Under the pieces are notes generated by a model. The model searched no databases. It had not been told where the DNA came from and worked only from the letters and a program-made list of their open reading frames with translations. Shown piece after piece: positions 1-64,000 of a DNA stretch of 64,000 bases; within the stretch, counting starts at the first letter, position 1, and each line of letters opens with the position of its first letter. Source of the DNA: Rhizobiales bacterium TNE-4. Its GTDB lineage: Bacteria; Pseudomonadota; Alphaproteobacteria; Rhizobiales; Beijerinckiaceae. The translations under genes and the position numbers were made by a program. Where the stretch lies: positions 1,240,001 to 1,304,000 of the forward strand of contig JAHRCV010000001.1 of the NCBI GenBank assembly GCA_019083985.1, written 5' to 3'.

Positions 1-61
1 CTGGTAGAGCGTTCGACTGTTAATCGAATGGTCGCAGGTTCGAGTCCTGCTCAGGGAGCCA
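1..61 (+). tRNA. tRNA-Asn (GTT), 5' end cut by window edge
   Basis: The anticodon arm TTCGACTGTTAATCGAA gives anticodon GTT. A normal T arm with loop TTCGAGT follows, then the 3' acceptor strand and an encoded CCA at 59-61. The first part of the gene (5' acceptor strand and start of the D arm) lies before base 1. Confidence 0.93.
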
Positions 62-83
62 ATCTCTCCACATCATCGGTTGG

Positions 84-1832
84 TTACGTCGCGCCGCTTC
101 GGATGGCGCGCTGGGCCGCGATTGTCTCGCGCAGCAGGCTATAGCTCACCGGCTTAAAGAGCACCGGGACGTTCAACTGCCGCAACAGGGTCAAAGGCTC
201 GGGCGCCGTATCGGCCGTGATGATGATGGCGGGAATCGCCTCGCCGAAATGATCGCGGAGGCCCTCAATCACCTGGTGCCCGCGGACGATGGGGCCCAGC
301 TTGAAATCGGCGATCACCAGATCAGGTTTGCGCGTCGGGTAGCGCCCGGCGGCAAGATCGAGCCCATCGGATGGGAGAACGTGGACACCATCGCTACCCA
401 AAGCAGCGGTATAGGCGGCGCGCACCAACGCATCATCATCAATCACCAAAATCGTGAGGCCGGCGAGATGACCTGTCTCCGTCTCCACCGAGCCCGCCGC
501 GATAGGGTGCACCGCGCGGCCGGCGGGAATGGAGAGATGAAACGCCGTCCCCTCCCCGACCGTGCTTTCAACCGTGACGGTCATCCCCAAAAGGCCAGCC
601 AAGCGCCGCACGATCGACAGGCCGAGCCCGAGCCCTTGCATCGCCCCCACTTCATTGCGCTCGCCCTCCCGCGGTAAACGGACGAATTCATCGAAGATGC
701 GCTCGCGTTGAGCCACAGGAATGCCACGCCCCGTGTCGCGCACCACGAGTTCAACGCGCCCATCGCGTTGATGGGCCAGCAATTGAACGGAGCCGCTGGC
801 TGTGTTTTGCACCGCATTCGTCAAAAGGTTCTGGACGATCTGCGCCAACAAGATCGGATCGCTTTCAACAGTGATGCCATCAAGCGCTACGTCGAACGAC
901 AGCCCTTTGTCGATGCATTGAACACGCGTTGTCACGCACACTTCGCTCAAGGCTTGCGCCAGATCCAGCGTCATCAGCGTGGGTTCGATCACACCTGCAT
1001 CGGCGCGTGAAATGTCGAGCAATTCGCTGAACATAGCATTTAGCTTCGTGACACTTGTGCGGATGACATCGAGTGTACGACGCACTGGATCTGGCAATTC
1101 TGCACGCTCGAGCGAACGCAATTGCAGATTGATCGCAAACATGGGTTGCCGCAGATCATGGCTTGCCGTGGCAATGAATTCGGATTTCGCAACATTCGCT
1201 GCGTTGGAGATATCTCGCTCCTGCGCCAATTGTTCGGCAATGTTCTGATTTTCAAACCGCAACCGCAATGTTTCAACAAACGTGGTCTCGAAGCGCCGTG
1301 AAATGCCATACACCGTGACCATCAAGCCAAGAATGCCGATAGAAAACGGTAAAGGAAAGCCGCTGTTCGGCCAGAACAGAGCAAGCGGCGCAGGCGCCAA
1401 GGTTGGGAGCGCAACAGCCAAAAAGGCTGGCCGATGGACGCCATAGCCAAACATCGCCGAGAACATGGTGCCCGTGACGATGAAAAGAAAAATATATCGG
1501 TTCTCGCTGTTGAGTTCGGGCACAAGCAAGAGCCAACCCGCACCCCAAACGAGGCCCACGCCGGCGACCGCTATTGTCAGAAGATTCAGCGCGCGCTGGG
1601 GTGACAATCGCAGTTCCGGGCCGAACGCGACCGCAATGCGAAACGCACCAAAGCCCATCGCCAGCGTATACCAACTCCAAAACAGAATTGGATCGACATC
1701 GCCTAAAAACAGCGGAATGCAAAGGTTGGGAGCCAATAGATAGGCGATCGTGGTCGAGCGTAATGCGCTGCGGATATAGGCTACTTTTTCGGCAGCAATT
1801 GCCGTTTCATTGGCGTGGGAAAGCGAACTCAT
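84..1832 (-). CDS. Hybrid sensor histidine kinase with C-terminal receiver
   Basis: This 582-residue membrane kinase starts with five or six hydrophobic segments between about residues 28 and 178, with no recognisable periplasmic sensor domain. A HisKA domain follows with H-box ASHDLRQP (phospho-accepting His about 225), then an HATPase_c domain with N-box (QNLLTNAVQN) and G boxes (DTGRGIP, GLGLGLSIV). The C-terminal receiver (about 458-575) has the acidic pair IDDD, the phospho-accepting Asp in IADFKLG and the Lys in FKPVS. It should autophosphorylate and either relay to its own receiver or use that receiver as a phosphate sink. The gene is divergent from a LuxR-type response regulator across about 130 bp, its most likely partner. 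The signal is unknown; a membrane-embedded sensor is inferred from the multi-pass N-terminus. Confidence 0.9.
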   Translation of the reverse strand: MSSLSHANETAIAAEKVAYIRSALRSTTIAYLLAPNLCIPLFLGDVDPILFWSWYTLAMGFGAFRIAVAFGPELRLSPQRALNLLTIAVAGVGLVWGAGWLLLVPELNSENRYIFLFIVTGTMFSAMFGYGVHRPAFLAVALPTLAPAPLALFWPNSGFPLPFSIGILGLMVTVYGISRRFETTFVETLRLRFENQNIAEQLAQERDISNAANVAKSEFIATASHDLRQPMFAINLQLRSLERAELPDPVRRTLDVIRTSVTKLNAMFSELLDISRADAGVIEPTLMTLDLAQALSEVCVTTRVQCIDKGLSFDVALDGITVESDPILLAQIVQNLLTNAVQNTASGSVQLLAHQRDGRVELVVRDTGRGIPVAQRERIFDEFVRLPREGERNEVGAMQGLGLGLSIVRRLAGLLGMTVTVESTVGEGTAFHLSIPAGRAVHPIAAGSVETETGHLAGLTILVIDDDALVRAAYTAALGSDGVHVLPSDGLDLAAGRYPTRKPDLVIADFKLGPIVRGHQVIEGLRDHFGEAIPAIIITADTAPEPLTLLRQLNVPVLFKPVSYSLLRETIAAQRAIRSGAT

Positions 1833-1961
1833 TGGCCCAACGTCGGGTTGAAAATCGATCCGACTTCGTAATTATACGGAAACGGATCGGTTGCCTACGC
1901 GGACATCGCCGATCCTGAGCCACCATAACGAAAAGACGCGGCCGGTTGGGGAGTGTATGAG

Positions 1962-2621
1962 ATGGCAGCGGCGCTGCAGAAGATCGTCATCATCGACGAT
2001 CATCCCATTTTGGCCGAAGCTCTGGTGAGCCTTTTGCAGAACAATATTGGCGATGTTTCCGTTACGGTCGCTTCTATCGCAACGTCTCTTGATTTTCGTG
2101 ATTATGCGCTCGCACTTATCGATATCTACCTTAAGGACATGAGTGGCATTGATCTCATCACACAAGCCCACAATGCCCATCCCGCGCCGATTATTGTCGC
2201 TATGTCAGGCGATGATCGTTACGAAACGCAATATGATGCGTTTGCTGCGGGGGCACAGGCTTTCATCGCGAAATCAGCCCAACCAGAGCGGATCGAGGCC
2301 GTTCTCAACTTTCTTCTCGGCCGTTCGCGCGATGTTCCGCGTCTGCTCGATTCCCGCATCGCGCTAGGTCAACCGGCCATCCGGCCCGTTACGCGCGATT
2401 TAGAATTGTCCCCGCGCGAGCGCGAAATCATCATGCTGATTGGCCAAGGCCTGAGCAATGAAGCGATCGCGGCCACGTTGTCGCTGTCGATCAATACGGT
2501 CAAACAGCATGTCACGCGCCTTTTGGCGACGCACGGTGCTGAAAACAGGACGCAATTGTTGCAAACGATCGCGAGAGGCACCACGGCAGCGCTTCATCCA
2601 AAGGTCAGTACTTTTGGCTGA
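1962..2621 (+). CDS. LuxR/NarL-family response regulator
   Basis: The protein has an N-terminal receiver (IIDDHP acidic pocket, Asp in LIDIYLKD, Lys in FIAKSAQ) and a C-terminal LuxR-type helix-turn-helix (LSPREREIIMLIGQGLSNEA ... TVKQHV), about 219 residues in all, normal for NarL/FixJ proteins. An in-frame GTG nine bases upstream (1953) is an alternative start. The ATG was preferred because GGGGAG lies about eight bases before it. It is probably phosphorylated by the divergently transcribed hybrid kinase; the target genes cannot be read from the sequence. Confidence 0.9.
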   Translation: MAAALQKIVIIDDHPILAEALVSLLQNNIGDVSVTVASIATSLDFRDYALALIDIYLKDMSGIDLITQAHNAHPAPIIVAMSGDDRYETQYDAFAAGAQAFIAKSAQPERIEAVLNFLLGRSRDVPRLLDSRIALGQPAIRPVTRDLELSPREREIIMLIGQGLSNEAIAATLSLSINTVKQHVTRLLATHGAENRTQLLQTIARGTTAALHPKVSTFG

Positions 2622-2651
2622 GTCCGATTTAATGCTGGCGTGAACGCTCGA

Positions 2652-2759
2652 ATGGGCGCACGGTCGCAGGTGCTCTCAGATCATTCCCTCACCCTCGCCT
2701 TCTACGGCCTCCTCGTCATCACTGTGATCGTATCGCTCACAGAAATCGTGCTCGTTTAA
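2652..2759 (+). CDS. Possible small hydrophobic protein (35 aa)
   Basis: This short frame encodes a polar start followed by one strongly hydrophobic segment (LAFYGLLVITVIVSL). An in-frame GTG at 2640 could extend it by four residues. No convincing ribosome-binding site precedes either start. It resembles a single-pass membrane microprotein, but chance is not excluded. Confidence 0.25.
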   Translation: MGARSQVLSDHSLTLAFYGLLVITVIVSLTEIVLV

Positions 2760-2761
2760 GC

Positions 2762-2983
2762 TCAGCTGCAAGGCCGCTCATCGTCACAGATGGGCACGCG
2801 TATGATGGCGGGGAGAATGTCTTCCGCCGCCCCGCGGCGCTCACCCCCTTGTCCAGCACTCGGCTGTCGCGGTGTAACCTCAATTTTTCGGACGCCCAGC
2901 CACAAGATTGCGCCCAGCAGAAGCGCAGCAATGGCGATCACGGCGAGGACCGAGGATAGGCGCTGAAAGTTGTGTTCATGCAT
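2762..2983 (-). CDS. Possible small single-pass membrane protein (73 aa)
   Basis: The frame encodes a short N-terminus, one transmembrane segment (VLAVIAIAALLLGAILWLGV, about residues 12-33) and a basic, Pro/Gly-rich tail. I chose the internal Met just before the hydrophobic segment; the frame stays open to 3052. It lies tail-to-tail with the small frame at 2652-2759 and upstream of the 3094 gene on the other strand. No family was recognised. Confidence 0.35.
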   Translation of the reverse strand: MHEHNFQRLSSVLAVIAIAALLLGAILWLGVRKIEVTPRQPSAGQGGERRGAAEDILPAIIRVPICDDERPCS

Positions 2984-3093
2984 GATCGGGCGAAACGCCG
3001 AAACGCCCCGGGGGGTTGCATGGAAGGGCTTGCCGATCCCGCCTTTTGACAAAGCGTGGCCATTTCCCGAAGTTTCGTCAAAAGGAGGCGGCC

Positions 3094-3348
3094 ATGGATG
3101 AGTCGGCAGACCGGTTCCAGAACGCGATCGACAATGCGATCGAGGCGCAAATCCGCGAGGCCTTCGCGCTCAAAGACGAGGATGAGCTGGGCGAAGCGCT
3201 CAATGCCATCTATGTGGCGGCGACTGATGGGGCGTTGCGGGCGCTCCTGTCACTGGGATGTCCGCTCGATGACGTCGAAGGGGAAATGCGCCGTCTGGTC
3301 AAGGCTCTCGTAAAGGAACATGCGGAGGAGATGCCCTCCTTGCAATGA
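3094..3348 (+). CDS. Conserved-looking small hypothetical protein (84 aa)
   Basis: A small acidic, mostly helical protein with no signal peptide or membrane segment. The start is well defined: an AAAGGAGG ribosome-binding site lies about five bases before the ATG. I do not recognise the family. It is followed after only 11 bp by the -35 box of the promoter in front of the photolyase gene, so it is probably not part of that unit. Confidence 0.65.
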   Translation: MDESADRFQNAIDNAIEAQIREAFALKDEDELGEALNAIYVAATDGALRALLSLGCPLDDVEGEMRRLVKALVKEHAEEMPSLQ

Positions 3349-3359
3349 GGCCGCCTGAC

Positions 3360-3385
3360 TGATCCGCCGGACGTCACCCCCCGTA
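3360..3385 (+). promoter_or_regulatory. Predicted sigma-E (ECF11-type) promoter of the photolyase operon
   Basis: A TGATCC hexamer (3360-3365) is followed by a 16-base spacer and CGTA (3382-3385), 27 bp before the photolyase ATG. This matches my knowledge of promoters used by the singlet-oxygen sigma factor RpoE/ECF11 (TGATCC/CGTA). The same architecture with the same spacer stands in front of the ChrR-like gene in this window. Confidence 0.7.
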
Positions 3386-3412
3386 AACACAGGGTGACGC
3401 CGGGAATAGAGC

Positions 3413-4873
3413 ATGTCTTCGCCTTCAATCGTTTGGTTTCGCGACGATCTCCGCTTAGCGGATCATCCGGCCCTTATCGCTGCCATCGCCCGCAAGGAGC
3501 CGGTTATTCCGGTCTTCATCCTTGATGAAGAGAGCGATGGCATTCGCCCGCTCGGCGGCGCTGTGCGCTGGTGGCTTCACCATTCGCTGACATCCCTTTC
3601 GGAGCAATTGGCTGCCAAGGGCGTCCCGTTGTTAGTCTTTCGCGGGCCGGCTCGGGATGTGATGGCCAGCCTCGCCAAAAAGCTGAAGCCCGGCGCTGTC
3701 TTCTGGAACAGGCGCTATCGGAAGCCGGAAATCGCAGTCGACAGCGCGATCAAGGACGATCTGAAGGCCAAGGGCATTGCTGCCGAGAGCTTCTCGGGCA
3801 CCCTACTTTTTGAGCCTTGGACGGTGAAATCCCAAGCGGGAACACCCATGCGGGTGTTCACCCCCTTCTACCGGGCTGCAACCGCACCCGGCGAACCGGC
3901 TCCGCCTGCCCCCGCCCCCCGTTCGATTCCCGGCCATGACGTGACACCAAAGGCCGCCGGCGCACTCTCCATCGACAAGCTCGCTCTCTTGCCGACCAAG
4001 CCTGATTGGTCGGGCGGCATGCGTGCTGAATGGACACCCGGAGAGAAAGGGGCGCGCAAGCGGCTCGACGTGTTTCTCAAGGGCGGGCTCGCGGGTTACA
4101 AGGAAGGCCGTAATTTTCCCGGCCGTCCCTCAACCTCGAAATTGTCGCCGCATCTGCGCTTTGGCGAAATCTCCGCCCGGCAATGCTGGCATGCCGCCGG
4201 CATCGCGGTTGAAACCGGGCAATCAGACGCGTCCGATTCCGATCTCGCACATTTTCGCAGTGAATTGGGTTGGCGCGAATTCTCCTATCATCTTCTGTTC
4301 AATCTCGACGACATTGCACGTGAGAACATGCAGAAGCGCTTCGACGCATTTCAATGGGCCAAAAATGCGCAGCAATTGCGCGCGTGGCAGCGCGGGCAGA
4401 CGGGCTATCCCATTGTTGACGCTGGCATGCGGGAATTGTGGCAGACAGGTTGGATGCATAACCGCGTCCGGATGATCGTCGGTTCCTTCCTCGTCAAACA
4501 TCTCATGATCGATTGGCGCGAAGGCGAGGATTGGTTCTGGGATACTCTTGTTGACGCGGACATGGCCTCGAATCCTGCGAGCTGGCAGTGGGTCGCTGGC
4601 ACCGGCGCCGATGCCGCGCCTTATTTCCGCGTGTTCAATCCTGTGCTTCAGGGCGAGAAATTCGATCCCGATGGCGCCTATGTGAAGCGTTTTGTGCCCG
4701 AACTGGCCTCGATGCCCCCGAAATACATCCATTCCCCATGGACCGCCCCCGCTTCTGTGTTAAAAGAGGCAGGCGTGAGCTTGGGCTTCGATTACCCCCA
4801 CCCGATGGTCGATCATCAAGCCGCCCGCGACCGTGCGCTCAGCACGTTCGAGGCGCTAAAGGGTGCGGTTTGA
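3413..4873 (+). CDS. phrB: Deoxyribodipyrimidine photolyase (class I CPD type)
   Basis: This 486-residue flavoprotein repairs UV-induced cyclobutane pyrimidine dimers with light energy. The N-terminal alpha/beta domain for the antenna chromophore begins with IVWFRDDLRLADHPAL. The C-terminal FAD domain carries the family landmarks SKLSPHLRFGEIS, TGYPIVDAGMRELWQTGWMH and WFWDTLVDADMASNPASWQW. Length is normal. It is the first gene behind a predicted ECF11-type promoter; the FAD oxidoreductase start lies 25 bp downstream, so genes up to the MFS carrier are probably one operon. In Rhodobacter sphaeroides the orthologue (phrA) is a core member of the sigma-E singlet-oxygen response, which fits the context. 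Confidence 0.95.
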   Translation: MSSPSIVWFRDDLRLADHPALIAAIARKEPVIPVFILDEESDGIRPLGGAVRWWLHHSLTSLSEQLAAKGVPLLVFRGPARDVMASLAKKLKPGAVFWNRRYRKPEIAVDSAIKDDLKAKGIAAESFSGTLLFEPWTVKSQAGTPMRVFTPFYRAATAPGEPAPPAPAPRSIPGHDVTPKAAGALSIDKLALLPTKPDWSGGMRAEWTPGEKGARKRLDVFLKGGLAGYKEGRNFPGRPSTSKLSPHLRFGEISARQCWHAAGIAVETGQSDASDSDLAHFRSELGWREFSYHLLFNLDDIARENMQKRFDAFQWAKNAQQLRAWQRGQTGYPIVDAGMRELWQTGWMHNRVRMIVGSFLVKHLMIDWREGEDWFWDTLVDADMASNPASWQWVAGTGADAAPYFRVFNPVLQGEKFDPDGAYVKRFVPELASMPPKYIHSPWTAPASVLKEAGVSLGFDYPHPMVDHQAARDRALSTFEALKGAV

Positions 4874-4898
4874 CCGCCACAAGGAGTTCGCGTCTACC

Positions 4899-6206
4899 AT
4901 GCGCATTGCCATTATCGGCACCGGGATCGCCGGCAACGCCGCCGCTTATGCTTTAGCGACTGCGTCGCAACATTCGATTACTGTTTATGAGCGCGATCTG
5001 CGCATTGGCGGCCATTCCGCCACGGTCGACATCAATTATGACGGCATGACCATGGCGGTGGACACTGGTTTCATCGTCTATAATGAACTCAACTATCCGA
5101 ACCTGACCGAGCTTTTCCGCACACTCGGTGTGCGCACGCAGGATTCCGATATGAGCTTTTCGCTCTCGGATGATACGCGCGGTGGTTTTGAATGGTGCGG
5201 CCGCACCACGGATGTCTTCAACGGACTTTTCGCGCAGCGGAAAAATCTATTTTCGCCGCGTTATGTGAGAATGCTGTTGGAAGTGCTGCGCTTCAATAAG
5301 CTCGCGATTGCCGACCGCCGGGCGGGAGTGCTCGCTGGCAAGACGCTCGCTGAATATCTCGCCTTCCGCCAATTCTCGGACCGTTTTCGTGATGATTATC
5401 TTGTCCCGATGGGTGCCGCGATTTGGTCGATGTCACTCAATGCGATGCTGCAATTTCCAGCGCAAAGCTTCGTTGCATTTTTCGAAAACCACCATCTCCT
5501 GCAATGGAACCGCCCGGTGTGGCGCACGGTGACGGGTGGCAGCCGGTCCTATGTGAAGCGCATCACGTCGTTCTATCGTGACCATATCCGGACGGGTGCT
5601 GCGGTTGTTTCCGTCAAACGTCTTGTCGATGGTGTTGAAGTGACGGATTCGCTCGGCCATACCGAACGCTATGATCACGCGATCATCGCTGCGCATTCCG
5701 ATGAAGCACTCGCGATGCTCGATGATCCGAGTGCCGATGAGACGTCAATTCTTGGTGCGATCGGCTTTCGCAATAATGCAGTCTATCTCCATCGTGACGA
5801 AAGCTTTATGCCGCGCTCACGCCGCGCTTGGGCTTCGTGGAACGTCAAGCGTGATCCCAATCCCGATGCCGATCTCTGCGTGACCTATTGGATGAATACG
5901 CTGCAGGATTTGCCTGCATCAAAACCGGTTTTTGTGACGCTCAATCCGCCAGTTCCACCACGCGATGAATTGGTTTTCGGCAAATATAATTACGCCCACC
6001 CGCAATATAACGAAGCGGCCATCGCGGCGCAGGCGCGTCTGCCTTCGATCCAGGGCGTGAACCGCACACATTTCGTCGGCGCATGGAACGGTTATGGCTT
6101 CCATGAAGATGGCATCAGTGCCGGTCTTGCCGCCGCCGAAGCGCTCGGCGCGCGCGTTCCGTGGCGCGGTGGCGTTGCGCAGGATTGGGCTGAGGCGGCT
6201 GAATGA
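4899..6206 (+). CDS. FAD-dependent amine-oxidase-like oxidoreductase (fatty-acid modification cluster)
   Basis: A 435-residue flavoprotein. The N-terminus has the Rossmann motif AIIGTGIAGNAAAYALA and the following ERDLRIGGHSATVD, typical of NAD(P)-binding FAD proteins of the amine oxidase/desaturase superfamily. An AAGGAG site about 12 bases before the ATG supports the start. The C-terminus (NGYGFHEDGISAGLAAAEAL) is the usual second FAD contact. It overlaps the DUF1365 gene by four bases. Proteins of this type regularly sit with DUF1365 and Cfa-like genes. In R. sphaeroides the equivalent set belongs to the sigma-E regulon and has been linked to methylated or furan fatty acids; the exact reaction here is inferred. 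Confidence 0.85.
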   Translation: MRIAIIGTGIAGNAAAYALATASQHSITVYERDLRIGGHSATVDINYDGMTMAVDTGFIVYNELNYPNLTELFRTLGVRTQDSDMSFSLSDDTRGGFEWCGRTTDVFNGLFAQRKNLFSPRYVRMLLEVLRFNKLAIADRRAGVLAGKTLAEYLAFRQFSDRFRDDYLVPMGAAIWSMSLNAMLQFPAQSFVAFFENHHLLQWNRPVWRTVTGGSRSYVKRITSFYRDHIRTGAAVVSVKRLVDGVEVTDSLGHTERYDHAIIAAHSDEALAMLDDPSADETSILGAIGFRNNAVYLHRDESFMPRSRRAWASWNVKRDPNPDADLCVTYWMNTLQDLPASKPVFVTLNPPVPPRDELVFGKYNYAHPQYNEAAIAAQARLPSIQGVNRTHFVGAWNGYGFHEDGISAGLAAAEALGARVPWRGGVAQDWAEAAE

Positions 6207-7051
6207 GTGGCACTGCCACAGGCGCGCTCTTCCCGCCGCCCGAGGCGGCGGCAAGCCTCTATGTTGGCGATGTCATGCATGCTCGCATGAAGCCCGTCGC
6301 GCATCGGTTTGTTTATCGCGTGTTCTCGATGCTCTTTAATGCCGATCGGCTCGATGAGGCGGGGCGATTGTCGCCTTTGTTCTCCATCGGGCGTTTCAAC
6401 CTGGTCTCGTTCCACCCCGCTGATCATGGGCCGCGCGATGGGTCATCACTTGGTGATTATGCGCGCCGCGTGCTCGCTTCTGCCGGTGTTGAGACGAACG
6501 GTGCGCGCGTGCTGCTGCTCGCCTATCCCCGCATCCTTGGCTATAGCTTCAACCCACTAACCGTGTATTTCGTCTATGGGCGAAACAACGCGCTGCTGGG
6601 CGTTCTGTACGAAGTGCGCAACACATTTGGCGAATGGCACACCTATGTGGCACCGGTTCAGCCGGGGGAGTTATCGCCGGCCGGATTGCGGCAAGAACGC
6701 AATAAGATCTTCTACGTGTCCCCCTTCAATGATTTGGCCATGCGTTATCTGTTCCGACTCAAGCCACCGGGCGAGAGCGTGACATTACGCATTCTGGAAA
6801 CTGACCGAACCGGCCCCCTTTTGGCGGCAAGTTTTGCCGGGGTTCGGGTGGACTTGACGTCCGCGGCACTTCTGAAAACATGTCTCTCATTGCCGTTCAT
6901 GACGTTGAAGGTCATGGCGGGCATTCACTGGGAGGCGCTGCGTCTCTATATCAAGGGCTTGAGGCTCGTTGCCCGTCCAAAACCGCCGGAGCTCCTCAGC
7001 TTCAGCGATACTGTTGAGGGCGACAAGGCTCATCAAGGAGGCTCCACTTGA
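6203..7051 (+). CDS. DUF1365 family protein
   Basis: A 282-residue soluble-looking protein of the DUF1365 family, recognised from its opening (LYVGDVMHARMKPVAHRFVY), the central YPRILGYSFNPLTVYF block and VRNTFGEWHTY. The ATG overlaps the stop of the FAD oxidoreductase (ATGA), and its own stop overlaps the start of the Cfa-like methyltransferase, so the three are translationally coupled. Members are consistently encoded beside amine-oxidase-like flavoproteins and Cfa-type methyltransferases, which suggests a part in modifying unsaturated phospholipid acyl chains. No catalytic residues are established to my knowledge. Confidence 0.85.
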   Translation: MSGTATGALFPPPEAAASLYVGDVMHARMKPVAHRFVYRVFSMLFNADRLDEAGRLSPLFSIGRFNLVSFHPADHGPRDGSSLGDYARRVLASAGVETNGARVLLLAYPRILGYSFNPLTVYFVYGRNNALLGVLYEVRNTFGEWHTYVAPVQPGELSPAGLRQERNKIFYVSPFNDLAMRYLFRLKPPGESVTLRILETDRTGPLLAASFAGVRVDLTSAALLKTCLSLPFMTLKVMAGIHWEALRLYIKGLRLVARPKPPELLSFSDTVEGDKAHQGGST

Positions 7052-8274
7052 ACGATCAGGTAACCCCCGTTCCCCTGACCGCTGATAATGTTCCGCAAGA
7101 TTTGCCGCCGCTCGTGCGCAAGGCCCTCGCCTATGCCAGCGGGCTAGAAATTGGCACGCTCATCATTCGCCTGCCTGATGGCCGCCGTTTCCTGGCGGGT
7201 GGCAAGGCCCCCGGCCCTGATGCCGAGTTAATTGTGCATGACTTTGCCTTTGCCCAACGCCTGATCCGCGAGGGCGACATCGGCATTGGTGAAGCCTATC
7301 TGGCGAAGGAATGGGACACGCCGGACCTCACAGCCTTCTTGCAGATCTTCGCCGCCAATCACCACATGATTGAGCGGATGGTGCACAACCCCTTCGTGCG
7401 CCTGCTGCAACGCGTGCAACATTGGCTGAACCGCAACACTAAATCTGGGTCACGCCGCAACATCCATGCGCATTATGATCTCGGTAATCGGTTCTATTCG
7501 TCTTGGCTTGACCGGACGATGACCTATTCCTCGGCGCTTTATGCCGAAGGCGATAATGATCTCTCGAGCGCACAGCGTCGCAAATACAAAGCGCTCGCCG
7601 ATGCGATCGATCTCCGCAAGGAGCACCACGTGCTCGAGATCGGATGCGGCTGGGGTGGATTTGCCGAATATGCGGCGGGCGAAATTGGTTGTCGCGTCAC
7701 CGGCCTCACCATCTCGAAAGAGCAATATGATTTCGCCGTCGAACGGATGGCGCGCGCTGGTCTTTCCGATCGCGTGACGATCAAATTGCAGGATTACCGC
7801 GACGAGACCGGTTTTTATGATCGCATCGCCTCCATCGAAATGTTCGAGGCGGTCGGTGAGGAATATTGGCCCGCTTATTTCGAGCAGCTCGCAAAGCGGC
7901 TCAAAGACAATGGCCGGGCCGGATTGCAAGTGATTACGATTCAGGATCGCTTCTTCCAAAGTTACCGGAAAGAGATTGATTTCATCCGTCGTTATATCTT
8001 CCCAGGTGGCATGCTGCCATCGCCGGAAAAAATGGCGGCTCTCGGCCAAACGGTTGGCCTCGCTCTCGAGAAAGAGCGGATTTTCGGTCTCGATTATGCG
8101 CGCACGCTCGCAGAATGGCGCGACCGTTTCCATGCGGCGTGGCCTGATCTCACACCGATGGGATTTGATGAGCGCTTTCGCCGCATGTGGGATTATTACC
8201 TGTCCTATTGCGAAGCGGGCTTCCGCACCGGCAATATCGACGTCCGGCAAATGATCTACACGAAGACAAGTTGA
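7048..8274 (+). CDS. cfa: Cyclopropane-fatty-acyl-phospholipid synthase family methyltransferase
   Basis: A 408-residue SAM-dependent methyltransferase. The SAM-binding motif is VLEIGCGWGGFAEYAA; other Cfa landmarks are AHYDLGNRFYSSWLD, MTYSSALY, SIEMFEAVGEEYW and FIRRYIFPGG. It transfers a methyl or methylene group from SAM to a double bond of membrane phospholipid acyl chains. Translation probably begins at TTG in a TTGA overlap with the DUF1365 stop, preceded by AAGGAGG. Given its neighbours it may be a methylating enzyme (UfaM-like, producing a methyl-branched lipid) rather than a true cyclopropane synthase; sequence alone does not separate these. Confidence 0.92.
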   Translation: MNDQVTPVPLTADNVPQDLPPLVRKALAYASGLEIGTLIIRLPDGRRFLAGGKAPGPDAELIVHDFAFAQRLIREGDIGIGEAYLAKEWDTPDLTAFLQIFAANHHMIERMVHNPFVRLLQRVQHWLNRNTKSGSRRNIHAHYDLGNRFYSSWLDRTMTYSSALYAEGDNDLSSAQRRKYKALADAIDLRKEHHVLEIGCGWGGFAEYAAGEIGCRVTGLTISKEQYDFAVERMARAGLSDRVTIKLQDYRDETGFYDRIASIEMFEAVGEEYWPAYFEQLAKRLKDNGRAGLQVITIQDRFFQSYRKEIDFIRRYIFPGGMLPSPEKMAALGQTVGLALEKERIFGLDYARTLAEWRDRFHAAWPDLTPMGFDERFRRMWDYYLSYCEAGFRTGNIDVRQMIYTKTS

Positions 8275-9602
8275 GCCACAGCGAGCCCCTCTCCCGCGCA
8301 ACGCTCTTCGCCTATGCGGCTCCGGCGTTGCCGCTGGCGATGCTGGCTTTGCCTTTCTACGTGCTCGTGCCCGGCTTTTATGCCGAGACGCTTGGTCTCA
8401 ACATTGCGCTCGTCGGCAGCGTCTTGTTCGGCGTGCGCGTGCTTGATGCGCTGAGCGATCCCGCGGTTGGCATCTTCGCCGATCGGATCAATCCGCGCAT
8501 GGGGCGGCGCCGTTTTCTGTTCGCCCTTGGTACGCCGCTGATCATGCTCGGCGCATGGTTCACCTTCGCTCCGCCACAGGGCGCTGGCGCGGTCTATCTC
8601 GCTTTATGGGCATCGGTTCTCTCGCTTGCGACCACGGTCGTACAAGTGCCCTATGCCGCTTGGGGCGCTGAAATTTCGCGCAGCTATGAAGGGCGCAATC
8701 GTGTCGTCGCGTGGCGCGAAGCGCTCACCGTGACCGGCACATTGATCGCGCTCTGCATGCCCGCCCTTCTGCCCGCCTTCGGCATCACCGATCCGGCGCG
8801 CGTGCTGCAAGCGATTGCGCTTCTGATCGTGATCACCTTGCCGCTCGCCACACTGATCTGTCTGCGCGTACCGGAGCCAATCAATCGCTCGGTCGTCCAA
8901 CTATCCTTCCGCGATAGTTTTGCAGCGCTGGCGGCTAACAAGCCGTTTCTGCGGTTGGTGCTCGCCTTTTTCGTCAATGGTTTTGCCAATGGCCTACCTG
9001 CGACCTTGTTCGTCTTTTTCGTGAGCGAACGGCTGCAGGCGCGTGACATGGTTGGGCCCTTGCTCGTCCTTTATTTCGTTTCCGGCATTGCCGGTGTGCC
9101 GCTTTGGTTCAAGCTCGCGCAGACACGGGCGAAACATCGCGTCTGGTGTCTGGGCATGATGCTCGCCATGGCGGCCTTTGCGTTTGCACCCTTCTTGGGT
9201 GCAGGTGATATCTATGCCTTCGCCATCGTGACGGTGCTGACTGGGCTTGCGCTGGGGGCCGATGTCGTGATGCCCGCCTCGTTACAAGCAGATGTCATTG
9301 ATGTCGATACAGCGCGATCGGGTGAAGAACGCTCTGCGCTCTATCTCTCCCTCTGGGGGCTTGCGACGAAATTGTCGCTGGCAGCAGCGGTCGGCGTCGC
9401 ATTTCCGCTCTTGGCGCTTGCCGGTTTCGATCCCGGCCAAAACATCATCACGCCCTTCGGGCTTGATGCGCTGGCCTTTCTCTATGCGGGTCTGCCGGTG
9501 ATCGTAAAAATCTTTGCCATCGCTTTGATGTGGCGTTTTCCAGTCGATCGGGCGGCGCAGCAAGCGTTGCGCATGCAGATCGAGCAGCGCCTCTCAGCGT
9601 GA
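8271..9602 (+). CDS. MFS transporter of the sugar:cation symporter (GPH) type
   Basis: About 443 residues with roughly twelve hydrophobic segments. The loop DALSDPAVGIFADR between TM2 and TM3 and the INPRMGRRRFLFALGTPL block are typical of the GPH/MelB group of the major facilitator family. The proposed start is TTG inside a TTGA overlap with the cfa stop, matching the junction just upstream; the frame is open further but would then run inside cfa. The substrate is unknown. A carrier of this class also sits in the sigma-E-controlled gene set of R. sphaeroides. The 3' end overlaps the convergent SDR gene by nine bases. Confidence 0.85.
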   Translation: MSHSEPLSRATLFAYAAPALPLAMLALPFYVLVPGFYAETLGLNIALVGSVLFGVRVLDALSDPAVGIFADRINPRMGRRRFLFALGTPLIMLGAWFTFAPPQGAGAVYLALWASVLSLATTVVQVPYAAWGAEISRSYEGRNRVVAWREALTVTGTLIALCMPALLPAFGITDPARVLQAIALLIVITLPLATLICLRVPEPINRSVVQLSFRDSFAALAANKPFLRLVLAFFVNGFANGLPATLFVFFVSERLQARDMVGPLLVLYFVSGIAGVPLWFKLAQTRAKHRVWCLGMMLAMAAFAFAPFLGAGDIYAFAIVTVLTGLALGADVVMPASLQADVIDVDTARSGEERSALYLSLWGLATKLSLAAAVGVAFPLLALAGFDPGQNIITPFGLDALAFLYAGLPVIVKIFAIALMWRFPVDRAAQQALRMQIEQRLSA

Positions 9603-10370
9603 CGCGCCGGTGCCCTTGCCAACGAGCCAGAAATAAGCGGGCCATGGCAGAAGATTAATGGCCTTCAAAAGCCACTTCATCCGGCGCGGAAAGGTGATCT
9701 CGAATCCACCCGTCGCGAAACCATCGCAAATCCGCTTGGCCGCATCGTCAACAGGAATGATGAAAGGCATCGGGTGATCATTCTTCGCCGTCAAGGGTGT
9801 CGCGACGAAGCCGGGGCACACGACCTGCACCGTGATGTTTTTCGGTGTGCAATCAAATTGCAGTGAACCAGCCATATGAATGAGCGCCGCTTTGGTTGCG
9901 CCATAAACGGCCGCGCGTGGCAGCGGACCAAATCCGGCGACAGACGCGTTGATGGCGAGCTGCCCTTTGCCGCGTGCGAGAAAACGCGGCAGCACCGCGT
10001 TCAACCCCGTCAAAACACCATCGATGTTGACATCGAACATCGACTGCCAATCTTTCAACACGAAAGGTTCGATGCTGACGGGCTTGTAGGTGCCGGCATT
10101 CAGAAAAGCGAGACTGATGGGCCCGTGCTCATGCTCGATGCGTTCAACGGCTTTGAGCACACCGTCAGCATCCGTCACGTCGCAGGGGGCAGGAATGATT
10201 GCGCCGGGCTTGGCCTCACGCGCGAGCGCTTCAAGTTCCTCCGCGCGCCGCGCGGACACGGCCACACGAAACCCGCGCGCAACGAGTTCAAGCGCAACCG
10301 CACGCCCGATGCCGGAGCTTGCTCCGGTGATCCAGATAATTCCGTCTTCAGGGCGCGCACGAAAGCTCAT
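9594..10370 (-). CDS. Short-chain dehydrogenase/reductase in the stress cluster
   Basis: A 258-residue SDR with the NAD(P) motif TGASSGIG, the NAG motif in FLNAGTY, an active-site Ser in NASVAGFG and the YGATK catalytic Tyr/Lys pair. The C-terminal stretch (LLKAINLLPWPAYFWLVGKG) is hydrophobic and may contact the membrane. GGAG precedes the chosen ATG. It lies 49 bp downstream of the ChrR-like gene on the same strand and is probably co-transcribed from the predicted sigma-E-type promoter. An SDR is also part of the comparable R. sphaeroides gene set; its substrate is not known from sequence. Confidence 0.88.
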   Translation of the reverse strand: MSFRARPEDGIIWITGASSGIGRAVALELVARGFRVAVSARRAEELEALAREAKPGAIIPAPCDVTDADGVLKAVERIEHEHGPISLAFLNAGTYKPVSIEPFVLKDWQSMFDVNIDGVLTGLNAVLPRFLARGKGQLAINASVAGFGPLPRAAVYGATKAALIHMAGSLQFDCTPKNITVQVVCPGFVATPLTAKNDHPMPFIIPVDDAAKRICDGFATGGFEITFPRRMKWLLKAINLLPWPAYFWLVGKGTGASR

Positions 10371-10419
10371 CGTCAACTCCATTTCGGAGTTTACGGCTTG
10401 TCAGCCCGAATGGATGAGA

Positions 10420-11073
10420 TCAATGCCCGAAAAGGCGCTGCATGATGCGGCCGAACGGGCCAGTCAGACGCAGAGGCGCGTCGGTGACAGCGAAGCAGAC
10501 GCAATCCTCGTCTTCATCCGCACGCGGGCGATGATCGATATCCGAGTCAGCGAACGCGATATCGCCGCGGCGATAATGACCCGACGCGTCCGAGAAGCCG
10601 CCCTTCAACACGAGCGTTACTTCGGTGCCATCATGCGTATGCGACGGCATGATACGACCCGGCTTGATCCAGAGGAGCGAGGCCTCGCCGCCAGACTTCT
10701 CAGCATGGGGCACGTGGAATTCGCGGATACCGGGTAGCACTGTGCGCCACGGCACAGCATCAAGGCGATAACCAATGAAATCGGCGAGCGGCGCCGGGAT
10801 GATCGGATCCGCCTGCGTCTGCGCGCGCGCAGGGCGAACCGGCGCATCGAAAATCGCAGCCAAGCGGCTATCCCGGCCACGAATGGGGGCCGGCGCCGTC
10901 ATTTCCAACTCGCGGGCGTTCAACTCTTCAAGAGCGTCGACGAAGCCGCGATTGTCCGGCTTGATGGCCAAATGGGCGGCGACGAGGCCGTGCAAGGCAG
11001 GCGATAGCTGACCGGACGCATATTGCGCCATGAGGGCATCGATCGGGTGGGCAGCTTGGTCTTCGAGGCGCAT
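10420..11073 (-). CDS. chrR: ChrR-like zinc/cupin regulator lacking the anti-sigma CxxC
   Basis: With the start used here the protein has 217 residues, close to the 213 of R. sphaeroides ChrR, the zinc anti-sigma factor that releases RpoE on singlet oxygen. The C-terminal cupin keeps all expected zinc ligands (His145, His147, Glu151, His181, each four residues beyond those of ChrR) and the Cys191/Cys193 pair. The N-terminal anti-sigma domain aligns with an offset of three (His9, His34), but the two zinc cysteines are replaced by Lys38 and Asn41 (AHLAIKPDNR versus the usual HLxLCxxCR). No ECF sigma gene is adjacent. An in-frame ATG at 11118 is a possible earlier start, but it lies within a few bases of the expected transcription start. 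It may be a paralogue that senses through the cupin but cannot hold sigma in the normal way. Confidence 0.85.
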   Translation of the reverse strand: MRLEDQAAHPIDALMAQYASGQLSPALHGLVAAHLAIKPDNRGFVDALEELNARELEMTAPAPIRGRDSRLAAIFDAPVRPARAQTQADPIIPAPLADFIGYRLDAVPWRTVLPGIREFHVPHAEKSGGEASLLWIKPGRIMPSHTHDGTEVTLVLKGGFSDASGHYRRGDIAFADSDIDHRPRADEDEDCVCFAVTDAPLRLTGPFGRIMQRLFGH

Positions 11074-11128
11074 GAGGTAGTCCGGTCCAGTCAAAAGGCT
11101 CGGGGGAGCCCGGGTCATTTCCCACAAA

Positions 11129-11154
11129 TACGGGGTTAAATCCGGGTTGGATCA
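11129..11154 (-). promoter_or_regulatory. Predicted sigma-E (ECF11-type) promoter of the chrR-like gene
   Basis: Read on the minus strand, TGATCC (11154-11149) is followed by 16 bases and CGTA (11132-11129). This is the same pair of boxes with the same spacing as before the photolyase gene. Transcription would begin about 50 bases before the preferred chrR-like start. The divergent location lets one sigma factor drive both parts of the cluster. Confidence 0.7.
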
Positions 11155-11358
11155 CCCTGTATGAGCGAGACTCGCGTGAAACTCATTCTTGTCCGCTTAA
11201 CAGAAACGACTATCCGTAGTTTTACGAGGTGCGGCGTGCCCGTTTGTCGCAAGACGAAGGTGTGATCCTCCCGACCCATGCCGACCGGCGCGGCTTGCCT
11301 GCCCAGCGGTGCTTCTTTAGCGTCGCAGGACTTGGAAATACCTCCCCGGAGCCTGCTG

Positions 11359-12072
11359 ATGCCGACCGCCCTCCTCTTTCGTGACGATGCCTATCTCAAG
11401 GAGACGGAGGCCACAGTTCTTGGGATCAATGAGCGGGGCGGCATCCTGCTCGACCGAACTGTCTTTTACGCGACGGGTGGCGGCCAGCCCGGCGATGCCG
11501 GTGTGCTGGTGACCGCGTCGGGCCAGCCCATCCCGATCGCCACCACGGTCTACGGCGCCGACAAGAGCGAAATCGTCCATGTCCCCGCCGAAGGCGCCAC
11601 CCTTCCCGCTCCCGGTGATGTGGTCACCGCCAAGCTCGATTGGGACACACGCCTCAAGCGGATGCGGATCCACACAGCGCTTCATCTCCTGACGACGGTG
11701 TTGCCCTACCCCGTCACGGGTGGCGCCATTGGTGATGGCGAGGGGCGTCTCGATTTCGACATTCCTGACGGGGGGCTTGAGAAGGAGGCGATCACGGCCG
11801 AGCTCATGCGCCGCATTAACCAGAACGCCGAAGTGACTGAGCAATGGATCACCGACGAAGAGCTTGAGGCCAATCCCGGGCTTGTCAAAACCATGTCGGT
11901 CAAGCCGCCGATGGGCACGGGCCGCGTCCGCCTCGTCAACATTGTGGGCCTCGACCTCCAGCCCTGTGGCGGCACACATGTAAAAAACACGCGCGAAATT
12001 GGTGAGGTCGCTGTCACCAATATCGAGAAAAAAGGCAAACAAAACCGCCGCGTCCGCATCGCGCTGGTGTGA
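11359..12072 (+). CDS. alaX: Alanyl-tRNA editing protein (AlaX type)
   Basis: A free-standing relative of the AlaRS editing domain, about 237 residues, which hydrolyses mischarged Ser- or Gly-tRNA(Ala). The catalytic zinc site shows as HTALH (HxxxH) in the middle and CGGTH near the C-terminus; the N-terminal half has the GGGQPGDAG motif of the AlaX/AlaRS family. The frame stays open upstream to 11278, but family members begin about at MPTALLF, so that Met is used. The next gene (sulfurtransferase) starts 15 bp downstream and is probably co-transcribed. Confidence 0.9.
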   Translation: MPTALLFRDDAYLKETEATVLGINERGGILLDRTVFYATGGGQPGDAGVLVTASGQPIPIATTVYGADKSEIVHVPAEGATLPAPGDVVTAKLDWDTRLKRMRIHTALHLLTTVLPYPVTGGAIGDGEGRLDFDIPDGGLEKEAITAELMRRINQNAEVTEQWITDEELEANPGLVKTMSVKPPMGTGRVRLVNIVGLDLQPCGGTHVKNTREIGEVAVTNIEKKGKQNRRVRIALV

Positions 12073-12086
12073 GAGGAAACACCCCC

Positions 12087-12926
12087 ATGTCCAACCCGCA
12101 TTTCGTCTCCGGCCAATGGCTTGAAGACCATCTCAACGCGCCCGATGTCGTCATCGTCGATGCGTCCTGGTATCTCCCGAACCTCAACCGCAATGGGCGC
12201 GCTGAGTACGACGCCGGACATATTCCGGGCGCGGTGTTTTTCGACATCGATAAGATCGCCGATGTTGCAAGCGGCTTGCCGCATATGTTGCCATCGCCAC
12301 AAACCTTCGCGACCGAGATGGGCAAGCTCGGCATCGGCGATGGTGCGCGGATCGTGATCTATGACGGGCTAGGCCTGTTTTCAGCACCGCGTGTTTGGTG
12401 GACATTCCGCACGATGGGGGCGCGCGACGTCGTCATTCTTGAAGGCGGTGCACCGCGCTGGAAGGCCGAGAACCGGCCATGGACGGATGAGGCAACCGTT
12501 CGCCGCCCGGCAAGCTTCACCGCACGCCTTGATCATGGTGCCGTCGCCTCGCTCGGCGATATGAAAACTTATCTCGCCACGGGCAAGGCACAGGTCGTCG
12601 ATGCGCGCCCTGCCGATCGTTTCAAAGGCGATGCACCGGAACCGCGGCCGGGCCTCAAGGCGGGCCATATGCCCGGCGCGAAAAACGTTCCTGCCGGGCT
12701 CGTTTCAGCCGATGGCGCGCTCAAGCCTGCCGCCGAAATCGAAGCGATTTTCAAAAATGCCGGCGTGGATCTCGAAAAGCCGATTGTCACAAGTTGCGGC
12801 TCTGGTGTGACAGCAGCGATCTTGGCGCTCGCACTCGAAAGCACAGGCCGCAGCATCAAGGCTCTTTATGACGGCTCATGGGCCGAGTGGGGTGGCCGGG
12901 ACGATTGCGACGTTGCGAAGGGCTGA
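12087..12926 (+). CDS. sseA: 3-mercaptopyruvate sulfurtransferase (two rhodanese domains)
   Basis: A 279-residue protein with two rhodanese domains, the second catalytic with the active-site loop TSCGSGVTA. The CGSGVT form is that of mercaptopyruvate sulfurtransferases rather than thiosulfate-specific rhodaneses. It moves sulfur from 3-mercaptopyruvate to thiophilic acceptors in the cytoplasm. A GAGAGG ribosome-binding site precedes the ATG. It follows alaX closely and ends just before a bidirectional terminator. Confidence 0.92.
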   Translation: MSNPHFVSGQWLEDHLNAPDVVIVDASWYLPNLNRNGRAEYDAGHIPGAVFFDIDKIADVASGLPHMLPSPQTFATEMGKLGIGDGARIVIYDGLGLFSAPRVWWTFRTMGARDVVILEGGAPRWKAENRPWTDEATVRRPASFTARLDHGAVASLGDMKTYLATGKAQVVDARPADRFKGDAPEPRPGLKAGHMPGAKNVPAGLVSADGALKPAAEIEAIFKNAGVDLEKPIVTSCGSGVTAAILALALESTGRSIKALYDGSWAEWGGRDDCDVAKG

Positions 12927-12949
12927 TGCCCGCGCCTTCCTCCAAAAGA

Positions 12950-12977
12950 AAAGCGCGCCCTGCGGCGCGCTTTTTTG
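12950..12977. terminator. Bidirectional Rho-independent terminator
   Basis: A GC-rich hairpin (AAGCGCGCC / GGCGCGCTT, four-base loop) has an A-rich left flank and a run of six T on the right. It can end transcription of sseA from the left and of the aap operon from the right. Confidence 0.85.
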
Positions 12978-12997
12978 TTTGTCTGGCGTAGCCCCGA

Positions 12998-13777
12998 TCA
13001 GTGCAGGATCTGCGACAGGAAGAGCTTGGTGCGCTCATGGCGCGGATTGCGGAAGAATTCATCCGGCGTGTTCGCTTCCACGATCTGGCCCTGATCCATA
13101 AAGATCACGCGATTGGCGACCTGACGGGCGAAGCCCATTTCATGGGTCACGCAGATCATCGTCATGCCTTCTTCGGCAAGCGACACCATGGTGTCGAGCA
13201 CTTCCTTGACCATTTCCGGATCGAGCGCGGAGGTCGGCTCATCGAACAGCATGACCTTCGGCGACATGCAAAGCGAGCGTGCGATAGCGACGCGCTGTTG
13301 CTGACCGCCTGAGAGCTGGCCGGGATATTTCAGCGCCTGCTCCGGAATCTTGACGCGCTTCAGATAGTGCATCGCGATTTCTTCGGCATCCTTCTTGGGC
13401 ATTTTCTTCACCCAGATCGGCGCCAGCGTGCAGTTCTCCAGAATTGTCAGATGAGGAAACAGGTTGAAGTGCTGGAACACCATACCGACTTCGCGACGGA
13501 TTTCATCGATCCGCTTGAGATCGTTGGTGAGTTCGATGCCGTCGACGACAATACGACCTTCCTGATGCTCTTCCAACCGGTTGATGCAGCGGATCATGGT
13601 CGATTTGCCGGAGCCCGACGGGCCGCACACCACCACACGCTCACCGCGCTTCACGGTCAGGTTGATGTCGCGCAACACGTGGAAATCGCCGTACCATTTG
13701 TTCATCTGGACGATTTCAATGGCGGTCTCGTTGTTCAGCTTGGCGGGCTTGAGACCGGCGGGTTTTGTATCTGGCAT
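12998..13777 (-). CDS. aapP: General L-amino-acid ABC transporter, ATP-binding subunit
   Basis: The ATPase of the aap amino-acid importer. Walker A is GPSGSGKST, the signature is LSGGQQQR and Walker B is [12 protein letters not shown]; the H-loop His is in CVTHEMGFA. The text follows the GlnQ/AapP group closely throughout, about 259 residues. An upstream GTG (13798), in a GTGA overlap with the aapM stop, is an alternative start. The ATG used here has GAGG about eight bases upstream. Last gene of aapJ-aapJ-aapQ-aapM-aapP, ending at the bidirectional terminator. Confidence 0.95.
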
Positions 13778-13794
13778 TGCTGTTGTCCTCGCCG

Positions 13795-14964
13795 TCACCG
13801 TTTGTGGCCCGTGGCGAGCTTACGCTCCATCCACTGGGAATACTGGGACATGCCCCAGCAGAAAATGAAGTAGAAGATCGCCGCGAAGGCATAGCCGGTC
13901 GCGCGCGTAACGGGCGTTGCCCAGCGCGGATCGACGAAGCTCGCTTCAATCGTCTTCAAGAAATCGAAAATACCGACGATCGACACCAAGGTCGTGTCCT
14001 TGAACAGACCGATGAAGGTGTTGACGATGTTCGGGATCACGATCTTCAACGCCTGCGGCAGGATGATCAAAACCATCATCTGCCAATAGCCGAGACCGAG
14101 TGATTGCGCGCCTTCATATTGGCCACGTCCAATCGCCTGCAGACCACCACGGACGATTTCCGCCATGTAAGCCGCTGCGAAAAGCGCGATACCAACGAGC
14201 ACACGGATGAGTGAATCCGGCCGCCAGCCATCGGGCAGGAAGAGCGGCAGCATCACATTCGCCATGAAGAGCACGGTGATGAGCGGCACGCCGCGCACAA
14301 ACTCGATGAAGATGACCGAGAAAAGCCGTACGAGCGGCAATTTCGAACGACGTCCCAGCGCAAGCAAAACGCCAAGCGGTAATGAGAACACGATGCCGAC
14401 GGTCGACAACACCAGCGTGACAAGTACACCGCCCCACAGATTGGTCGGCACTTTCTGCAGATTGAACGTCGGCGTGCCAACCAGCAGGAAGAAGGCGACG
14501 ATCGGGAAGATCAGGAAGAAATAGAGCGAACCCCAATTCTTGTAGGGAACGCGCGGCCACAACAGCCAAACGACACCAAGGGTGCCCATCAGCCAGACCG
14601 TATCGACGCGCCAGCGCTCATCGATCGGATATTGGCCGTAGAAGAAATAGCCAAGCCGCACCTTCACGAAGGCCCAGCAAGCGCCAACCGGCGCATTGCG
14701 GACGGATTCGAGACAGGCATCACGACCCGATCCTTCCCAGACCGCGTCGAAGATCAGGAAGTTCAGCACGGGCGGTGTGATCTCCCACAAGATCCAGAAG
14801 CCGAGCAGCGTCATGATCGTGTTCGGGATCGAGGAGAAGAGGTTCTCGCGCACCCAAGCAACCGCGCCGCGCGACAGCACCGGCGGTTTGCGCTCAGGCA
14901 AATCGCCGCTGCCGAGATAGGCACCACTTGAATTCATCGGCGTGAGATTGTCACCAATCGTCAT
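13795..14964 (-). CDS. aapM: General L-amino-acid ABC transporter permease AapM
   Basis: A 389-residue inner-membrane permease of the HisMQ family, longer than ordinary His/Gln permeases because of extra N-terminal membrane segments and a periplasmic loop containing the [14 protein letters not shown] block. The EAA loop ([20 protein letters not shown]) that contacts the ATPase is clear. It starts three bases after the aapQ stop and overlaps the possible GTG start of aapP. Confidence 0.95.
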
Positions 14965-14967
14965 GGC

Positions 14968-16158
14968 TCAGCGCTCCACCAATGCCATGCGGCTGTTGTA
15001 GATGTTCATGAAGAACGATGTGGTCAGGCTGATCGTGAGATAGACCAACATGGTGATGGCGATGACTTCAACCGCCTGCCCTGTCTGGTTCAACACCGTT
15101 CCGGTGAAGACCTGCACAAGATCGGGATAGCCGATCGCAACCGCGAGCGAAGAATTCTTCGTCAGGTTGAGATATTGGCTGGTCAGCGGCGGGATGATCA
15201 CGCGCATGGCCTGCGGCACGACGATGAGCCGCAGCGTTTGGCCATTCGACAGACCCAACGCGTGAGCGGCTTCACTCTGTCCCTTCGACACGGCCAGAAT
15301 GCCCGCGCGGACATTTTCAGCGATGAAGGCTGCCGTATAAATCGTCAGGCCCAACAAGAGCGCGACGAATTCCGGATAGATCTGCATGCCGCCAGTGAGA
15401 TTGAAGCGGCTCTGCTTCGGATATTCGAAGGTCAGCGGTCCACCTGCCGCCCAAAAGGCGATCAGCGGCAAAAAGATGAACAGCGCGAAGCCGATCAGAT
15501 TGGCTGGGAAGCGTTTGCCCGTCGCCGCCTGTTGTTTGCGCGCGACGTAAGACAGGACGATCCAGACCACGATCGCCACAAGCGTCGCGATCCAAGTCCA
15601 ATCGAAATTCGGACCAGCAATCGGCGTCGGCATCACCACGCCGCGATTGTTCAGGAAGATTGCGCCAAAGAGCGATACCGAATTGCGCGGATCAGGCAGC
15701 GGCTTCAGCACCGCGTTGTACCAGAACAGCAATTGCAGCAGCAGCGGCGTGTTACGAATGACTTCGACATAGACCATCGACAGTTTGGCGATGATCCAGT
15801 TCTTCGACAGTCGTGCTATGCCGATCACGAAGCCGAGGATCGTGGCGAGCACGATGCCGAACGCGGCGACAATTAGCGTATTGAGAAGACCAACAAGGAA
15901 GGCGTCGCCATAGGTCGAGCCGCCGGTCGAGGAGAATGGAATGAGCTTCTGGTTGATGTCGAAACCCGCCTCGACGGTCCAGAAACCGAAACCCGACGCG
16001 ATCTTTGCCGCCCGCAGGTTTTCAATGGCGTTCGTAGCGGCCTCATAGACCACGAAGACGATGACCAGCGCGAGCACCACCTGATAGGCAATGCCACGCA
16101 CCTTCGGATCGTAGAGCGGCGAGACGCGCGGGGCGCCCCTGTCTGCTTCAGTCGTCAT
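14968..16158 (-). CDS. aapQ: General L-amino-acid ABC transporter permease AapQ
   Basis: The second HisMQ-type membrane subunit, about 396 residues, with the N-terminal YDPKVRGIAYQ block and the EAA loop (RAGILAVSKGQSEAAHALGL). The start chosen has an excellent GGAGGTGGG ribosome-binding site directly upstream; the open frame continues 39 bases further. It probably pairs with AapM as a heterodimer. Downstream of aapJ and separated from it by a stable hairpin. Confidence 0.95.
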   Translation of the reverse strand: MTTEADRGAPRVSPLYDPKVRGIAYQVVLALVIVFVVYEAATNAIENLRAAKIASGFGFWTVEAGFDINQKLIPFSSTGGSTYGDAFLVGLLNTLIVAAFGIVLATILGFVIGIARLSKNWIIAKLSMVYVEVIRNTPLLLQLLFWYNAVLKPLPDPRNSVSLFGAIFLNNRGVVMPTPIAGPNFDWTWIATLVAIVVWIVLSYVARKQQAATGKRFPANLIGFALFIFLPLIAFWAAGGPLTFEYPKQSRFNLTGGMQIYPEFVALLLGLTIYTAAFIAENVRAGILAVSKGQSEAAHALGLSNGQTLRLIVVPQAMRVIIPPLTSQYLNLTKNSSLAVAIGYPDLVQVFTGTVLNQTGQAVEVIAITMLVYLTISLTTSFFMNIYNSRMALVER

Positions 16159-16258
16159 CCCACCTCCGAAATGCAACCGCTGAAACACGGCGTGCACACA
16201 GTCGCGAACGGGCGCGGGCGCCCGATCCTGTCTTACTCTAACCTATGCCATGAGACGA

Positions 16259-16285
16259 GGCATCCCGGTTTCGAGCCGGGATGCC
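16259..16285 (-). other. Intercistronic hairpin between aapJ and aapQ
   Basis: A perfect 10-bp stem (GGCATCCCGG / CCGGGATGCC) with a seven-base loop, without a downstream T run on the minus strand. Such structures protect the binding-protein message from 3' decay or reduce readthrough, giving more AapJ than permease. Confidence 0.6.
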
Positions 16286-16296
16286 TGTTTTGACCC

Positions 16297-17319
16297 TTAG
16301 CGGATCGGCGGAGCGTATTGCAGGCCGCCCTTTGTCCACAAATTGTTCTTGCCGCGCTCGATCTTCAGCGGCGAACCCATGCCGACATTACGCTCGAAGA
16401 CCTCGCCGTAATTGCCAACATTCTTAACGATGCGGACGACCCAATCATTGGAGACGCCAATCATTTCGCCGAACTTGCCTTCGGTGCCGAGGAGACGCTT
16501 GATCTCCGGGTTATCCGACTTCAGCATCTGGTCGACATTGGCCTGCGTCACGCCGAGTTCTTCAGCGTTCAGCATGGCGTAGTGGACCCACTTCACAAGG
16601 TCGAACCACTGGTCGTCACCGTGACGCACGGATGCCGCGAGCGGCTCCTTCGAGATGATTTCCGGCAGGATCATGTGATCGTCCGGCTTGGCGAACTTCA
16701 AGCGCTCGGCGAACAAACCCGACGCGTCGGTCGTGAACACGTCGCAGCGGCCTGCTTCATAAGCCTTGATCGTTTCGTCATTGGTGACGAACGCCACGAC
16801 TTCATACTTCATCTTATTGGCGCGGAAATAGTCGGCGAGGTTGAGTTCGGTCGTCGTGCCCTGCTGCGTGCAGACAGAGGCGCCGTTCAATTCAAGTGCC
16901 GATTTGATGTTCATGGATTTGCGCACCATGAAGCCCTGGCCATCATAATAGTTGATGCCCGCGAAGTTTAGACCGAGCGAGGTATCACGCGACATGGTCC
17001 ATGTCGTGGTGCGGATCAGCACGTCGATTTCGCCGGACTGCAACGCCGTGAAGCGATCCTTGGCGGTCAGCGAGACCGTCTTGACCTTCATCGGGTCGTT
17101 CAGGATGGCGGCTGCGATCGCGCGGCAATAATCGATGTCGATGCCCTTCCAGACACCCTTTTCGTCGGGCATGCCGAAGCCCGCAATGCCGAGACCTGTG
17201 CCGCAGATGACCTGGCCGCGTTCCTTCACTTTTTGCAGAACGCCTTGCGCCGATGCAGCACCGACCGTCAGGCCGAGCGCAGCGATACCGAATGCCGCTG
17301 CTTTCAAAATGGACTTCAT
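16297..17319 (-). CDS. aapJ: General L-amino-acid ABC transporter, periplasmic binding protein (second copy)
   Basis: A 340-residue periplasmic protein with a signal peptide (MKSILKAAAFGIAALGLTVG, cleavage near ASAQ) and the solute-binding family 3 fold. It is clearly paralogous to the preceding gene along its whole length (shared blocks such as ASVCTQQGTTTELNLADYF and LKSDNPEIKRLLGTEG). The ATG has GAGGGGAAC just upstream; longer frames have no such site. It captures amino acids for AapQMP. Probably expressed both by readthrough and from its own upstream region. Confidence 0.93.
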   Translation of the reverse strand: MKSILKAAAFGIAALGLTVGAASAQGVLQKVKERGQVICGTGLGIAGFGMPDEKGVWKGIDIDYCRAIAAAILNDPMKVKTVSLTAKDRFTALQSGEIDVLIRTTTWTMSRDTSLGLNFAGINYYDGQGFMVRKSMNIKSALELNGASVCTQQGTTTELNLADYFRANKMKYEVVAFVTNDETIKAYEAGRCDVFTTDASGLFAERLKFAKPDDHMILPEIISKEPLAASVRHGDDQWFDLVKWVHYAMLNAEELGVTQANVDQMLKSDNPEIKRLLGTEGKFGEMIGVSNDWVVRIVKNVGNYGEVFERNVGMGSPLKIERGKNNLWTKGGLQYAPPIR

Positions 17320-17453
17320 GATGTTCCCCTCGTCGAATGCGGGATAATCCGCAACACGTTTGCCGCGTTTATAGGCAGTTTCTAACCAAAACACAGAGCC
17401 GTTCAAAGTCTAGCAAAAACCATACTCAGAAACCCTGCGCCCCCCAAAAGAAA

Positions 17454-17478
17454 ACGGACCGGCACGAGGCCGGTCCGT
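17454..17478 (-). terminator. Terminator between the two aapJ genes
   Basis: A 10-bp perfect stem (ACGGACCGGC / GCCGGTCCGT) with a five-base loop lies directly after the first aapJ stop and is followed on the minus strand by TTTTCTTTT. It should end much of the first gene's transcription before the second copy. Confidence 0.8.
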
Positions 17479-17488
17479 CATGAGATCC

Positions 17489-18505
17489 TTAGCGGATCGG
17501 CGGAGCGTATTGCAGACCACCCTTCGACCAAAGCGCGTTCAGGCCGCGCTTGATCTTGAGCGGCGAGCCTTCGCCGACGTTACGCTCAAAGCTTTCGCCG
17601 TAATTGCCGACATTCTTGACGATGCGGACGACCCAGTCATTCGACAGGCCGATCATTTCGCCAAACTTGCCTTCGGTGCCGAGGAGACGCTTGATCTCCG
17701 GGTTATCCGACTTCAGCATCTGGTCGAGATTGGCCTGCGTCACGCCGAGTTCTTCGGCATTGACCATGGCGTAGAGCACCCACTTCACGAGGTCGAACCA
17801 CTGGTCGTCACCGTGACGCACGGCTGGGCCGAGCGGCTCCTTCGAGATGATTTCCGGCAGAACGATGTGATCAGCCGGGTTCGTCAGCTTGAGGCGCTCA
17901 GCATAGAGGCCCGAAGCGTCAGTGGTGAACGCATCGCAACGGCCGGCATCATACGCCTTGATGGTTTCGTCCGAGGTCGCGAACGCCACGACTTCGTACT
18001 TCATCTTGTTGGCGCGGAAGAAGTCGGCAAGGTTCAGTTCGGTCGTCGTGCCCTGCTGCGTGCAGACCGACGCGCCGTTCAACTCGAGCGCCGAGGAGAC
18101 GCCGAGCTTCTTGCGGACCATGAAGCCCTGGCCGTCATAGTAGTTGATGCCCGTGAAGTTTAGGCCGAGCGAGGTATCGCGCGACATCGTCCAGGTCGAG
18201 TTGCGGACGAGCACGTCCACTTCACCCGATTGCAGAGCCGTGAAGCGATCCTTCGACGAGAGCGGAACAAACTTTACCTTCGTCGCGTCGTTGAAAATGG
18301 CGGCCGCAATGGCGCGGCACACATCGACGTCGAGGCCCTTCCAGACCCCCTTGTCATCCGGCGCACCGAAGCCGGCGAGGCCCGTGTTCGAGCCGCAGGT
18401 CAACTGACCCTTGTTCTTGACGTTGTTGAGGGTCTGCGCCGACACAGCCGAGGCCGCGAAAATCGCGGCAGCGCCGAGCGCGATCGATACAATCGTCTTT
18501 TTCAT
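17489..18505 (-). CDS. aapJ: General L-amino-acid ABC transporter, periplasmic binding protein (first copy)
   Basis: A 338-residue binding protein with signal peptide (KKTIVSIALGAAAIFAASAV, then SAQ) and the solute-binding family 3 fold. It shares long near-identical stretches with the adjacent paralogue, including the final KGGLQYAPPIR. The two differ mainly in the signal peptide and around the N-terminal and C-terminal thirds. First gene of the cluster; its promoter should lie in the 203-bp gap shared with the divergent cystathionine beta-lyase gene. Confidence 0.93.
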   Translation of the reverse strand: MKKTIVSIALGAAAIFAASAVSAQTLNNVKNKGQLTCGSNTGLAGFGAPDDKGVWKGLDVDVCRAIAAAIFNDATKVKFVPLSSKDRFTALQSGEVDVLVRNSTWTMSRDTSLGLNFTGINYYDGQGFMVRKKLGVSSALELNGASVCTQQGTTTELNLADFFRANKMKYEVVAFATSDETIKAYDAGRCDAFTTDASGLYAERLKLTNPADHIVLPEIISKEPLGPAVRHGDDQWFDLVKWVLYAMVNAEELGVTQANLDQMLKSDNPEIKRLLGTEGKFGEMIGLSNDWVVRIVKNVGNYGESFERNVGEGSPLKIKRGLNALWSKGGLQYAPPIR

Positions 18506-18708
18506 TCAGTGTCTCCCACATTGAAACCGGTCCAAACCCTGAGAGGCGTGGCACTCCTTTTGGGGCCACCCGGTCATAACCCTAATCATCCTGCGACTAA
18601 CGGATGATGGTCAAGGCCCCGTATGCGTAAACACGGCCGCACTTGACGGATATCCCGAACCTTAGCCCTATTGGCACCCTATTCCCACCATTCAAACAGT
18701 TGAATTCG

Positions 18709-19893
18709 ATGAAAGACCACAACCAGACCCGAAAACCCGGTCCGCGGACCCGGTCCATCCATACCGGCCGCCATCCGCATGAGCAGTTCGGGTTCGTCAA
18801 TACGCCGGTCTATCGCGGCTCGACGGTGCTTGCGCCCTCCATGGACGCCCTGATGAACCGCGAGGATGCGCGCTTCGTCTATGCCACCAAGGGCACGCCG
18901 ACATCCGAGGCGCTGGAGGCGGCATGGTCCGACATTGCCGGCGCCGCAGGCACCGTTGCGGTTGGATCAGGCCTCGCTGCCGTCGCCCTCTCCCTGATGG
19001 CGGCGCTGAAAGCCGGCGACCACTTGCTTGTGACCGACAGCGTCTATCGGCCGACGCGCCATTTCTGCGACACGGTGCTGAAGCGCTATGGCGTCGAGAC
19101 CACCTATTTCGATCCCATGATCGGTGCAGACGTCGAAAAACTGTTCCGCCCCAACACTGCAGCGGTCTTCACCGAAGCGCCGGGTTCGCAGAGTTTCGAA
19201 GTTCAGGATGTGCCCGCGATTGCGGCCGTTGCGCGGAAACACAATGCACTGACCATCATGGACAATACGTGGGCGACGCCGTTCTTCTTCCCGCCGCATG
19301 AGCGGGGCGTCGACATCGCACTCGAAGCGGGCACAAAATATCTCGGCGGCCATTCCGACCTTTTGCTCGGCATCGTGTCAGCGAATGAGAAGGCTTGGAA
19401 GAAGCTGCGCAGCACCTACGACGCCTTTGCGATGTGCGCCGGGCCGGACGATATGTTCCTCGCCCTCCGCGGCCTCAGGACCATGCATCTGCGGCTTAAG
19501 GAAGCGGAGAAGCAGGCCCTCGCTATGGCTCATTGGTTCGCGGCCCGTCCTGAAGTGAAGACGGTGCTGCATCCGGCCCTGCCCTCCTGCCCCGGTCACG
19601 CCATTTGGAAACGTGATTTCCTCGGTTCGTCGGGTCTTTTCTCGGTGATTCTCCAGCCGGCACCGCAAAAGGCGGTCGCGGCGATGCTCGACGGGCTCAC
19701 CTATTTCGGCATGGGCTATTCATGGGGCGGCTTTGAAAGCCTCGTCGTGCCGTTCGATTGCGCCGATTACCGGACAGCCACGCAGTGGAACCCCGGAGGC
19801 CCTGCGCTTCGCTTCCAGATCGGGTTTGAGGATCTCGAAGATCTTCAGGCTGATCTCGATGAGGGCTTCAAACGTCTGCGCGCTGCGTCCTGA
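18709..19893 (+). CDS. metC: Cystathionine beta-lyase (PLP-dependent)
   Basis: A 394-residue Cys/Met-metabolism PLP enzyme. RSIHTGRHPHEQFG and NTPVYRGSTVL open the protein, IMDNTWATPFFF precedes the active site and the PLP lysine is in LEAGTKYLGGHSDL. The alpha-type motif and length fit MetC, which cleaves cystathionine to homocysteine, pyruvate and ammonia. The ATG was chosen because residues upstream look unlike the family; an in-frame TTG at 18643 exists. No clear ribosome-binding site and no SAM-riboswitch-like leader is visible. Confidence 0.9.
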   Translation: MKDHNQTRKPGPRTRSIHTGRHPHEQFGFVNTPVYRGSTVLAPSMDALMNREDARFVYATKGTPTSEALEAAWSDIAGAAGTVAVGSGLAAVALSLMAALKAGDHLLVTDSVYRPTRHFCDTVLKRYGVETTYFDPMIGADVEKLFRPNTAAVFTEAPGSQSFEVQDVPAIAAVARKHNALTIMDNTWATPFFFPPHERGVDIALEAGTKYLGGHSDLLLGIVSANEKAWKKLRSTYDAFAMCAGPDDMFLALRGLRTMHLRLKEAEKQALAMAHWFAARPEVKTVLHPALPSCPGHAIWKRDFLGSSGLFSVILQPAPQKAVAAMLDGLTYFGMGYSWGGFESLVVPFDCADYRTATQWNPGGPALRFQIGFEDLEDLQADLDEGFKRLRAAS

Positions 19894-19903
19894 CCAAACT
19901 GGG

Positions 19904-20503
19904 TCAGGGCGTCAACCACTGCCCTGACCACCCCTCCGCCGTGCGCGTGAAACGCGCGCGGCGATGGCCGGCATGGCGCAGGAACAAATATTCCAACGCC
20001 TCAATCCGACACAGCACAGCGCTGAAAAAAGCGCGGCCTGCGGCGATCGCCGTATCGTCATCCGGCAGATTGAAATCATCCGCATCGTCGAGAGGCGTTC
20101 CCGGACCGGGGATGACGCCATAGCAAACCCGGCTCATCTGCAGCGAGGCGGTCCAAGCAGCCTCCTCAACGGCGTCGTCGCTATGAATGCGCGCTGTGGC
20201 TTCGGCGCGGATCTGGACGCGCGCCTGATGATCATAGAACGCAAAAGCAATCTGCGGATCAGCTTCAAGCTCAGCAATTTTCTTGCTCCGCAGATCGGTA
20301 TGAAAACGCAACGTCACGGCCTCGGGGTCGAATGCCCGTAACACCACGACACGCGCCTTCATGTGACCATCAAGGCCCCGCGTGGCAATCACGGGCGTGT
20401 GCAATGCCGAGCGGCGATCCTTCACAGCGCGCGCAAGACGCGCAAACACATCGGCGCGGACATCCTCAAGCGTCGCTGGTACGAAAGCATCAGGCTCCGT
20501 CAC
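19904..20503 (-). CDS. Pyridoxamine-5'-phosphate-oxidase-like flavoprotein
   Basis: About 199 residues with the FMN split-barrel fold: LHTPVIATRGLDGHMKARVV, then LRFHTDLRSKKIAELEADP and an AFAFYDHQARVQIR strand. Such proteins bind FMN or a related cofactor; this one is not PdxH itself and its substrate is unknown. GTG with GAGG upstream was taken as start and overlaps the LAB_N stop by 14 bp; in-frame ATGs at 20518, 20524 and 20542 are alternatives. It is the last gene of a glycosylation operon, where its role is not obvious. Confidence 0.75.
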   Translation of the reverse strand: MTEPDAFVPATLEDVRADVFARLARAVKDRRSALHTPVIATRGLDGHMKARVVVLRAFDPEAVTLRFHTDLRSKKIAELEADPQIAFAFYDHQARVQIRAEATARIHSDDAVEEAAWTASLQMSRVCYGVIPGPGTPLDDADDFNLPDDDTAIAAGRAFFSAVLCRIEALEYLFLRHAGHRRARFTRTAEGWSGQWLTP

Positions 20504-20843
20504 TGCGTCCCGCCTCATCCGCATTCTTGGCTTTCTTCTCATTCATGATGAGCCAGAGATTGCGCAAATAAATGAACACACCGAGCCCTTGGCCGACGAT
20601 GAAGACCGGATCGCCCTTGTAGAGCGCGTAGATCAAAAGCAGCAGCCCGCCGCCAATCGAGAAAAACCAGAATGAGAGCGGAATGACGCTCTTCTTGGCT
20701 TTCTCACTGGCGAGCCATTGCACCAGAAAGCGCATCGTGAACAGCGCCTGCCCGAGAAAGCCGAGAATGATCCAACCATTCCAGCTCTGGACGAATACGG
20801 CGTAAAGGTAACCGCCGACCTGATTTGACAAGCTAACCAGCAT
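20490..20843 (-). CDS. Lipid A biosynthesis N-terminal domain (LAB_N) membrane protein
   Basis: A 117-residue protein with three hydrophobic segments and the LAB_N signature (GFLGQALFTMRFLVQWLASE ... VIPLSFWFFSIGGG). In other bacteria this domain occurs alone next to ArnC-like glycosyltransferases or fused to lipid A enzymes; it may flip or hold a lipid-linked sugar. It overlaps the GT2 gene by 11 bp, so the pair are translationally coupled. Confidence 0.88.
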   Translation of the reverse strand: MLVSLSNQVGGYLYAVFVQSWNGWIILGFLGQALFTMRFLVQWLASEKAKKSVIPLSFWFFSIGGGLLLLIYALYKGDPVFIVGQGLGVFIYLRNLWLIMNEKKAKNADEAGRSDGA

Positions 20844-21573
20844 GATCGGTCACTTCCTTCACCTGCGCAATTTTACGACGCCGGCGGCACAGCCATGCAA
20901 CGCCCATCAAATCGCCAATGCCAACCCAGAGCCGGTCGAAGAATCCGTAATTCGAAACACCTGTCAGGCGCGGCCGATCCTTCACGTCGACGAGCGCAAC
21001 GGTATAGCCATCCCGTTTAACGAGCGCGGGCATAAAGCGATGCAGCGCATCGAAATAGGGCAATGAAAGATAGACGTCGCGTCGCACGGCCTTGAGGCCG
21101 CACCCTGTGTCGCGCGTGCCATCGTTCAGCACGAACCCGCGCACCGCGTTGGCGATCCGCGATTGCACCTTTTTGAAGCCGGTATCTTTTCGTCCGACAC
21201 GCTGACCGGCAGCGAGGCCCGTCTGCGCGCCCCCTGCATCCAGCGCCGCAACGAGCGCAGGAATATAGGCCGGATCATTCTGGCCATCGCCATCAATCGT
21301 CACCACAATCGGTGCGCGCGCTGCACGTGCGCCGGACCGAACCGCAGCACTTTGGCCGCATGATGTTACATGGTGTAAAACTCTTAAATGCGGTTTTGTC
21401 TTTGCAAGCTCCGCGAGCACGCGCGATGTCTCATCAGTCGAGCCATCATTGACATAGATGATTTCAAACGGGGCTAAGGCTGCGCAGGCCGCTTCGATCT
21501 CGGCAATCAAGGGTGCGATATTCCCCGCTTCATTCTTCACGGGAACGACAACGCTGACGCGCGGTTCGGTCAT
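20833..21573 (-). CDS. Family 2 glycosyltransferase (polyprenyl-phosphate sugar transferase type)
   Basis: A 246-residue GT-A enzyme. VSVVVPVKNEAGNI opens the nucleotide-sugar fold, IIYVNDGSTDET and TIDGDGQNDP give the two acidic motifs, and TRDTGCGLKAVRRDV is typical of the DPM1/ArnC group. It probably moves a sugar from a nucleotide donor to undecaprenyl phosphate at the inner membrane face. It has no long C-terminal membrane anchor; the adjacent LAB_N protein may supply one. Its start overlaps the GT39 gene stop (ATGA). Confidence 0.9.
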   Translation of the reverse strand: MTEPRVSVVVPVKNEAGNIAPLIAEIEAACAALAPFEIIYVNDGSTDETSRVLAELAKTKPHLRVLHHVTSCGQSAAVRSGARAARAPIVVTIDGDGQNDPAYIPALVAALDAGGAQTGLAAGQRVGRKDTGFKKVQSRIANAVRGFVLNDGTRDTGCGLKAVRRDVYLSLPYFDALHRFMPALVKRDGYTVALVDVKDRPRLTGVSNYGFFDRLWVGIGDLMGVAWLCRRRRKIAQVKEVTDHAG

Positions 21574-23246
21574 CGTGTTTCCCCCACGACATAAACGCCG
21601 ATATCAAGCTTGCGACCGCCATTCATATTGATCCCGGTAATGCGTGTCGCGAGGCGCGGCGCAAGATTGCGTGCAGCGAGTTCGGCTTTGAACGCTTCCT
21701 CGGCGCGGCTTTCGACGAAGGACGCGCGGCAGCCCTGCCCGCCCAAAAAGGCGGCAGCGCCGCGGCCATCCGTCATCACAAGATCGGTGCGCGTCAGGAA
21801 GACAAGACTTGGCTCCCGATAAACCGTCGTTGCCAATAATGGATCATCACATTTCAACGCTTCGGCGGCAGCGGCCAAGCGCGGGCTCAAGCGGATGGGT
21901 TCAAAGCCCGGTAACGCAAAACGAAAGGCGGCCGTCGTCACGAGACACGAGGCCAAGCACGCCAAAGCGGCGGCGCGCATCGCAGCACCCGACCACAAGC
22001 TCCGCATGGCATAAAAAGCTGGAACCACTGCCACGATCAACAAGGCCGTGGCGGCATAAGGCACAGTGCGCGTCATCACGACGCTGGCGACTGGCACACC
22101 CACCGCCAAAATCAAAACAGGCAAGGGCAACAGAATTGGAACAGCCTTGGCGATCCACCGCTTTGGTACTGTGAAATGCTCAAAGGCGAGACCTGTCGCC
22201 AGCGCCAACGCCGGATAGAGCGGCAAAACATAATGCGGCAATTTTGTCGGCACGATCTCGAAGATCGCCCACATGGGCAAGGCCCAAGACAGCAAAAATA
22301 CGATGCGTGGATTGCGGCGCGCGCGCCAGATGAACGGGATCGCCAGCAAGACGAACGGTGCAAGCGGCCATGCCGTCCCAGCAAAGGCGGCGAGATAGGT
22401 GCCGGGTGGCGCGCCATGCGACTCCTGGCCCTGCGCGACCTTGCCGAGCATGTCTTGCCCAACGGAATCGGAGAAGAAACTGCCACCGCTCTTGATCGCA
22501 ATCGCAACAAACCAAGGCAGCACCATCACCAACAAGATCAAGAGACCTTTCCGCGTCTCAAGCTTGCGCAAAAATCGTGCGCCCTCGCCGCCAAAGAGCG
22601 CCGTACCGCATGCGGCAAAGGCCACAATCAGTGGGGTAATCGGTCCCTTGACCAGAATGCCAACACCAATCGCGATCCAGAAGCCGGCCCACCACGCAAC
22701 AGGCAGACGTTCACGCGACCCGAAGCGCGCTTCGGCAAGAACCAGCATGGACGCGATGATGGTCGCCGATAAAACCGCATCGGTTTTCGCAAGGCGGGCT
22801 TCCACACCGATCAGGATGGTGGCCCCAAACAACGCAGCCGCCATCAACGCCGCGCGCGCGCCCATCAAGCGCAAGCCGATGAGATAGGTCAGCATCATGG
22901 ACGCCAAGGCGCCAATGAAAGAGGGAATGCGATAAAGCGCAATCGTATGGATTGCATCGGGAACGCCCACCGCCTGCCCGGCTTTCACGACCATCACTTG
23001 CAGCCAGTAAATTCCGACGGGCTTTTTGTGGCGTGCTTCCTCTTGAAAACGGATGTCGACGGCGTCGCCGGTTTCGATCATCTGTTTGGACGCCTGCGCA
23101 AAGCGCGGCTCGTCGCGATCCATGGGATGCAGCGTGGCGATCCCCGGCAGGTAGAGGGCGAGCCCCAAGAGAAACAGCAAGGCAAGCGCCCGCGAACGGG
23201 ATGCGGCCATCGCATCGAGCCAAGGTGCGGAACGGTCGGACTGCAT
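21570..23246 (-). CDS. ArnT-like family 39 glycosyltransferase
   Basis: About 558 residues with some ten to twelve hydrophobic segments. The first periplasmic loop carries the catalytic-type acidic motif PMDRDEPRFAQASKQM and the following RHKKPVGIYWLQ, as in ArnT/PMT-type transferases that take sugars from undecaprenyl phosphate at the periplasmic face. The acceptor could be lipid A or another envelope polymer. The frame is open to 23654, but family resemblance begins near the Met used here; MAASRS at 23220 is another possible start. The divergent phosphatase gene begins 175 bp away. Confidence 0.88.
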   Translation of the reverse strand: MQSDRSAPWLDAMAASRSRALALLFLLGLALYLPGIATLHPMDRDEPRFAQASKQMIETGDAVDIRFQEEARHKKPVGIYWLQVMVVKAGQAVGVPDAIHTIALYRIPSFIGALASMMLTYLIGLRLMGARAALMAAALFGATILIGVEARLAKTDAVLSATIIASMLVLAEARFGSRERLPVAWWAGFWIAIGVGILVKGPITPLIVAFAACGTALFGGEGARFLRKLETRKGLLILLVMVLPWFVAIAIKSGGSFFSDSVGQDMLGKVAQGQESHGAPPGTYLAAFAGTAWPLAPFVLLAIPFIWRARRNPRIVFLLSWALPMWAIFEIVPTKLPHYVLPLYPALALATGLAFEHFTVPKRWIAKAVPILLPLPVLILAVGVPVASVVMTRTVPYAATALLIVAVVPAFYAMRSLWSGAAMRAAALACLASCLVTTAAFRFALPGFEPIRLSPRLAAAAEALKCDDPLLATTVYREPSLVFLTRTDLVMTDGRGAAAFLGGQGCRASFVESRAEEAFKAELAARNLAPRLATRITGINMNGGRKLDIGVYVVGETR

Positions 23247-23421
23247 GCAAAACTGCTTTTCGGAACGGCTGATCGGGAACACCGGACCCGGGCGGTCGAT
23301 CCATCCCGGCAACAACCTCAACACAAGGCTGCAGGCCGCGCTTATCCGCGATCCTGAGGCCGTTTGCAACGCCAGAAGGCCAGTTCTTGCCTCACCCCGC
23401 GGCATCGGCGAGAAGGACGCT

Positions 23422-23994
23422 ATGACATTGGCAGACGACAAGTCCCCACCGCCCACCGGTGACGTGAATGGGCCTTTGAGGATCGATTTCATCGATCTCG
23501 GACACGGCCAAATCGGCATGGTGCATTGCCCCGGCCGGTCCGGGCGCGACGGACGTGGGCGGCTATGGCAGCGCGACCTCGTAGCCGACTTGGCTGCCAT
23601 CAAGGCAAGCGGCGCAGGAACCCTCGTAACGCTCATCGAACCTGCGGAGTTCACGATTTATGGCGTCGAAGCCTTGCCCCAAGCCGTGGCAGCCGAGAAT
23701 CTTTCATGGCTGCATTGGCCGATTGGCGACATGAAGACCGCCTCCGGTCCCACGTTAGAGGCGATCAGAACGGGCCTTCCCGCCTTGGTTGGCGCGGTGC
23801 AAGCGGGCAAAACGGTGGTGGTCCATTGTGCGGCGGGCCTTGGGCGCACCGGAACGCTGGTCGCCCAAATGCTTGTCCATGCGGGCTGGAAGCCTGCCGA
23901 TGCCATCGCGACCGTCCGGCAGGCGCGCCCCGGAACGATCGAGACGGACGACCAAGCCCGCGCCGTCACAGATTTCGGTCAGTTCAAAGCCTGA
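23422..23994 (+). CDS. Dual-specificity / tyrosine phosphatase family protein
   Basis: A 190-residue cysteine phosphatase with the P-loop HCAAGLGRTGT (catalytic Cys, Arg) and an upstream general-acid region (WPIGDMKT). It resembles the CDKN3-type group of bacterial DSPs. AGAAGGA lies just upstream of the ATG. Divergent from the envelope glycosylation operon, it could act on a phosphoprotein or phospholipid; substrate unknown. Confidence 0.82.
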   Translation: MTLADDKSPPPTGDVNGPLRIDFIDLGHGQIGMVHCPGRSGRDGRGRLWQRDLVADLAAIKASGAGTLVTLIEPAEFTIYGVEALPQAVAAENLSWLHWPIGDMKTASGPTLEAIRTGLPALVGAVQAGKTVVVHCAAGLGRTGTLVAQMLVHAGWKPADAIATVRQARPGTIETDDQARAVTDFGQFKA

Positions 23995-24121
23995 TAAGAT
24001 AAAGCCAGAGAAGCGCCGACAAAATCGAGAAACATAGGGCCGCTGCGATTGAGCCATAGGCCGAATATGCCAGTAGGCCCACGATGCACGCGATCATCAG
24101 CGTCAACGCGACTTGCAACAT
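23984..24121 (-). CDS. Possible small membrane protein (45 aa)
   Basis: This minus-strand frame encodes two adjacent hydrophobic stretches (LTLMIACIVGLLAYSAYG and ALCFSILSALLWLYLI) ending in basic residues. It overlaps the 3' end of the phosphatase gene by 11 bp. A GGGGGTG stretch precedes the proposed Met. The frame is open to 24187. No family recognised. Confidence 0.4.
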   Translation of the reverse strand: MLQVALTLMIACIVGLLAYSAYGSIAAALCFSILSALLWLYLIRL

Positions 24122-24441
24122 GACACCCCCCACGCACGTCCAACCAACTGACTGAAACATTTCCAATACGGACCAAGTTACGCGCATCGGAACCCGATTC
24201 CCAGTTCCATTGCTCCCTTTTTGCGCTTGAAATGCCTTTACGTGGACCCTGCCGGATCATTCGTTGGTGTGCGTGCTAACCGTCAGAAGACGCGCACCCT
24301 TTTGCGGAAACCGCGCGTTTGGACAGGACATTTCGACCGCTCATTATCGTGCCTGCCACCCGTTTCGGGTCTTTTTGCGGTTGCGCGTCTTCGGCTAAGG
24401 CTTATGTTGAGCATTACGTTTGGTAATGCGTGAGCTTAGCC
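24122..24441. other. Gene-free spacer with inverted repeat and terminator-like hairpin
   Basis: No convincing gene in about 320 bases. An 11-bp inverted repeat (GAAGACGCGCA at 24286-24296, TGCGCGTCTTC at 24382-24392) encloses a GCGG-AAA-CCGC hairpin and the terminator-like element described separately. Confidence 0.5.
24358..24376 (+). terminator. Small Rho-independent terminator-like hairpin
   Basis: ACCCG-TTT-CGGGT followed by CTTTTT on the plus strand. It lies about 360 bases after the phosphatase gene, too far for an ordinary terminator of that gene, so it may end a short unannotated transcript. Confidence 0.5.
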
Positions 24442-24561
24442 ATGGTCGATCATCGCCTCGCTTTTGTGATTTGGCTCGGGCTCTTTTGCAGCGCGGCTGC
24501 CATTTTTGCGTCCATGCTCGCCATGGATGCGCTTTATCCGGTGCGAGGTCCCCGCCATTAA
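24442..24561 (+). CDS. Possible small membrane protein (39 aa)
   Basis: A short frame with one hydrophobic stretch (LAFVIWLGLFCSAAAIFAS) and a basic end, directly upstream of the tRNA-Arg gene on the opposite strand. No strong ribosome-binding site. Could be a microprotein or chance. Confidence 0.28.
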   Translation: MVDHRLAFVIWLGLFCSAAAIFASMLAMDALYPVRGPRH

Positions 24562-24591
24562 GGCGTGTGACGTCTGGCAAGCAGGCGAGGC

Positions 24592-24668
<77 letters not shown>

Positions 24669-24690
24669 GGACACGGAAACGAACCGGGCG

Positions 24691-24996
24691 TCAGTGGGTC
24701 CACTGGCCAACGCGGTTGAAACGGAAATTGTCCGAATAGGAAATCGTACGGCGCTTGGGATCCTTCGGCTCAATGAGTTCGAAGGGAATGCCATTCGCAC
24801 GGGCGTAGGTCACAGCCTCTTCCTTGCTATCGAAGGCGAGCTTGACCTGCTGGCGGGTGTCGCCGGAACTTGTCCAGCCCATCAGGGGATCGACCCCCTT
24901 GGCATGATCGGGAGCAAAATCCAGCACCCAACGCTCCGACTTGGCGTTGCCGGATTGCATCGCGTTGCGCGAGGGCCGGTAAATGCGTGCGGTCAT
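24691..24996 (-). CDS. NADH dehydrogenase (complex I) accessory subunit, NDUFS4-like
   Basis: A 101-residue protein of the ETC complex I conserved-region family (NDUFS4, 18-kDa AQDQ subunit). Landmarks are ARIYRPSRNAMQSG, the WTSSGDT block and the end YSDNFRFNRVGQWTH. This subunit occurs in alphaproteobacteria and mitochondria and stabilises the NADH-binding arm of respiratory complex I. Here it lies alone between two tRNA genes, away from any nuo operon, which is usual for this gene. Confidence 0.92.
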   Translation of the reverse strand: MTARIYRPSRNAMQSGNAKSERWVLDFAPDHAKGVDPLMGWTSSGDTRQQVKLAFDSKEEAVTYARANGIPFELIEPKDPKRRTISYSDNFRFNRVGQWTH

Positions 24997-25028
24997 GTCC
25001 TACTCCGATATTCAAGATACGCTGGAGA

Positions 25029-25105
25029 TGGTCGGGGCAGCAGGATTTGAACCCGCGACCCTCTGCTCCCAAAGCAGATGCGCTACCAGACTGCGCTATG
25101 CCCCG
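25029..25105 (-). tRNA. tRNA-Pro (TGG)
   Basis: Minus-strand cloverleaf: acceptor CGGGGCA / TGCCCCG, anticodon loop with TGG on a TCTGC/GCAGA stem, T arm CGCGGGTTCAAATCCTG and encoded CCA. Confidence 0.96.
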
Positions 25106-25187
25106 CCTGTCTCCAGAGTCCCTTCCCCGCTGGCTAGCACCGCACGCACCCTGCCGCAAGAGAGGTGAAAGTCTCGTGAACCCGTTT

Positions 25188-25661
25188 TCAGCGTTTAAAC
25201 AACGGATGATCGACCCGGTCGCCGGGTGCGATCCCCAGCCGGGCAGCAGTCCCCCCATTGAGTTCTAGGACCCCCAGCACCGGTTCGATGGCAGAAATCG
25301 TCCTCAGCGAATGGGGTTCCGTGTTTTCCGCAATATTGGCAATCGTCCCATCCTTGCGGATGAACAGCATATCGAGAGGGATGAGTGTATTTTTCATCCA
25401 CATCGAAGCCATCTGAGGCTCCTTGAAGTCGAAAAGCATGCCGCGATCGGCCGGCAGATAGGCCCGGTTCATCAAGCCGCGGGCCCGCTCTTCGTCCGTC
25501 CGCATCACTTCGACCGAGAACGTCACCTTGCCCTTGGCTGTCGTAATGGTGAGGTTTTCAAGCTTGCTCTGGGCCAGCGCATCGTGCCGACCACCAAACA
25601 CGAACAAGGCGGCTGCAAAAACGAACGTCAACAGGGCAAGGCGGCGGTTCATGGCAGTCAT
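25188..25661 (-). CDS. DUF192 family secreted protein
   Basis: A 157-residue protein with a signal peptide (LALLTFVFAAALFVF, cleavage near ALAQ) followed by a single DUF192 domain, recognised from RTDEERARGLMNR, GMLFDF, MWMKNTLIPLDMLFI and LELNGGTAARLGIAPGD. Periplasmic location is predicted. The function of DUF192 is not established. A second Met at codon four is an alternative start. Confidence 0.9.
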   Translation of the reverse strand: MTAMNRRLALLTFVFAAALFVFGGRHDALAQSKLENLTITTAKGKVTFSVEVMRTDEERARGLMNRAYLPADRGMLFDFKEPQMASMWMKNTLIPLDMLFIRKDGTIANIAENTEPHSLRTISAIEPVLGVLELNGGTAARLGIAPGDRVDHPLFKR

Positions 25662-25775
25662 GGCAGGGCTATTCCGACAGGAAGGGCGCAGACCATCTCT
25701 GGCCGCGCCCGCTCCGTCAATGCCCTCATGGGCTTATCGCTGTCCGAAATCTACGAAAGCGTCGTCAGCCGCTGT

Positions 25776-26384
25776 TTAATGCGAGGGCGGGATAACAGGC
25801 GAATCCGCAAGCCGCACTTCGGTCGCCATATGGCCCTTCGGGCCAGGCCCATAACGCACAAGAACCACCTGCCCCGGCAGAAGATCAGCAATGCCGTAAC
25901 GCCGGAGGATTTCCATGTGCACGAAAATATCAGGCTTCCCGTCGCCTTCGCTGACAAAACCAAAACCACGAATGCGGTTAAACCACTTCACCGTGGCCCG
26001 CTCGAGTGAGGATGTCGGCGTGACGGTCACATGAGTCCGTGGCGGCGGCATCTGTGCAGGATGAATCGCCGCCGATGAATCAACAGATTTGACACGGAAA
26101 ACCTGCCAACCGCGACGGCCCTGCGTGGCATCGACCACCACCCGCGCGCCTTCATAGACGATTTGAATACCCTCACGACGCAAGACCGTCGCATGCAGGA
26201 GAATATCGGCCATGCCATTGTCGGGAATAATGAACCCATAGCCCTTGGCGACATCGAACCATTTCACAGTTCCCGCGACCTCGATCAAATCGACAGGTGC
26301 GCGTGCATCACCAGATTGTTCAAGACCAAGTTCGGAGAGACCGTTCGAAAAACCCAACATGTTGGGGTTAAAATCGTTTGCCAT
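25776..26384 (-). CDS. Double cold-shock-domain protein
   Basis: A 202-residue protein with two cold-shock domains, roughly residues 35-100 (ATVKWF-type start, RNP1-like KGYGFI) and 130-195 ([15 protein letters not shown]). Two-CSD proteins of this size are common in Hyphomicrobiales and bind single-stranded nucleic acid. The chosen Met follows from family length. The 110-bp upstream spacer is distinctly AT-rich compared with its surroundings and should hold a promoter and leader, since the upstream sirtuin gene is on the same strand. Confidence 0.92.
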
Positions 26385-26494
26385 TGCACATAACCACTTC
26401 AAATGAGCCACTGCCAAAACACAAGAACACAACGAGAAGAATCAAAAAGTACCTTACGCGATGGATGAATTTAAACGCTCTTTTAACACAAAGT

Positions 26495-27289
26495 CTAGGG
26501 GCCTGTGACCGAAGCGTCCATATCGGTTAACGGCCAAAATTCAGGCAATGTCGCGGGCAGGTCGCCACGAATGACGCATTCTGCCGCAGAATCGAGCGGC
26601 GTTTTCTCGCGATTGACGATCAAGAGCCTCGCCCCCGCTTCTACCGCCATGATCGGCAGATCCGCAGCGGGTCGCACGACCAAGGACGATCCAAGGACGA
26701 TGACGCCGTCGGCGCAGGTCATGGCGTCACGGGCACGGCGCAGCGCATCGGTCGGCATCTTTTGTCCGAAGGAAATAGTCGCGGATTTGACGATGCCGCC
26801 GCACGCATCGCAGGCCGGCGGGTAACCATGATGTTCGAAATGGGCGCGGATGGTTTCAATTTCATGGCGGCCTTCGCAACTCATGCAGCGTGCGTAAGAC
26901 CCATTGCCATGCAATTCAATGATCCGATCCTCCGGTATTCCAGACCGTTGATGAAGATTATCGATATTCTGGGTGACGACCGCACTCACCTGCCCGCTGG
27001 CAACGCCAGCAGCAATGAATTGGTGTGTCGTCCCCGGACCGAGATGGCGATAGATATCGTCCATCGCAAATTTACGTCGCCAGGCCTCGATGCGCGCCTC
27101 TTCGCTTGCGATGTAATCCTGAAACGGAATCGGCTTATGCACGAGCCAAGGGCTGCCGGGTGTTCGGAAATCGGGAACACCTGCCTCGGTGGAAATCCCA
27201 GCACCGGTGAAAATCACGATCCTGTCACAGGAGCGAATGAACGCCGCGATTACATCACGGGCGCGCGCGAGGGATCCTTGCTCATGCAT
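26495..27289 (-). CDS. NAD-dependent protein deacylase of the Sir2 family
   Basis: A 264-residue sirtuin. NAD-binding motifs are FTGAGISTEAGVPDFR and TQNIDNLHQRSG, the catalytic His is in ELHGNG, and the structural zinc site is CMSC ... CDAC. It removes acyl groups from lysines using NAD. The start overlaps the transglutaminase gene stop by eight bases, placing it at the end of an ATP-grasp/transglutaminase operon. The frame is open much further upstream but that would run inside the preceding gene. Confidence 0.92.
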   Translation of the reverse strand: MHEQGSLARARDVIAAFIRSCDRIVIFTGAGISTEAGVPDFRTPGSPWLVHKPIPFQDYIASEEARIEAWRRKFAMDDIYRHLGPGTTHQFIAAGVASGQVSAVVTQNIDNLHQRSGIPEDRIIELHGNGSYARCMSCEGRHEIETIRAHFEHHGYPPACDACGGIVKSATISFGQKMPTDALRRARDAMTCADGVIVLGSSLVVRPAADLPIMAVEAGARLLIVNREKTPLDSAAECVIRGDLPATLPEFWPLTDMDASVTGP

Positions 27290-28175
27290 CGGTCGGCAAT
27301 TCCATGATCGGCACAACGTCAACAGCGACATGAAGCGAATGGCCGGACCCTGACCAGATGATCCCATCAAGGGGCGCGACATCGGCATAATCGCGTCCCA
27401 TCGCCAGAACGATGTGATCCATCGCCGCCAAAATACCGTTGGTGGGATCAAGCCCAATCCAACCATCACGCCCACACCAGACGGAGACCCATGCATGGGT
27501 CGCATCAGCGCCTTCCAAACGCATCTCACCCTCTGGTGGCACAGTGCGTAACCAGCCCGAGACGTAGGCTGCCGGCAGACCAAGCCCACGCAAACCCGCA
27601 ATCATGATGTGCGCAAAATCTTGGCAGACGCCGCGGCGCATCGCGAAGGCATGCGCGGGATCGGTATCAACCGCTGTGGCCGTCGTGTCGTAAATGAAAT
27701 CGGCCTTGATACGCTGATTGAGATCGCAAGCGGCTTCCAGAACCGGGCGGCCAGGCGGAAAACTGATCGTGGCATAGGCAGTGATCGCAGGATCAATGGG
27801 CACCATACGGCTTGGAAACAGATATTGGCCGGGCGCATCCGCCCCAATTGCCGGTTCCGTCAGGGCGTGTGACGCGATCATCTCCCATGCGGCCGTCTGG
27901 TGCGGCGCAGGTAAAATCGCTGACTGCAGCAAGATATCGGCCTCAACAGTGACGCTCAGACGATCATGCGGGCTATCGATCGCAATGCGCGTCACGCGAT
28001 TACCGAAAAAATCCCGGTCTTCGGTTCGCTCGTTGGGTGATGGCTCAATCATCAGGCGATGCGCTAATACATCTTGTCCCGCGCGCGAACCCGGTTCCAT
28101 CCGAATGATGTGGCGCGAGAACGGAACAGCCTCGTCATAGGCATAATGCGTTGTCTGGCGGACAGAATACCGCAT
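27282..28175 (-). CDS. Transglutaminase-like cysteine protease family protein
   Basis: A 297-residue protein with an N-terminal beta domain (YSVRQTTHYAYDEAVPFSRH) and a transglutaminase core. The catalytic triad is visible as Cys in RRGVCQDFAHI, His in ATHAWVSVW and Asp in IGLDPTNG. The ATG overlaps the ATP-grasp stop by one base (TGATG). Such enzymes are almost always encoded with circularly permuted ATP-grasp and alpha-E proteins, a set thought to make or trim a peptide product; that product is not known. Confidence 0.92.
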   Translation of the reverse strand: MRYSVRQTTHYAYDEAVPFSRHIIRMEPGSRAGQDVLAHRLMIEPSPNERTEDRDFFGNRVTRIAIDSPHDRLSVTVEADILLQSAILPAPHQTAAWEMIASHALTEPAIGADAPGQYLFPSRMVPIDPAITAYATISFPPGRPVLEAACDLNQRIKADFIYDTTATAVDTDPAHAFAMRRGVCQDFAHIMIAGLRGLGLPAAYVSGWLRTVPPEGEMRLEGADATHAWVSVWCGRDGWIGLDPTNGILAAMDHIVLAMGRDYADVAPLDGIIWSGSGHSLHVAVDVVPIMELPTDA

Positions 28176-30631
28176 CAGACCTGCCCTCCCGCTTTGCTGG
28201 GCCGCACATGGTCGGCAATCGTCAGATCGGAGAGGCGCAAGAGAGCGGCGGCGCAATCACCCGGCAGCGCATGATCGAAGACCCGCGCATCAGCTTTGGC
28301 GAGCCGTGTCTGCCATTCTTGCGCGAGCACACCGGCGGCATGCGGACCCGTTTGCGGCAAGGCCGCCAGATGTTCCGCAATCCGCTCCATCTGGAACGCG
28401 ACAGAGCGTGGATTGGCGGGATCAAGCATCAACAGATCCGTCACCGATATCCGCTCAGGCATATCGACATAGCGCAGACGATAGGTGAGCGTGCTGTCAC
28501 CCAGTTCGAGCAGAAGATCGCACGCCCATGGATCGTCCGAGGCAAATCGCTCGATCAACCGTGCCATGCCAATGCCACGCTCTATGCGACGCCCGAGATC
28601 AAGAAAGCGCCACCCATTCAGGCGGTTCATATTCTCCTGCGCCAAACCCGAGAACGCCGCTAACAAACGCAATGCATCACGCAGGCGATCATCCGCTTCA
28701 ACATCCGCGAGCGGGTCGCGCAGAGGCCTTTCCGTGAGCGCGACGAGTTCGTTCAGGACGCGCCATGCATCGGGCGAAAACCGATCACGAATGACCGAGG
28801 CCGCGTTCAGCGCGGCGCGGCTCAAGACCATCACCGATTGCAGCGCGACATTCTGGAGCGCCATGCGCGCGAGGTCGGCGGGCGCAGGCGGCTGCAACGG
28901 GGGAAAGGCTGATAACGCATTCCACGATGTCAGCGTGGCCGCAATCGCGGTGTAGATATCATTCTCATGACGATCCGTCCGCGCCAGCGCGGCGCGCACC
29001 AAACGCACCATGAATTCTGTGCGTTCAACATAACGGCCAAGCCAAAACAGATTATCGGCCGCGCGGCTCGGCAAGGCACCGGGCGAACGCCGTACGCGCC
29101 GCGCATCGGCCCCACGCAACAGACTTGTTGGTTTGACCGCCTGATCGGAGACGACCCAGACATCGGCAGACCGGCCACCACGCTGCAGCGACACGGCATT
29201 GACATCATGGCTGTCTGACACGCGGGCAAAGCCGCCGGGCATGACTTGCCAAGCCGAACCGGTGAAGGCGGCAAACACCCGCAAAACGAATGGCCGCGGT
29301 TTTATTTCACCCTTGTCGAAGATGGGCGTCGTTGCGAGACGAAGCGGCTCCTGCGCCACGATATCGATACCGCGATGGTCAAGGCGCGCGAGAAGTGCGG
29401 CACGGTCCTCAGCCTTCAGTGAAGCGCCCAGTGCGAAGCCTGTCCCGACCCCGGGTAAAACGGCGCCGAACGCAGAGCCAATCAAGAGCCCATCAAACCG
29501 CGAGCGGATCGTGGCGCGCGCGCTGTCGTCAATGCCCCACCATGTCGCTTGCGTCGGCAGCCGCAACGGACGTCCCAAATGCATTGCGGCGAGCGCGGGC
29601 ATCATCGCCATCCAAGCGCGACTTTCCGCTAGCCCGCTGCCAATCGCATTGGCGAGTGTGACACCACCTTGGCGTGCAGCCTCCGTCAAACCCGGCACGC
29701 CAAGGCGCGAGCGGGTGTTCAACTCCAGCGGATCGGTAAAATCGGAATCGACACGCCGCCACATCACATCGCAGGGCTGCAAACCGGCCACCGTGCGAAT
29801 GAACAACGCGCCATCTCGCACCACGAGATCTTCGCCCTCGACCAGAACGAGGCCAAGATAGTTGGCGAGATAGGCATGTTCAAAATAGGTCTCGTTCAGC
29901 GGTCCGGGTGACATCAAGCCAATGCGCGCATCTGGATTGCGCTTCAGGCTGACAAGATGGCTGCGAAAATTCTGAAAAAAACCGGCAAGCCGATCAATCT
30001 GCATCGTGCGGTACAGATCAGGCAACGCGCGCGCCATAGCGAGACGGTTCTCAAGCGCATAACCCGCACCGGATGGCGCTTGCGTGCGGTCCGACATCAC
30101 CCACCATTGCCCATCAGGACCACGCGCGAGATCGACAGCGTAAAAGCGCAAGGGCTGGGCGTTGGACGCCTTTGGATCCACCATGGGCCGCGCCCATTCG
30201 GGGCTGCCTGCGTAAAGCGCGGCGGGAATAACGCCTTCGGTCACGAGACGGCCCGCGCCATAGGCGTCAGCCAGCAACGCATTGAGCACTTCCGCGCGCT
30301 CGATGACGCCGGCTGCGAGATCGGACCATTCGCTGGCACTGATCATCACCGGCATATGCGACAGGGGCCATGGCCGAACGCCGGCCCCATCGCCATAGAC
30401 CCGATGGACAACACCAGAACTTGCTAAATGCGCATCAGCCCGGGCGAAGCGCGCTTGCAATGCCGGCGCACCAATCTGGCCGATATGATCAATGAAAGGC
30501 CGCCACACCGGCCGGATTCGGCCGTCACCGTCAAAGAGCCCGTCCCACGCGCCCTGACCACCCGAACGATACGCCGCGAGAGTGGCAGGCAGGCCGAGCT
30601 CTTCGGGACACGAGGCGGGCAAGGGACTCAT
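28175..30631 (-). CDS. Circularly permuted ATP-grasp protein fused to alpha-E domain
   Basis: An 818-residue fusion. About residues 60-480 form a type 2 circularly permuted ATP-grasp domain (former DUF404/407; WVMSDRTQAPSGAGYALENR, LMSPGPLNETYFEHAYLANY and LVEGEDLVVRDG are characteristic). About 500-800 form the alpha-helical alpha-E domain (former DUF403; LPSRAADNLFWLGRYVERTE). In many bacteria these are two genes; fused forms are known in proteobacteria. ATP-grasp enzymes join a carboxylate to an amine, so peptide ligation is the likely chemistry. First gene of the operon with the transglutaminase and sirtuin. Confidence 0.92.
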   Translation of the reverse strand: MSPLPASCPEELGLPATLAAYRSGGQGAWDGLFDGDGRIRPVWRPFIDHIGQIGAPALQARFARADAHLASSGVVHRVYGDGAGVRPWPLSHMPVMISASEWSDLAAGVIERAEVLNALLADAYGAGRLVTEGVIPAALYAGSPEWARPMVDPKASNAQPLRFYAVDLARGPDGQWWVMSDRTQAPSGAGYALENRLAMARALPDLYRTMQIDRLAGFFQNFRSHLVSLKRNPDARIGLMSPGPLNETYFEHAYLANYLGLVLVEGEDLVVRDGALFIRTVAGLQPCDVMWRRVDSDFTDPLELNTRSRLGVPGLTEAARQGGVTLANAIGSGLAESRAWMAMMPALAAMHLGRPLRLPTQATWWGIDDSARATIRSRFDGLLIGSAFGAVLPGVGTGFALGASLKAEDRAALLARLDHRGIDIVAQEPLRLATTPIFDKGEIKPRPFVLRVFAAFTGSAWQVMPGGFARVSDSHDVNAVSLQRGGRSADVWVVSDQAVKPTSLLRGADARRVRRSPGALPSRAADNLFWLGRYVERTEFMVRLVRAALARTDRHENDIYTAIAATLTSWNALSAFPPLQPPAPADLARMALQNVALQSVMVLSRAALNAASVIRDRFSPDAWRVLNELVALTERPLRDPLADVEADDRLRDALRLLAAFSGLAQENMNRLNGWRFLDLGRRIERGIGMARLIERFASDDPWACDLLLELGDSTLTYRLRYVDMPERISVTDLLMLDPANPRSVAFQMERIAEHLAALPQTGPHAAGVLAQEWQTRLAKADARVFDHALPGDCAAALLRLSDLTIADHVRPSKAGGQV

Positions 30632-31247
30632 GGTGTGATCGTCGGCCGGTGTTGCGCATGGGTCAACCCTAACGCAACCTTTGGCGCCGGCCGATAAAGT
30701 TTCACGGCTCCGCTTGCTGTCGGAAGCAAAGGCACATCCTTGATCTGGAGCTTGCTAAATCACCCAGTGTTGTTTTCGGCGGCAAATCACCCGCCAAAAC
30801 GCTTTTCGGATTTCCACGGCAAGCGGCGCGGGCAAAAGGCTTTGCGTCACCATATTGGCAACAATCACCAAACAGAGCGCCACGAGCGCATTGAAAAATG
30901 GAACAGTACAAAACGGCAAAACACCGCGGGCGCGACTGAGCATGGCGCTCTCGGTCAACGGGAACCGAAGTGCGGTCGAAAAGGATGAGCCGCCATTGTG
31001 GAAGCGCATCCTCGTCGGAACAAGCAGAGCCGTAAAATCGGAGAGACAACGCCGCAGGGGTTCGGAAAAAAGGCGGCTGTGCCTTGCGCCCACCTGCGGA
31101 AAGCTCGCCGGGGCCCCAAGCATCCCCTCAAGCATCCCCTTGGGAAACCGGGGCTCGATCCCGGCTGCGTGAACCGCTCGGGCTTGGCCCGAGCGTGTCG
31201 TTCGTGCTAGGCAGCAATCTCGTTTAGGACTGAAAAAGAGGTCGAAC
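30632..31247. other. 616-base spacer without a supported gene
   Basis: Frames on both strands are open here but none has a start, codon pattern or family I trust. One minus-strand frame (30755-31333) encodes a hydrophobic stretch (FFNALVALCLVIVANMV) before a basic C-terminus and could be a decayed or unknown membrane protein. At 31105-31195 there is notable secondary structure: CCCAAG/CTTGGG and CCGGG/CCCGG pairs around a repeated AAGCATCCCCT, then a stable hairpin, immediately upstream of the lipoprotein gene. Confidence 0.5.
31175..31195 (+). other. Stable hairpin upstream of the lipoprotein gene
   Basis: A perfect 9-bp stem CGCTCGGGC / GCCCGAGCG with a three-base loop (TTG). No T run follows on either strand within a few bases, so it may belong to a structured leader or RNA rather than be a simple terminator. 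Confidence 0.5.
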
Positions 31248-31478
31248 ATGACATCGCGCGCGGTGAAATCTGGTTTTGCGCTGGCCCTTTTGATGGCGGC
31301 TGGCCTTCTTGCCGGGTGCCAGTCGACCACCACGACGCAGCAATTGGCCGCGTTCTGTGCGTATCGTCAGCCCGAGCCGGATGAGCCGGAATATGACGAA
31401 TGCCTCGCCGTGAAGGCGATGACGAACAAGAATGCCTATCAGCAAGACTATCTGTTGAACGCACCGGCCTATCGCTGA
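31248..31478 (+). CDS. Small outer-envelope lipoprotein (76 aa)
   Basis: A signal peptide ending in a lipobox (LMAAGLLAGC, Cys about residue 25) is followed by a short polar mature part with two further Cys (FCAY, DECLAV) that could form a disulfide. AAGAGG precedes the ATG. Its 3' end overlaps the remnant acyltransferase by ten bases on the other strand. Family not recognised. Confidence 0.75.
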   Translation: MTSRAVKSGFALALLMAAGLLAGCQSTTTTQQLAAFCAYRQPEPDEPEYDECLAVKAMTNKNAYQQDYLLNAPAYR

Positions 31479-31899
31479 GGCGCGGGCGTCGCGTTTTCAG
31501 CCGTCACGGCCCCGCGCAAGCTGGGCTGCGGCGGTGCTAGCGCGCCTTTGACCCAGCCCGCCATGGGCTTCTCGATCGTCCGCCATGAGACGATCCCGGC
31601 AAGGGTGGCCACCACGCCGCAGAGGGTGACGATCAACAACCCTCTGGCGATGGAGCCATCAGCCAACCCCGTCATTTGGAAGACCTTGGCGATCGCTGAA
31701 ATCGCTATCCCATGACGTTGAAGAGAACGAAACCGCTGATCACGAAAAAGATGTCGATGCGTAAGGCGCCGAGCGAGAACAATTGCTCGAGCGGGCTTTG
31801 TCCAGTGCCCGTGATGTCATCGCGTCCCGCCGCATGGAACAGCACGATGAACACGGCGCAGATCGCACGCAGGTAAACAACCGACAGAATTTCAAGCAT
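31469..31899 (-). pseudogene. Remnant of an acyltransferase 3 (OafA-type) gene with internal deletion
   Basis: The 5' part (31705-31899) encodes the usual start of an acyltransferase family 3 protein: an YLRAICAVFIVLFHA first helix and IDIFFVISGFVLF. It then stops. In another frame the 3' part (31469-31675) encodes the typical end, a last helix followed by SWRTIEKP. Intact members have about 350 residues or more; only some 125 codons remain, so about two thirds of the gene has been lost and the frame is broken. Confidence 0.7.
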
Positions 31900-32015
31900 C
31901 GGCCAGCAACCCCCACACGAATGAAGTGACGTTGGGGAATGTTGGTAGTCCCAGCAAGCGCAGCTGTGGCAATCCAATTCTGGTAGAAGACGAGGATCGA
32001 GCGCGGACCGATTCC

Positions 32016-33131
32016 ATGACCATTCTTCGCCCCTTCCCGACCCAAGAGCCTGTGACGGCGATCGGCATCATGAGTGGCACGTCGATGGACGGGATCGATG
32101 TCGCCGTCGTGACGACCGATGGGCTTGACGCGGTCATGCTCGGTCCATCGAGCACGTTTGATTATCCTGACGCCTTGCGCGCCGAACTCCTCGCCCATCT
32201 TGCCGATGCCGCGCGCTTCGAGACCGAGACCTTCCCTGAATTGGAAGCGGCGGTTACCGACGCGCATGCCGATGCGGCCTTACGCTTCATGCAAGCCCAC
32301 GGGCTCGCGCCGCAGGCTGTCACGGTTATTGGGATGCATGGCCAAACCATGCTGCACCGCCCCGAGCGCCACTTCACCTGCCAGCTTGGCGACGGACAAC
32401 GCGCAGCAAACCGGACCGGCCTTCCCGTTGTCTGCCGCTTTCGCCATGCCGATGTGGCAGCGGGCGGACAAGGGGCGCCGCTCGTCCCGGTCTTCCATCG
32501 CGCCCTCGCGGCTCAGATGGACGGTCCAATTATGGTGCTCAACCTCGGCGGGGTGGCGAACATCACCTATATTGATGGCGAGACGCTGATCGCGTTCGAT
32601 ACAGGCCCGGCATCCGCGTTGATCGACGATTTCATGCGGCGTCGGCGCGGTATCGCCATGGACCGCGACGGCGTCCTCGCGGCGCAGGGGCAGGTCGACG
32701 AGGCAGTCTTAAGCCGCCTGATGGCTCACCCTTATTTCTTAAGAAAGCCGCCGAAGTCTCTGGATCGCAATGATTTTCACATCTGGTCTCAAGCGATTGA
32801 AGGCCTCTCCGATGCCGATGGGGCTGCTACATTGACGCGCTTCACGGTGGATAGCGTGGCCGCGGCCTTGCGCCATGTGCCGCGCGCGCCGCGACGGTGG
32901 CTGGTGACCGGTGGCGGCCGGCTTAACCGGGCCATCATGAGCGGATTAGAACGTGCGCTCGGCGTGCCGGTTGATCCGGTTGAAGCCGTTGGATGGGACG
33001 GCAATGGCATGGAAGCGCATTGCTTCGGCTATCTCGCCGTCCGGTCCCTGCGCGGTCAACCGCTCAGCTTCCCCAGCACAACAGGCGTGCCCCACCCTCT
33101 GCCGGGCGGGGAATTGTTCACGCCCGCGTGA
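32016..33131 (+). CDS. anmK: Anhydro-N-acetylmuramic acid kinase
   Basis: A 371-residue sugar kinase that opens and phosphorylates 1,6-anhydro-MurNAc released by peptidoglycan turnover. Family landmarks are GIMSGTSMDGIDVAV, GMHGQTMLHRP, NLGGVANITYI, FDTGPASALID and the C-terminal TGGGRLNRAI. The Met used is just before the conserved start. It ends exactly where the convergent mscL gene ends (no spacer). Confidence 0.95.
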   Translation: MTILRPFPTQEPVTAIGIMSGTSMDGIDVAVVTTDGLDAVMLGPSSTFDYPDALRAELLAHLADAARFETETFPELEAAVTDAHADAALRFMQAHGLAPQAVTVIGMHGQTMLHRPERHFTCQLGDGQRAANRTGLPVVCRFRHADVAAGGQGAPLVPVFHRALAAQMDGPIMVLNLGGVANITYIDGETLIAFDTGPASALIDDFMRRRRGIAMDRDGVLAAQGQVDEAVLSRLMAHPYFLRKPPKSLDRNDFHIWSQAIEGLSDADGAATLTRFTVDSVAAALRHVPRAPRRWLVTGGGRLNRAIMSGLERALGVPVDPVEAVGWDGNGMEAHCFGYLAVRSLRGQPLSFPSTTGVPHPLPGGELFTPA

Positions 33132-33563
33132 TCAGCGGTTTTTCAAAAGATCGCGGATCTCGGTGAGGAGTTCTTCCTCACGGGTCGGACCGACGGGGGC
33201 AGAAGGCGCAGCCGCCGCCTGCTCGCGCTTCAACCGGTTGATGGCCTGTACGACGAGAAAGAGCACCCACGCAATGATCACGAAGGACACGGCGACCGTG
33301 ATGAAATTGCCGTAACCGATGACAGCGCCTGCCTTCTTGGCCGCATCATACGACATGCCCGCCTTCACGTTGGGCGACAAGGCCAGATAGTAATTCGAGA
33401 AATCGAGGCCACCGGTCACAAAACCGATGATCGGCATGAATATGTCGCCGACGATCGAATCGACGATCTTGCCAAAGGCGGCGCCGATAACGACGCCAAT
33501 GGCGAGATCGACAACATTGCCCTTCATCGCGAAATCGCGAAACTCCTTCAAAAATCCGTTCAA
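33132..33563 (-). CDS. mscL: Large-conductance mechanosensitive channel
   Basis: A 143-residue two-TM channel that opens on membrane tension after osmotic downshock. [20 protein letters not shown] is the amphipathic N-terminal helix and start of TM1; [20 protein letters not shown] is TM2; the C-terminal helix ends [12 protein letters not shown]. The start is TTG (LNGFLKEF), preceded by GGCAGGA; the open frame upstream is not conserved. Confidence 0.95.
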
Positions 33564-33846
33564 GATCCTGCCCTCCCTTTGGCTTCGCCCGCTCCGCCGG
33601 GCTGTCCTAATCGCCCTTATAGCGAGCTTACGTTGGGGCCGTCTCGCCTCAAGGAGAGGCAGACGCGACAAAACCGGGTCGAACGGGCCTGCGTCTAAAA
33701 AGAGCGCAGCCGAGGGCATTGATTTCCGCCCCCAGCGTGCAATGATCCCCAACAGGAGCCGATCAACCCCCGTCAGAGGGGCAGACGGTCCCGGCCAACC
33801 TGGCGCCGGCAGCAATCCGCCGGCCGGCGCGGCAAAAGGGAGAGAA

Positions 33847-35163
33847 ATGACTATGGTGTCTTTTAATCGTCGCAGCCTTCTGAAGGGCGCGGCCGCAGCG
33901 GGTGCTGTCGGCGCGTCGGGCCTTCTCGATTTCGCCAAGGCTTGGGCGCAGCAAGCGCAGTGGAAACCGGAAGCAAACGCGACGTTGAACGTGCTGCGTT
34001 GGAAGCGCTTCGTCCCGGCTGAAGACGCAGAATTCATGAAGCTGGTTGATGCTTTCTCGAAGGCAACCGGCGTGAAGATGAACATCTCGAACGAATCGTT
34101 CGACGACATTCAGCCGAAGGCTTCGGTCGCGGCCAACACCGGTACGGGCCCGGACATTGTGTGGGGTCTGCATTCTCTGCCGCAACTTTTCCCCGACAAA
34201 GTACTCGATGTCTCGGACGTCGCAGGCTATCTCGGCAAGAAGTACGGTGGCTGGTTCCCGGCTGCTGAAGCGACCTGTAAAGCCAAGGGCAAGTGGGCTG
34301 CGATCCCCGTCGCCGTGAACGGCGGCTACATCAACTATCGCATCTCCTCGATCGAAAAGGCTGGCTTCAAATCCGTGCCGCGCGACACGGCGGGCTTCCT
34401 CGAGCTCTGCAAGGCGCTCAAGGCCAACAACACACCGTGCGGTTTCGCGCTTGGCCACGCCACCGGCGACGCCAATGGCTGGCTGCATTGGGTGCTGTGG
34501 TCCCACGGCGCTTACCTCGCCGACAAGGACGGCAAGGTCTCGATCAACTCGCCGGAAACCGCCAAGGCGCTCGAATACTGCAAAGCGCTTTATGCGACCT
34601 TCATTCCGGGCACCGCTTCGTGGAACGATTCGTCGAACAACAAAGCGTTCCTCGCCGGCGAACTGCATCTCACCAACAACGGCATTTCGATTTATGCCGC
34701 TGCCAAGGCCGATGCTGCGCTCAATGCGATCGCCAATGACATGAACCACGCGGAATTCCCGATTGGTCCTGTTGGCAAGCCGCAGGAATTGCAGCTCACC
34801 TTCCCGATGCTCGCGTTCCGCTTCACGAAGTCCCCGAATGCCGCGAAGGCGTTCATGGCCTTCCTGATGGATGCGCAGCAGTACAATCCGTGGCTCGAAG
34901 CCGCAGCAGGTTACCTCACCAACACGCTGCAGGCTTACGACAACAACCCGGTCTGGACGAAGGACCCGAAAAACACGGTGTTCAAGAACGCAGCACGCAA
35001 CACGCTTCCCGCCTCCGGCATTGCGCCGGTCGACGAGCGTGCGGCCGCCGCCATCGCCGACTTCATCGTCGTCGACATGTTCGCGAACTACTGCACGGGC
35101 CGCGAAGACCTGAAGGGTGCGATGTCTGTCGCCGAGCGTCAGGCCAAGCGCATCTATCGCTAA
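33847..35163 (+). CDS. Carbohydrate ABC transporter, substrate-binding protein (Tat signal)
   Basis: A 438-residue family 1 extracellular binding protein with a twin-arginine signal ([16 protein letters not shown] ... AWAQ). Sugar-binding features include [18 protein letters not shown] and [23 protein letters not shown] site stands close before the ATG; the open frame upstream covers an unconserved stretch antisense to the mscL 5' end. It feeds the two downstream permeases. The exact sugar cannot be read from sequence. A hairpin after the gene probably raises its level relative to the permeases. Confidence 0.92.
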
Positions 35164-35184
35164 GGCGATCTGCACTGTCATGAG

Positions 35185-35208
35185 CCGCGCAGCCGAAAGG
35201 CTGCGCGG
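35185..35208 (+). other. Hairpin between binding-protein and permease genes
   Basis: A perfect 10-bp stem CCGCGCAGCC / GGCTGCGCGG with a GAAA tetraloop, followed by TTCTTCTT. It can act as a partial terminator or 3' stabiliser so that binding protein exceeds permease. Confidence 0.7.
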
Positions 35209-35275
35209 TTCTTCTTCCGCGCATGGTCCCGTGCGCGATCCCGTTTGACTGCCCGTTTTGAAACGGAGCTACCTT

Positions 35276-36232
35276 ATGTCGCAAATGACTGCATCCGGCG
35301 CGGGTTCTGCTGGCCGATCGGAGCGCACGCTCTGGCAACGCCTGAGCCATGACCGCAACTTCCTCGGCCTCGTCTTCATGATCCCGGCTGCGGCGATCCT
35401 GCTGATGTTTCTCGCCTATCCGCTGTTCAAAGGCGTCTGGCTCTCCTTCACGGACGCCAAGATCGGCCGCGACGGCGTCTGGATCGGGCTCGAAAACTAC
35501 GAATGGCTTTGGGACGACAAGATCTTCTGGTTGTCGGTCTTCAACACGCTCGTCTACACGATCGTGGCCTCGATTTTCAAATTTGCCGTCGGACTTTATC
35601 TGGCGCTCTTGTTGAACGAAAAACTACCGTTCAAAGCGTTGATCCGCTCGATCGTGTTGATCCCCTTCGTGGTGCCGACCGTGTTGTCGGCCATCGCATT
35701 CTGGTGGATCTATGACAGCCAATTCTCGATCATTTCATGGTCGCTGAAGAATATGGGCTTGATCAACGAAAACATTAACTTCCTCGGTGATCCCAACAAT
35801 GCGCGCGCCTCGTTGATTTTCGCCAATATCTGGCGCGGCGTGCCGTTTATTGCGATCACACTGCTTGCGGGTCTCCAGACGGTTTCGCCATCGCTCTATG
35901 AGGCAGCGACCCTTGATGGTGCGACGCGCTGGCAGAATTTCTGGTACATCACCTTCCCACTTTTGACGCCGATCATCGCGGTGGTGATGACCTTCTCGGT
36001 TCTGTTCACCTTCACCGACTTCCAGCTGATTTGGGCGATGACGCGCGGTGGGCCGGTGAATGCCACCCACCTCATGGCAACGCTCGGTTATCAACGCGCG
36101 ATCATGGCGGGCAATCTCGGCGAAGGCTCAGCGATTGCAACCGCGATGGTTCCGTTCCTCCTCGTCGCCATCATGGTGTCGTGGTTTGGATTGCAACGCC
36201 GCAAATGGCAGCAAGGAGGCCGTGATGACTGA
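35276..36232 (+). CDS. Carbohydrate ABC transporter permease (MalF-like)
   Basis: A 318-residue inner-membrane permease with six hydrophobic segments. FLGLVFMIPAAAILLMFLAY is TM1 and the EAA loop is YEAATLDGATRWQNFWYITF. GGAG lies upstream of the ATG. It overlaps the second permease by eight bases and should pair with it. Confidence 0.92.
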   Translation: MSQMTASGAGSAGRSERTLWQRLSHDRNFLGLVFMIPAAAILLMFLAYPLFKGVWLSFTDAKIGRDGVWIGLENYEWLWDDKIFWLSVFNTLVYTIVASIFKFAVGLYLALLLNEKLPFKALIRSIVLIPFVVPTVLSAIAFWWIYDSQFSIISWSLKNMGLINENINFLGDPNNARASLIFANIWRGVPFIAITLLAGLQTVSPSLYEAATLDGATRWQNFWYITFPLLTPIIAVVMTFSVLFTFTDFQLIWAMTRGGPVNATHLMATLGYQRAIMAGNLGEGSAIATAMVPFLLVAIMVSWFGLQRRKWQQGGRDD

Positions 36233-37118
36233 GGCCACAGCAAAGCCTGACATGAACGATGCGTCGGAAGGCATGTCCTACCTCGACGGGGGCATGCGCA
36301 AGATCGTCTATGTGTATCTGCCTCTGGCGCTGATCATGGTCGTGTTGATCTTCCCGTTTTATTGGATGGTTTTGACCTCCATTAAGCCGGAAGATCAGCT
36401 CATCGACATGGACAAGTACAACCCGTTCTTCGTCGTCGGGCCGACGATGAAGCACATCACCAAATTGTTGTTCGAGAGCAATTATCCGCAATGGCTCTGG
36501 AACACGATGTATGTGTCGGTGATTGCCACGTTCCTGTCGCTCATCGCGAGTGTGTTGGCTGCCTATGCGTTGGTGCGCATCCGTTTCCGCGGTGCGGAAA
36601 TGGTGGGTGCAGCAATCTTTCTCGCCTATCTCGTGCCACCGTCGATCCTGTTCATTCCGCTCGCCACCATTATTCAGTGGTATGGGCTGTTTGATTCACC
36701 AATCTCGCTCATTCTCGTCTACCCGACGATCCTGATACCGTTCTCGACATGGCTCTTGATGGGCTATTTCAAGACGATCCCGTATGAGCTTGAAGAGTGT
36801 GCATTGATCGATGGCGCTTCGCGCTTCCAGATCCTGTTCAAGATCATCCTGCCGCTTGCGGTGCCCGGATTGATCTCGGCCTCGATCTTCTCGCTGACGC
36901 TGTGCTGGAACGAGTTCATCTATGCCCTCACCTTCTTGTCCTCCTCAGAGAACAAGACAGTGCCGGTGGCGATCGTGTCGGAGTTCGTCGATGGCGATAT
37001 TTATCGCTGGGGCTCGCTGATGGCGGGCGCTCTCGTCGGTTCACTCCCGCTCGTGATCCTCTATTCCTTCTTCGTCGAACACTACGTCTCGGCGATGACA
37101 GGCGCGGTGAAGGAATAG
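36225..37118 (+). CDS. Carbohydrate ABC transporter permease (MalG-like)
   Basis: A 297-residue permease with six membrane segments and EAA loop ELEECALIDGASRFQILFKI. AAGGAGG precedes the ATG inside the previous gene. Last gene of the unit; a strong bidirectional terminator follows. No ATP-binding subunit is encoded beside the operon, so an ATPase from elsewhere must serve it. Confidence 0.92.
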   Translation: MTEATAKPDMNDASEGMSYLDGGMRKIVYVYLPLALIMVVLIFPFYWMVLTSIKPEDQLIDMDKYNPFFVVGPTMKHITKLLFESNYPQWLWNTMYVSVIATFLSLIASVLAAYALVRIRFRGAEMVGAAIFLAYLVPPSILFIPLATIIQWYGLFDSPISLILVYPTILIPFSTWLLMGYFKTIPYELEECALIDGASRFQILFKIILPLAVPGLISASIFSLTLCWNEFIYALTFLSSSENKTVPVAIVSEFVDGDIYRWGSLMAGALVGSLPLVILYSFFVEHYVSAMTGAVKE

Positions 37119-37148
37119 GCGTTCTTCTTCGCCTACAAGATCAAAAAA

Positions 37149-37177
37149 ACCCCGCAGCCAACGCTGCGGGGTTTTTG
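37149..37177. terminator. Bidirectional Rho-independent terminator
   Basis: Stem ACCCCGCAG / CTGCGGGGT with a six-base loop, a run of A before and a run of five T after. Ends the sugar-transport operon and can also act on transcripts coming from the right. Confidence 0.88.
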
Positions 37178-37196
37178 TTTGCGGAAACACCCCGAT

Positions 37197-37241
37197 CCCT
37201 TGTGGTTCAAGACGCGGCTTTGCTGCTCCTCACCATGAGCG
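37197..37241 (-). repeat. Palindromic intergenic repeat, copy 1
   Basis: One of three related elements in a 170-base stretch. The core GACGCGGCTTTGCTGCTCC is an imperfect palindrome flanked by TTCAA and CACCATGAG. It is a more diverged version of copy 3. Confidence 0.65.
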
Positions 37242-37263
37242 CTGAAAGCCTCAGCGCGAACGC

Positions 37264-37310
37264 CCTCATCCTGATGAGCGATGCAACGCATCGCGTCTCG
37301 AAGGACAAGG
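37264..37310 (+). repeat. Palindromic intergenic repeat, copy 2
   Basis: Starts CCTCATCCTGATGAGCG and ends CGCGTCTCGAAGGACAAGG, the layout of the common CCTCAT...GAGG repeats in Bradyrhizobium-like genomes, in the opposite orientation to copies 1 and 3. Confidence 0.6.
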
Positions 37311-37328
37311 CAAATGATCAAGCGCAAA

Positions 37329-37368
37329 TTGGTTCGAGACGCGGCTTCGCCGCTCCTCACCATGAGGG
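37329..37368 (-). repeat. Palindromic intergenic repeat, copy 3
   Basis: Core TTCGAGACGCGGCTTCGCCG followed by CTCCTCACCATGAGG; best preserved of the three. Located just beyond the 3' end of the FAD dehydrogenase gene. Confidence 0.65.
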
Positions 37369-37404
37369 CTAAGTGGGAACGCTCTTTGCGATAGCGTTCA
37401 ACTC

Positions 37405-38772
37405 TTACACCAACACCCGGCCCGGATTGAGAATGCCATTTGGATCAAGCGCAGCTTTGATCCGACGCATCAGCGCCAATTCGGCTGGCGTCCGTGAGAG
37501 CGCCAAATAAGGACGCTTCGTCTGGCCGACGCCATGTTCGGCTGAGACCGACCCCTCTAAACGCGCGGTGACGCCATAGACCACGCCCTCGATCTTTTCC
37601 TTCATGCCCGCGGGCATTTCAGGCGGCATGACATTCACATGAATGTTGCTGTCGGCGAGATGACCGAAAATGACAAACCGCGTTCCTGCCATCACACCGG
37701 GCAATTCCACACGCAACGCATCAACGGCGTCCTGCATGCGGCTGATCGGTATTGAAATGTCGAACCCCACCTGCTTGGGGAGATATTTGTAATGTTCATA
37801 GACGCTCTCGCGCAGCGCCCACATGCGATCGCGCTCAGCGCGTGACTGCGCAACCGCGGCATCGAGGACGAGACCTTCTTCATAGGCCGCAGCTAAAAAG
37901 GCTTCAAAATCCTCGCGTGCCCCCGGCGCTTCCATCAGGATCGCAAGCTCATTGTCGGGTGACACGGGCGCGTTCAAGGCCATAATGCCGGTCGCGATCT
38001 GGTAGAATTCGCGCCACATCGCCTCAAATACGAGGAGCCCTCCAGGCAGCTCCGCCTGCGCGCGCCGCAAGAGCTTGATCGCACTCGCCGTATTCGCGAC
38101 AGCGACAACAGCTGTCTGAATATCGGACGGTTTGGGCTGCAACATCACAACGACACGGGTAACGACGCCCAGCGTCCCTTCAGCGCCGATGAAATATTGC
38201 GTCCAATCATACCCCGCATTGTTCTTCATCATCTTGTTGAGCGAACGCACGATTTCACCATCGGCGAGCACCACTTCAAGACCCAAGATATTCTTGCGCG
38301 TCATGCCGAAGCGCAGCACCTGATTGCCGCCCGCATTGGTCGAAACATTGCCGCCAATGGTGCAAGACCCACGCGCGCCCAAATCGATCGCGCAGAGGAA
38401 CCCGGCCTTGTCGGCAGCTTCTTGGATCGCTTGCAACGTGGTTCCCGATAGCGCTGTGATCGTACCGGCTGCGGCATCGATCTCTTCGATCCCGACCATG
38501 CGTTCAAGCGACAATGCGATCTCGCCTTCACGCGGATGCGCGCCGGCTGCAAGGCCCGTCATACCGCCTTGTGTGACGACTGCGCGCTTGTGGGCATTGC
38601 AGATCGTCAACGCCGTTGAAACCTGCACGGTGTTGCGCGGCAGAATAAGTGCTGCCGGCAGAATAGGCTCCATCTTCGTCTGATCGAAACTGTTGCGAAC
38701 GGGAATGTCCGTGCCCGTCTTGACGATATCCGGGCCGAGCGCTGCGATCAGTTCGGCAAGGCATGCATCCAT
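37405..38772 (-). CDS. FAD-linked D-2-hydroxyacid dehydrogenase (GlcD/D-lactate type)
   Basis: A 455-residue flavoprotein of the vanillyl-alcohol-oxidase superfamily. The FAD-binding domain shows VTQGGMTGLAAGAHP, LGARGSCTIGGNVSTNAGG and YFIGAEGTLGVVTR; the C-terminal FAD-oxidase domain ends SVSAEHGVGQTKRPYLALSR and DPNGILNPGRVL. It oxidises a D-2-hydroxyacid such as glycolate, D-lactate or D-2-hydroxyglutarate; the substrate is not fixed by sequence. The ATG has GGAG eight bases upstream. Last gene of a five-gene minus-strand operon. Confidence 0.9.
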   Translation of the reverse strand: MDACLAELIAALGPDIVKTGTDIPVRNSFDQTKMEPILPAALILPRNTVQVSTALTICNAHKRAVVTQGGMTGLAAGAHPREGEIALSLERMVGIEEIDAAAGTITALSGTTLQAIQEAADKAGFLCAIDLGARGSCTIGGNVSTNAGGNQVLRFGMTRKNILGLEVVLADGEIVRSLNKMMKNNAGYDWTQYFIGAEGTLGVVTRVVVMLQPKPSDIQTAVVAVANTASAIKLLRRAQAELPGGLLVFEAMWREFYQIATGIMALNAPVSPDNELAILMEAPGAREDFEAFLAAAYEEGLVLDAAVAQSRAERDRMWALRESVYEHYKYLPKQVGFDISIPISRMQDAVDALRVELPGVMAGTRFVIFGHLADSNIHVNVMPPEMPAGMKEKIEGVVYGVTARLEGSVSAEHGVGQTKRPYLALSRTPAELALMRRIKAALDPNGILNPGRVLV

Positions 38773-38799
38773 GATCATTCTCCGGCGCGCCAATGCGCC

Positions 38800-39918
38800 T
38801 TATTGCGTTATGCTGCGCGCGAGCGCCAAGAGTGGCCCATCATTGAGCCCATCCAAAATCGTGAAATGGTTCGCGCCGGGTAATACGAGCACGTCCCCAG
38901 TGTTCCACGCTTGCGCATAATCGCGCGACTGGCGAATGAACTCCTCACTCTCAGCGCCACCAACCGCCACGCCCATCGTCACACCCGCGCGGGGCTTTTT
39001 GTAAAGTGGCGACAAGGCGCGGATGCGCGCTGCATCGTTCAGACCAAGCACCGGCCCCATAGGCACCATCGACAAGGGTTCAAGATCAAACACGCCCGAA
39101 AGTGGCAGCGCGGATTTGATCGGTGGGGCGGCTTCATCGGCCGCAAGCATCGCCACGATCTGACCACCGGCGGAATGCCCGGCAATATGAAGTTGTGACG
39201 CATCGATCCCCAATGCACCGGCCTCGCGCACAAGGAAATGCAGCGAGGCGCGACATTGCTCGAGAATGGTTTCAAGCGATGTCTGCGGCGCGAGACCGTA
39301 ATTGACCATCGCGACCGCGAACCCCGCTTTCAGCATGCCCTCAGCAAAATGGGCATGCAGGTTCTTGTCCATCGCCTGCCAATAGCCGCCGTGGAAAAAC
39401 ACCCAGACCGGCGGACGCCCACCTGTAGCGGGATAAAAAAGATCCAGCGTTTCGAAGCGGCTTGGGCCGTAATAAAGTTCAAGGCCCCGCTGATTCTGCG
39501 CGAAGGCAGCGCTCTGCTTGCTCCATGCACCGCAGACCTGCCGAAAATCCGCTTGCAAGCGCGGCGAATATTGCCGCGCCAAAGCGATGCGATCATAACC
39601 GCGATAGATGGGATCAGCGGAGGGCTTTGGCAGAATGCGCGCCTGCGCTTTGACCGTAAACGCTCCCTCGCCTTTCTTCAGCGTGATCGGCGGCGTGAAG
39701 CCAGCAAAAGCTTCACGACACACAAGATCGACCGCCTGTCGGCTCGGATGAAATGCAGCTGGATCGGGTGCCGTCCACTCCATCGCGACTAAACCCTGCG
39801 GGGCGCTGCCCGCGGGCATCAATTGCTTGCCGATGGCATCAAGCGCATCGCGCATGGCTTCGATCGCATCGCGCTGATCTGACGATGCGGTGAGCGTGAC
39901 CAATTCCGGTCCTGACAT
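38800..39918 (-). CDS. Alpha/beta hydrolase with N-terminal RidA-like domain
   Basis: A 372-residue protein in two parts. About residues 1-100 resemble a RidA/YjgF subunit (RDALDAIGKQL, a central strand MEWTAPD, PPITLKKGEGAFTVKAQARI), but without the Arg that active RidA deaminases use. About residues 110-372 are an esterase/kynurenine-formamidase-like hydrolase with the oxyanion motif HGGYW, nucleophile in GHSAGG, and Asp and His candidates in SGVFDLEP and GANHFTILD. Kinship of the hydrolase part is sure; the RidA-like reading is pattern-based. It sits in a catabolic operon, between an SDR and a D-hydroxyacid dehydrogenase. Confidence 0.85.
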   Translation of the reverse strand: MSGPELVTLTASSDQRDAIEAMRDALDAIGKQLMPAGSAPQGLVAMEWTAPDPAAFHPSRQAVDLVCREAFAGFTPPITLKKGEGAFTVKAQARILPKPSADPIYRGYDRIALARQYSPRLQADFRQVCGAWSKQSAAFAQNQRGLELYYGPSRFETLDLFYPATGGRPPVWVFFHGGYWQAMDKNLHAHFAEGMLKAGFAVAMVNYGLAPQTSLETILEQCRASLHFLVREAGALGIDASQLHIAGHSAGGQIVAMLAADEAAPPIKSALPLSGVFDLEPLSMVPMGPVLGLNDAARIRALSPLYKKPRAGVTMGVAVGGAESEEFIRQSRDYAQAWNTGDVLVLPGANHFTILDGLNDGPLLALARSITQ

Positions 39919-39939
39919 TGTGCTTATCCGTATTGCGGA

Positions 39940-40692
39940 TCAGTAGGTCGCGCGGCCGCCGGAAATATCGAATACGGCGCCGGTCGAAAACCCGCAATCC
40001 TCCGAGGACAGCCAGCCGATCAGCGCGGCGGCTTCTTCGACTTGCAGGAACCGGCTCATCGGAATCTTCGACAGCATGAAATCGATGTGCTCCTGCTTCA
40101 TCTGGTCGAAAATTTCAGTTTTTGCAGCCGCAGGCGTGATGGCGTTGACGAGAATATTGGACGTCGCCAATTCCTTGGCGAGCGATTTCGTCAGACCGAT
40201 GAGACCGGCTTTCGATGCGGAATAATGCGAAGCGTTGGGATTGCCTTCCTTCCCCGCGACCGAAGCGATGTTGACGATGCGGCCATAACCATTCTTCAAC
40301 ATTTCCGGCACGATGGCGCGACATGTGAGGTAAGGCCCGATCAGATTGACGTCGACAACGCGCCGCCAGACATCAGGTTCCAATTCCCACGTCTTGCCAT
40401 TGCCGCCGGTGATACCGGCATTGTTGACGAGAATGTCGATCTTGCCATGTGCGTTCACAACGGCGGTAACGGCGTTGGCAATTGATGTCTCGTCGGTCAA
40501 TTCGACAACATCACCCGTCACCTTGCCGATCTTTGACAATGCCTCGACGGATTGCTTCAGGCGTGCCGCGTCGACATCCCAGAGCGCGACCGATGCGCCT
40601 GATTTCAACATGCGTTCAGCCGCCGCATAACCGATGCCGCGTGCGCCGCCGGTAATGATGGCCACGCGGCCCTTGAGATCGAGTTGGTTCAC
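39940..40692 (-). CDS. Short-chain dehydrogenase/reductase (FabG-like)
   Basis: A 250-residue classical SDR: NAD(P) motif TGGARGIG, NNAG in LVNNAGITGG, catalytic Ser in NIASVAG and YSASK with Tyr and Lys. Ends with DISGGRATY as many 3-oxoacyl reductases do. Inside a catabolic operon it more probably acts on a hydroxyacyl or hydroxyacid intermediate than in fatty acid synthesis. Spacing to both neighbours is about 20-30 bp. Confidence 0.9.
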   Translation of the reverse strand: MNQLDLKGRVAIITGGARGIGYAAAERMLKSGASVALWDVDAARLKQSVEALSKIGKVTGDVVELTDETSIANAVTAVVNAHGKIDILVNNAGITGGNGKTWELEPDVWRRVVDVNLIGPYLTCRAIVPEMLKNGYGRIVNIASVAGKEGNPNASHYSASKAGLIGLTKSLAKELATSNILVNAITPAAAKTEIFDQMKQEHIDFMLSKIPMSRFLQVEEAAALIGWLSSEDCGFSTGAVFDISGGRATY

Positions 40693-40721
40693 TGGATTGC
40701 CCTTCCCTAATGCCCTGCTGC

Positions 40722-41855
40722 TCAGGCAGGTTGAATGGTTTTAAGATCGTCCGCGCTCAATCCCCATGCGACGAGCCGGTCGGTTGCCGTCGCTTCAGGA
40801 TCGGCGGCAGAAAAACGGATTGCACCGGGTGTGCGCGAGAATTTCGGTGCGGGTGCGGGCTGTGTTGCGCCGTGGCGCTCGACATAGGTTTCACGCGCCT
40901 GATTATGCGGATCGTGTGGCGCTTCTTCGAGCGACAAGATTGGGGCGAAGCACGCATCCGATCCGGCCATGATCGCGGTCCATTCGTCGCGGGTTTTTTC
41001 TTTGAAGCGCGCGGCAAACATAGCGCGCAAAGCAGGCCAATTTTTGGGATCATTGCGTGGTGGCACGTTTGCCGGATCAAGCCCGAGGCGCGTGATGAAT
41101 TCCGTGTAGAACTTGCCTTCGAGCGGACCGACAGAGACGTAGCCGCCCTCCTTCGTCTCGTAGACGCTGTAGAAGGGTGCACCGCCATCGAGCATGTTTT
41201 CGCCGCGTCCGCCGGGCCAATTGCCGATGCCGCGGAGCGCAAAAAGCATGGTGCCAAGCGAGGCGACGCCATCGACAATGGAGGCGTCCACCACCTGCCC
41301 TTTTCCAGACCGTGCCGCTTCAATGTAGGCCGCGAGCACGCCGAGCGCGAGATAGAGCGATCCGCCGCCAAAATCGCCGACCATATTAAGCGGGATTGTG
41401 GGCGGCCCATCCTTCGGCCCGATCGTCGAGAGAATGCCCGACAGCGCGACATAATTGATGTCATGTCCCGCCGTATGCGCGAGCGGCCCCGTCTGCCCCC
41501 ATCCCGTCATGCGACCATAGACAAGGCGGGGATTGCGCGTGTGAACAGCGTCCGGCCCAAGACCGAGCTTTTCCATCACACCCGGGCGAAACCCTTCGAT
41601 CAGGATGTCGGCACGATCGATCAGCTTCAGCGCCGTCTCGCGCCCTGCGGCGCTCTTGAGATCCATCGCAATGCGGAGCTTGTTGCGGGAGAAGAAATCG
41701 AATTGCGGCGTGAAGGGCAGCCCTGCCTTCTCACCCCCGCCGGGCCGATCGATGGACACGATCTCGGCCCCGAGATCACCGAGCAACATGGCGCAGAACG
41801 GACCTGGCCCGATGCCCGCCATCTCGACGATCTTCACCCCACTCAACGGTCCCAT
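40722..41855 (-). CDS. CaiB/BaiF family CoA-transferase or alpha-methylacyl-CoA racemase
   Basis: About 377 residues of the class III CoA-transferase fold. GVKIVEMAGIGPGPFCAMLL and GADIVSIDRP-type start, RNKLRIAMDLK, and GRMTGWGQTGP are characteristic. GHDINYVALSG and MVGDFGGGSL supply a His and an Asp at places typical of the racemase (Amacr) subgroup. It either moves CoA to an acid or epimerises a 2-methylacyl-CoA. The second Met is taken as start. Second gene of the operon, after the HMG-CoA-lyase-like gene. Confidence 0.88.
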   Translation of the reverse strand: MGPLSGVKIVEMAGIGPGPFCAMLLGDLGAEIVSIDRPGGGEKAGLPFTPQFDFFSRNKLRIAMDLKSAAGRETALKLIDRADILIEGFRPGVMEKLGLGPDAVHTRNPRLVYGRMTGWGQTGPLAHTAGHDINYVALSGILSTIGPKDGPPTIPLNMVGDFGGGSLYLALGVLAAYIEAARSGKGQVVDASIVDGVASLGTMLFALRGIGNWPGGRGENMLDGGAPFYSVYETKEGGYVSVGPLEGKFYTEFITRLGLDPANVPPRNDPKNWPALRAMFAARFKEKTRDEWTAIMAGSDACFAPILSLEEAPHDPHNQARETYVERHGATQPAPAPKFSRTPGAIRFSAADPEATATDRLVAWGLSADDLKTIQPA

Positions 41856-41933
41856 CAACGCGCCCCCAAGCCAATGCCAATCATAGAATGGCGAACGGGG
41901 GCGAGGCCAGACGCGGCCTGTGGACAGACTGCG

Positions 41934-42836
41934 TCACGCCGCCTGCCGGGGCAATAGGCGGATATGGCTGCCGGGGATGGCACCGGGGAAGCCTGCGGCC
42001 ATATCGGCGGCTTCAAGCAGGCGCGGCAGGTTCACACCCGTATCGATCCCCATGCCGTGGAACAAATTGACGATATCCTCTGTGGCCGTGTTGCCCGACG
42101 CGCCGGGCGCAAAGGGGCACCCGCCAAGGCCTGCCGCCGCGCCGTCAAAAGTGCGGATGCCAGCCTGATAGGCGGCAAGCACATTGGCGATGCCAAAACC
42201 GGATGTGTCATGGCCGTGAAACGCAAAACGCGCGCTGGTGCCAAACCGGGCCAAGGCCTCGCTCGCCAGCGCTTGCACCTGCATCGGATGGGCTTTGCCG
42301 GTGGTATCAGCGAGCGCGATCTCGACATCCTCGCGGATCGCCAGCACCTCTTCAATCACGCCCAGCGTGCGGGCTTTCTCTGTGCGGCCGGCAAAAGGGC
42401 AATGGAAGCTAGCGGCGAGCCCAAAGCGCATGGTGAGCTTGCGCTCGGGATCAATGCCCGCGCAGACGCTGCGCAGTTCCGCAATCGATTCCGCCGTCGT
42501 GCGGCGGACATTGGCGCGGTTATGATCGTCTGACACCGACAGCACGAATTCGAGTTCAGTGAGGCCCGCCGCGATGGCATCCTCCGCGCCCCGTGCATTG
42601 GGCACCAGCGCCATCAGACGCAAGCCCGGCACACGCTCAACGGCTTGAACGACTGACGCCGTATCGGCCATTTGCGGCACAGCCTTTGGGCTCACGAAAG
42701 AACCGATCTCGATCCGTTTCAAACCAGCCGCGATCAACCGATTGGCAAAGGCGATCCGGTCGGCGACCGGCACGACGGCAGGCAGGTTTTGCAGGCCGTC
42801 ACGCGGCCCCACTTCCACAATCTCAACGCGGTCCAT
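41934..42836 (-). CDS. Hydroxymethylglutaryl-CoA lyase family protein
   Basis: A 300-residue TIM-barrel enzyme of the DRE/HMGL family: VEIVEVGPRDGLQNL with the catalytic Arg-Asp, a central SVSDDHN and a C-terminal FHGHDTSGFGIAN plus GGCPFAPGASGNTATED (Cys of the flexible loop). It cleaves a 3-hydroxyacyl-CoA such as HMG-CoA to acetyl-CoA and a keto acid. An excellent GGAGGG site precedes the ATG. First gene of the operon. Without an adjacent methylcrotonyl-CoA carboxylase, a role in leucine breakdown is not assured; citramalyl-CoA-like substrates are possible. Confidence 0.92.
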   Translation of the reverse strand: MDRVEIVEVGPRDGLQNLPAVVPVADRIAFANRLIAAGLKRIEIGSFVSPKAVPQMADTASVVQAVERVPGLRLMALVPNARGAEDAIAAGLTELEFVLSVSDDHNRANVRRTTAESIAELRSVCAGIDPERKLTMRFGLAASFHCPFAGRTEKARTLGVIEEVLAIREDVEIALADTTGKAHPMQVQALASEALARFGTSARFAFHGHDTSGFGIANVLAAYQAGIRTFDGAAAGLGGCPFAPGASGNTATEDIVNLFHGMGIDTGVNLPRLLEAADMAAGFPGAIPGSHIRLLPRQAA

Positions 42837-43003
42837 GCTGAACCCTCCGTAGGCCGCGACATAGGACGTTTGCCCCCACACCGCCAGTGCCCCACCATCC
42901 ACCAAGCCATGCGAACGCGCATGGCGCACTACTGCCCTGCAGGACCCGCGCAGCCGAATGTGCTACGCACCATCAGTACCCCCGCGTTTTCCCCCGAAGG
43001 CCA

Positions 43004-43894
43004 ATGCCGACCAGCGCCCCACTTCTTCTGATCGTGACGACCTTCTTCTGGGGCGGCAATGTGGTCGCAGGGAAACTCGCCGTTGGCGATGTCTCGCCCC
43101 TGTTGCTGACCTTCCTGCGCTGGTTCATTTCCGGCAGCGTTCTTTATGCCATTTCACGGCATGAAATCGCCGTGCAGTGGGCGCAGGTCAAGCCGCGCCT
43201 CTTATATGTGACGATCATGGCGGTGCTTGGCTTCACCGCTTTCAACTCGATGTATTACTCCGCGGCCGCATACACGAGCGGCATCAACATCGCGATCATT
43301 CAAGGCTCCACCCCGGTGATCGTGTTGATCGGCGCTGCCTTACTTGGTGCGCGGTTGAAAGCCGCGCAAATCTTCGGGATCCTTTTGACGCTCATCGGCG
43401 TCTGCTTCGTTGCCAGCAAAGGTGACATCGCCAATCTCATCGGCCTCAAATTCAATTTCGGCGATCTTTTGCTGCTGACGGCGAGCATTCTCTACGCCGG
43501 CTATACGCTGGCTTTGCGCCGCCGCCCGCCTATGCCGGCCTTGGTGTTCTTCTTCTTTCTCGCCTTTGCCTCGGCGGTCACATCCATACCGGGCGTCATC
43601 TGGGAATATGCGAGCGGGAACCTCATATGGCCAGATTTCAAAGGCGCGCTCATCGTCCTTTATGTCGGCCTGTTTCCGTCGCTCGTGTGCCAAGTCTTTT
43701 ATATTCGCGCGCTCGAGATTGCGGGCCCGGCGCGTGCAAGCGCTTATTACAATCTCGTGCCGATCTTCGGCACATTTCTTTCCATCGCTTTGCTCGGCGA
43801 GCGTTTCTTCATATCCGATGCCATCGCTCTCGGCCTTGTCGTGGCGGGCATTGTGCTGGCCGAAGGCTTGTTGACAAAGAAGCGCGCCGCCTAA
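43004..43894 (+). CDS. EamA-family (DMT) transporter
   Basis: A 296-residue inner-membrane carrier with ten hydrophobic segments in two EamA repeats (LLLIVTTFFWGGNVVAGKLA opens the first; GPARASAYYNLVPIFGTFLS is typical of the second). Presumably an exporter of a small metabolite. It ends five bases before the convergent nfrB-like gene. Confidence 0.9.
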   Translation: MPTSAPLLLIVTTFFWGGNVVAGKLAVGDVSPLLLTFLRWFISGSVLYAISRHEIAVQWAQVKPRLLYVTIMAVLGFTAFNSMYYSAAAYTSGINIAIIQGSTPVIVLIGAALLGARLKAAQIFGILLTLIGVCFVASKGDIANLIGLKFNFGDLLLLTASILYAGYTLALRRRPPMPALVFFFFLAFASAVTSIPGVIWEYASGNLIWPDFKGALIVLYVGLFPSLVCQVFYIRALEIAGPARASAYYNLVPIFGTFLSIALLGERFFISDAIALGLVVAGIVLAEGLLTKKRAA

Positions 43895-43898
43895 GCCT

Positions 43899-45344
43899 TT
43901 ACGCCGCCTCTTCCAAACGCCGTTCCTTGACCGCGTGATCGGTCTTTTCCCAAGGGATATGCGTGATCCCCTGTCGCCGCGCCGAGACGAATTGGCGCAC
44001 AGCGCGTACGGTGGCCACGAAGTTTACAAAATTACCCCAAACGATCCGCGGCACGGACATGAAGGCCGCAACGGGCCCATAGGCCAAAAACGTACACGTG
44101 CCCCGCACAAGTATGAATGAGGTCAACAACACCATGTTGACCGCCATCACTCGATCAAGCCACACACTCTCGGGATAGAGTGAAATATTTTTCCATTGCG
44201 GGAAGAGTGTCAGCACTAAGCCCCAATGGATCAGCCATATCAGTGCAAAGAGATAGACGACCGCATTCGCAATATTCGTGATGAGCGGCTTGCGATCGCG
44301 GAACAAAATGTAACGCTGCCAAAAACTGCCATACCACCCCAGGCTCTCCCAACCCTGCAGCGTAATGCCGAGAATCCAACGGGTTTTCTGCCGGACCGCC
44401 GGCCAAAAATCATGCGGGAACTCTCCGCGCACAGCCGGCATGCCAGGCAGCGCATAGAGCCGGCACATTTCTGGTTCCGGCCGACTTCCAATCACATTGC
44501 CCGTGAAAAAGGCCGAGGGCGCACCGAGCCGCAGCAATTGCATCGAGATTTCATAATCTTCAGTCAAAAGATGCGCGCGGAATACACCTTCGACAGCGTC
44601 ATGCCACGCAAGATCCATGGCACCCCGGCTAAAGGCGGTGCCCACGCCGGCGCTCGGCACACCGCCTGTCAGCCATTCGCGCACACGCAAATCCTTGACG
44701 TGCAGTTGCGCGAATTCATCCATGTAATGGCCTTCCGTCATGCTCCACCACGGCGCTGCCAAGGGGAACACGGGGATTTGGACGATCGCTTTTTGTGGAA
44801 TGAGATAATTGAAACATTTCAGGCCGTAACGCGGCACGTAATCTTCCGCATCATGCAAGACATAGATTTCAACGTCACGGCCGGTTTCATTTTCCCAACC
44901 GCGAATCCGTCGCATCACGGCATTCAAACAATCGGATTTGGTGGTGGGACCGGGATTGCCGACCATCGCGACACGCACATGATCGGGATGTTCAGCCATG
45001 ACCCCTTCGACAACGGCCAGCGTGTCGGGATCATTCGGATACACGCCGACAAAAATCATGTAACGCTGATAATCGATATTGGCGACAGCATAGCGCAACA
45101 TCCGCCCAATCACGGCTGCTTCGTTCCATGCTGGAACCATGATGGCGACCGTTTGCTCGGGCTTGGCTTCAAGCATGGCAAGATTGAGCCGCTGTCGCCC
45201 GCGCAAGAGAATGAAGCGCCGATAGAGACGCCAGAATATGAAAGCGAAGGTCATGACCATCTCGTCAAGACCGCTCACTAAATAGCCGACCGCCAGCACC
45301 CACACAGCACTGTGCATAAAACCGAGATAAAACGGAACATCCAT
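43899..45344 (-). CDS. nfrB: NfrB-like membrane glycosyltransferase
   Basis: About 481 residues: membrane segments at the N-terminus, a cytosolic GT2 domain (VAIMVPAWNEAAVIGRM; DxD-type LHDAEDYV; TEDYE; QKTRW) and several C-terminal membrane segments, ending THIPWEKTDHA. The match is to E. coli NfrB, the polymerase of the ManNAc-type glycan used as phage N4 receptor. E. coli NfrB has about 745 residues because of a C-terminal c-di-GMP-binding (MshEN) domain; that domain is absent here. The start at 45344 leaves 13 bp after wecB; the frame is open further into wecB. Third gene of nfrA-wecB-nfrB. Confidence 0.88.
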   Translation of the reverse strand: MDVPFYLGFMHSAVWVLAVGYLVSGLDEMVMTFAFIFWRLYRRFILLRGRQRLNLAMLEAKPEQTVAIMVPAWNEAAVIGRMLRYAVANIDYQRYMIFVGVYPNDPDTLAVVEGVMAEHPDHVRVAMVGNPGPTTKSDCLNAVMRRIRGWENETGRDVEIYVLHDAEDYVPRYGLKCFNYLIPQKAIVQIPVFPLAAPWWSMTEGHYMDEFAQLHVKDLRVREWLTGGVPSAGVGTAFSRGAMDLAWHDAVEGVFRAHLLTEDYEISMQLLRLGAPSAFFTGNVIGSRPEPEMCRLYALPGMPAVRGEFPHDFWPAVRQKTRWILGITLQGWESLGWYGSFWQRYILFRDRKPLITNIANAVVYLFALIWLIHWGLVLTLFPQWKNISLYPESVWLDRVMAVNMVLLTSFILVRGTCTFLAYGPVAAFMSVPRIVWGNFVNFVATVRAVRQFVSARRQGITHIPWEKTDHAVKERRLEEAA

Positions 45345-45357
45345 CACCGAGGCCCCG

Positions 45358-46530
45358 TCACGCAGCAACCCGCGCGGCGGATGAGAATTCTTCGGCGGGA
45401 GGAATTGAAGCATCACCCGTTGCAAACCAACGCTTGAGCGAATGATGGATCCGCTCCGCGGCCAGGCCATCGCCGAAGGGATTGCTTGTGAGGCTTGATG
45501 CATGCGCTGCACCCGCGAGCAATTCACGCGCCTTGCCAACAATCTTTACAGGATCTGTCCCTACGAGGAACGCCGCACCCGCCTCGACCGCTTCGGGCCG
45601 CTCGGTCTCATTGCGCAGCACGATAACGGGCTTGCCTAAAGCTGCCCCTTCTTCCTGCAATCCCCCGCTATCGGTGATGATGAGCGAAGAAAGCGCTGCA
45701 AGACCCATGAAGCTCAGATAATCGAGCGGCTCGATCAAATGGATGCGCGGTTTACCGTCCAACGCGCTGCGGACCGTATCGCGCACGGCCACACCAGGAT
45801 GAACGGGCAACACCAATTCAACGTCAGGCGTTTCGGCAACGATCTCGGCAAGCGCCGCACAAATATTGCGTAATCCGTCGCCCCATGATTCACGGCGATG
45901 GGTGGTAGCAAGAATGAGCCGCTGCCCCTTGAGTTTCCCTGCCCATTCGCGAGCCAAGGGCGTTTCTGCCGCGCGGAGCTTCACCATGTCGAGCGCATCA
46001 ACCACCGTATTACCGGTGACGACGATGTCTTTGCGTGCGATGCCTTCGTGCATCAAGGCATGTGCCGCACGCGTCGTAGGCGCAAAATGGATTTTGGCAA
46101 GACAGGCAACCAGGCGTCGGTTAGCCTCTTCGGGAAACGGCAAATCAAGATTATGCGTCCGCAATCCGGCCTCGACATGCGCGACGGGAATGCGCTGATA
46201 AAAGGCGGCGAGCGCCATCGCCATAACGCTCGTCGTGTCACCCTGAACGATGAGAAGATCAGGCTTCAATTCACTTAAGACTGGCTCAGCGCCCTGTACG
46301 ATCCGAGCCGTCAATCCCGCAAGCGTATCGCCGGGGCGCATCACATCCATTTCGATATCAAGTTGAATGCCGAACAAGGGGGCCATAGCGGCCACCATCT
46401 GCGCATGCTGGCCGGTGACGATCACAACCGATCTAAACGCTGGATCTTTTTTGAGCGCGAGGACGACCGGCGCCATCTTGATAAGCTCGGGCCTTGTGCC
46501 AATCACGAGTCCAATCGTATGCGTCTTCAT
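45358..46530 (-). CDS. wecB: UDP-N-acetylglucosamine 2-epimerase (non-hydrolysing)
   Basis: A 390-residue enzyme interconverting UDP-GlcNAc and UDP-ManNAc. Family motifs are IGTRPELIKMAPV, VQGDTTSVMA (Asp), HVEAGLRT (Glu), FPEEANRR (Glu), TTHRRESWG (His) and ITDSGGLQEEG. It lies between nfrA and nfrB with 13-14 bp spacers, so it very likely supplies UDP-ManNAc to the NfrB-like enzyme. In E. coli wecB is needed for N4 infection but is encoded elsewhere. Confidence 0.94.
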   Translation of the reverse strand: MKTHTIGLVIGTRPELIKMAPVVLALKKDPAFRSVVIVTGQHAQMVAAMAPLFGIQLDIEMDVMRPGDTLAGLTARIVQGAEPVLSELKPDLLIVQGDTTSVMAMALAAFYQRIPVAHVEAGLRTHNLDLPFPEEANRRLVACLAKIHFAPTTRAAHALMHEGIARKDIVVTGNTVVDALDMVKLRAAETPLAREWAGKLKGQRLILATTHRRESWGDGLRNICAALAEIVAETPDVELVLPVHPGVAVRDTVRSALDGKPRIHLIEPLDYLSFMGLAALSSLIITDSGGLQEEGAALGKPVIVLRNETERPEAVEAGAAFLVGTDPVKIVGKARELLAGAAHASSLTSNPFGDGLAAERIHHSLKRWFATGDASIPPAEEFSSAARVAA

Positions 46531-46544
46531 CACTAACAATCCCA

Positions 46545-48227
46545 CTAAAAACGAAAGCCGGTTTCAAGCCTCACACGCGTATCCCAATAGCGATTGCCAT
46601 TGTCGCGGGAGACGTAGACAAGTTCATTGCGCAGCGTGAGTGGCACGATGCTGAAAGCACGCAGGGCGAGACCAAAGCCCCCTTCGAGAAAACGATTGTC
46701 CGGATTGTTTTGCGTATCGGTCGCGCCCGCACCCATGGCGTAGACTTCTGCGGCGTAATCGGCGTTCTCGTAGAAGCGATAGCCCGGACGGAGCCGCGCA
46801 TAAGCGATGACGTCATTCTCATACCGCGTGAACCCGACCGCATCGGCGTAGAAATCTGCGATAAAGCGCGGCGCGAAGGGATTGGCCTGGTCGCATTGCG
46901 GCAGCATGTTCCATTCTTGTGCGACGACGATCCCGCCGCGCACATCGGGCTGCCAACGGTTACGGTTCTTGTAGAGCAGGTCATAGGCGTAGCCAGCTTC
47001 CGCAAACAGGATCACTGGCCAGCCATCGATTGGACGGACGCGCACACCGCCGGCAAAAATGGCAGCATTGTCGTAATAGAATTGTGGACCGAGCACGCCC
47101 TGCCCGGCTCCTGAGCGCGTATCATAGGTCACGCGTGCCGATGCATAGACATCAACCTTCGGCATTGCTTCAGGTGTCACGCCCACACGCAGTTGGACTG
47201 GTGCGACGCCTGCGCCGGTCTGCCGATCCCATTCCGGGGCGAGATACACTTCACCGAACCAAGGCTTCGGCATGAGGCGATCGACGCTCGTGCGCAAATT
47301 GCCATAGGACTCGCAGGCCCGCAGGCGGCGCTCGGGATCTGACGAATTGAGTAATTGTTTGAACTCGTCACGCGCGCTGCGATGCTTGCCTTCGGCATCC
47401 AGCATGAACGCAATCTGATTGCGGGCGAGCTCATCCTTCGGATCAATCGCAAGCGCGCGCTCGAATGCACGCCGCGCCTCCGGCTGTAGATTGGCCTCCA
47501 AAGCCGTGAAGCCGATCTGACGTTGCAAGGCGCCGTCATTCGGCTTTTGTGCCGCCGCGAGCATGAAAGCGCGATAGGCATCAGCGGGCTTCTTCTCCTG
47601 CAGAAGCCGATAGGCCCATTCCAATTGAATCCGTTCATCGTTCGGGAATTGCCGCGCGGCCTTGGCCAATATGGCGCGCGCTTCTTTTGGGTCCGTCGTT
47701 TTCAAAGCATAAAACCGGTTCAGTGCTGCATCCGGCGTGACAGCGACAACCTTCTGCACAGGCTTCACATCGTTCACCGGGGGACTGTTCTGGTTTTTAG
47801 CCTCACGCATGAAGGCCAGTTGGTTGCGGGCCAATTCGTCGGTCGGATCCAGAGCCAGCGCGCGCTCAAACGCACGCCGCGCCTCGGGCAGCATCTGGGC
47901 CTGCAAGGCGGTAAAGCCGATCTGGCGTTGCAACGCCCCGTCATCGTGCTTCTGCTCGGCCGCGCGCATGAAGGCTGGGTAAGCCTCGGCGGGCTTGCCC
48001 TCGTTCAAAAGCAGATAAGCCCATTCGAGTTGAATGCGGGCATCGTCTGGAAAACGTCGCGCCGCGTCCGCAAGCGCATTGCGGGCTTGCTGCGGATCTG
48101 ACGGTTTCAACATGTAGAAACGGTTGAGCGCGTCATCTTGTGGCGAAGCGGCGGCGGCCGGAGCAAGCCCCGTGCACCAGCAACACAACGCAATATACAG
48201 CGTGCCAAAGACACGGCCGAAACGCAT
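46545..48227 (-). CDS. nfrA: NfrA-like outer-membrane TPR/beta-barrel protein
   Basis: About 560 residues. A signal peptide (cleavage near AAAASPQ) precedes two long TPR modules and a C-terminal part (about 320-560) matching the outer-membrane domain of phage N4 adsorption protein A: GEVYLAPEWDRQTGAGVAPV, FAGGVRVRPIDGWPVILFAE and a terminal aromatic FRF. The TPR modules (about 33-143 and 168-278) are clear copies of each other, with shared ALQRQIGFTALxA and EARRAFERALAxDP blocks. It is expected to export or dock the glycan made by the NfrB-like enzyme. E. coli NfrA has about 990 residues. GTG at 48236 is an alternative start. First gene of the operon. Confidence 0.88.
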   Translation of the reverse strand: MRFGRVFGTLYIALCCWCTGLAPAAAASPQDDALNRFYMLKPSDPQQARNALADAARRFPDDARIQLEWAYLLLNEGKPAEAYPAFMRAAEQKHDDGALQRQIGFTALQAQMLPEARRAFERALALDPTDELARNQLAFMREAKNQNSPPVNDVKPVQKVVAVTPDAALNRFYALKTTDPKEARAILAKAARQFPNDERIQLEWAYRLLQEKKPADAYRAFMLAAAQKPNDGALQRQIGFTALEANLQPEARRAFERALAIDPKDELARNQIAFMLDAEGKHRSARDEFKQLLNSSDPERRLRACESYGNLRTSVDRLMPKPWFGEVYLAPEWDRQTGAGVAPVQLRVGVTPEAMPKVDVYASARVTYDTRSGAGQGVLGPQFYYDNAAIFAGGVRVRPIDGWPVILFAEAGYAYDLLYKNRNRWQPDVRGGIVVAQEWNMLPQCDQANPFAPRFIADFYADAVGFTRYENDVIAYARLRPGYRFYENADYAAEVYAMGAGATDTQNNPDNRFLEGGFGLALRAFSIVPLTLRNELVYVSRDNGNRYWDTRVRLETGFRF

Positions 48228-48556
48228 ACTGACCACCGACGCGATCCCAAACGGACCAGACGTTTACGAATGAACAACCTATCGTTGGGTTAGATGAGTC
48301 CTAACAACCCGTCTATTCAAAACGGAAACATTGCTGCCTAAATTGAGCGCAGGCCCCGCGCTTGACACACAGACACGCCTTTCATCGATTCGGGCCATGT
48401 TGCGCCCCCTCGCCCGCGATTTTGACAGACGGCCATGGCGTGCACTTCGCGGCACGTAAGCTTTCTCCGCAAGAAGCCACGATGCCGCGGCCCGGGATTG
48501 CCTCCGCATCGCCCGAGCGATAGACCTCTCTCCGTCTTTTGATCGGTGACCTGAAT
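48228..48556. other. Spacer between nfrA-like and HAD genes; likely divergent promoters and nfrA leader
   Basis: No gene supported in about 330 bases. Near 48275-48310, on the nfrA leader strand, two alternative stems compete: AACC...GGTT around 48275-48291 and a GGGTTAG / CTAACAACCC hairpin at 48287-48310 (one bulge). Promoters for both flanking genes must lie here, but I cannot place them reliably. Confidence 0.45.
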
Positions 48557-49225
48557 TTGGCCCAGTCCTGTCTTCTGTTCGATCTCGATGGCACGCTGGT
48601 GCATACGGATCATGTCCATTTCATCGCCTTCAACGCGATGCTGGCCACGTTCGGCCGGGCGGTCGATCAAGCCACCTACAATCGTGAGATCGCCGGTTTT
48701 GCCAATGCCGACATCATGGCACGGCTCTTTCCCGATCTGAGCATCGACGAACATCGGCGGCTTGCGGACAGCAAGGAAGCACGGTTCCGCGATATGGCGG
48801 ACACGCTGACACCCCAGCCGGGCTTGATGGCGTTGATTGCCGCCGCCGATGCACAGGGTATCCCGCGCGCGGTTGTCACCAATGCGCCGCGGGACAATGC
48901 GGCATTGATGCTCGACGCCATCGGCCTTGCTGAGGGTTGGGCCGCGATCGTGCTCGCGGAGGAATTGCCCCGCGCCAAGCCCGATCCACTCCCCTACAGC
49001 CACGCTTTAGAGAAGCTTGGCGCGCGAGCCGATGCGAGCGTGGCGTTTGAAGATTCCCGCTCGGGCGTCCGCGCGGCAGCGTTGGCAGGCCTTCCCGTGG
49101 TCGGCATGACGACGACACAAGACGCCACCACCCTCATCAGTGAAGGTGCGGTGTTCGGCGCCGATGATTTTACCGACCCGGCGCTTCTGGCGCTTGTGCG
49201 TGCGCGCACCGGCCTCGCCATCTAA
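48557..49225 (+). CDS. HAD-superfamily sugar/phosphoglycolate-type phosphatase
   Basis: A 222-residue haloacid-dehalogenase phosphatase: motif I LFDLDGTLVHTD (nucleophile Asp), motif II Thr in VVTNAPR, motif III Lys in KPDPLPY and motif IV FEDSRSGVRAA; a helical cap lies between I and II. Related to beta-phosphoglucomutases and phosphoglycolate phosphatases. TTG is the proposed start with GGTGA upstream; another TTG lies at 48539. It ends five bases before the convergent phnE gene. Confidence 0.88.
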   Translation: MAQSCLLFDLDGTLVHTDHVHFIAFNAMLATFGRAVDQATYNREIAGFANADIMARLFPDLSIDEHRRLADSKEARFRDMADTLTPQPGLMALIAAADAQGIPRAVVTNAPRDNAALMLDAIGLAEGWAAIVLAEELPRAKPDPLPYSHALEKLGARADASVAFEDSRSGVRAAALAGLPVVGMTTTQDATTLISEGAVFGADDFTDPALLALVRARTGLAI

Positions 49226-49230
49226 ACGGC

Positions 49231-50034
49231 TTAAATGATCCGGCTGCGCACGAAGGATGTAACGATCTCGGTGACCACAACCACAGCAAAGATCGTCGCC
49301 AGCATCAGCCCTACCTGATCCCAATAGAGATTGTTGAGCGCGGCATCGAGCGCCACGCCGATGCCGCCTGCGCCGACAAGACCCAGAACGGCGCTTTCTC
49401 GAATATTGATGTCCCAACGCAAGAGCGCCACAGACCAGAAGGCGGGCTCCGCCTGCGGCCAATAGCCTTTGAGCAGAATGGCCGCTCGCGGCGCACCTGT
49501 TGCCGTGAGCGCTTCGATCGGGCCTTGATGGGCTTCTTCCAGCGCTTCGCCAAAGAGCTTGCCGACGAAACCGATCGAACGGACGGCGATGGAGAAGACG
49601 CCCGCAAGCGCGCCAGGGCCAAAGATCGCAACGAACAACAAGGCCCATATCAGCGAATTGACCGAGCGGGACGAGACGAAGATGAATTGCGCAATCCAGC
49701 GGAGAATTGGATTGGCCGTAAAATTTCGCGCGGCCAAGAAAGATAGCGGCAAGGCCAAGAGAATTGCGAGAATGGTGCCGAGCGTGGCGATGTGGAAGGT
49801 TTCGACCAAGGTCGACCAGACCACCGGCCAAAACTTCAAATCAAAGGGCCACATCCGGGCAAACAAATCCGCCGTCTGCTCGGGCGCATCATAGAGAAAT
49901 TCAGGGATGATCTCGACTGTCTGCAACGACCAGACAATCGCAATCGCGCTGACAATGTAGACGATGGAACGACCGATACGCTCGGCCGGGGTAAAGCGCG
50001 TCCAGACGCGCGGATCGTTGCCGGTTTCCATCAT
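49231..50034 (-). CDS. phnE: Phosphonate ABC transporter permease PhnE (second)
   Basis: A 267-residue permease with six hydrophobic segments and the PhnE-type EAA region (FGEALEEAHQGPIEALTATG). It begins in a four-base overlap with the other phnE, so the two are made together and probably form a heterodimer. Last gene of the phosphonate operon. Confidence 0.9.
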   Translation of the reverse strand: MMETGNDPRVWTRFTPAERIGRSIVYIVSAIAIVWSLQTVEIIPEFLYDAPEQTADLFARMWPFDLKFWPVVWSTLVETFHIATLGTILAILLALPLSFLAARNFTANPILRWIAQFIFVSSRSVNSLIWALLFVAIFGPGALAGVFSIAVRSIGFVGKLFGEALEEAHQGPIEALTATGAPRAAILLKGYWPQAEPAFWSVALLRWDINIRESAVLGLVGAGGIGVALDAALNNLYWDQVGLMLATIFAVVVVTEIVTSFVRSRII

Positions 50035-50828
50035 TGGAAAATTCTCCGGATCCGCGCCGATACGAACTCTGCGATCATGATCAGGCCGATGATGATCAGC
50101 AGGATCGTCAGCACCACATCATAGTCGAACCGCTGATAAGCTGTGAACAACGGCGCACCAATCCCGCCGCCGCCGACAATGCCCACCATGGTGGAATTGC
50201 GCAGATTGGAATCGAATTGGTAGACCGTGAGACCGACAAACCGCGCCATGACTTGCGGGAAAACCCCAAAGATCAACACGGCAAAAAAGGATGCACCCGT
50301 GGCGCGTACCGCTTCCACCTGTTTGGCGCTGATCTCTTCCACCACTTCGGCAAAGAGTTTGGAAACGAAGCCCATCGTCGAAACAATAAGAGCCAGAATA
50401 CCCGCCAACGCCCCAAAGCCGACTGCCTTCACGAACAAGATCGCCACAATGACCGGGTGGAAAGAGCGCAGTACGGCGATGATCGCGCGCGCCGTCCACG
50501 ACACCCAAGGCGGCGCAAGATTGCGCGCCGCGGCCAACCCCATGGGAAGCGACAGCAGAACGCCGACAAACGTTGCGAGGATGGCGATCTGGATACTTTC
50601 GATCATCCCATCTTTGATGAGCTCGAGCTTGTCGGGCTGCAGATTGGGCGGAAACATCCGATCGAACAGGCGCGCCGCATTCGCCATGCCGCGCGCGATG
50701 CGGGCCCCATCAATATCGAGGGTGCTGATCGCATAGACCGTGTAGATCGCAAGCCCAATCCAGACGAAGCGTTTCGTCCAATCCGGGGGAAAGGCGGCGC
50801 GTGCGAGCGTCGATGCGCTCATTGCCAA
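50031..50828 (-). CDS. phnE: Phosphonate ABC transporter permease PhnE (first)
   Basis: A 265-residue permease. [20 protein letters not shown] is the EAA region and [18 protein letters not shown] is the conserved PhnE end block. It overlaps phnC by ten bases and the second phnE by four. Paired permease genes are common in phosphonate importers. Confidence 0.9.
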
Positions 50829-51607
50829 TCCTCGCCACCATAGATTTCAGCGAGATGGTGCGCACCCAGACCATCGGGCGGGCCGTCATACACGACCATG
50901 CCGCCCGTCATGCCAATCACGCGATGGGCGAACCGCTTCGCCAATTCGACATTGTGGATGTTGACGACGATCGGAATGCCACGGCGCGCGGACATTTCCG
51001 CCATCAATTCCATGATCTCGACGGACGTCTTCGGATCAAGCGAGGATGTTGGTTCATCCGCTAGGACAAGACCGGGATCCTGCATGATGGCGCGCGCAAT
51101 GCCGACGCGCTGGCGCTGGCCGCCCGAAAGCTTGTCAGCCCGGCGCGTTGCGAAATCAGCACCAAGACCCACAGCATCCAGGAGCTCAAACGCACGCGTA
51201 ATGTCGGCATCTGGAAACTTGCGCAGAAAGGCGCGCCACACCGGAATATAACCAAGCCGACCCGAGAGGATGTTCTCCATCACGGAGAGGCGTTCCACGA
51301 GGTTATATTCTTGGAACACCATGCCAATGCGGCGGCGAATATGGCGCAGGCCGCTGCCCTGCACTTTCGCGATGTCCTGCCCTTCAAACCAAATCTCGCC
51401 CGAGGTGGGATCAACGAGACGATTGATGCAGCGGATCAGGGTCGATTTACCGGTGCCGGAAGGACCGATGATCGCCGTCAGCCCCTCAGCACCAATATCG
51501 AGATTGATGTCTTTGAGAACAGGAACACCGGCGCGGTATTCCTTGCGCAGATGGCGAATGCCCAGCACCGACGCAGTGGCATGGGTTTGCAGGGCAGAAC
51601 GTGTCAT
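50819..51607 (-). CDS. phnC: Phosphonate ABC transporter ATP-binding protein
   Basis: A 262-residue ABC ATPase: Walker [10 protein letters not shown], signature LSGGQRQR, Walker [13 protein letters not shown] and H-loop in VNIHNVELA. The opening [18 protein letters not shown] and length fit PhnC. The Met just before MTRSAL was chosen; the upstream open frame overlaps phnD and has an improbable composition. Confidence 0.93.
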
Positions 51608-51644
51608 TTCCAAAGAACCTGTCGAACAACAATGACGGCTTGAA

Positions 51645-52697
51645 TTAAGGCTTGGCCGGGGTCGCGGGTTGCGCCGCTTTGGCAGCCGCTTCAGCCGCCT
51701 TTTTCGCTTCGGCTTCTGCTTCGCGCTTGGTCTGCGCGTCATAGGCCGCCTTATTGTAAGGCGTGCCGGATTTCTCCGCCACTTCGCGGATCGGGCGCCA
51801 CGTGTCCTTATAGGTCATCGGCAAGAAGCGATCTTCGCCCTTATACTCGTTCTTGAGCGCGTCGTTCCATTTGTAGTCGTAGAAACACTGCGCGATCTTC
51901 TTTGCGAGTTCCGGCTTCAAATCATGCGGCAGAGACCATGACGAGGTCGGGAACGTTTCACTTTCCCAGATCACGCGCAATTGATCGCCTTTCACCGCGC
52001 CGCGCGCCACCATGCGGTCATAGACATCAGAGGCGACGGGCGCCATGTCGTAATCGCCGGAAGCGACGCCAAGCACGGATTTATCGTGCCCGCCCGACAT
52101 CAGCACTTTGTAATCATCATCCGGCTTCAGGCCCTGCTCCGGAAAGAACACGCGCGGTGCGAGATTGCCTGAATTCGAAGACGGCGCTGTATGCGCGACC
52201 TTCTTGCCCTTGAGATCGGTCAGTTTCTGATAGGGGCTATCGGCTTTCACGAGCGCGATCAGCTTGTAGCCTGACACACCCTTTTCCGAGCCGATCACCG
52301 CGAATGGAACGGCGCCCGCAAGGTTCACCGCAAAACCGACAACGCCCGTGGCGAAGCCTGAAATATGCAGGCGGCCTGAGCGCATCGCCTCAATCTGCGC
52401 GGCATTGTTCTGCACCGGGAAGAAGACGATCCGCTTGCCCGTGCAAGGACCGAGATAATCCATGAAAGGCTGCCAGACGACCTGATAGACGGCCGGGTTC
52501 TCGACGGGCGAATACGCGAAAACAAGCGCCGACGGGTCCTTCAACTTAGACGGATCCGTCGGCGTATCAGCGACGAGGTCATTGTTCGCGTCGCAATATT
52601 GCGTATCGAGCTGGCCGCGATTGGGGCAATTGTCCTGCGCCTGCGCAAGACCAGCCGTTGCAACCAGTGTGAGAGCAATGAGAGAGGCGCGAACCAT
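51645..52697 (-). CDS. phnD: Phosphate/phosphonate-binding periplasmic protein PhnD (second copy)
   Basis: A 350-residue binding protein with a signal peptide (cleaved near AQAQ) and the PhnD core: [59 protein letters not shown]. It ends in a low-complexity Ala/Lys/Glu/Pro tail (last 35 or so residues), unusual for this family and shared with its neighbour. The two copies are paralogous over nearly their whole length and 16 bp apart. Confidence 0.92.
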
Positions 52698-52713
52698 GGT
52701 TCACCTTTATCGA

Positions 52714-53811
52714 TCAGGGTTTAGGAGCAGTCGCGGGAGCGGCAGGTGCTGCGGCAGGCGCAGGGGCAGCGGCGGGTTGGCTCTGCTGCTTCTTCGCCAA
52801 GGCTTCAGCCTCACGCTTAGCTTCCGCATCATAAGCCGCCTTGTTGTAAGGCGTGCCTGATTTCTCGGCCACTTCGCGCACAACCGCCCAATCGGTCTTG
52901 TAGGTGATGGGCAGGAAGCGATCATCGCCGTTGAATTCTTTCTGCATCGCCGGCGGGAAGCGGAAATCAAAGAAGCATTGCTGCAATTTGGCCGCCAGCT
53001 CCGGCTTCAGATCATGCGCATAAGCAAAGGATGATGTCGGGAAGACCGGGCTCTTGTAGATGATCCGGAAATCATCGGCTTTGGTCGTGCCGCGTGTAAT
53101 CATCCGCTCGTAAACGTCGGATGCCACAGCGCCCATGTCATAATCGCCCGAGACAACGCCGAGGATCGACTTGTCATGGCCACCTGACATCAAAGGCTTG
53201 TAATCCTTGTCCGGCGTCAGGCCTTGTTCTGGGAACAGAACGCGCGGCGCGAGATTGCCCGAATTGGATGAAGGCGATGTATGCGCCACCTTCTTGTCCT
53301 TGAGATCAGGCAATTTCTGATATGGGCTCGACGATTTCACAATCGCGAGCAGATTGTAGCCGCGCACGTCATTACCGACGCCTTTGGCGGCGAATGGAAC
53401 AGCACCGGCCATATTCACGGCAAAGCCCGTCGGCCCCGTCGAGAAGCCCGCAAAGTGCAGACGACCCGATCGCATCGCTTCAATTTCCGCCGCGTTGGAC
53501 TGCACGGGATAATAGACAATGCGCTTGCCGACACATTTTTCGAGATGGTCGGTGAATGGTTTGAAGATATTGGCATAGACGGCTGGATCTTCGACCGGCG
53601 TATAGGCCCAGACGAGGGCTGACGGATCACGCCATTTCTTCGGGTCCGTCGGCGCATCCGCCACGAGGTCGCCATTGGCGTCGCAATAAGCGGTGTCGAG
53701 CTGGCCGCGATTGGGGCAGTTGTCCTGCGCCAGAGCGGGCGTGGCGCCCGCCATCCCTGCACCCACCAGAAGGGCGGCTAAACCATGTTTCTTGATAAAG
53801 GCCTTGGCCAT
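52714..53811 (-). CDS. phnD: Phosphate/phosphonate-binding periplasmic protein PhnD (first copy)
   Basis: A 365-residue paralogue of the downstream gene, with signal peptide (GAGMAGATPALAQ), the same [20 protein letters not shown] start to the mature part, the same core blocks and an Ala/Pro-rich C-terminal tail. Likely first gene of phnD-phnD-phnC-phnE-phnE. Differences between the two concentrate in the ligand-facing middle and the tail, so they could bind different phosphonates. No C-P lyase or phosphonatase genes are in the window. Confidence 0.92.
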   Translation of the reverse strand: MAKAFIKKHGLAALLVGAGMAGATPALAQDNCPNRGQLDTAYCDANGDLVADAPTDPKKWRDPSALVWAYTPVEDPAVYANIFKPFTDHLEKCVGKRIVYYPVQSNAAEIEAMRSGRLHFAGFSTGPTGFAVNMAGAVPFAAKGVGNDVRGYNLLAIVKSSSPYQKLPDLKDKKVAHTSPSSNSGNLAPRVLFPEQGLTPDKDYKPLMSGGHDKSILGVVSGDYDMGAVASDVYERMITRGTTKADDFRIIYKSPVFPTSSFAYAHDLKPELAAKLQQCFFDFRFPPAMQKEFNGDDRFLPITYKTDWAVVREVAEKSGTPYNKAAYDAEAKREAEALAKKQQSQPAAAPAPAAAPAAPATAPKP

Positions 53812-53874
53812 CGCACTCTCTCCCTGAACTCATCCGGCGGCTTCGGCCGCTCTCGTCCTCACGCTAGAGGATAA

Positions 53875-53900
53875 GGGGCAGCGGGGTAAAGCGCTGCCCC
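53875..53900 (-). terminator. Hairpin after the Fe/AEP-type transporter operon
   Basis: Stem GGGGCAGCG / CGCTGCCCC with an 8-base loop, directly after the binding-protein stop on the minus strand and followed by TTATCC. Only a weak T run, so termination efficiency is uncertain. Confidence 0.55.
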
Positions 53901-53909
53901 TCGTCCCGA

Positions 53910-54908
53910 TCAATTTGCAGCGGCAACCATGGCCTGCCAACGAGCGAGGAAGTCTGCCCGTTTCGCGGCAGCCTCTTCCTCATTGGTCGCGAAGACCTTG
54001 ATTTTGGTCAGATCCGGCAGGTCGACATATTTGCTAACATCGATATCGGTGCGGCTCGGACGACGATAGGCTCCTTCGAGCAGCGCGATCTGGCACTCTT
54101 TCGAGATCAGCAATTCACAGACATTTTTCGCGATCGGGCCAGCGGGGGCATTCTTGATCAGCGTTAGATATTCCGCCGTCGTGAACGTGCCGTCCTCTGG
54201 ATAAAGCAGGCTGATCTCTTTCTGGCCGCCCGCCACATAGGCATAGGCATTCGATTCAAAGGTGAGGCCGACGGCATATTCACCCTGCCCGACGCTGCGC
54301 AGGACGGCGGCGGCCGCGCTGCTCACCTTGGTGTTTTGCGCGAGCTTCTTCAGCGCGTCCGTACCAAGCATTTTCTCGACGCCCCACAGGATCGTATAGG
54401 CGGTCGAGCTATTGGCCGGGTCGGCAATGATGATCTTGCCCTTGAAGCGCGGATCGAGCAGATCGGTCCATGTTTTCGGCATCGGCGCGCCGCCGAGCTG
54501 GTTCTTGTTGATCATGGCGACCACGACATGGATGTTCGCAGCCGTCCAAAGATTGTCAGGATCGCGCAGCGCCGGAAGAATGGCGTTCAGATCAGGCGCC
54601 TTCCACGGCTCGAACAACGACTTGAACGCACCAAGCGTATTTGCACTCGAACTCCAGAACACATCGCCCTGCGGCTTGGCCGCTTCCGCTTCAAGACGCC
54701 GCAGCAATTGACCGCTGCCGCCAGTGATCGTGCTCAGCTTCACATTCGGCAGGAGCTTGCGGCCGGTGTCCTGCACGGCGGTGACAGCCTGTTCCGAATT
54801 CGACGTGTAGATGACGGCGCTGCCGGACGGGCTTTGCGCAAAAGCTGGCAGGGCAAAGCTCGACGCCATGCCTGCCAGAACGCTGCGGCGGGTCGGACGG
54901 ATCAACAT
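53910..54908 (-). CDS. ABC transporter substrate-binding protein (Fe3+/2-aminoethylphosphonate type)
   Basis: A 332-residue family 1 binding protein with a twin-arginine-like signal (TRRSVLAGMASSFALPAFAQ). VIYTSNSEQAVTAV and GDVFWSSSANTLGAF are typical of the FbpA/PhnS-like group, which includes iron(III), 2-aminoethylphosphonate and sugar-phosphate binders. The paired Tyr residues that hold iron in FbpA are not obvious at the expected place, so an organic phosphate or phosphonate ligand seems at least as likely. Last gene of the operon with the phosphatase. Confidence 0.85.
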   Translation of the reverse strand: MLIRPTRRSVLAGMASSFALPAFAQSPSGSAVIYTSNSEQAVTAVQDTGRKLLPNVKLSTITGGSGQLLRRLEAEAAKPQGDVFWSSSANTLGAFKSLFEPWKAPDLNAILPALRDPDNLWTAANIHVVVAMINKNQLGGAPMPKTWTDLLDPRFKGKIIIADPANSSTAYTILWGVEKMLGTDALKKLAQNTKVSSAAAAVLRSVGQGEYAVGLTFESNAYAYVAGGQKEISLLYPEDGTFTTAEYLTLIKNAPAGPIAKNVCELLISKECQIALLEGAYRRPSRTDIDVSKYVDLPDLTKIKVFATNEEEAAAKRADFLARWQAMVAAAN

Positions 54909-54985
54909 GAGACAACTCCCCTTCAGGCCGTCTGGTTTGCAAAAACACGGCCCGACGGCGAGGCCCGTTTTTCTTGAGATAGCAT

Positions 54986-56629
54986 TCAACTTCGCGAGGC
55001 GAACAGGTCAACCTTGCCGATCCGCGTCGCAACGATGATCGGCACAATGATGATGGAGATCAGCACGAGGCCGTAGGCCGACGCTTGCGCCATCAGCCCA
55101 CTATCGATGAGGCGGAAGATTTTGATCGGCAACGTCTCACGCCCGCCGGAATAGACAATGATCGACGCGCTCAATTCGGCGACTGTCGTTGTCCAGGTTA
55201 GCACGGTGGCCGCCAGAATAGCCGGGACCATCAAGGGCAACACCACATTCAGGAAAGACCGCACCGGCGGCACACCGAGGCTCACCGAAGCCTCTTCGAT
55301 GGAGTCAGGAATGTTGTAGAGGGTCGAGGATGCGTTGCGGACGCCAAAGGGCAGACGCCGCACGATATAGGCCAGAACGATGATGGCACCGGTCCCCGTC
55401 ATCGCCAGAAAACCGGCGTTAAACGACATCACCAAGCCGATGCCAATCACGGTGCCCGACAAGGCGAGCGGCAGCATCGAGAGAGAGTCGATCACCGGTG
55501 TGAGCATCGTCTTTTTCTTGACGATGAGCACGCTCAGCAGTGTCGCAAACGCAATCCCGATCATGGTCGCGAGCGACGCATAGATCAGCGTGTTGATGAT
55601 GGGATCGGGCGCGTTGATGAGCACCCGCTCGAGGTTCGCAAGCGTCCATTCACCCCAGCGCATCACTGGTCCGCGCGCCCGCGTAAACGCGCCGACGACC
55701 AATGTCCCCAAAGGCAAGAGCGAAATCACTGTCAGTAGCGCGGCCAGAAAACCCGTGATCAAACCCGCAACACCACGCAACCGGATAGGACGCGCGCCAC
55801 GGCCCTGCACCGTCTCATACCGTCCCCGCGCCAGAACGACGCGTTGGATGAACAGCACGATCATCACGATCGCCACCGACACCGTTGCAAGCGTGCTCTG
55901 CATGACGGGGTCGGAACCCGATTCCGCAACGGCTGCCTGATAGGTCAAGACCGAGAGCAGCGGGATTTTGTGGCTCAAAATCATGGCCACGGCGAAATTG
56001 CCGACCACGAGCGTGAACACAAGAAGTGCGCTCGCCAGCACGGACGGCAAGATCACGGGCAGAAGTACACGCAGCCGGGATTCAAATGGTGAGGTGCCAA
56101 GGCTTTGCGCTGCCTCTTCCAATTGCACATCGGCACCGCGAATGGCCGCCAGCGTGCCAATATAAATATAGGTGTAATAGGTGAAGCTCATCACCGTGAA
56201 GAGGCCGAACCAGCCATAAAAGCTTGGCAATTCCAAACCGAAGCCGGCGGCCCATTTGGTGAAAATACCATTATTGCCAAACAGCATCAGCCATGTTTGC
56301 GCAGCGATCACTTCTGGAATGATCAGTGTGATGAGAGGCAAAAGCGCGATGATCGATTTGCCAGGAAAGTCGTGGCGCGCAGCGAAATATGCCAGCGGTA
56401 CACCGAGCAGCAAAGACAGCAGCGTGACACCGGTTCCCAGAAACAGTGTATTGAGAATGGCAGCGCCATATTTTGCATCGGTCGTCAGCGTCTGCCACCC
56501 AGATGCCGCACCGCGTCCGAAACTGCCAAGGATCACATTGAGCAAAGGATAGGCGAGGAAAACGGCCAGCGTGATGAAGGCCGCCGCAGCTAACCAGAAC
56601 CAAGGCGAAGCGAGACGCCGCTCGGTCAT
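54986..56629 (-). CDS. ABC transporter permease with two permease domains (FbpB/PhnV-like)
   Basis: A 547-residue inner-membrane protein with about twelve hydrophobic segments and two EAA loops, one per half (QLEEAAQSLGTSPFESRLRV and SIEEASVSLGVPPVRSFLNV). Such double permeases replace a heterodimer. It overlaps the ATPase gene by four bases (ATGA) and its stop lies 77 bp before the binding-protein start. Confidence 0.9.
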   Translation of the reverse strand: MTERRLASPWFWLAAAAFITLAVFLAYPLLNVILGSFGRGAASGWQTLTTDAKYGAAILNTLFLGTGVTLLSLLLGVPLAYFAARHDFPGKSIIALLPLITLIIPEVIAAQTWLMLFGNNGIFTKWAAGFGLELPSFYGWFGLFTVMSFTYYTYIYIGTLAAIRGADVQLEEAAQSLGTSPFESRLRVLLPVILPSVLASALLVFTLVVGNFAVAMILSHKIPLLSVLTYQAAVAESGSDPVMQSTLATVSVAIVMIVLFIQRVVLARGRYETVQGRGARPIRLRGVAGLITGFLAALLTVISLLPLGTLVVGAFTRARGPVMRWGEWTLANLERVLINAPDPIINTLIYASLATMIGIAFATLLSVLIVKKKTMLTPVIDSLSMLPLALSGTVIGIGLVMSFNAGFLAMTGTGAIIVLAYIVRRLPFGVRNASSTLYNIPDSIEEASVSLGVPPVRSFLNVVLPLMVPAILAATVLTWTTTVAELSASIIVYSGGRETLPIKIFRLIDSGLMAQASAYGLVLISIIIVPIIVATRIGKVDLFASRS

Positions 56630-57672
56630 GGCTCGATCATCCGCGCGCTCGTGCGAGGAATATGCAGCCTGCAAGTCTCGCCCGGCTTCAGGCTGTCCGC
56701 CTCATCGTCGCGGCGATGGACAAGCAACGTGAAGCCACCTGCCAAGGCAAGGCGATACGCCGTCTTGTCACCTAGAAAACTCCGCGCGACGAGTGTCGCC
56801 TCAAAGACGTTTTCGCCGTGCAAGGACGCTCCAAGCCCAATCTCTTCCGGGCGGACCGCGATGACGGCGGGACCATTGATCAATGTCTGCTGGGCGATCG
56901 TTAAGGTGCCAAACGGAAACGAGATCGCAGGGCCCTTTGCACCATTGGGCACGGGCAGCAGATTGGCGCCGCCGACGAAATCAGCGACATAGCCGGAGGC
57001 CGGATGGCGATAGATGGCGTGCGGCGTGCCAACTTGGCGCAAGCGGCCGCGATCCATCACACCGATCTGATCGGAGAGCGCCAGCGCCTCTTCTTGATCA
57101 TGCGTGACAAAGACCGTGGTGATGCCAGTTTCCTGTTGCAGCGCGCGGATCGTCTCCCGGATCTGAACGCGCAATTTGGCGTCGAGATTGGATAATGGCT
57201 CATCCATCAAGAGAACTTGCGGCTTGATGACCAAAGCGCGTGCAAGCGCGACACGCTGGCGTTGACCGCCCGATAAGGCCGCAGGCAGCCGCGCGCCGAA
57301 CGCCGAGAGACCAACGCGCTCCAACGCTTCGCCCACGCGTGTCTTGATCTCGCTGTCGCCGACCTTGCGGGCACGCAGACCATAAGCGACGTTTTCAAAA
57401 ACGGTGCGATTGGGAAAGAGTGCGTAATCCTGAAACACCATGCCGATATCGCGCTGATGGGGCGGCACATGCGTGACGTCCCGGCTGCCGAAGCGGATTT
57501 GGCCTTTCACAGCTGGCAGAAACCCGGCCATCGTCCGCAGCAATGTGGTCTTGCCGCACCCGGACGGACCGAGAAGCGTGAAAAATTGACCATTGCCGAT
57601 GGTAAGCGACAAACCATCCAGAACGGCCTGGCCGCCATAATCAACGGTGAGGTTTTCGACGGTGATGCTCAC
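56626..57672 (-). CDS. ABC transporter ATP-binding protein (FbpC/PotA-like)
   Basis: A 348-residue ATPase with Walker A GPSGCGKTT, signature LSGGQRQR, Walker B VLLMDEPLSNLD and H-loop VFVTHDQEEA, followed by a C-terminal TOBE-like domain (about 270-340). It starts in a four-base overlap with the phosphatase gene. Confidence 0.93.
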   Translation of the reverse strand: MSITVENLTVDYGGQAVLDGLSLTIGNGQFFTLLGPSGCGKTTLLRTMAGFLPAVKGQIRFGSRDVTHVPPHQRDIGMVFQDYALFPNRTVFENVAYGLRARKVGDSEIKTRVGEALERVGLSAFGARLPAALSGGQRQRVALARALVIKPQVLLMDEPLSNLDAKLRVQIRETIRALQQETGITTVFVTHDQEEALALSDQIGVMDRGRLRQVGTPHAIYRHPASGYVADFVGGANLLPVPNGAKGPAISFPFGTLTIAQQTLINGPAVIAVRPEEIGLGASLHGENVFEATLVARSFLGDKTAYRLALAGGFTLLVHRRDDEADSLKPGETCRLHIPRTSARMIEP

Positions 57673-58454
57673 GCAGCGACCCCCGCGGCGGCAATAAGGG
57701 CAAGCGCCTCGCGATGACGCGCCGGATCACCTGCGGCCAGAATGCGCGGACCGCTCATAAGATCGATCGGTCGACCCGTCCAATCCGTGATGACACCGCC
57801 CGCCCCTTCGATGATCGGTTTGAACGGCGCGTAATCGTAAATCTTCAGCCGCGTATCGATGGCGACATCGGTGCGGCCATTCGCCAACAGTCCATAGGCC
57901 ATGCAACAGCCGCCATAGATCCGCCACGCGGTGCGTGCCTTGAGCGCTTCAAGGGCCGGCGTTTCTTCGGCGGCAAAAAAATCCGGATTGCTGGCGGTCA
58001 GGATCGCGCCTGAGAGGTCAGCACAGGATCGCACTGATACCGGTACGCCATTATGCGTTGTCACGGCGCCGGCCACGCCAACCCAGCGCTCGGCCGTCAC
58101 CGGTAAATCCATGATGCCGATCACCGGGACACCACGATGCGCCAGCGCGATCAGCGTGCCATAGACCGGCACCCCTGCAATGAAGGGCGCCGTCCCGTCG
58201 ATCGGGTCGAGGATCCAAACGTACTCGGCATCAACCTGACGCGAATCCTCTTCCTCACCGACAATGCCATGGTCCGGAAAGGTTTCGAGGATGCGTGAGC
58301 GCAACCGCGCCTCAATGGCCGCATCGAGATCGGTCACAAAGGTCCGGTCAGGCTTCAGCGTGGCCGATGAGCGAGCCCCCTGCCCAGCCAGCAGCATGAC
58401 GCGGGCTTCCGACGCCAAGCGTTCAGCAAAGCGGGTCAGATCCTGAATGTCCAA
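57669..58454 (-). CDS. Inositol-monophosphatase family enzyme (HisN-like)
   Basis: A 261-residue Mg-dependent phosphatase: metal site Glu-Glu in GEEED, DPIDGT motif, and C-terminal DYAPFKPIIEGAGGVITDWTG, the form seen in histidinol-phosphatase-like members. TTG is the start, with a perfect CGGAGGTG site seven bases upstream. First gene of a tightly overlapping operon with an ABC importer, so it probably dephosphorylates the imported compound or a product; HisN activity cannot be excluded. Confidence 0.88.
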   Translation of the reverse strand: MDIQDLTRFAERLASEARVMLLAGQGARSSATLKPDRTFVTDLDAAIEARLRSRILETFPDHGIVGEEEDSRQVDAEYVWILDPIDGTAPFIAGVPVYGTLIALAHRGVPVIGIMDLPVTAERWVGVAGAVTTHNGVPVSVRSCADLSGAILTASNPDFFAAEETPALEALKARTAWRIYGGCCMAYGLLANGRTDVAIDTRLKIYDYAPFKPIIEGAGGVITDWTGRPIDLMSGPRILAAGDPARHREALALIAAAGVAA

Positions 58455-58602
58455 GCGGCACCTCCGTCTGATATATCTGACCCCGACATCGCCCAAGAGG
58501 CAATAGGGAGGCAGGAGGCGCAGACGAAAGGGCAAGGGCCCGGGGCCGCCACAAAACCGGCAAGGCGGGTGACGCGACACTATGACTATGGTTTGGGAGT
58601 GA

Positions 58603-58678
58603 TGGCGCGCCCTACGGGACTCGAACCCGTGTTTTCGCCGTGAAAGGGCGACGTCCTAGACCGCTAGACGAAGGGCGC
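58603..58678 (-). tRNA. tRNA-Glu (TTC)
   Basis: Minus-strand cloverleaf: acceptor GCGCCCT / AGGGCGC, anticodon loop CTTTCAC on a CGCC/GGCG stem (anticodon TTC), T arm ACGGGTTCGAGTCCCGT and encoded CCA. Confidence 0.96.
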
Positions 58679-58772
58679 ATGCGGTGAGCGGGCTTATAAG
58701 CGGGAAACTCCGGCTCGACAAGCCTTTATCGGCCTTCTATCCAGTTCTTCTCATTCTCTTTCGAAGAAAATC

Positions 58773-59801
58773 ATGTCAGTTCCCTCCCCCACCCCGGCTG
58801 AGCCGGGTTCTCCCAAGCCTCACGCCACGCAGGAAGCCGTCCAGGAGCCTCGAATCGGGCTTGAAGCGGCCGATGCCAGCCACGCTGGGGATACGCTCGG
58901 GACGGGCGAGCCCACAATGGCGGGCGCGGAAACAGGCTCGGCCAATCGGCCAGGGCTTGGCATTGCCATGATGCTGATCGGCATTCTCCTCTTCGTCACC
59001 AATGACGTGATGGGGAAATGGCTGATGGCGACCTATACGGTCGGCCAGGTTTTGCTGCTCCGGAGTTTTGCCGCCCTCCTGATGCTCTCGCCCTTCATCT
59101 GGCGTGAGGGCCTGATGACGATCATCCGTGCGCCGCAGCCGGGGCTGCAAACGCTGCGCGTGATCTTCTCGACGCTGGAAGTGGCCGCCTTCTATTGGGC
59201 CGTCAGCTATCTGCCGCTCGCCGATGTCATGACCTTCTACATGGCCGGACCGATCTTCGTCGCTGCGCTCGGCGGCGTCTTCTTGGGCGAGCATCTGAGT
59301 GCGCGGCGCTGGGCGATGATCCTGTTTGGCTTTGTCGGCGTCGTGATTGCGATGCGGCCAACCGGCGCGGCCTTCTCGATGGCCTCGTTGATCGCGATTT
59401 TCGGTTCGCTCTGTTTTGCTGCGTTGATGCTGACGACACGCAATCTACGCAAGACCAGCGATGTCTCGCTCGTGGCGTGGCAGACCGTTGCCGCATTGAT
59501 CTTCGGTGCCGTGCTCGCACCGATTGGCTGGGTCACGCCCAGCGGGGCTGATTTTGTCTTGTTGTCGCTGCTTGGGATCGTAGCCGCGCTTGCGCATATC
59601 TGTGTCAATCGCTCGCTCAAGCTCGCGCCGGCGACGGTTGTTGTGCCGTATCAATACACGCAAATCGCGTGGGCCATGCTGTTCGGTTATCTCGTGTTCG
59701 GCGACATTCCTGAAAGCGGCATGGTGATTGGCTCCATCGTCATCATCATCGCAGGCTTCCTGATTTTCCTCGACGAGCAACGCGCGAAGACACGCGCCTG
59801 A
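58773..59801 (+). CDS. EamA-family (DMT) transporter with N-terminal extension
   Basis: A 342-residue carrier. A polar, Pro/Glu-rich N-terminus of about 65 residues precedes ten hydrophobic segments in two EamA repeats (MLIGILLFVTNDVMGKWLMA opens the first; LAHICVNRSLKLAPATVVVP is typical of the second). The extension is unusual for the family; an internal start near residue 49 is possible. It stops one base before the convergent recJ stop. Confidence 0.88.
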   Translation: MSVPSPTPAEPGSPKPHATQEAVQEPRIGLEAADASHAGDTLGTGEPTMAGAETGSANRPGLGIAMMLIGILLFVTNDVMGKWLMATYTVGQVLLLRSFAALLMLSPFIWREGLMTIIRAPQPGLQTLRVIFSTLEVAAFYWAVSYLPLADVMTFYMAGPIFVAALGGVFLGEHLSARRWAMILFGFVGVVIAMRPTGAAFSMASLIAIFGSLCFAALMLTTRNLRKTSDVSLVAWQTVAALIFGAVLAPIGWVTPSGADFVLLSLLGIVAALAHICVNRSLKLAPATVVVPYQYTQIAWAMLFGYLVFGDIPESGMVIGSIVIIIAGFLIFLDEQRAKTRA

Positions 59802-61604
59802 TCAGCGTGTCTTGTCGGCAGGCGCGGCATCGGCAATGCGGATCTGCACGCGTTCACCGCCGCCCCAGCGATCGACTGTCAATTGGCCTGCGACATGGAT
59901 GGGCAACCCGCCGCGCGCCTCTTTCAAGGCACGGCCCAAATCCTGATCGGCAGCGCGAAATGCGATGCCGTTGATGAACGCGCCATCGCCTGCACGCAAT
60001 TTCACACGGACATGATTTTGCCCGACATCCTGCGCCTCGATGACTTGATGCGATGGCAGGACGAACACAGGCTCGGGATGGGATGAACCGAACGGACCTG
60101 CTTTTTCGATCGCTGCGATCAGATCCGGATTAGCGCCGCGTGCCGTGACCGCCGCGTCAACGGAAAGCCCCGTATCACTGAGCGATTCGTCGACTTGCGC
60201 GGTCAAAGCCGTTTCAAGCGAATGACGAAAATCCTCAATCTTGTCCGGCGCAATCGTGACGCCCGCCGCCATGGCATGACCGCCACCTTTGAGTGCCAAA
60301 CCTGCTTCGACAGCGGCGCGCACGGCGCGGCCCAAATCCGCACCGGGCACGGAACGACCTGAACCGACGAGCTGGCCTTCCGCATTGCGCGCCAGCGCAA
60401 ACACGGGACGACGAAACCGCTCCTTCAACCGCGAGGCCACAAGCCCAACGATGCCGGGATGCCAATCATCCGACGTCGTCACCAGCACACGGTCTGTCGG
60501 GTCTGCTCCCACTCCGGCACGCGCGAGAATTTGCGCTTCAGCCTCTTCCACCATCGCGACTTCAGCGGCTTGCCGTTCGCGGTTGAGCCGATCGAGCGTC
60601 TCGGCGATGCGTGCGGCTTCAACATCGTCTTCGGTGGTGAGAAGGCGGGCGCCCAACGCGGCATCGCCAATGCGCCCGCCAGCATTGATGCGCGGGCCGA
60701 TCATGAAACCAAGATGATAGGCAGAGAGCGGCCCATCGAGCCGCGCAATATCCGCCAAAGCACGGAGGCCCGGCCGCGAACGATTGCGCATGATGGCGAG
60801 GCCCTGCCGCACGAACGCGCGATTGAGCCCCTTGAGCGGCACGACATCGGCAATCGTTGCTAGGGCCACGAGATCAAGCGCACCCATGAGATCGGGCTCG
60901 GTGCCGCCTTTCCAAAATCCACGGCGCCGCAATTCGCGATTAACGGCCACAAGCGTCATGAACACGACGCCAGCCGCGCAGAGATGGCCAAGACCGGAGA
61001 GATCGTCGAGACGATTGGGATTTACGAGCGCAAAAGCGGCAGGCAATTCTTCCGGTGCCTGATGGTGGTCGAGCACAATTGTGTCGAGACCCAACCGCGT
61101 CGCTTCGGCAATCGGCTCATGAGAGGTCGTGCCGCAATCAACCGTGACGAGAAGGCCAATGCCCTTGTCGGCCAGCATGCGGATCGCATCATTGTTAGGG
61201 CCATAGCCTTCGGTGAGACGATCAGGAATATGGATGAGGCTCTCGACGCCGCATTCGCGCAGAAACGCAGAGAGCAAAGCCGAGGCGCAGGCGCCATCGA
61301 CGTCATAATCGCCGAAGATGCCGATCAGCTTGCGCGCTTCGATCGCATCAGCGAGCCGAGCGGCCGCGCGATCCATGTCGACCAGCGTCGAGGGATCGGG
61401 CATCAAATCGCGCAATTTTGGATCGAGAAACGCCGGTGTTTCGACCGAAGCGACACCCCGCGCGGCCAGAATGCGCGCGACGATATCGGGCACGCCATGA
61501 TCCTGCACAATGGCGAGCGCGCGGGCACGCGCTTCCTCGTCCAGCCGGTCCACCCAAGGACGGCCGGTGAAGCTCTTGCTGACACCGAGGAAGGGTTTGG
61601 TCAT
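59802..61604 (-). CDS. recJ: Single-stranded-DNA-specific 5'-3' exonuclease RecJ
   Basis: A 600-residue exonuclease for recombination and mismatch repair. DHH-family metal motifs: IFGDYDVDGACA, TVDCGTTS, VLDHHQAPEEL and GLGHLCAAGV; the DHHA1 domain has LKGGGHAMAAG and a C-terminal OB fold follows. Length fits RecJ. It lies downstream of glpX on the same strand, as in many Hyphomicrobiales. Confidence 0.95.
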   Translation of the reverse strand: MTKPFLGVSKSFTGRPWVDRLDEEARARALAIVQDHGVPDIVARILAARGVASVETPAFLDPKLRDLMPDPSTLVDMDRAAARLADAIEARKLIGIFGDYDVDGACASALLSAFLRECGVESLIHIPDRLTEGYGPNNDAIRMLADKGIGLLVTVDCGTTSHEPIAEATRLGLDTIVLDHHQAPEELPAAFALVNPNRLDDLSGLGHLCAAGVVFMTLVAVNRELRRRGFWKGGTEPDLMGALDLVALATIADVVPLKGLNRAFVRQGLAIMRNRSRPGLRALADIARLDGPLSAYHLGFMIGPRINAGGRIGDAALGARLLTTEDDVEAARIAETLDRLNRERQAAEVAMVEEAEAQILARAGVGADPTDRVLVTTSDDWHPGIVGLVASRLKERFRRPVFALARNAEGQLVGSGRSVPGADLGRAVRAAVEAGLALKGGGHAMAAGVTIAPDKIEDFRHSLETALTAQVDESLSDTGLSVDAAVTARGANPDLIAAIEKAGPFGSSHPEPVFVLPSHQVIEAQDVGQNHVRVKLRAGDGAFINGIAFRAADQDLGRALKEARGGLPIHVAGQLTVDRWGGGERVQIRIADAAPADKTR

Positions 61605-61770
61605 GGCCTCTGGATTAGGGCCGAATCAGCCCTGCGGGCCAGAGGGGGGACGCTGCCGTCCCCGCTATTCTCAGTGCGGTTGGAGCCGCATCACCCGTGC
61701 GACGTGCGCAGCGATGTGGCGATCCATGAACCGCCACATCCCGCGCTAAGCCGCGATTGAAGCGTCTGCC

Positions 61771-62772
61771 TCAGTCGAGCTTGAACTTCGCCAATTCGCG
61801 ATGTTCGCCGTGGATCTTGCGCACTGTGCCAGTGATAGAGCGATAGACGATCGTTTCGGTCTCGATCACATCGCCCTTGAATTTGACGCCAGAGAGAAGG
61901 CCGCCATCGGTCACGCCGGTGGCTGAGACGATCACGTCACCGGAGGCGAGTTCGTCCATCTCGTATTTCTTCTTTGGATCCTTCACACCCATGCCCTTGG
62001 CACGCTCGACCTTCTCAGGCGTATCGAGGATAAGCCGACCCTGCATCTGACCACCCACGCAGCGCAGCGCCGCAGCCGCAAGCACGCCTTCCGGAGCGCC
62101 GCCAATGCCGAGATAGATGTCGATATCGGTTTCCTGTGGCATGGCGCAAAAAATCACACCGGCGACATCACCATCAGTGATCAGGCGAATGGAGGCGCCC
62201 GTCGCGCGCACCTTCGCGATGAGATCAGCGTGGCGCGGACGGTCCATGATGAGAGCGGTGATTTCATGCGGCTCGACGCCTTTGGCCTTGGCGAGCGCAC
62301 GAATGTTTTCGGCCGGGTCACGGTCGAGATCGACGGTGCCCTTCGGATAGCCCGGACCGATCGCAATCTTGTCCATGTAAACGTCAGGTGCGTAGAGGAG
62401 CGAACCGGCCTGCGCCATGGCCATCACGGCAATCGCACCGGGCATGTCCTTGGCGCAGAGCGTGGTGCCTTCAAGCGGATCGACCGCGATATCCACCTTG
62501 GGGCCGGTGCCGTTGCCGACCTTCTCACCGATGAAGAGCATTGGCGCTTCGTCGCGCTCGCCCTCGCCGATCACGATGGTACCGTCGATCGGGAGCTTGT
62601 TGAGCTCGCGACGCATAGCGTCGACCGCAGCCTGGTCGGCCGCCTTTTCATTGCCCCGGCCACGCAGGCGGGCCGCCGAGACCGCCGCGCGCTCGGTCAC
62701 ACGCACGAGTTCCATCGAGAGGATGCGCTCGATGACCTCTTTCTGGGGGACATTGATCTCAGTGTTCGACAT
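61771..62772 (-). CDS. glpX: Class II fructose-1,6-bisphosphatase
   Basis: A 333-residue GlpX enzyme converting fructose-1,6-bisphosphate to fructose-6-phosphate in gluconeogenesis. IDGTIVIGEGERDEAPMLFI and VDPLEGTTLCAKDMPGAIAV carry the metal ligands and family fingerprint. The Met before SNTEINVP was taken as start. Between hom and recJ in order; a VapBC module now separates it from hom. Confidence 0.95.
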   Translation of the reverse strand: MSNTEINVPQKEVIERILSMELVRVTERAAVSAARLRGRGNEKAADQAAVDAMRRELNKLPIDGTIVIGEGERDEAPMLFIGEKVGNGTGPKVDIAVDPLEGTTLCAKDMPGAIAVMAMAQAGSLLYAPDVYMDKIAIGPGYPKGTVDLDRDPAENIRALAKAKGVEPHEITALIMDRPRHADLIAKVRATGASIRLITDGDVAGVIFCAMPQETDIDIYLGIGGAPEGVLAAAALRCVGGQMQGRLILDTPEKVERAKGMGVKDPKKKYEMDELASGDVIVSATGVTDGGLLSGVKFKGDVIETETIVYRSITGTVRKIHGEHRELAKFKLD

Positions 62773-62874
62773 GGGCGGCAATCTCCAGCGTTATCGACCA
62801 CGCCTATAAAGGATTTGCCGCAAACTGCTAGCGGTGCCGGTAGAGAAACCGACTTGCCGTTAGGTCAGTTTTAA

Positions 62875-62893
62875 TGATATCATATTGATATCA
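62875..62893 (+). promoter_or_regulatory. Twin-palindrome operator of the vapBC module
   Basis: TGATATCA occurs twice (62875-62882 and 62886-62893), separated by TAT; each copy is a perfect palindrome and their centres are 11 bp apart, one helical turn. It ends 16 bp before the antitoxin ATG, the usual place for autoregulation by the antitoxin-toxin complex. Confidence 0.7.
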
Positions 62894-62909
62894 ATAATGG
62901 GCTTCACAT

Positions 62910-63167
62910 ATGGGTCAAATTTTGGTTCGCAAGATCGACGACGACGCGTTGGCAAAACTCCGTATCCTCGCGGACGAACAAGACATTTCCCTCGAAGCCT
63001 TGGCCCGACGCGCTATCGAAAAAGAAGCACAACAAAGAACGCAAGCGGAATTGCGGCAGGCTTGGGCTGACCTCGAGACGCTGCGCGCTGCCATGCCAAA
63101 GGGGGGGCCTGACTCGTCAAGGATTCTACGCGCTTTACGGGACGGCGATGAATCGGTTGACAATTGA
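62910..63167 (+). CDS. vapB: FitA/VapB-type antitoxin (ribbon-helix-helix)
   Basis: An 85-residue protein whose first half (GQILVRKIDDDALAKLRILA ... SLEALARRAI) is a ribbon-helix-helix domain of the FitA/plasmid-stability type; the charged tail should wrap the toxin. Overlaps the PIN-domain gene by 20 bp. It represses its own promoter in known systems. Confidence 0.85.
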   Translation: MGQILVRKIDDDALAKLRILADEQDISLEALARRAIEKEAQQRTQAELRQAWADLETLRAAMPKGGPDSSRILRALRDGDESVDN

Positions 63168-63642
63168 CGCATCCGTCGCCCTCAAGTTTTTCAGAGATGA
63201 ACCGGGCAGCGAAACCGCGCGTAGTTATCTTCCGCAGCTGCGGAACGGTGCGTTCACGCGAGCGTATGAATTAAGTGCACCGATCCTGCTCGCGCTTGAA
63301 GTCCACAATACATTGGTCAAGCAGCTCAGGCGGGCGGCGATTGATGGCGAGATTTTGTCCTTAGCGCAGCCAACGCTTGAACGTTACATCGCATTCGATG
63401 ATGTGACGCAGACACTTGTTGAACGCGCACGAATGATGTCTCTCACGGCAAGCGCTTGGGCCCGCGGACAAGGGCTCGCAACTGACCAATCACGCGTCCC
63501 GTTCAACATCTACGACTGTATCTACATAGCACATGCAGAGCGCAACAGAACGACGCTCCTGACAGCCGATGGAGAACAAGCCAAAATCGCACGCCAGACT
63601 TTTGGTCTGTCGGTCGAACTTCTCACATCTACCAACCCTTAA
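63148..63642 (+). CDS. vapC: VapC-type PIN-domain ribonuclease toxin
   Basis: A 164-residue PIN-domain protein. Acidic active-site residues are visible in order: Asp in LTIDASVA, Glu in LLALEVHN, Asp in IYDCIYIAHA and Asp in TADGEQ. It should cut RNA when free of antitoxin. Its stop overlaps the convergent hom stop by four bases. It lies on the opposite strand to the housekeeping genes it separates, a sign of insertion. Confidence 0.88.
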   Translation: MNRLTIDASVALKFFRDEPGSETARSYLPQLRNGAFTRAYELSAPILLALEVHNTLVKQLRRAAIDGEILSLAQPTLERYIAFDDVTQTLVERARMMSLTASAWARGQGLATDQSRVPFNIYDCIYIAHAERNRTTLLTADGEQAKIARQTFGLSVELLTSTNP

Positions 63643-64000
63643 CGCTCAATCCGGATCAGTTGGGGCGGTTCGGCAATGTGGCCGTCGGCCATGACGGCGT
63701 CGAGCGCGTCACGAATGGCCGCTTCGGTCGTCGCATAGGTGATGAGCACGACCGGCACGGGTCCGGATGCTTTCTGTCCCGTCGCCTGCGGCGGCTTACG
63801 CTGTACGATGCTCTCAAGCGAGATCTGGCGCTCGGCCATACGCGTTGCAATGGAGGCTGCCGCGCCCGGACGATCGAGCACCGACAGGCGGATATAATAG
63901 CCGCCTTCATGGCGCTGCATCGGTGCTTGTTCTGTCGCTTCGAGATCCCGAGCGGCGACGCCATAGGCCGGCAGGCGAGTGCCGCGCGCAATGTCACCAA
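63639..64000 (-). CDS. hom: Homoserine dehydrogenase, C-terminal part (continues past window end)
   Basis: Only the last 119 or so codons are in the window. They encode the linker after the catalytic domain (DIARGTRLPAYGV) and an ACT regulatory domain (GGYYIRLSVLDRPGAAASIA ... LITYATTEAAIRDAL). The enzyme makes homoserine for threonine and methionine synthesis, and the ACT domain usually gives threonine feedback control. The 5' end lies beyond base 64000. Confidence 0.9.
   Translation of the reverse strand, partial: GDIARGTRLPAYGVAARDLEATEQAPMQRHEGGYYIRLSVLDRPGAAASIATRMAERQISLESIVQRKPPQATGQKASGPVPVVLITYATTEAAIRDALDAVMADGHIAEPPQLIRIER

Follow-up and report, generated by a model that had tools for sequence, protein, structure and literature searches.

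How can a protein built like the anti-sigma factor ChrR control a sigma factor when the zinc cysteines are missing from its anti-sigma domain and no sigma gene lies beside its own? This question is raised by a chrR-type gene in a 64,000-nucleotide stretch of the genome of Rhizobiales bacterium TNE-4 (the window). Passages of a review state that sigma inhibition by R. sphaeroides ChrR requires zinc (PMC6852236), and a study of N. meningitidis MseR reports that the cysteines of its zinc-binding anti-sigma (ZAS) domain are needed (PMC2893595). A preliminary description of the locus had offered a decoy, a sensor or lipid/redox-binding cupin, or a zinc-independent anti-sigma factor as possible identities for the protein.

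A ChrR-type protein with an altered zinc site

The chrR frame is intact in the window, with its ATG at 11073, and the product scores 165.9 bits over residues 9-216 against TIGR02451, the profile of the ChrR family anti-sigma factors (cut-off 124.5). Pfam detects a Cupin_7 domain, and the best PDB match is R. sphaeroides ChrR (2z2s_B, 1.1e-41). The profile score and the PDB match bear out the original assignment of the gene as a ChrR homologue. Against the NCBI equivalog NF051881 (cadmium/peroxide/UV responsive ChrR) the protein scores 127.3 bits, below the cut-off of 300. The gene and its parts are:

10420..11073, minus strand: chrR-type gene for a 217-aa protein with an anti-sigma and a cupin domain (TIGR02451, Cupin_7, PDB 2z2s_B)
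10900..11046, minus strand: anti-sigma domain, predicted three-helix bundle, residues 10-58 (predicted helices 10-20, 25-37 and 39-58)
10951..10962, minus strand: codons 38-41, Lys38-Pro-Asp-Asn41, in place of R. sphaeroides Cys35/Cys38 (alignment)
10846..10875, minus strand: predicted helix 4, residues 67-76 (structure model)
10459..10794, minus strand: cupin domain, about residues 94-205, with His145, His147, Glu151, His181, Cys191 and Cys193 (Pfam, PDB alignment, model)

In the PDB alignment His9 and His34 fall on R. sphaeroides His6 and His31, Lys38 and Asn41 fall on Cys35 and Cys38, and the six cupin residues listed above align with R. sphaeroides cupin residues and are all kept. The numbering register, the two substitutions and the retained cupin ligands were thus described correctly at the outset. 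The match of both histidines also stands as an alignment, but His9 is not a conserved residue, being His in 3 of the 45 sigma-unlinked relatives described below. The ZAS motif, His-X3-Cys-X2-Cys with a fourth His/Cys ligand, is absent from the window protein, which reads His34-Leu-Ala-Ile-Lys38-Pro-Asp-Asn41, and the protein is therefore not classed as a ZAS protein.

As had been described, no sigma gene adjoins chrR, either in the window or in the fetched flank. A genome-wide search of the 98.8% complete assembly of 17 contigs found no second ChrR; two other Cupin_7 matches considered for that role, ORFs of 177 and 149 aa, were read as plain cupins. The genes around chrR are given here with their occurrence among the best 80 of 252 named loci, many of which are short:

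3413..4873, plus strand: DNA photolyase (phr) gene (Pfam DNA_photolyase, FAD_binding_7; 42/80 loci)
4863..6206, plus strand: FAD-dependent amine-oxidase-like protein (Pfam Amino_oxidase; 46/80)
6203..7051, plus strand: DUF1365 protein (Pfam DUF1365; 47/80)
7048..8274, plus strand: cyclopropane-fatty-acid-synthase-like methyltransferase, CFA (Pfam CMAS; 58/80)
8187..9602, plus strand: MFS_2 transporter ORF, final gene of the same-strand run, true start probably later (Pfam MFS_2; 30/80)
9594..10382, minus strand: short-chain dehydrogenase/reductase (SDR) gene, 37 nt downstream of chrR (Pfam adh_short; 65/80)
11278-12072, divergent from chrR: AlaXM-like protein for alanyl-tRNA editing (201.7 bits, short of the 300 bits of the equivalog cut-off; AlaX in 46/80)

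The SDR gene is probably co-transcribed with chrR. We take the FAD and DUF1365 genes of the window to be counterparts of genes described in a paper that also covers Rhizobium etli CIAT 652. Passages of that paper describe rpoE as missing near the chrR homologue of this strain, so a chrR apart from rpoE is already in print. Elsewhere in the window, at 16297-17406 and 17489-18505, lie tandem genes whose products are 82% identical over 313 residues and presumably are the binding protein of an amino-acid ABC transporter.

Loss of the zinc cysteines across a conserved clade

We refer to a chrR gene as linked when an ECF11-type sigma match lies within about 1.5-4 kb of it, and as split when it is sigma-unlinked. 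Within a family set of 149 genomes, 70 have a ChrR match and 67 of these allow both the anti-sigma domain and the linkage to be read. The matches in G016 and G137 are cupin fragments and were uncounted; G025 stops at a contig edge and so lies outside the 45 split ChrRs and inside the 46 split sigma factors. The 67 readable proteins comprise 45 that are split and 22 encoded directly beside an ECF11-type sigma gene.

Both zinc cysteines are missing from every one of the 45 split ChrRs. Among the 22 linked proteins the full His-His-Cys-Cys set is present in 14 and incomplete in 8. The split proteins have Arg, Lys, Ser, Asn or Thr at position 38, Asn, Ser or Gly at position 41, and a variable residue at position 9; His34, kept in 45/45, is the sole one of the four zinc ligands that is conserved in the clade. 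Residues 9-60 contain no cysteine at all in 33 of the 45. Helix 4 retains Leu71 in 45/45, Ile74 in 44/45 and Arg67 in 43/45. One split ChrR (G037, L090 4001-4609) has seemingly lost cupin metal ligands, reading AGEW, or CLEQ in the 180-row alignment, though its alignment is unsure; a split ECF11-type sigma (L109) is nonetheless encoded in G037.

A scan of named genomes gave 252 relatives, the best 80 of which were analyzed, so that this sample is mostly one clade and several of its flanks are short. Among them are Alsobacter, Salinarimonas, Bosea, Pannonibacter, Stappia and Roseibium as well as many Hyphomicrobiales or Beijerinckiaceae metagenome bins; Stappia, Salinarimonas and Alsobacter represent three different families of Hyphomicrobiales. 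In all 80 both zinc cysteines are missing and His34 and the six cupin residues are kept, and in none do the available flanks, several of them short, hold a sigma gene. The window ChrR is a member of a large conserved clade and not a single-genome oddity.

An unlinked ECF11-type sigma factor accompanies the split ChrR

Profile searches place Sigma70_r2 matches at seven positions in the TNE-4 genome. An ECF11-type sigma gene, whose product has R. sphaeroides RpoE as its best PDB match (1.4e-48), lies on a different contig from chrR (G000:C2:381823-382476, minus strand). Two other short ECF-like sigma factors were considered as the partner and set aside; the best PDB match of both is 5uxx, with R. 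sphaeroides RpoE scoring weaker. The search of the rest of the genome for rpoE-chrR that had been proposed at the outset thus yields an ECF11-type sigma gene on this second contig and no second ChrR, and the initial implication that the protein has no partner does not hold, the sigma gene having a conserved address beside an ialB-like gene. This ialB-like gene is divergent, and a quinone-oxidoreductase-like gene follows the sigma gene directly. The ialB-like, quinone-oxidoreductase-like and rlmN genes at sigma loci are presumed to be such from their sequences.

By hand tally over the 149 family genomes, 44 have both a split ChrR and a split sigma, 1 (73% complete) has the split ChrR without a split sigma and 2 (83% and 97% complete) have the split sigma without a split ChrR. 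Neither is found in 102, and 22 of those have a linked pair. In G123 the sigma gene is cut short by a contig end; it was scored as present in this tally and is left out of the later sigma set. The split sigma matches of G068 and G095 have one stop codon inside the matched stretch; in G068 (L050) the sigma frame restarts just 5' of the conserved part. In the sigma tree the 45 split sigma factors (without the contig-end G025) form one side of a single branch. Their neighborhoods are likewise shared: the ialB-like gene is divergent in 44/45, and the fetched stretches hold rlmN in 26 and the quinone oxidoreductase in 16. ECF11-type sigma genes near ialB-like and rlmN genes are also seen beyond the family (L125 3998-6808; L352-L364, L366).

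ECF11-type promoter motifs before chrR

We take TGATCC-N16-CGTA to be the ECF11 promoter motif, an identity that fits its position before the sigma gene in linked pairs (17/22 in the family and 72/113 at class level). A motif search of the window finds two such sites:

11129..11154, minus strand: ECF11-type promoter TGATCC-N16-CGTA, with its first base 81 nt upstream of the chrR start codon
3360..3385, plus strand: another promoter of the ECF11 type, TGATCC-N16-CGTA, upstream of the photolyase operon

For TGATCC-N15-17-CGTA the window holds 2 sites against 0.30 expected, a number that 4 of 100 shuffles reach. The motif occurs 14 times in the whole genome and its reversed pattern 4 times. The motif sites upstream of the photolyase operon, chrR and an rpoH-like gene look convincing, and most of the others lie inside ORFs. 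The site at G000:C3:66952-66977 (L348) is directly 5' of the gene that we take to be rpoH-like, the product of which matches Sigma70_r2. On this sequence evidence, TNE-4 may have retained a sigmaE-to-RpoH cascade.

The motif, searched with a looser pattern, lies upstream of 39 of the 45 split family chrR genes (absent in 6), and it lies upstream of 67 of the best 80 of the 252 named ones (absent in 13). Before the split sigma genes it is found in 0/46. At linked class loci it precedes chrR in 3/113. With no motif before the split sigma and one before the split chrR, the split circuit would therefore lack sigma self-induction and retain induction of the brake. A missing motif before sigma is not peculiar to the split genes, being seen also in 5/22 linked family pairs and 41/113 linked class pairs.

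Constraint and predicted fold of the anti-sigma domain

Across 15 pairs of close relatives pN/pS, which is a relative measure only with synonymous sites near saturation in many pairs, ranges from 0.08 to 0.36 in helices 1-3, 0.16 to 1.27 in the linker, 0.05 to 0.41 in helix 4 and 0.05 to 0.26 in the cupin domain. Helix 4 is by this measure under weaker constraint, and in some pairs the linker is hardly looser than the helices. Passages of PMC6852236 describe helix IV of ChrR as contacting sigma region 2.

A single-chain AlphaFold2 model of the window protein, built with 50 relatives, has a mean pLDDT of 88.9. The three-helix bundle is predicted with confidence to form without zinc ligands; between residues 11 and 50 the pLDDT block means are 93-97. 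The closest solved fold to the model is that of ChrR (2q1z; Z 19.8, rmsd 2.6 Å over 177 residues), and the entries ranked below ChrR in the VIA-align list mostly cover the cupin part. The predicted order, an anti-sigma helical bundle and helix 4 followed by the cupin domain, is the ChrR family architecture. Constraint and model together point to an anti-sigma domain that is maintained and foldable.

Zinc loss also occurs in linked pairs

A search across the Alphaproteobacteria gave matches in 199 of 385 genomes, 135 of them over the cut-off. We sampled 130 class loci, comprising the 30 best and 100 others; the sample leans to high scores, and G184 and G330 are under the cut-off. Linked loci make up 113 of the 130, and from these the window chrR differs in having its sigma on another contig. 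Both cysteines are present in 91 of the linked loci and one or both are missing in 22; the 17 split loci divide into 11 with both cysteines and 6 without. A general rule that splitting from sigma equals zinc loss was considered and rejected on these counts. Splitting and zinc loss are separable.

Pooling the class and family sets (113 and 22) gives 135 linked ChrRs, with both cysteines in 105 and one or both missing in 30, of which 25 have neither and 5 have one left. In eight linked ChrRs, neither His nor Cys occupies even one of the four ligand places. His9 is present in 105/105 linked ChrRs with the cysteines versus 2/30 without, and the zinc ligands therefore tend to be lost together; His34 is replaced in 10 of these 30. 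The cupin ligands His-His-Glu-His are found in 179 of the 180 ChrRs read. The cupin-domain tree of 199 rows is poorly resolved, with 91 of 196 inner branches open, and on it the zinc state requires 20 changes, 3 of them forced by well-supported branches (15 and 5 on a linked-only tree). The chrR-SDR arrangement requires 11 changes, 4 of them forced, so the chrR-SDR loci may or may not share one origin.

The 17 split class chrR loci have their own motif in 11 cases and an SDR gene in 12. An ECF11-type sigma is found in 16 of these 17 genomes, in some beside another chrR copy. At 17 sigma loci from these genomes the strict motif is found before sigma in none, with a one-letter variant in L365, and ialB and rlmN each adjoin sigma in 14. 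The ialB gene also lies near 33 of the 113 linked class pairs, so it may be chrR that has changed its place in the genome, with the sigma gene staying put. Six split chrR genes in other families (L236, L254, L289, L292, L305 and L307) combine all four zinc ligands with an ECF11-type promoter and an SDR neighbor.

Discussion

We consider it probable, at about 0.82, that the window protein is a ChrR-type anti-sigma factor that silences an unlinked ECF11 sigma without zinc in its anti-sigma domain, as part of a rewired circuit. Sequence, promoter motifs, synteny, co-occurrence, constraint and the predicted fold are the directly seen elements on which this builds; sigma binding, the absence of zinc, the signal, the release and promoter activity are what we infer from them. 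From the options first put forward, the zinc-independent anti-sigma factor fits best with the co-occurrence, the promoter, the constraint and the losses in linked pairs, and a decoy or free sensor fits poorly.

In the mechanism that we propose, ChrR would bind and silence an RpoE-like ECF11 sigma encoded elsewhere in the genome, its three-helix bundle presumably stabilized, in the manner of E. coli RseA, by polar contacts together with a hydrophobic core, with the metal-binding cupin domain retained as the sensory part. On stress, which by analogy may be singlet oxygen or organic peroxide, ChrR would presumably be degraded, and the freed sigma would then transcribe the photolyase/FAD/DUF1365/cyclopropane-synthase operon, the rpoH-like gene and chrR-SDR. 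Newly made ChrR would shut the sigma off again. Because the sigma gene has no promoter motif, the loop on the pair would be negative only, unlike that of a self-induced rpoE-chrR operon.

The window protein is like ChrR of the R. sphaeroides ChrR/sigmaE system (ECF11; PDB 2Q1Z, 2Z2S) in its two-domain architecture, predicted fold, cupin ligands and both late cysteines, and its genome likewise encodes an RpoE-like sigma. It differs in lacking the zinc cysteines and in the unconserved His6 position of its clade, and its gene, in contrast to that of the R. sphaeroides rpoE-chrR operon, is split from sigma and has an ECF11-type promoter of its own, with none before sigma. Counterparts in respect of the zinc site are the cysteine-deficient linked ChrRs of the Alphaproteobacteria (30/135), which belong to the same family, keep the cupin ligands and have largely lost the zinc ligands together. 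Unlike the window gene these directly adjoin a sigma gene, and in 12 of 22 class cases the promoter lies upstream of sigma.

Zinc-free anti-sigma domains are already known in other groups. Examples are E. coli RseA and M. tuberculosis RskA, from other ECF groups; the window protein, a ChrR, differs from both in having a cupin domain. According to passages of PMC7406223 and PMC6852236 these class I proteins inhibit an ECF sigma through a helical domain without a zinc motif, and in RseA protein contacts replace the metal (passages of PMC6852236). Bacillus subtilis RsiW is described, in passages of PMC5358783, as binding SigW also in its zinc-free state; RsiW retains a CHCC motif, whereas in the window ChrR the motif is gone from the sequence. 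Zinc-containing and zinc-free anti-sigma domains are mixed within some groups, AS27 and AS19-1, according to passages of PMC7406223, and these passages do not name AS11, the ChrR group, as mixed. In passages of the open-licence literature we recognized no description of a ChrR that lacks the zinc site.

The anti-sigma domain might instead no longer bind sigma. The protein would then be a decoy, or a cupin acting on its own as sensor or enzyme, and control of the ECF11 sigma would be exerted in some other way. The loss of both zinc cysteines and the separation of the gene from sigma are in keeping with this idea, as is the zinc requirement of the one well-studied ChrR (passages of PMC6852236). 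It is difficult to reconcile with the continued constraint on the anti-sigma helices, the joint presence of sigma and ChrR in 44 out of 47 genomes with at least one of the two split genes, the sigma-type promoter before chrR, the same cysteine loss in linked ChrRs, and the failure to find a second ChrR in a 98.8% complete genome, and we regard it as unlikely. A different objection concerns the metal itself: His34, kept in 45/45 split family ChrRs and in 80/80 named relatives (the best 80 of 252), could be the center of an altered set of ligands through which the domain still binds zinc or another metal. This seems very improbable to us given that positions 9, 38 and 41 are variable, that 33/45 proteins are cysteine-free over residues 9-60 and that His34 is itself replaced in 10/30 linked ChrRs without the cysteines; the conservation of His34 is nonetheless a counterpoint to a zinc-free reading, and this residue may have a metal-binding or other role. 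A sequencing or assembly error at codons 38-41, a concern of the preliminary description, or a decaying gene hardly deserves consideration, for although a single sequence from a draft genome of 17 contigs is at issue, relatives at 87% and 86% identity share Lys and Asn, similar substitutions occur clade-wide, the frames are intact and the domain is constrained.

If the window protein is a zinc-independent anti-sigma factor, it bears on how ChrR senses stress. According to passages of a review, it is unknown what exactly the anti-sigma zinc contributes to the singlet-oxygen response of ChrR (PMC6852236), and passages of a model-peptide study propose that ChrR cysteines may sense singlet oxygen (PMC6432622). 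We lean, somewhat beyond even odds, towards the view that ChrR has shed its zinc site several times with sigma control and the cupin sensor kept, such that the zinc finger would not be an obligatory singlet-oxygen sensor, and that in one Hyphomicrobiales clade this goes along with a rewired circuit, whose sigma factor switches on its targets and its brake but not its own gene. Natural ChrRs without the zinc site, from more than one lineage and with the cupin ligands kept in 179/180, offer ready tests of the zinc finger versus the cupin as sensor, and the split circuit allows the self-induced control of a stress sigma to be compared, in nature, with control in which only the brake is induced. 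Zinc-independent ChrRs might also serve as anti-sigma parts in synthetic circuits. For these bacteria, the loss of the zinc site with the rest of the circuit kept suggests that the zinc is dispensable, which bears on how light-driven oxygen damage is sensed.
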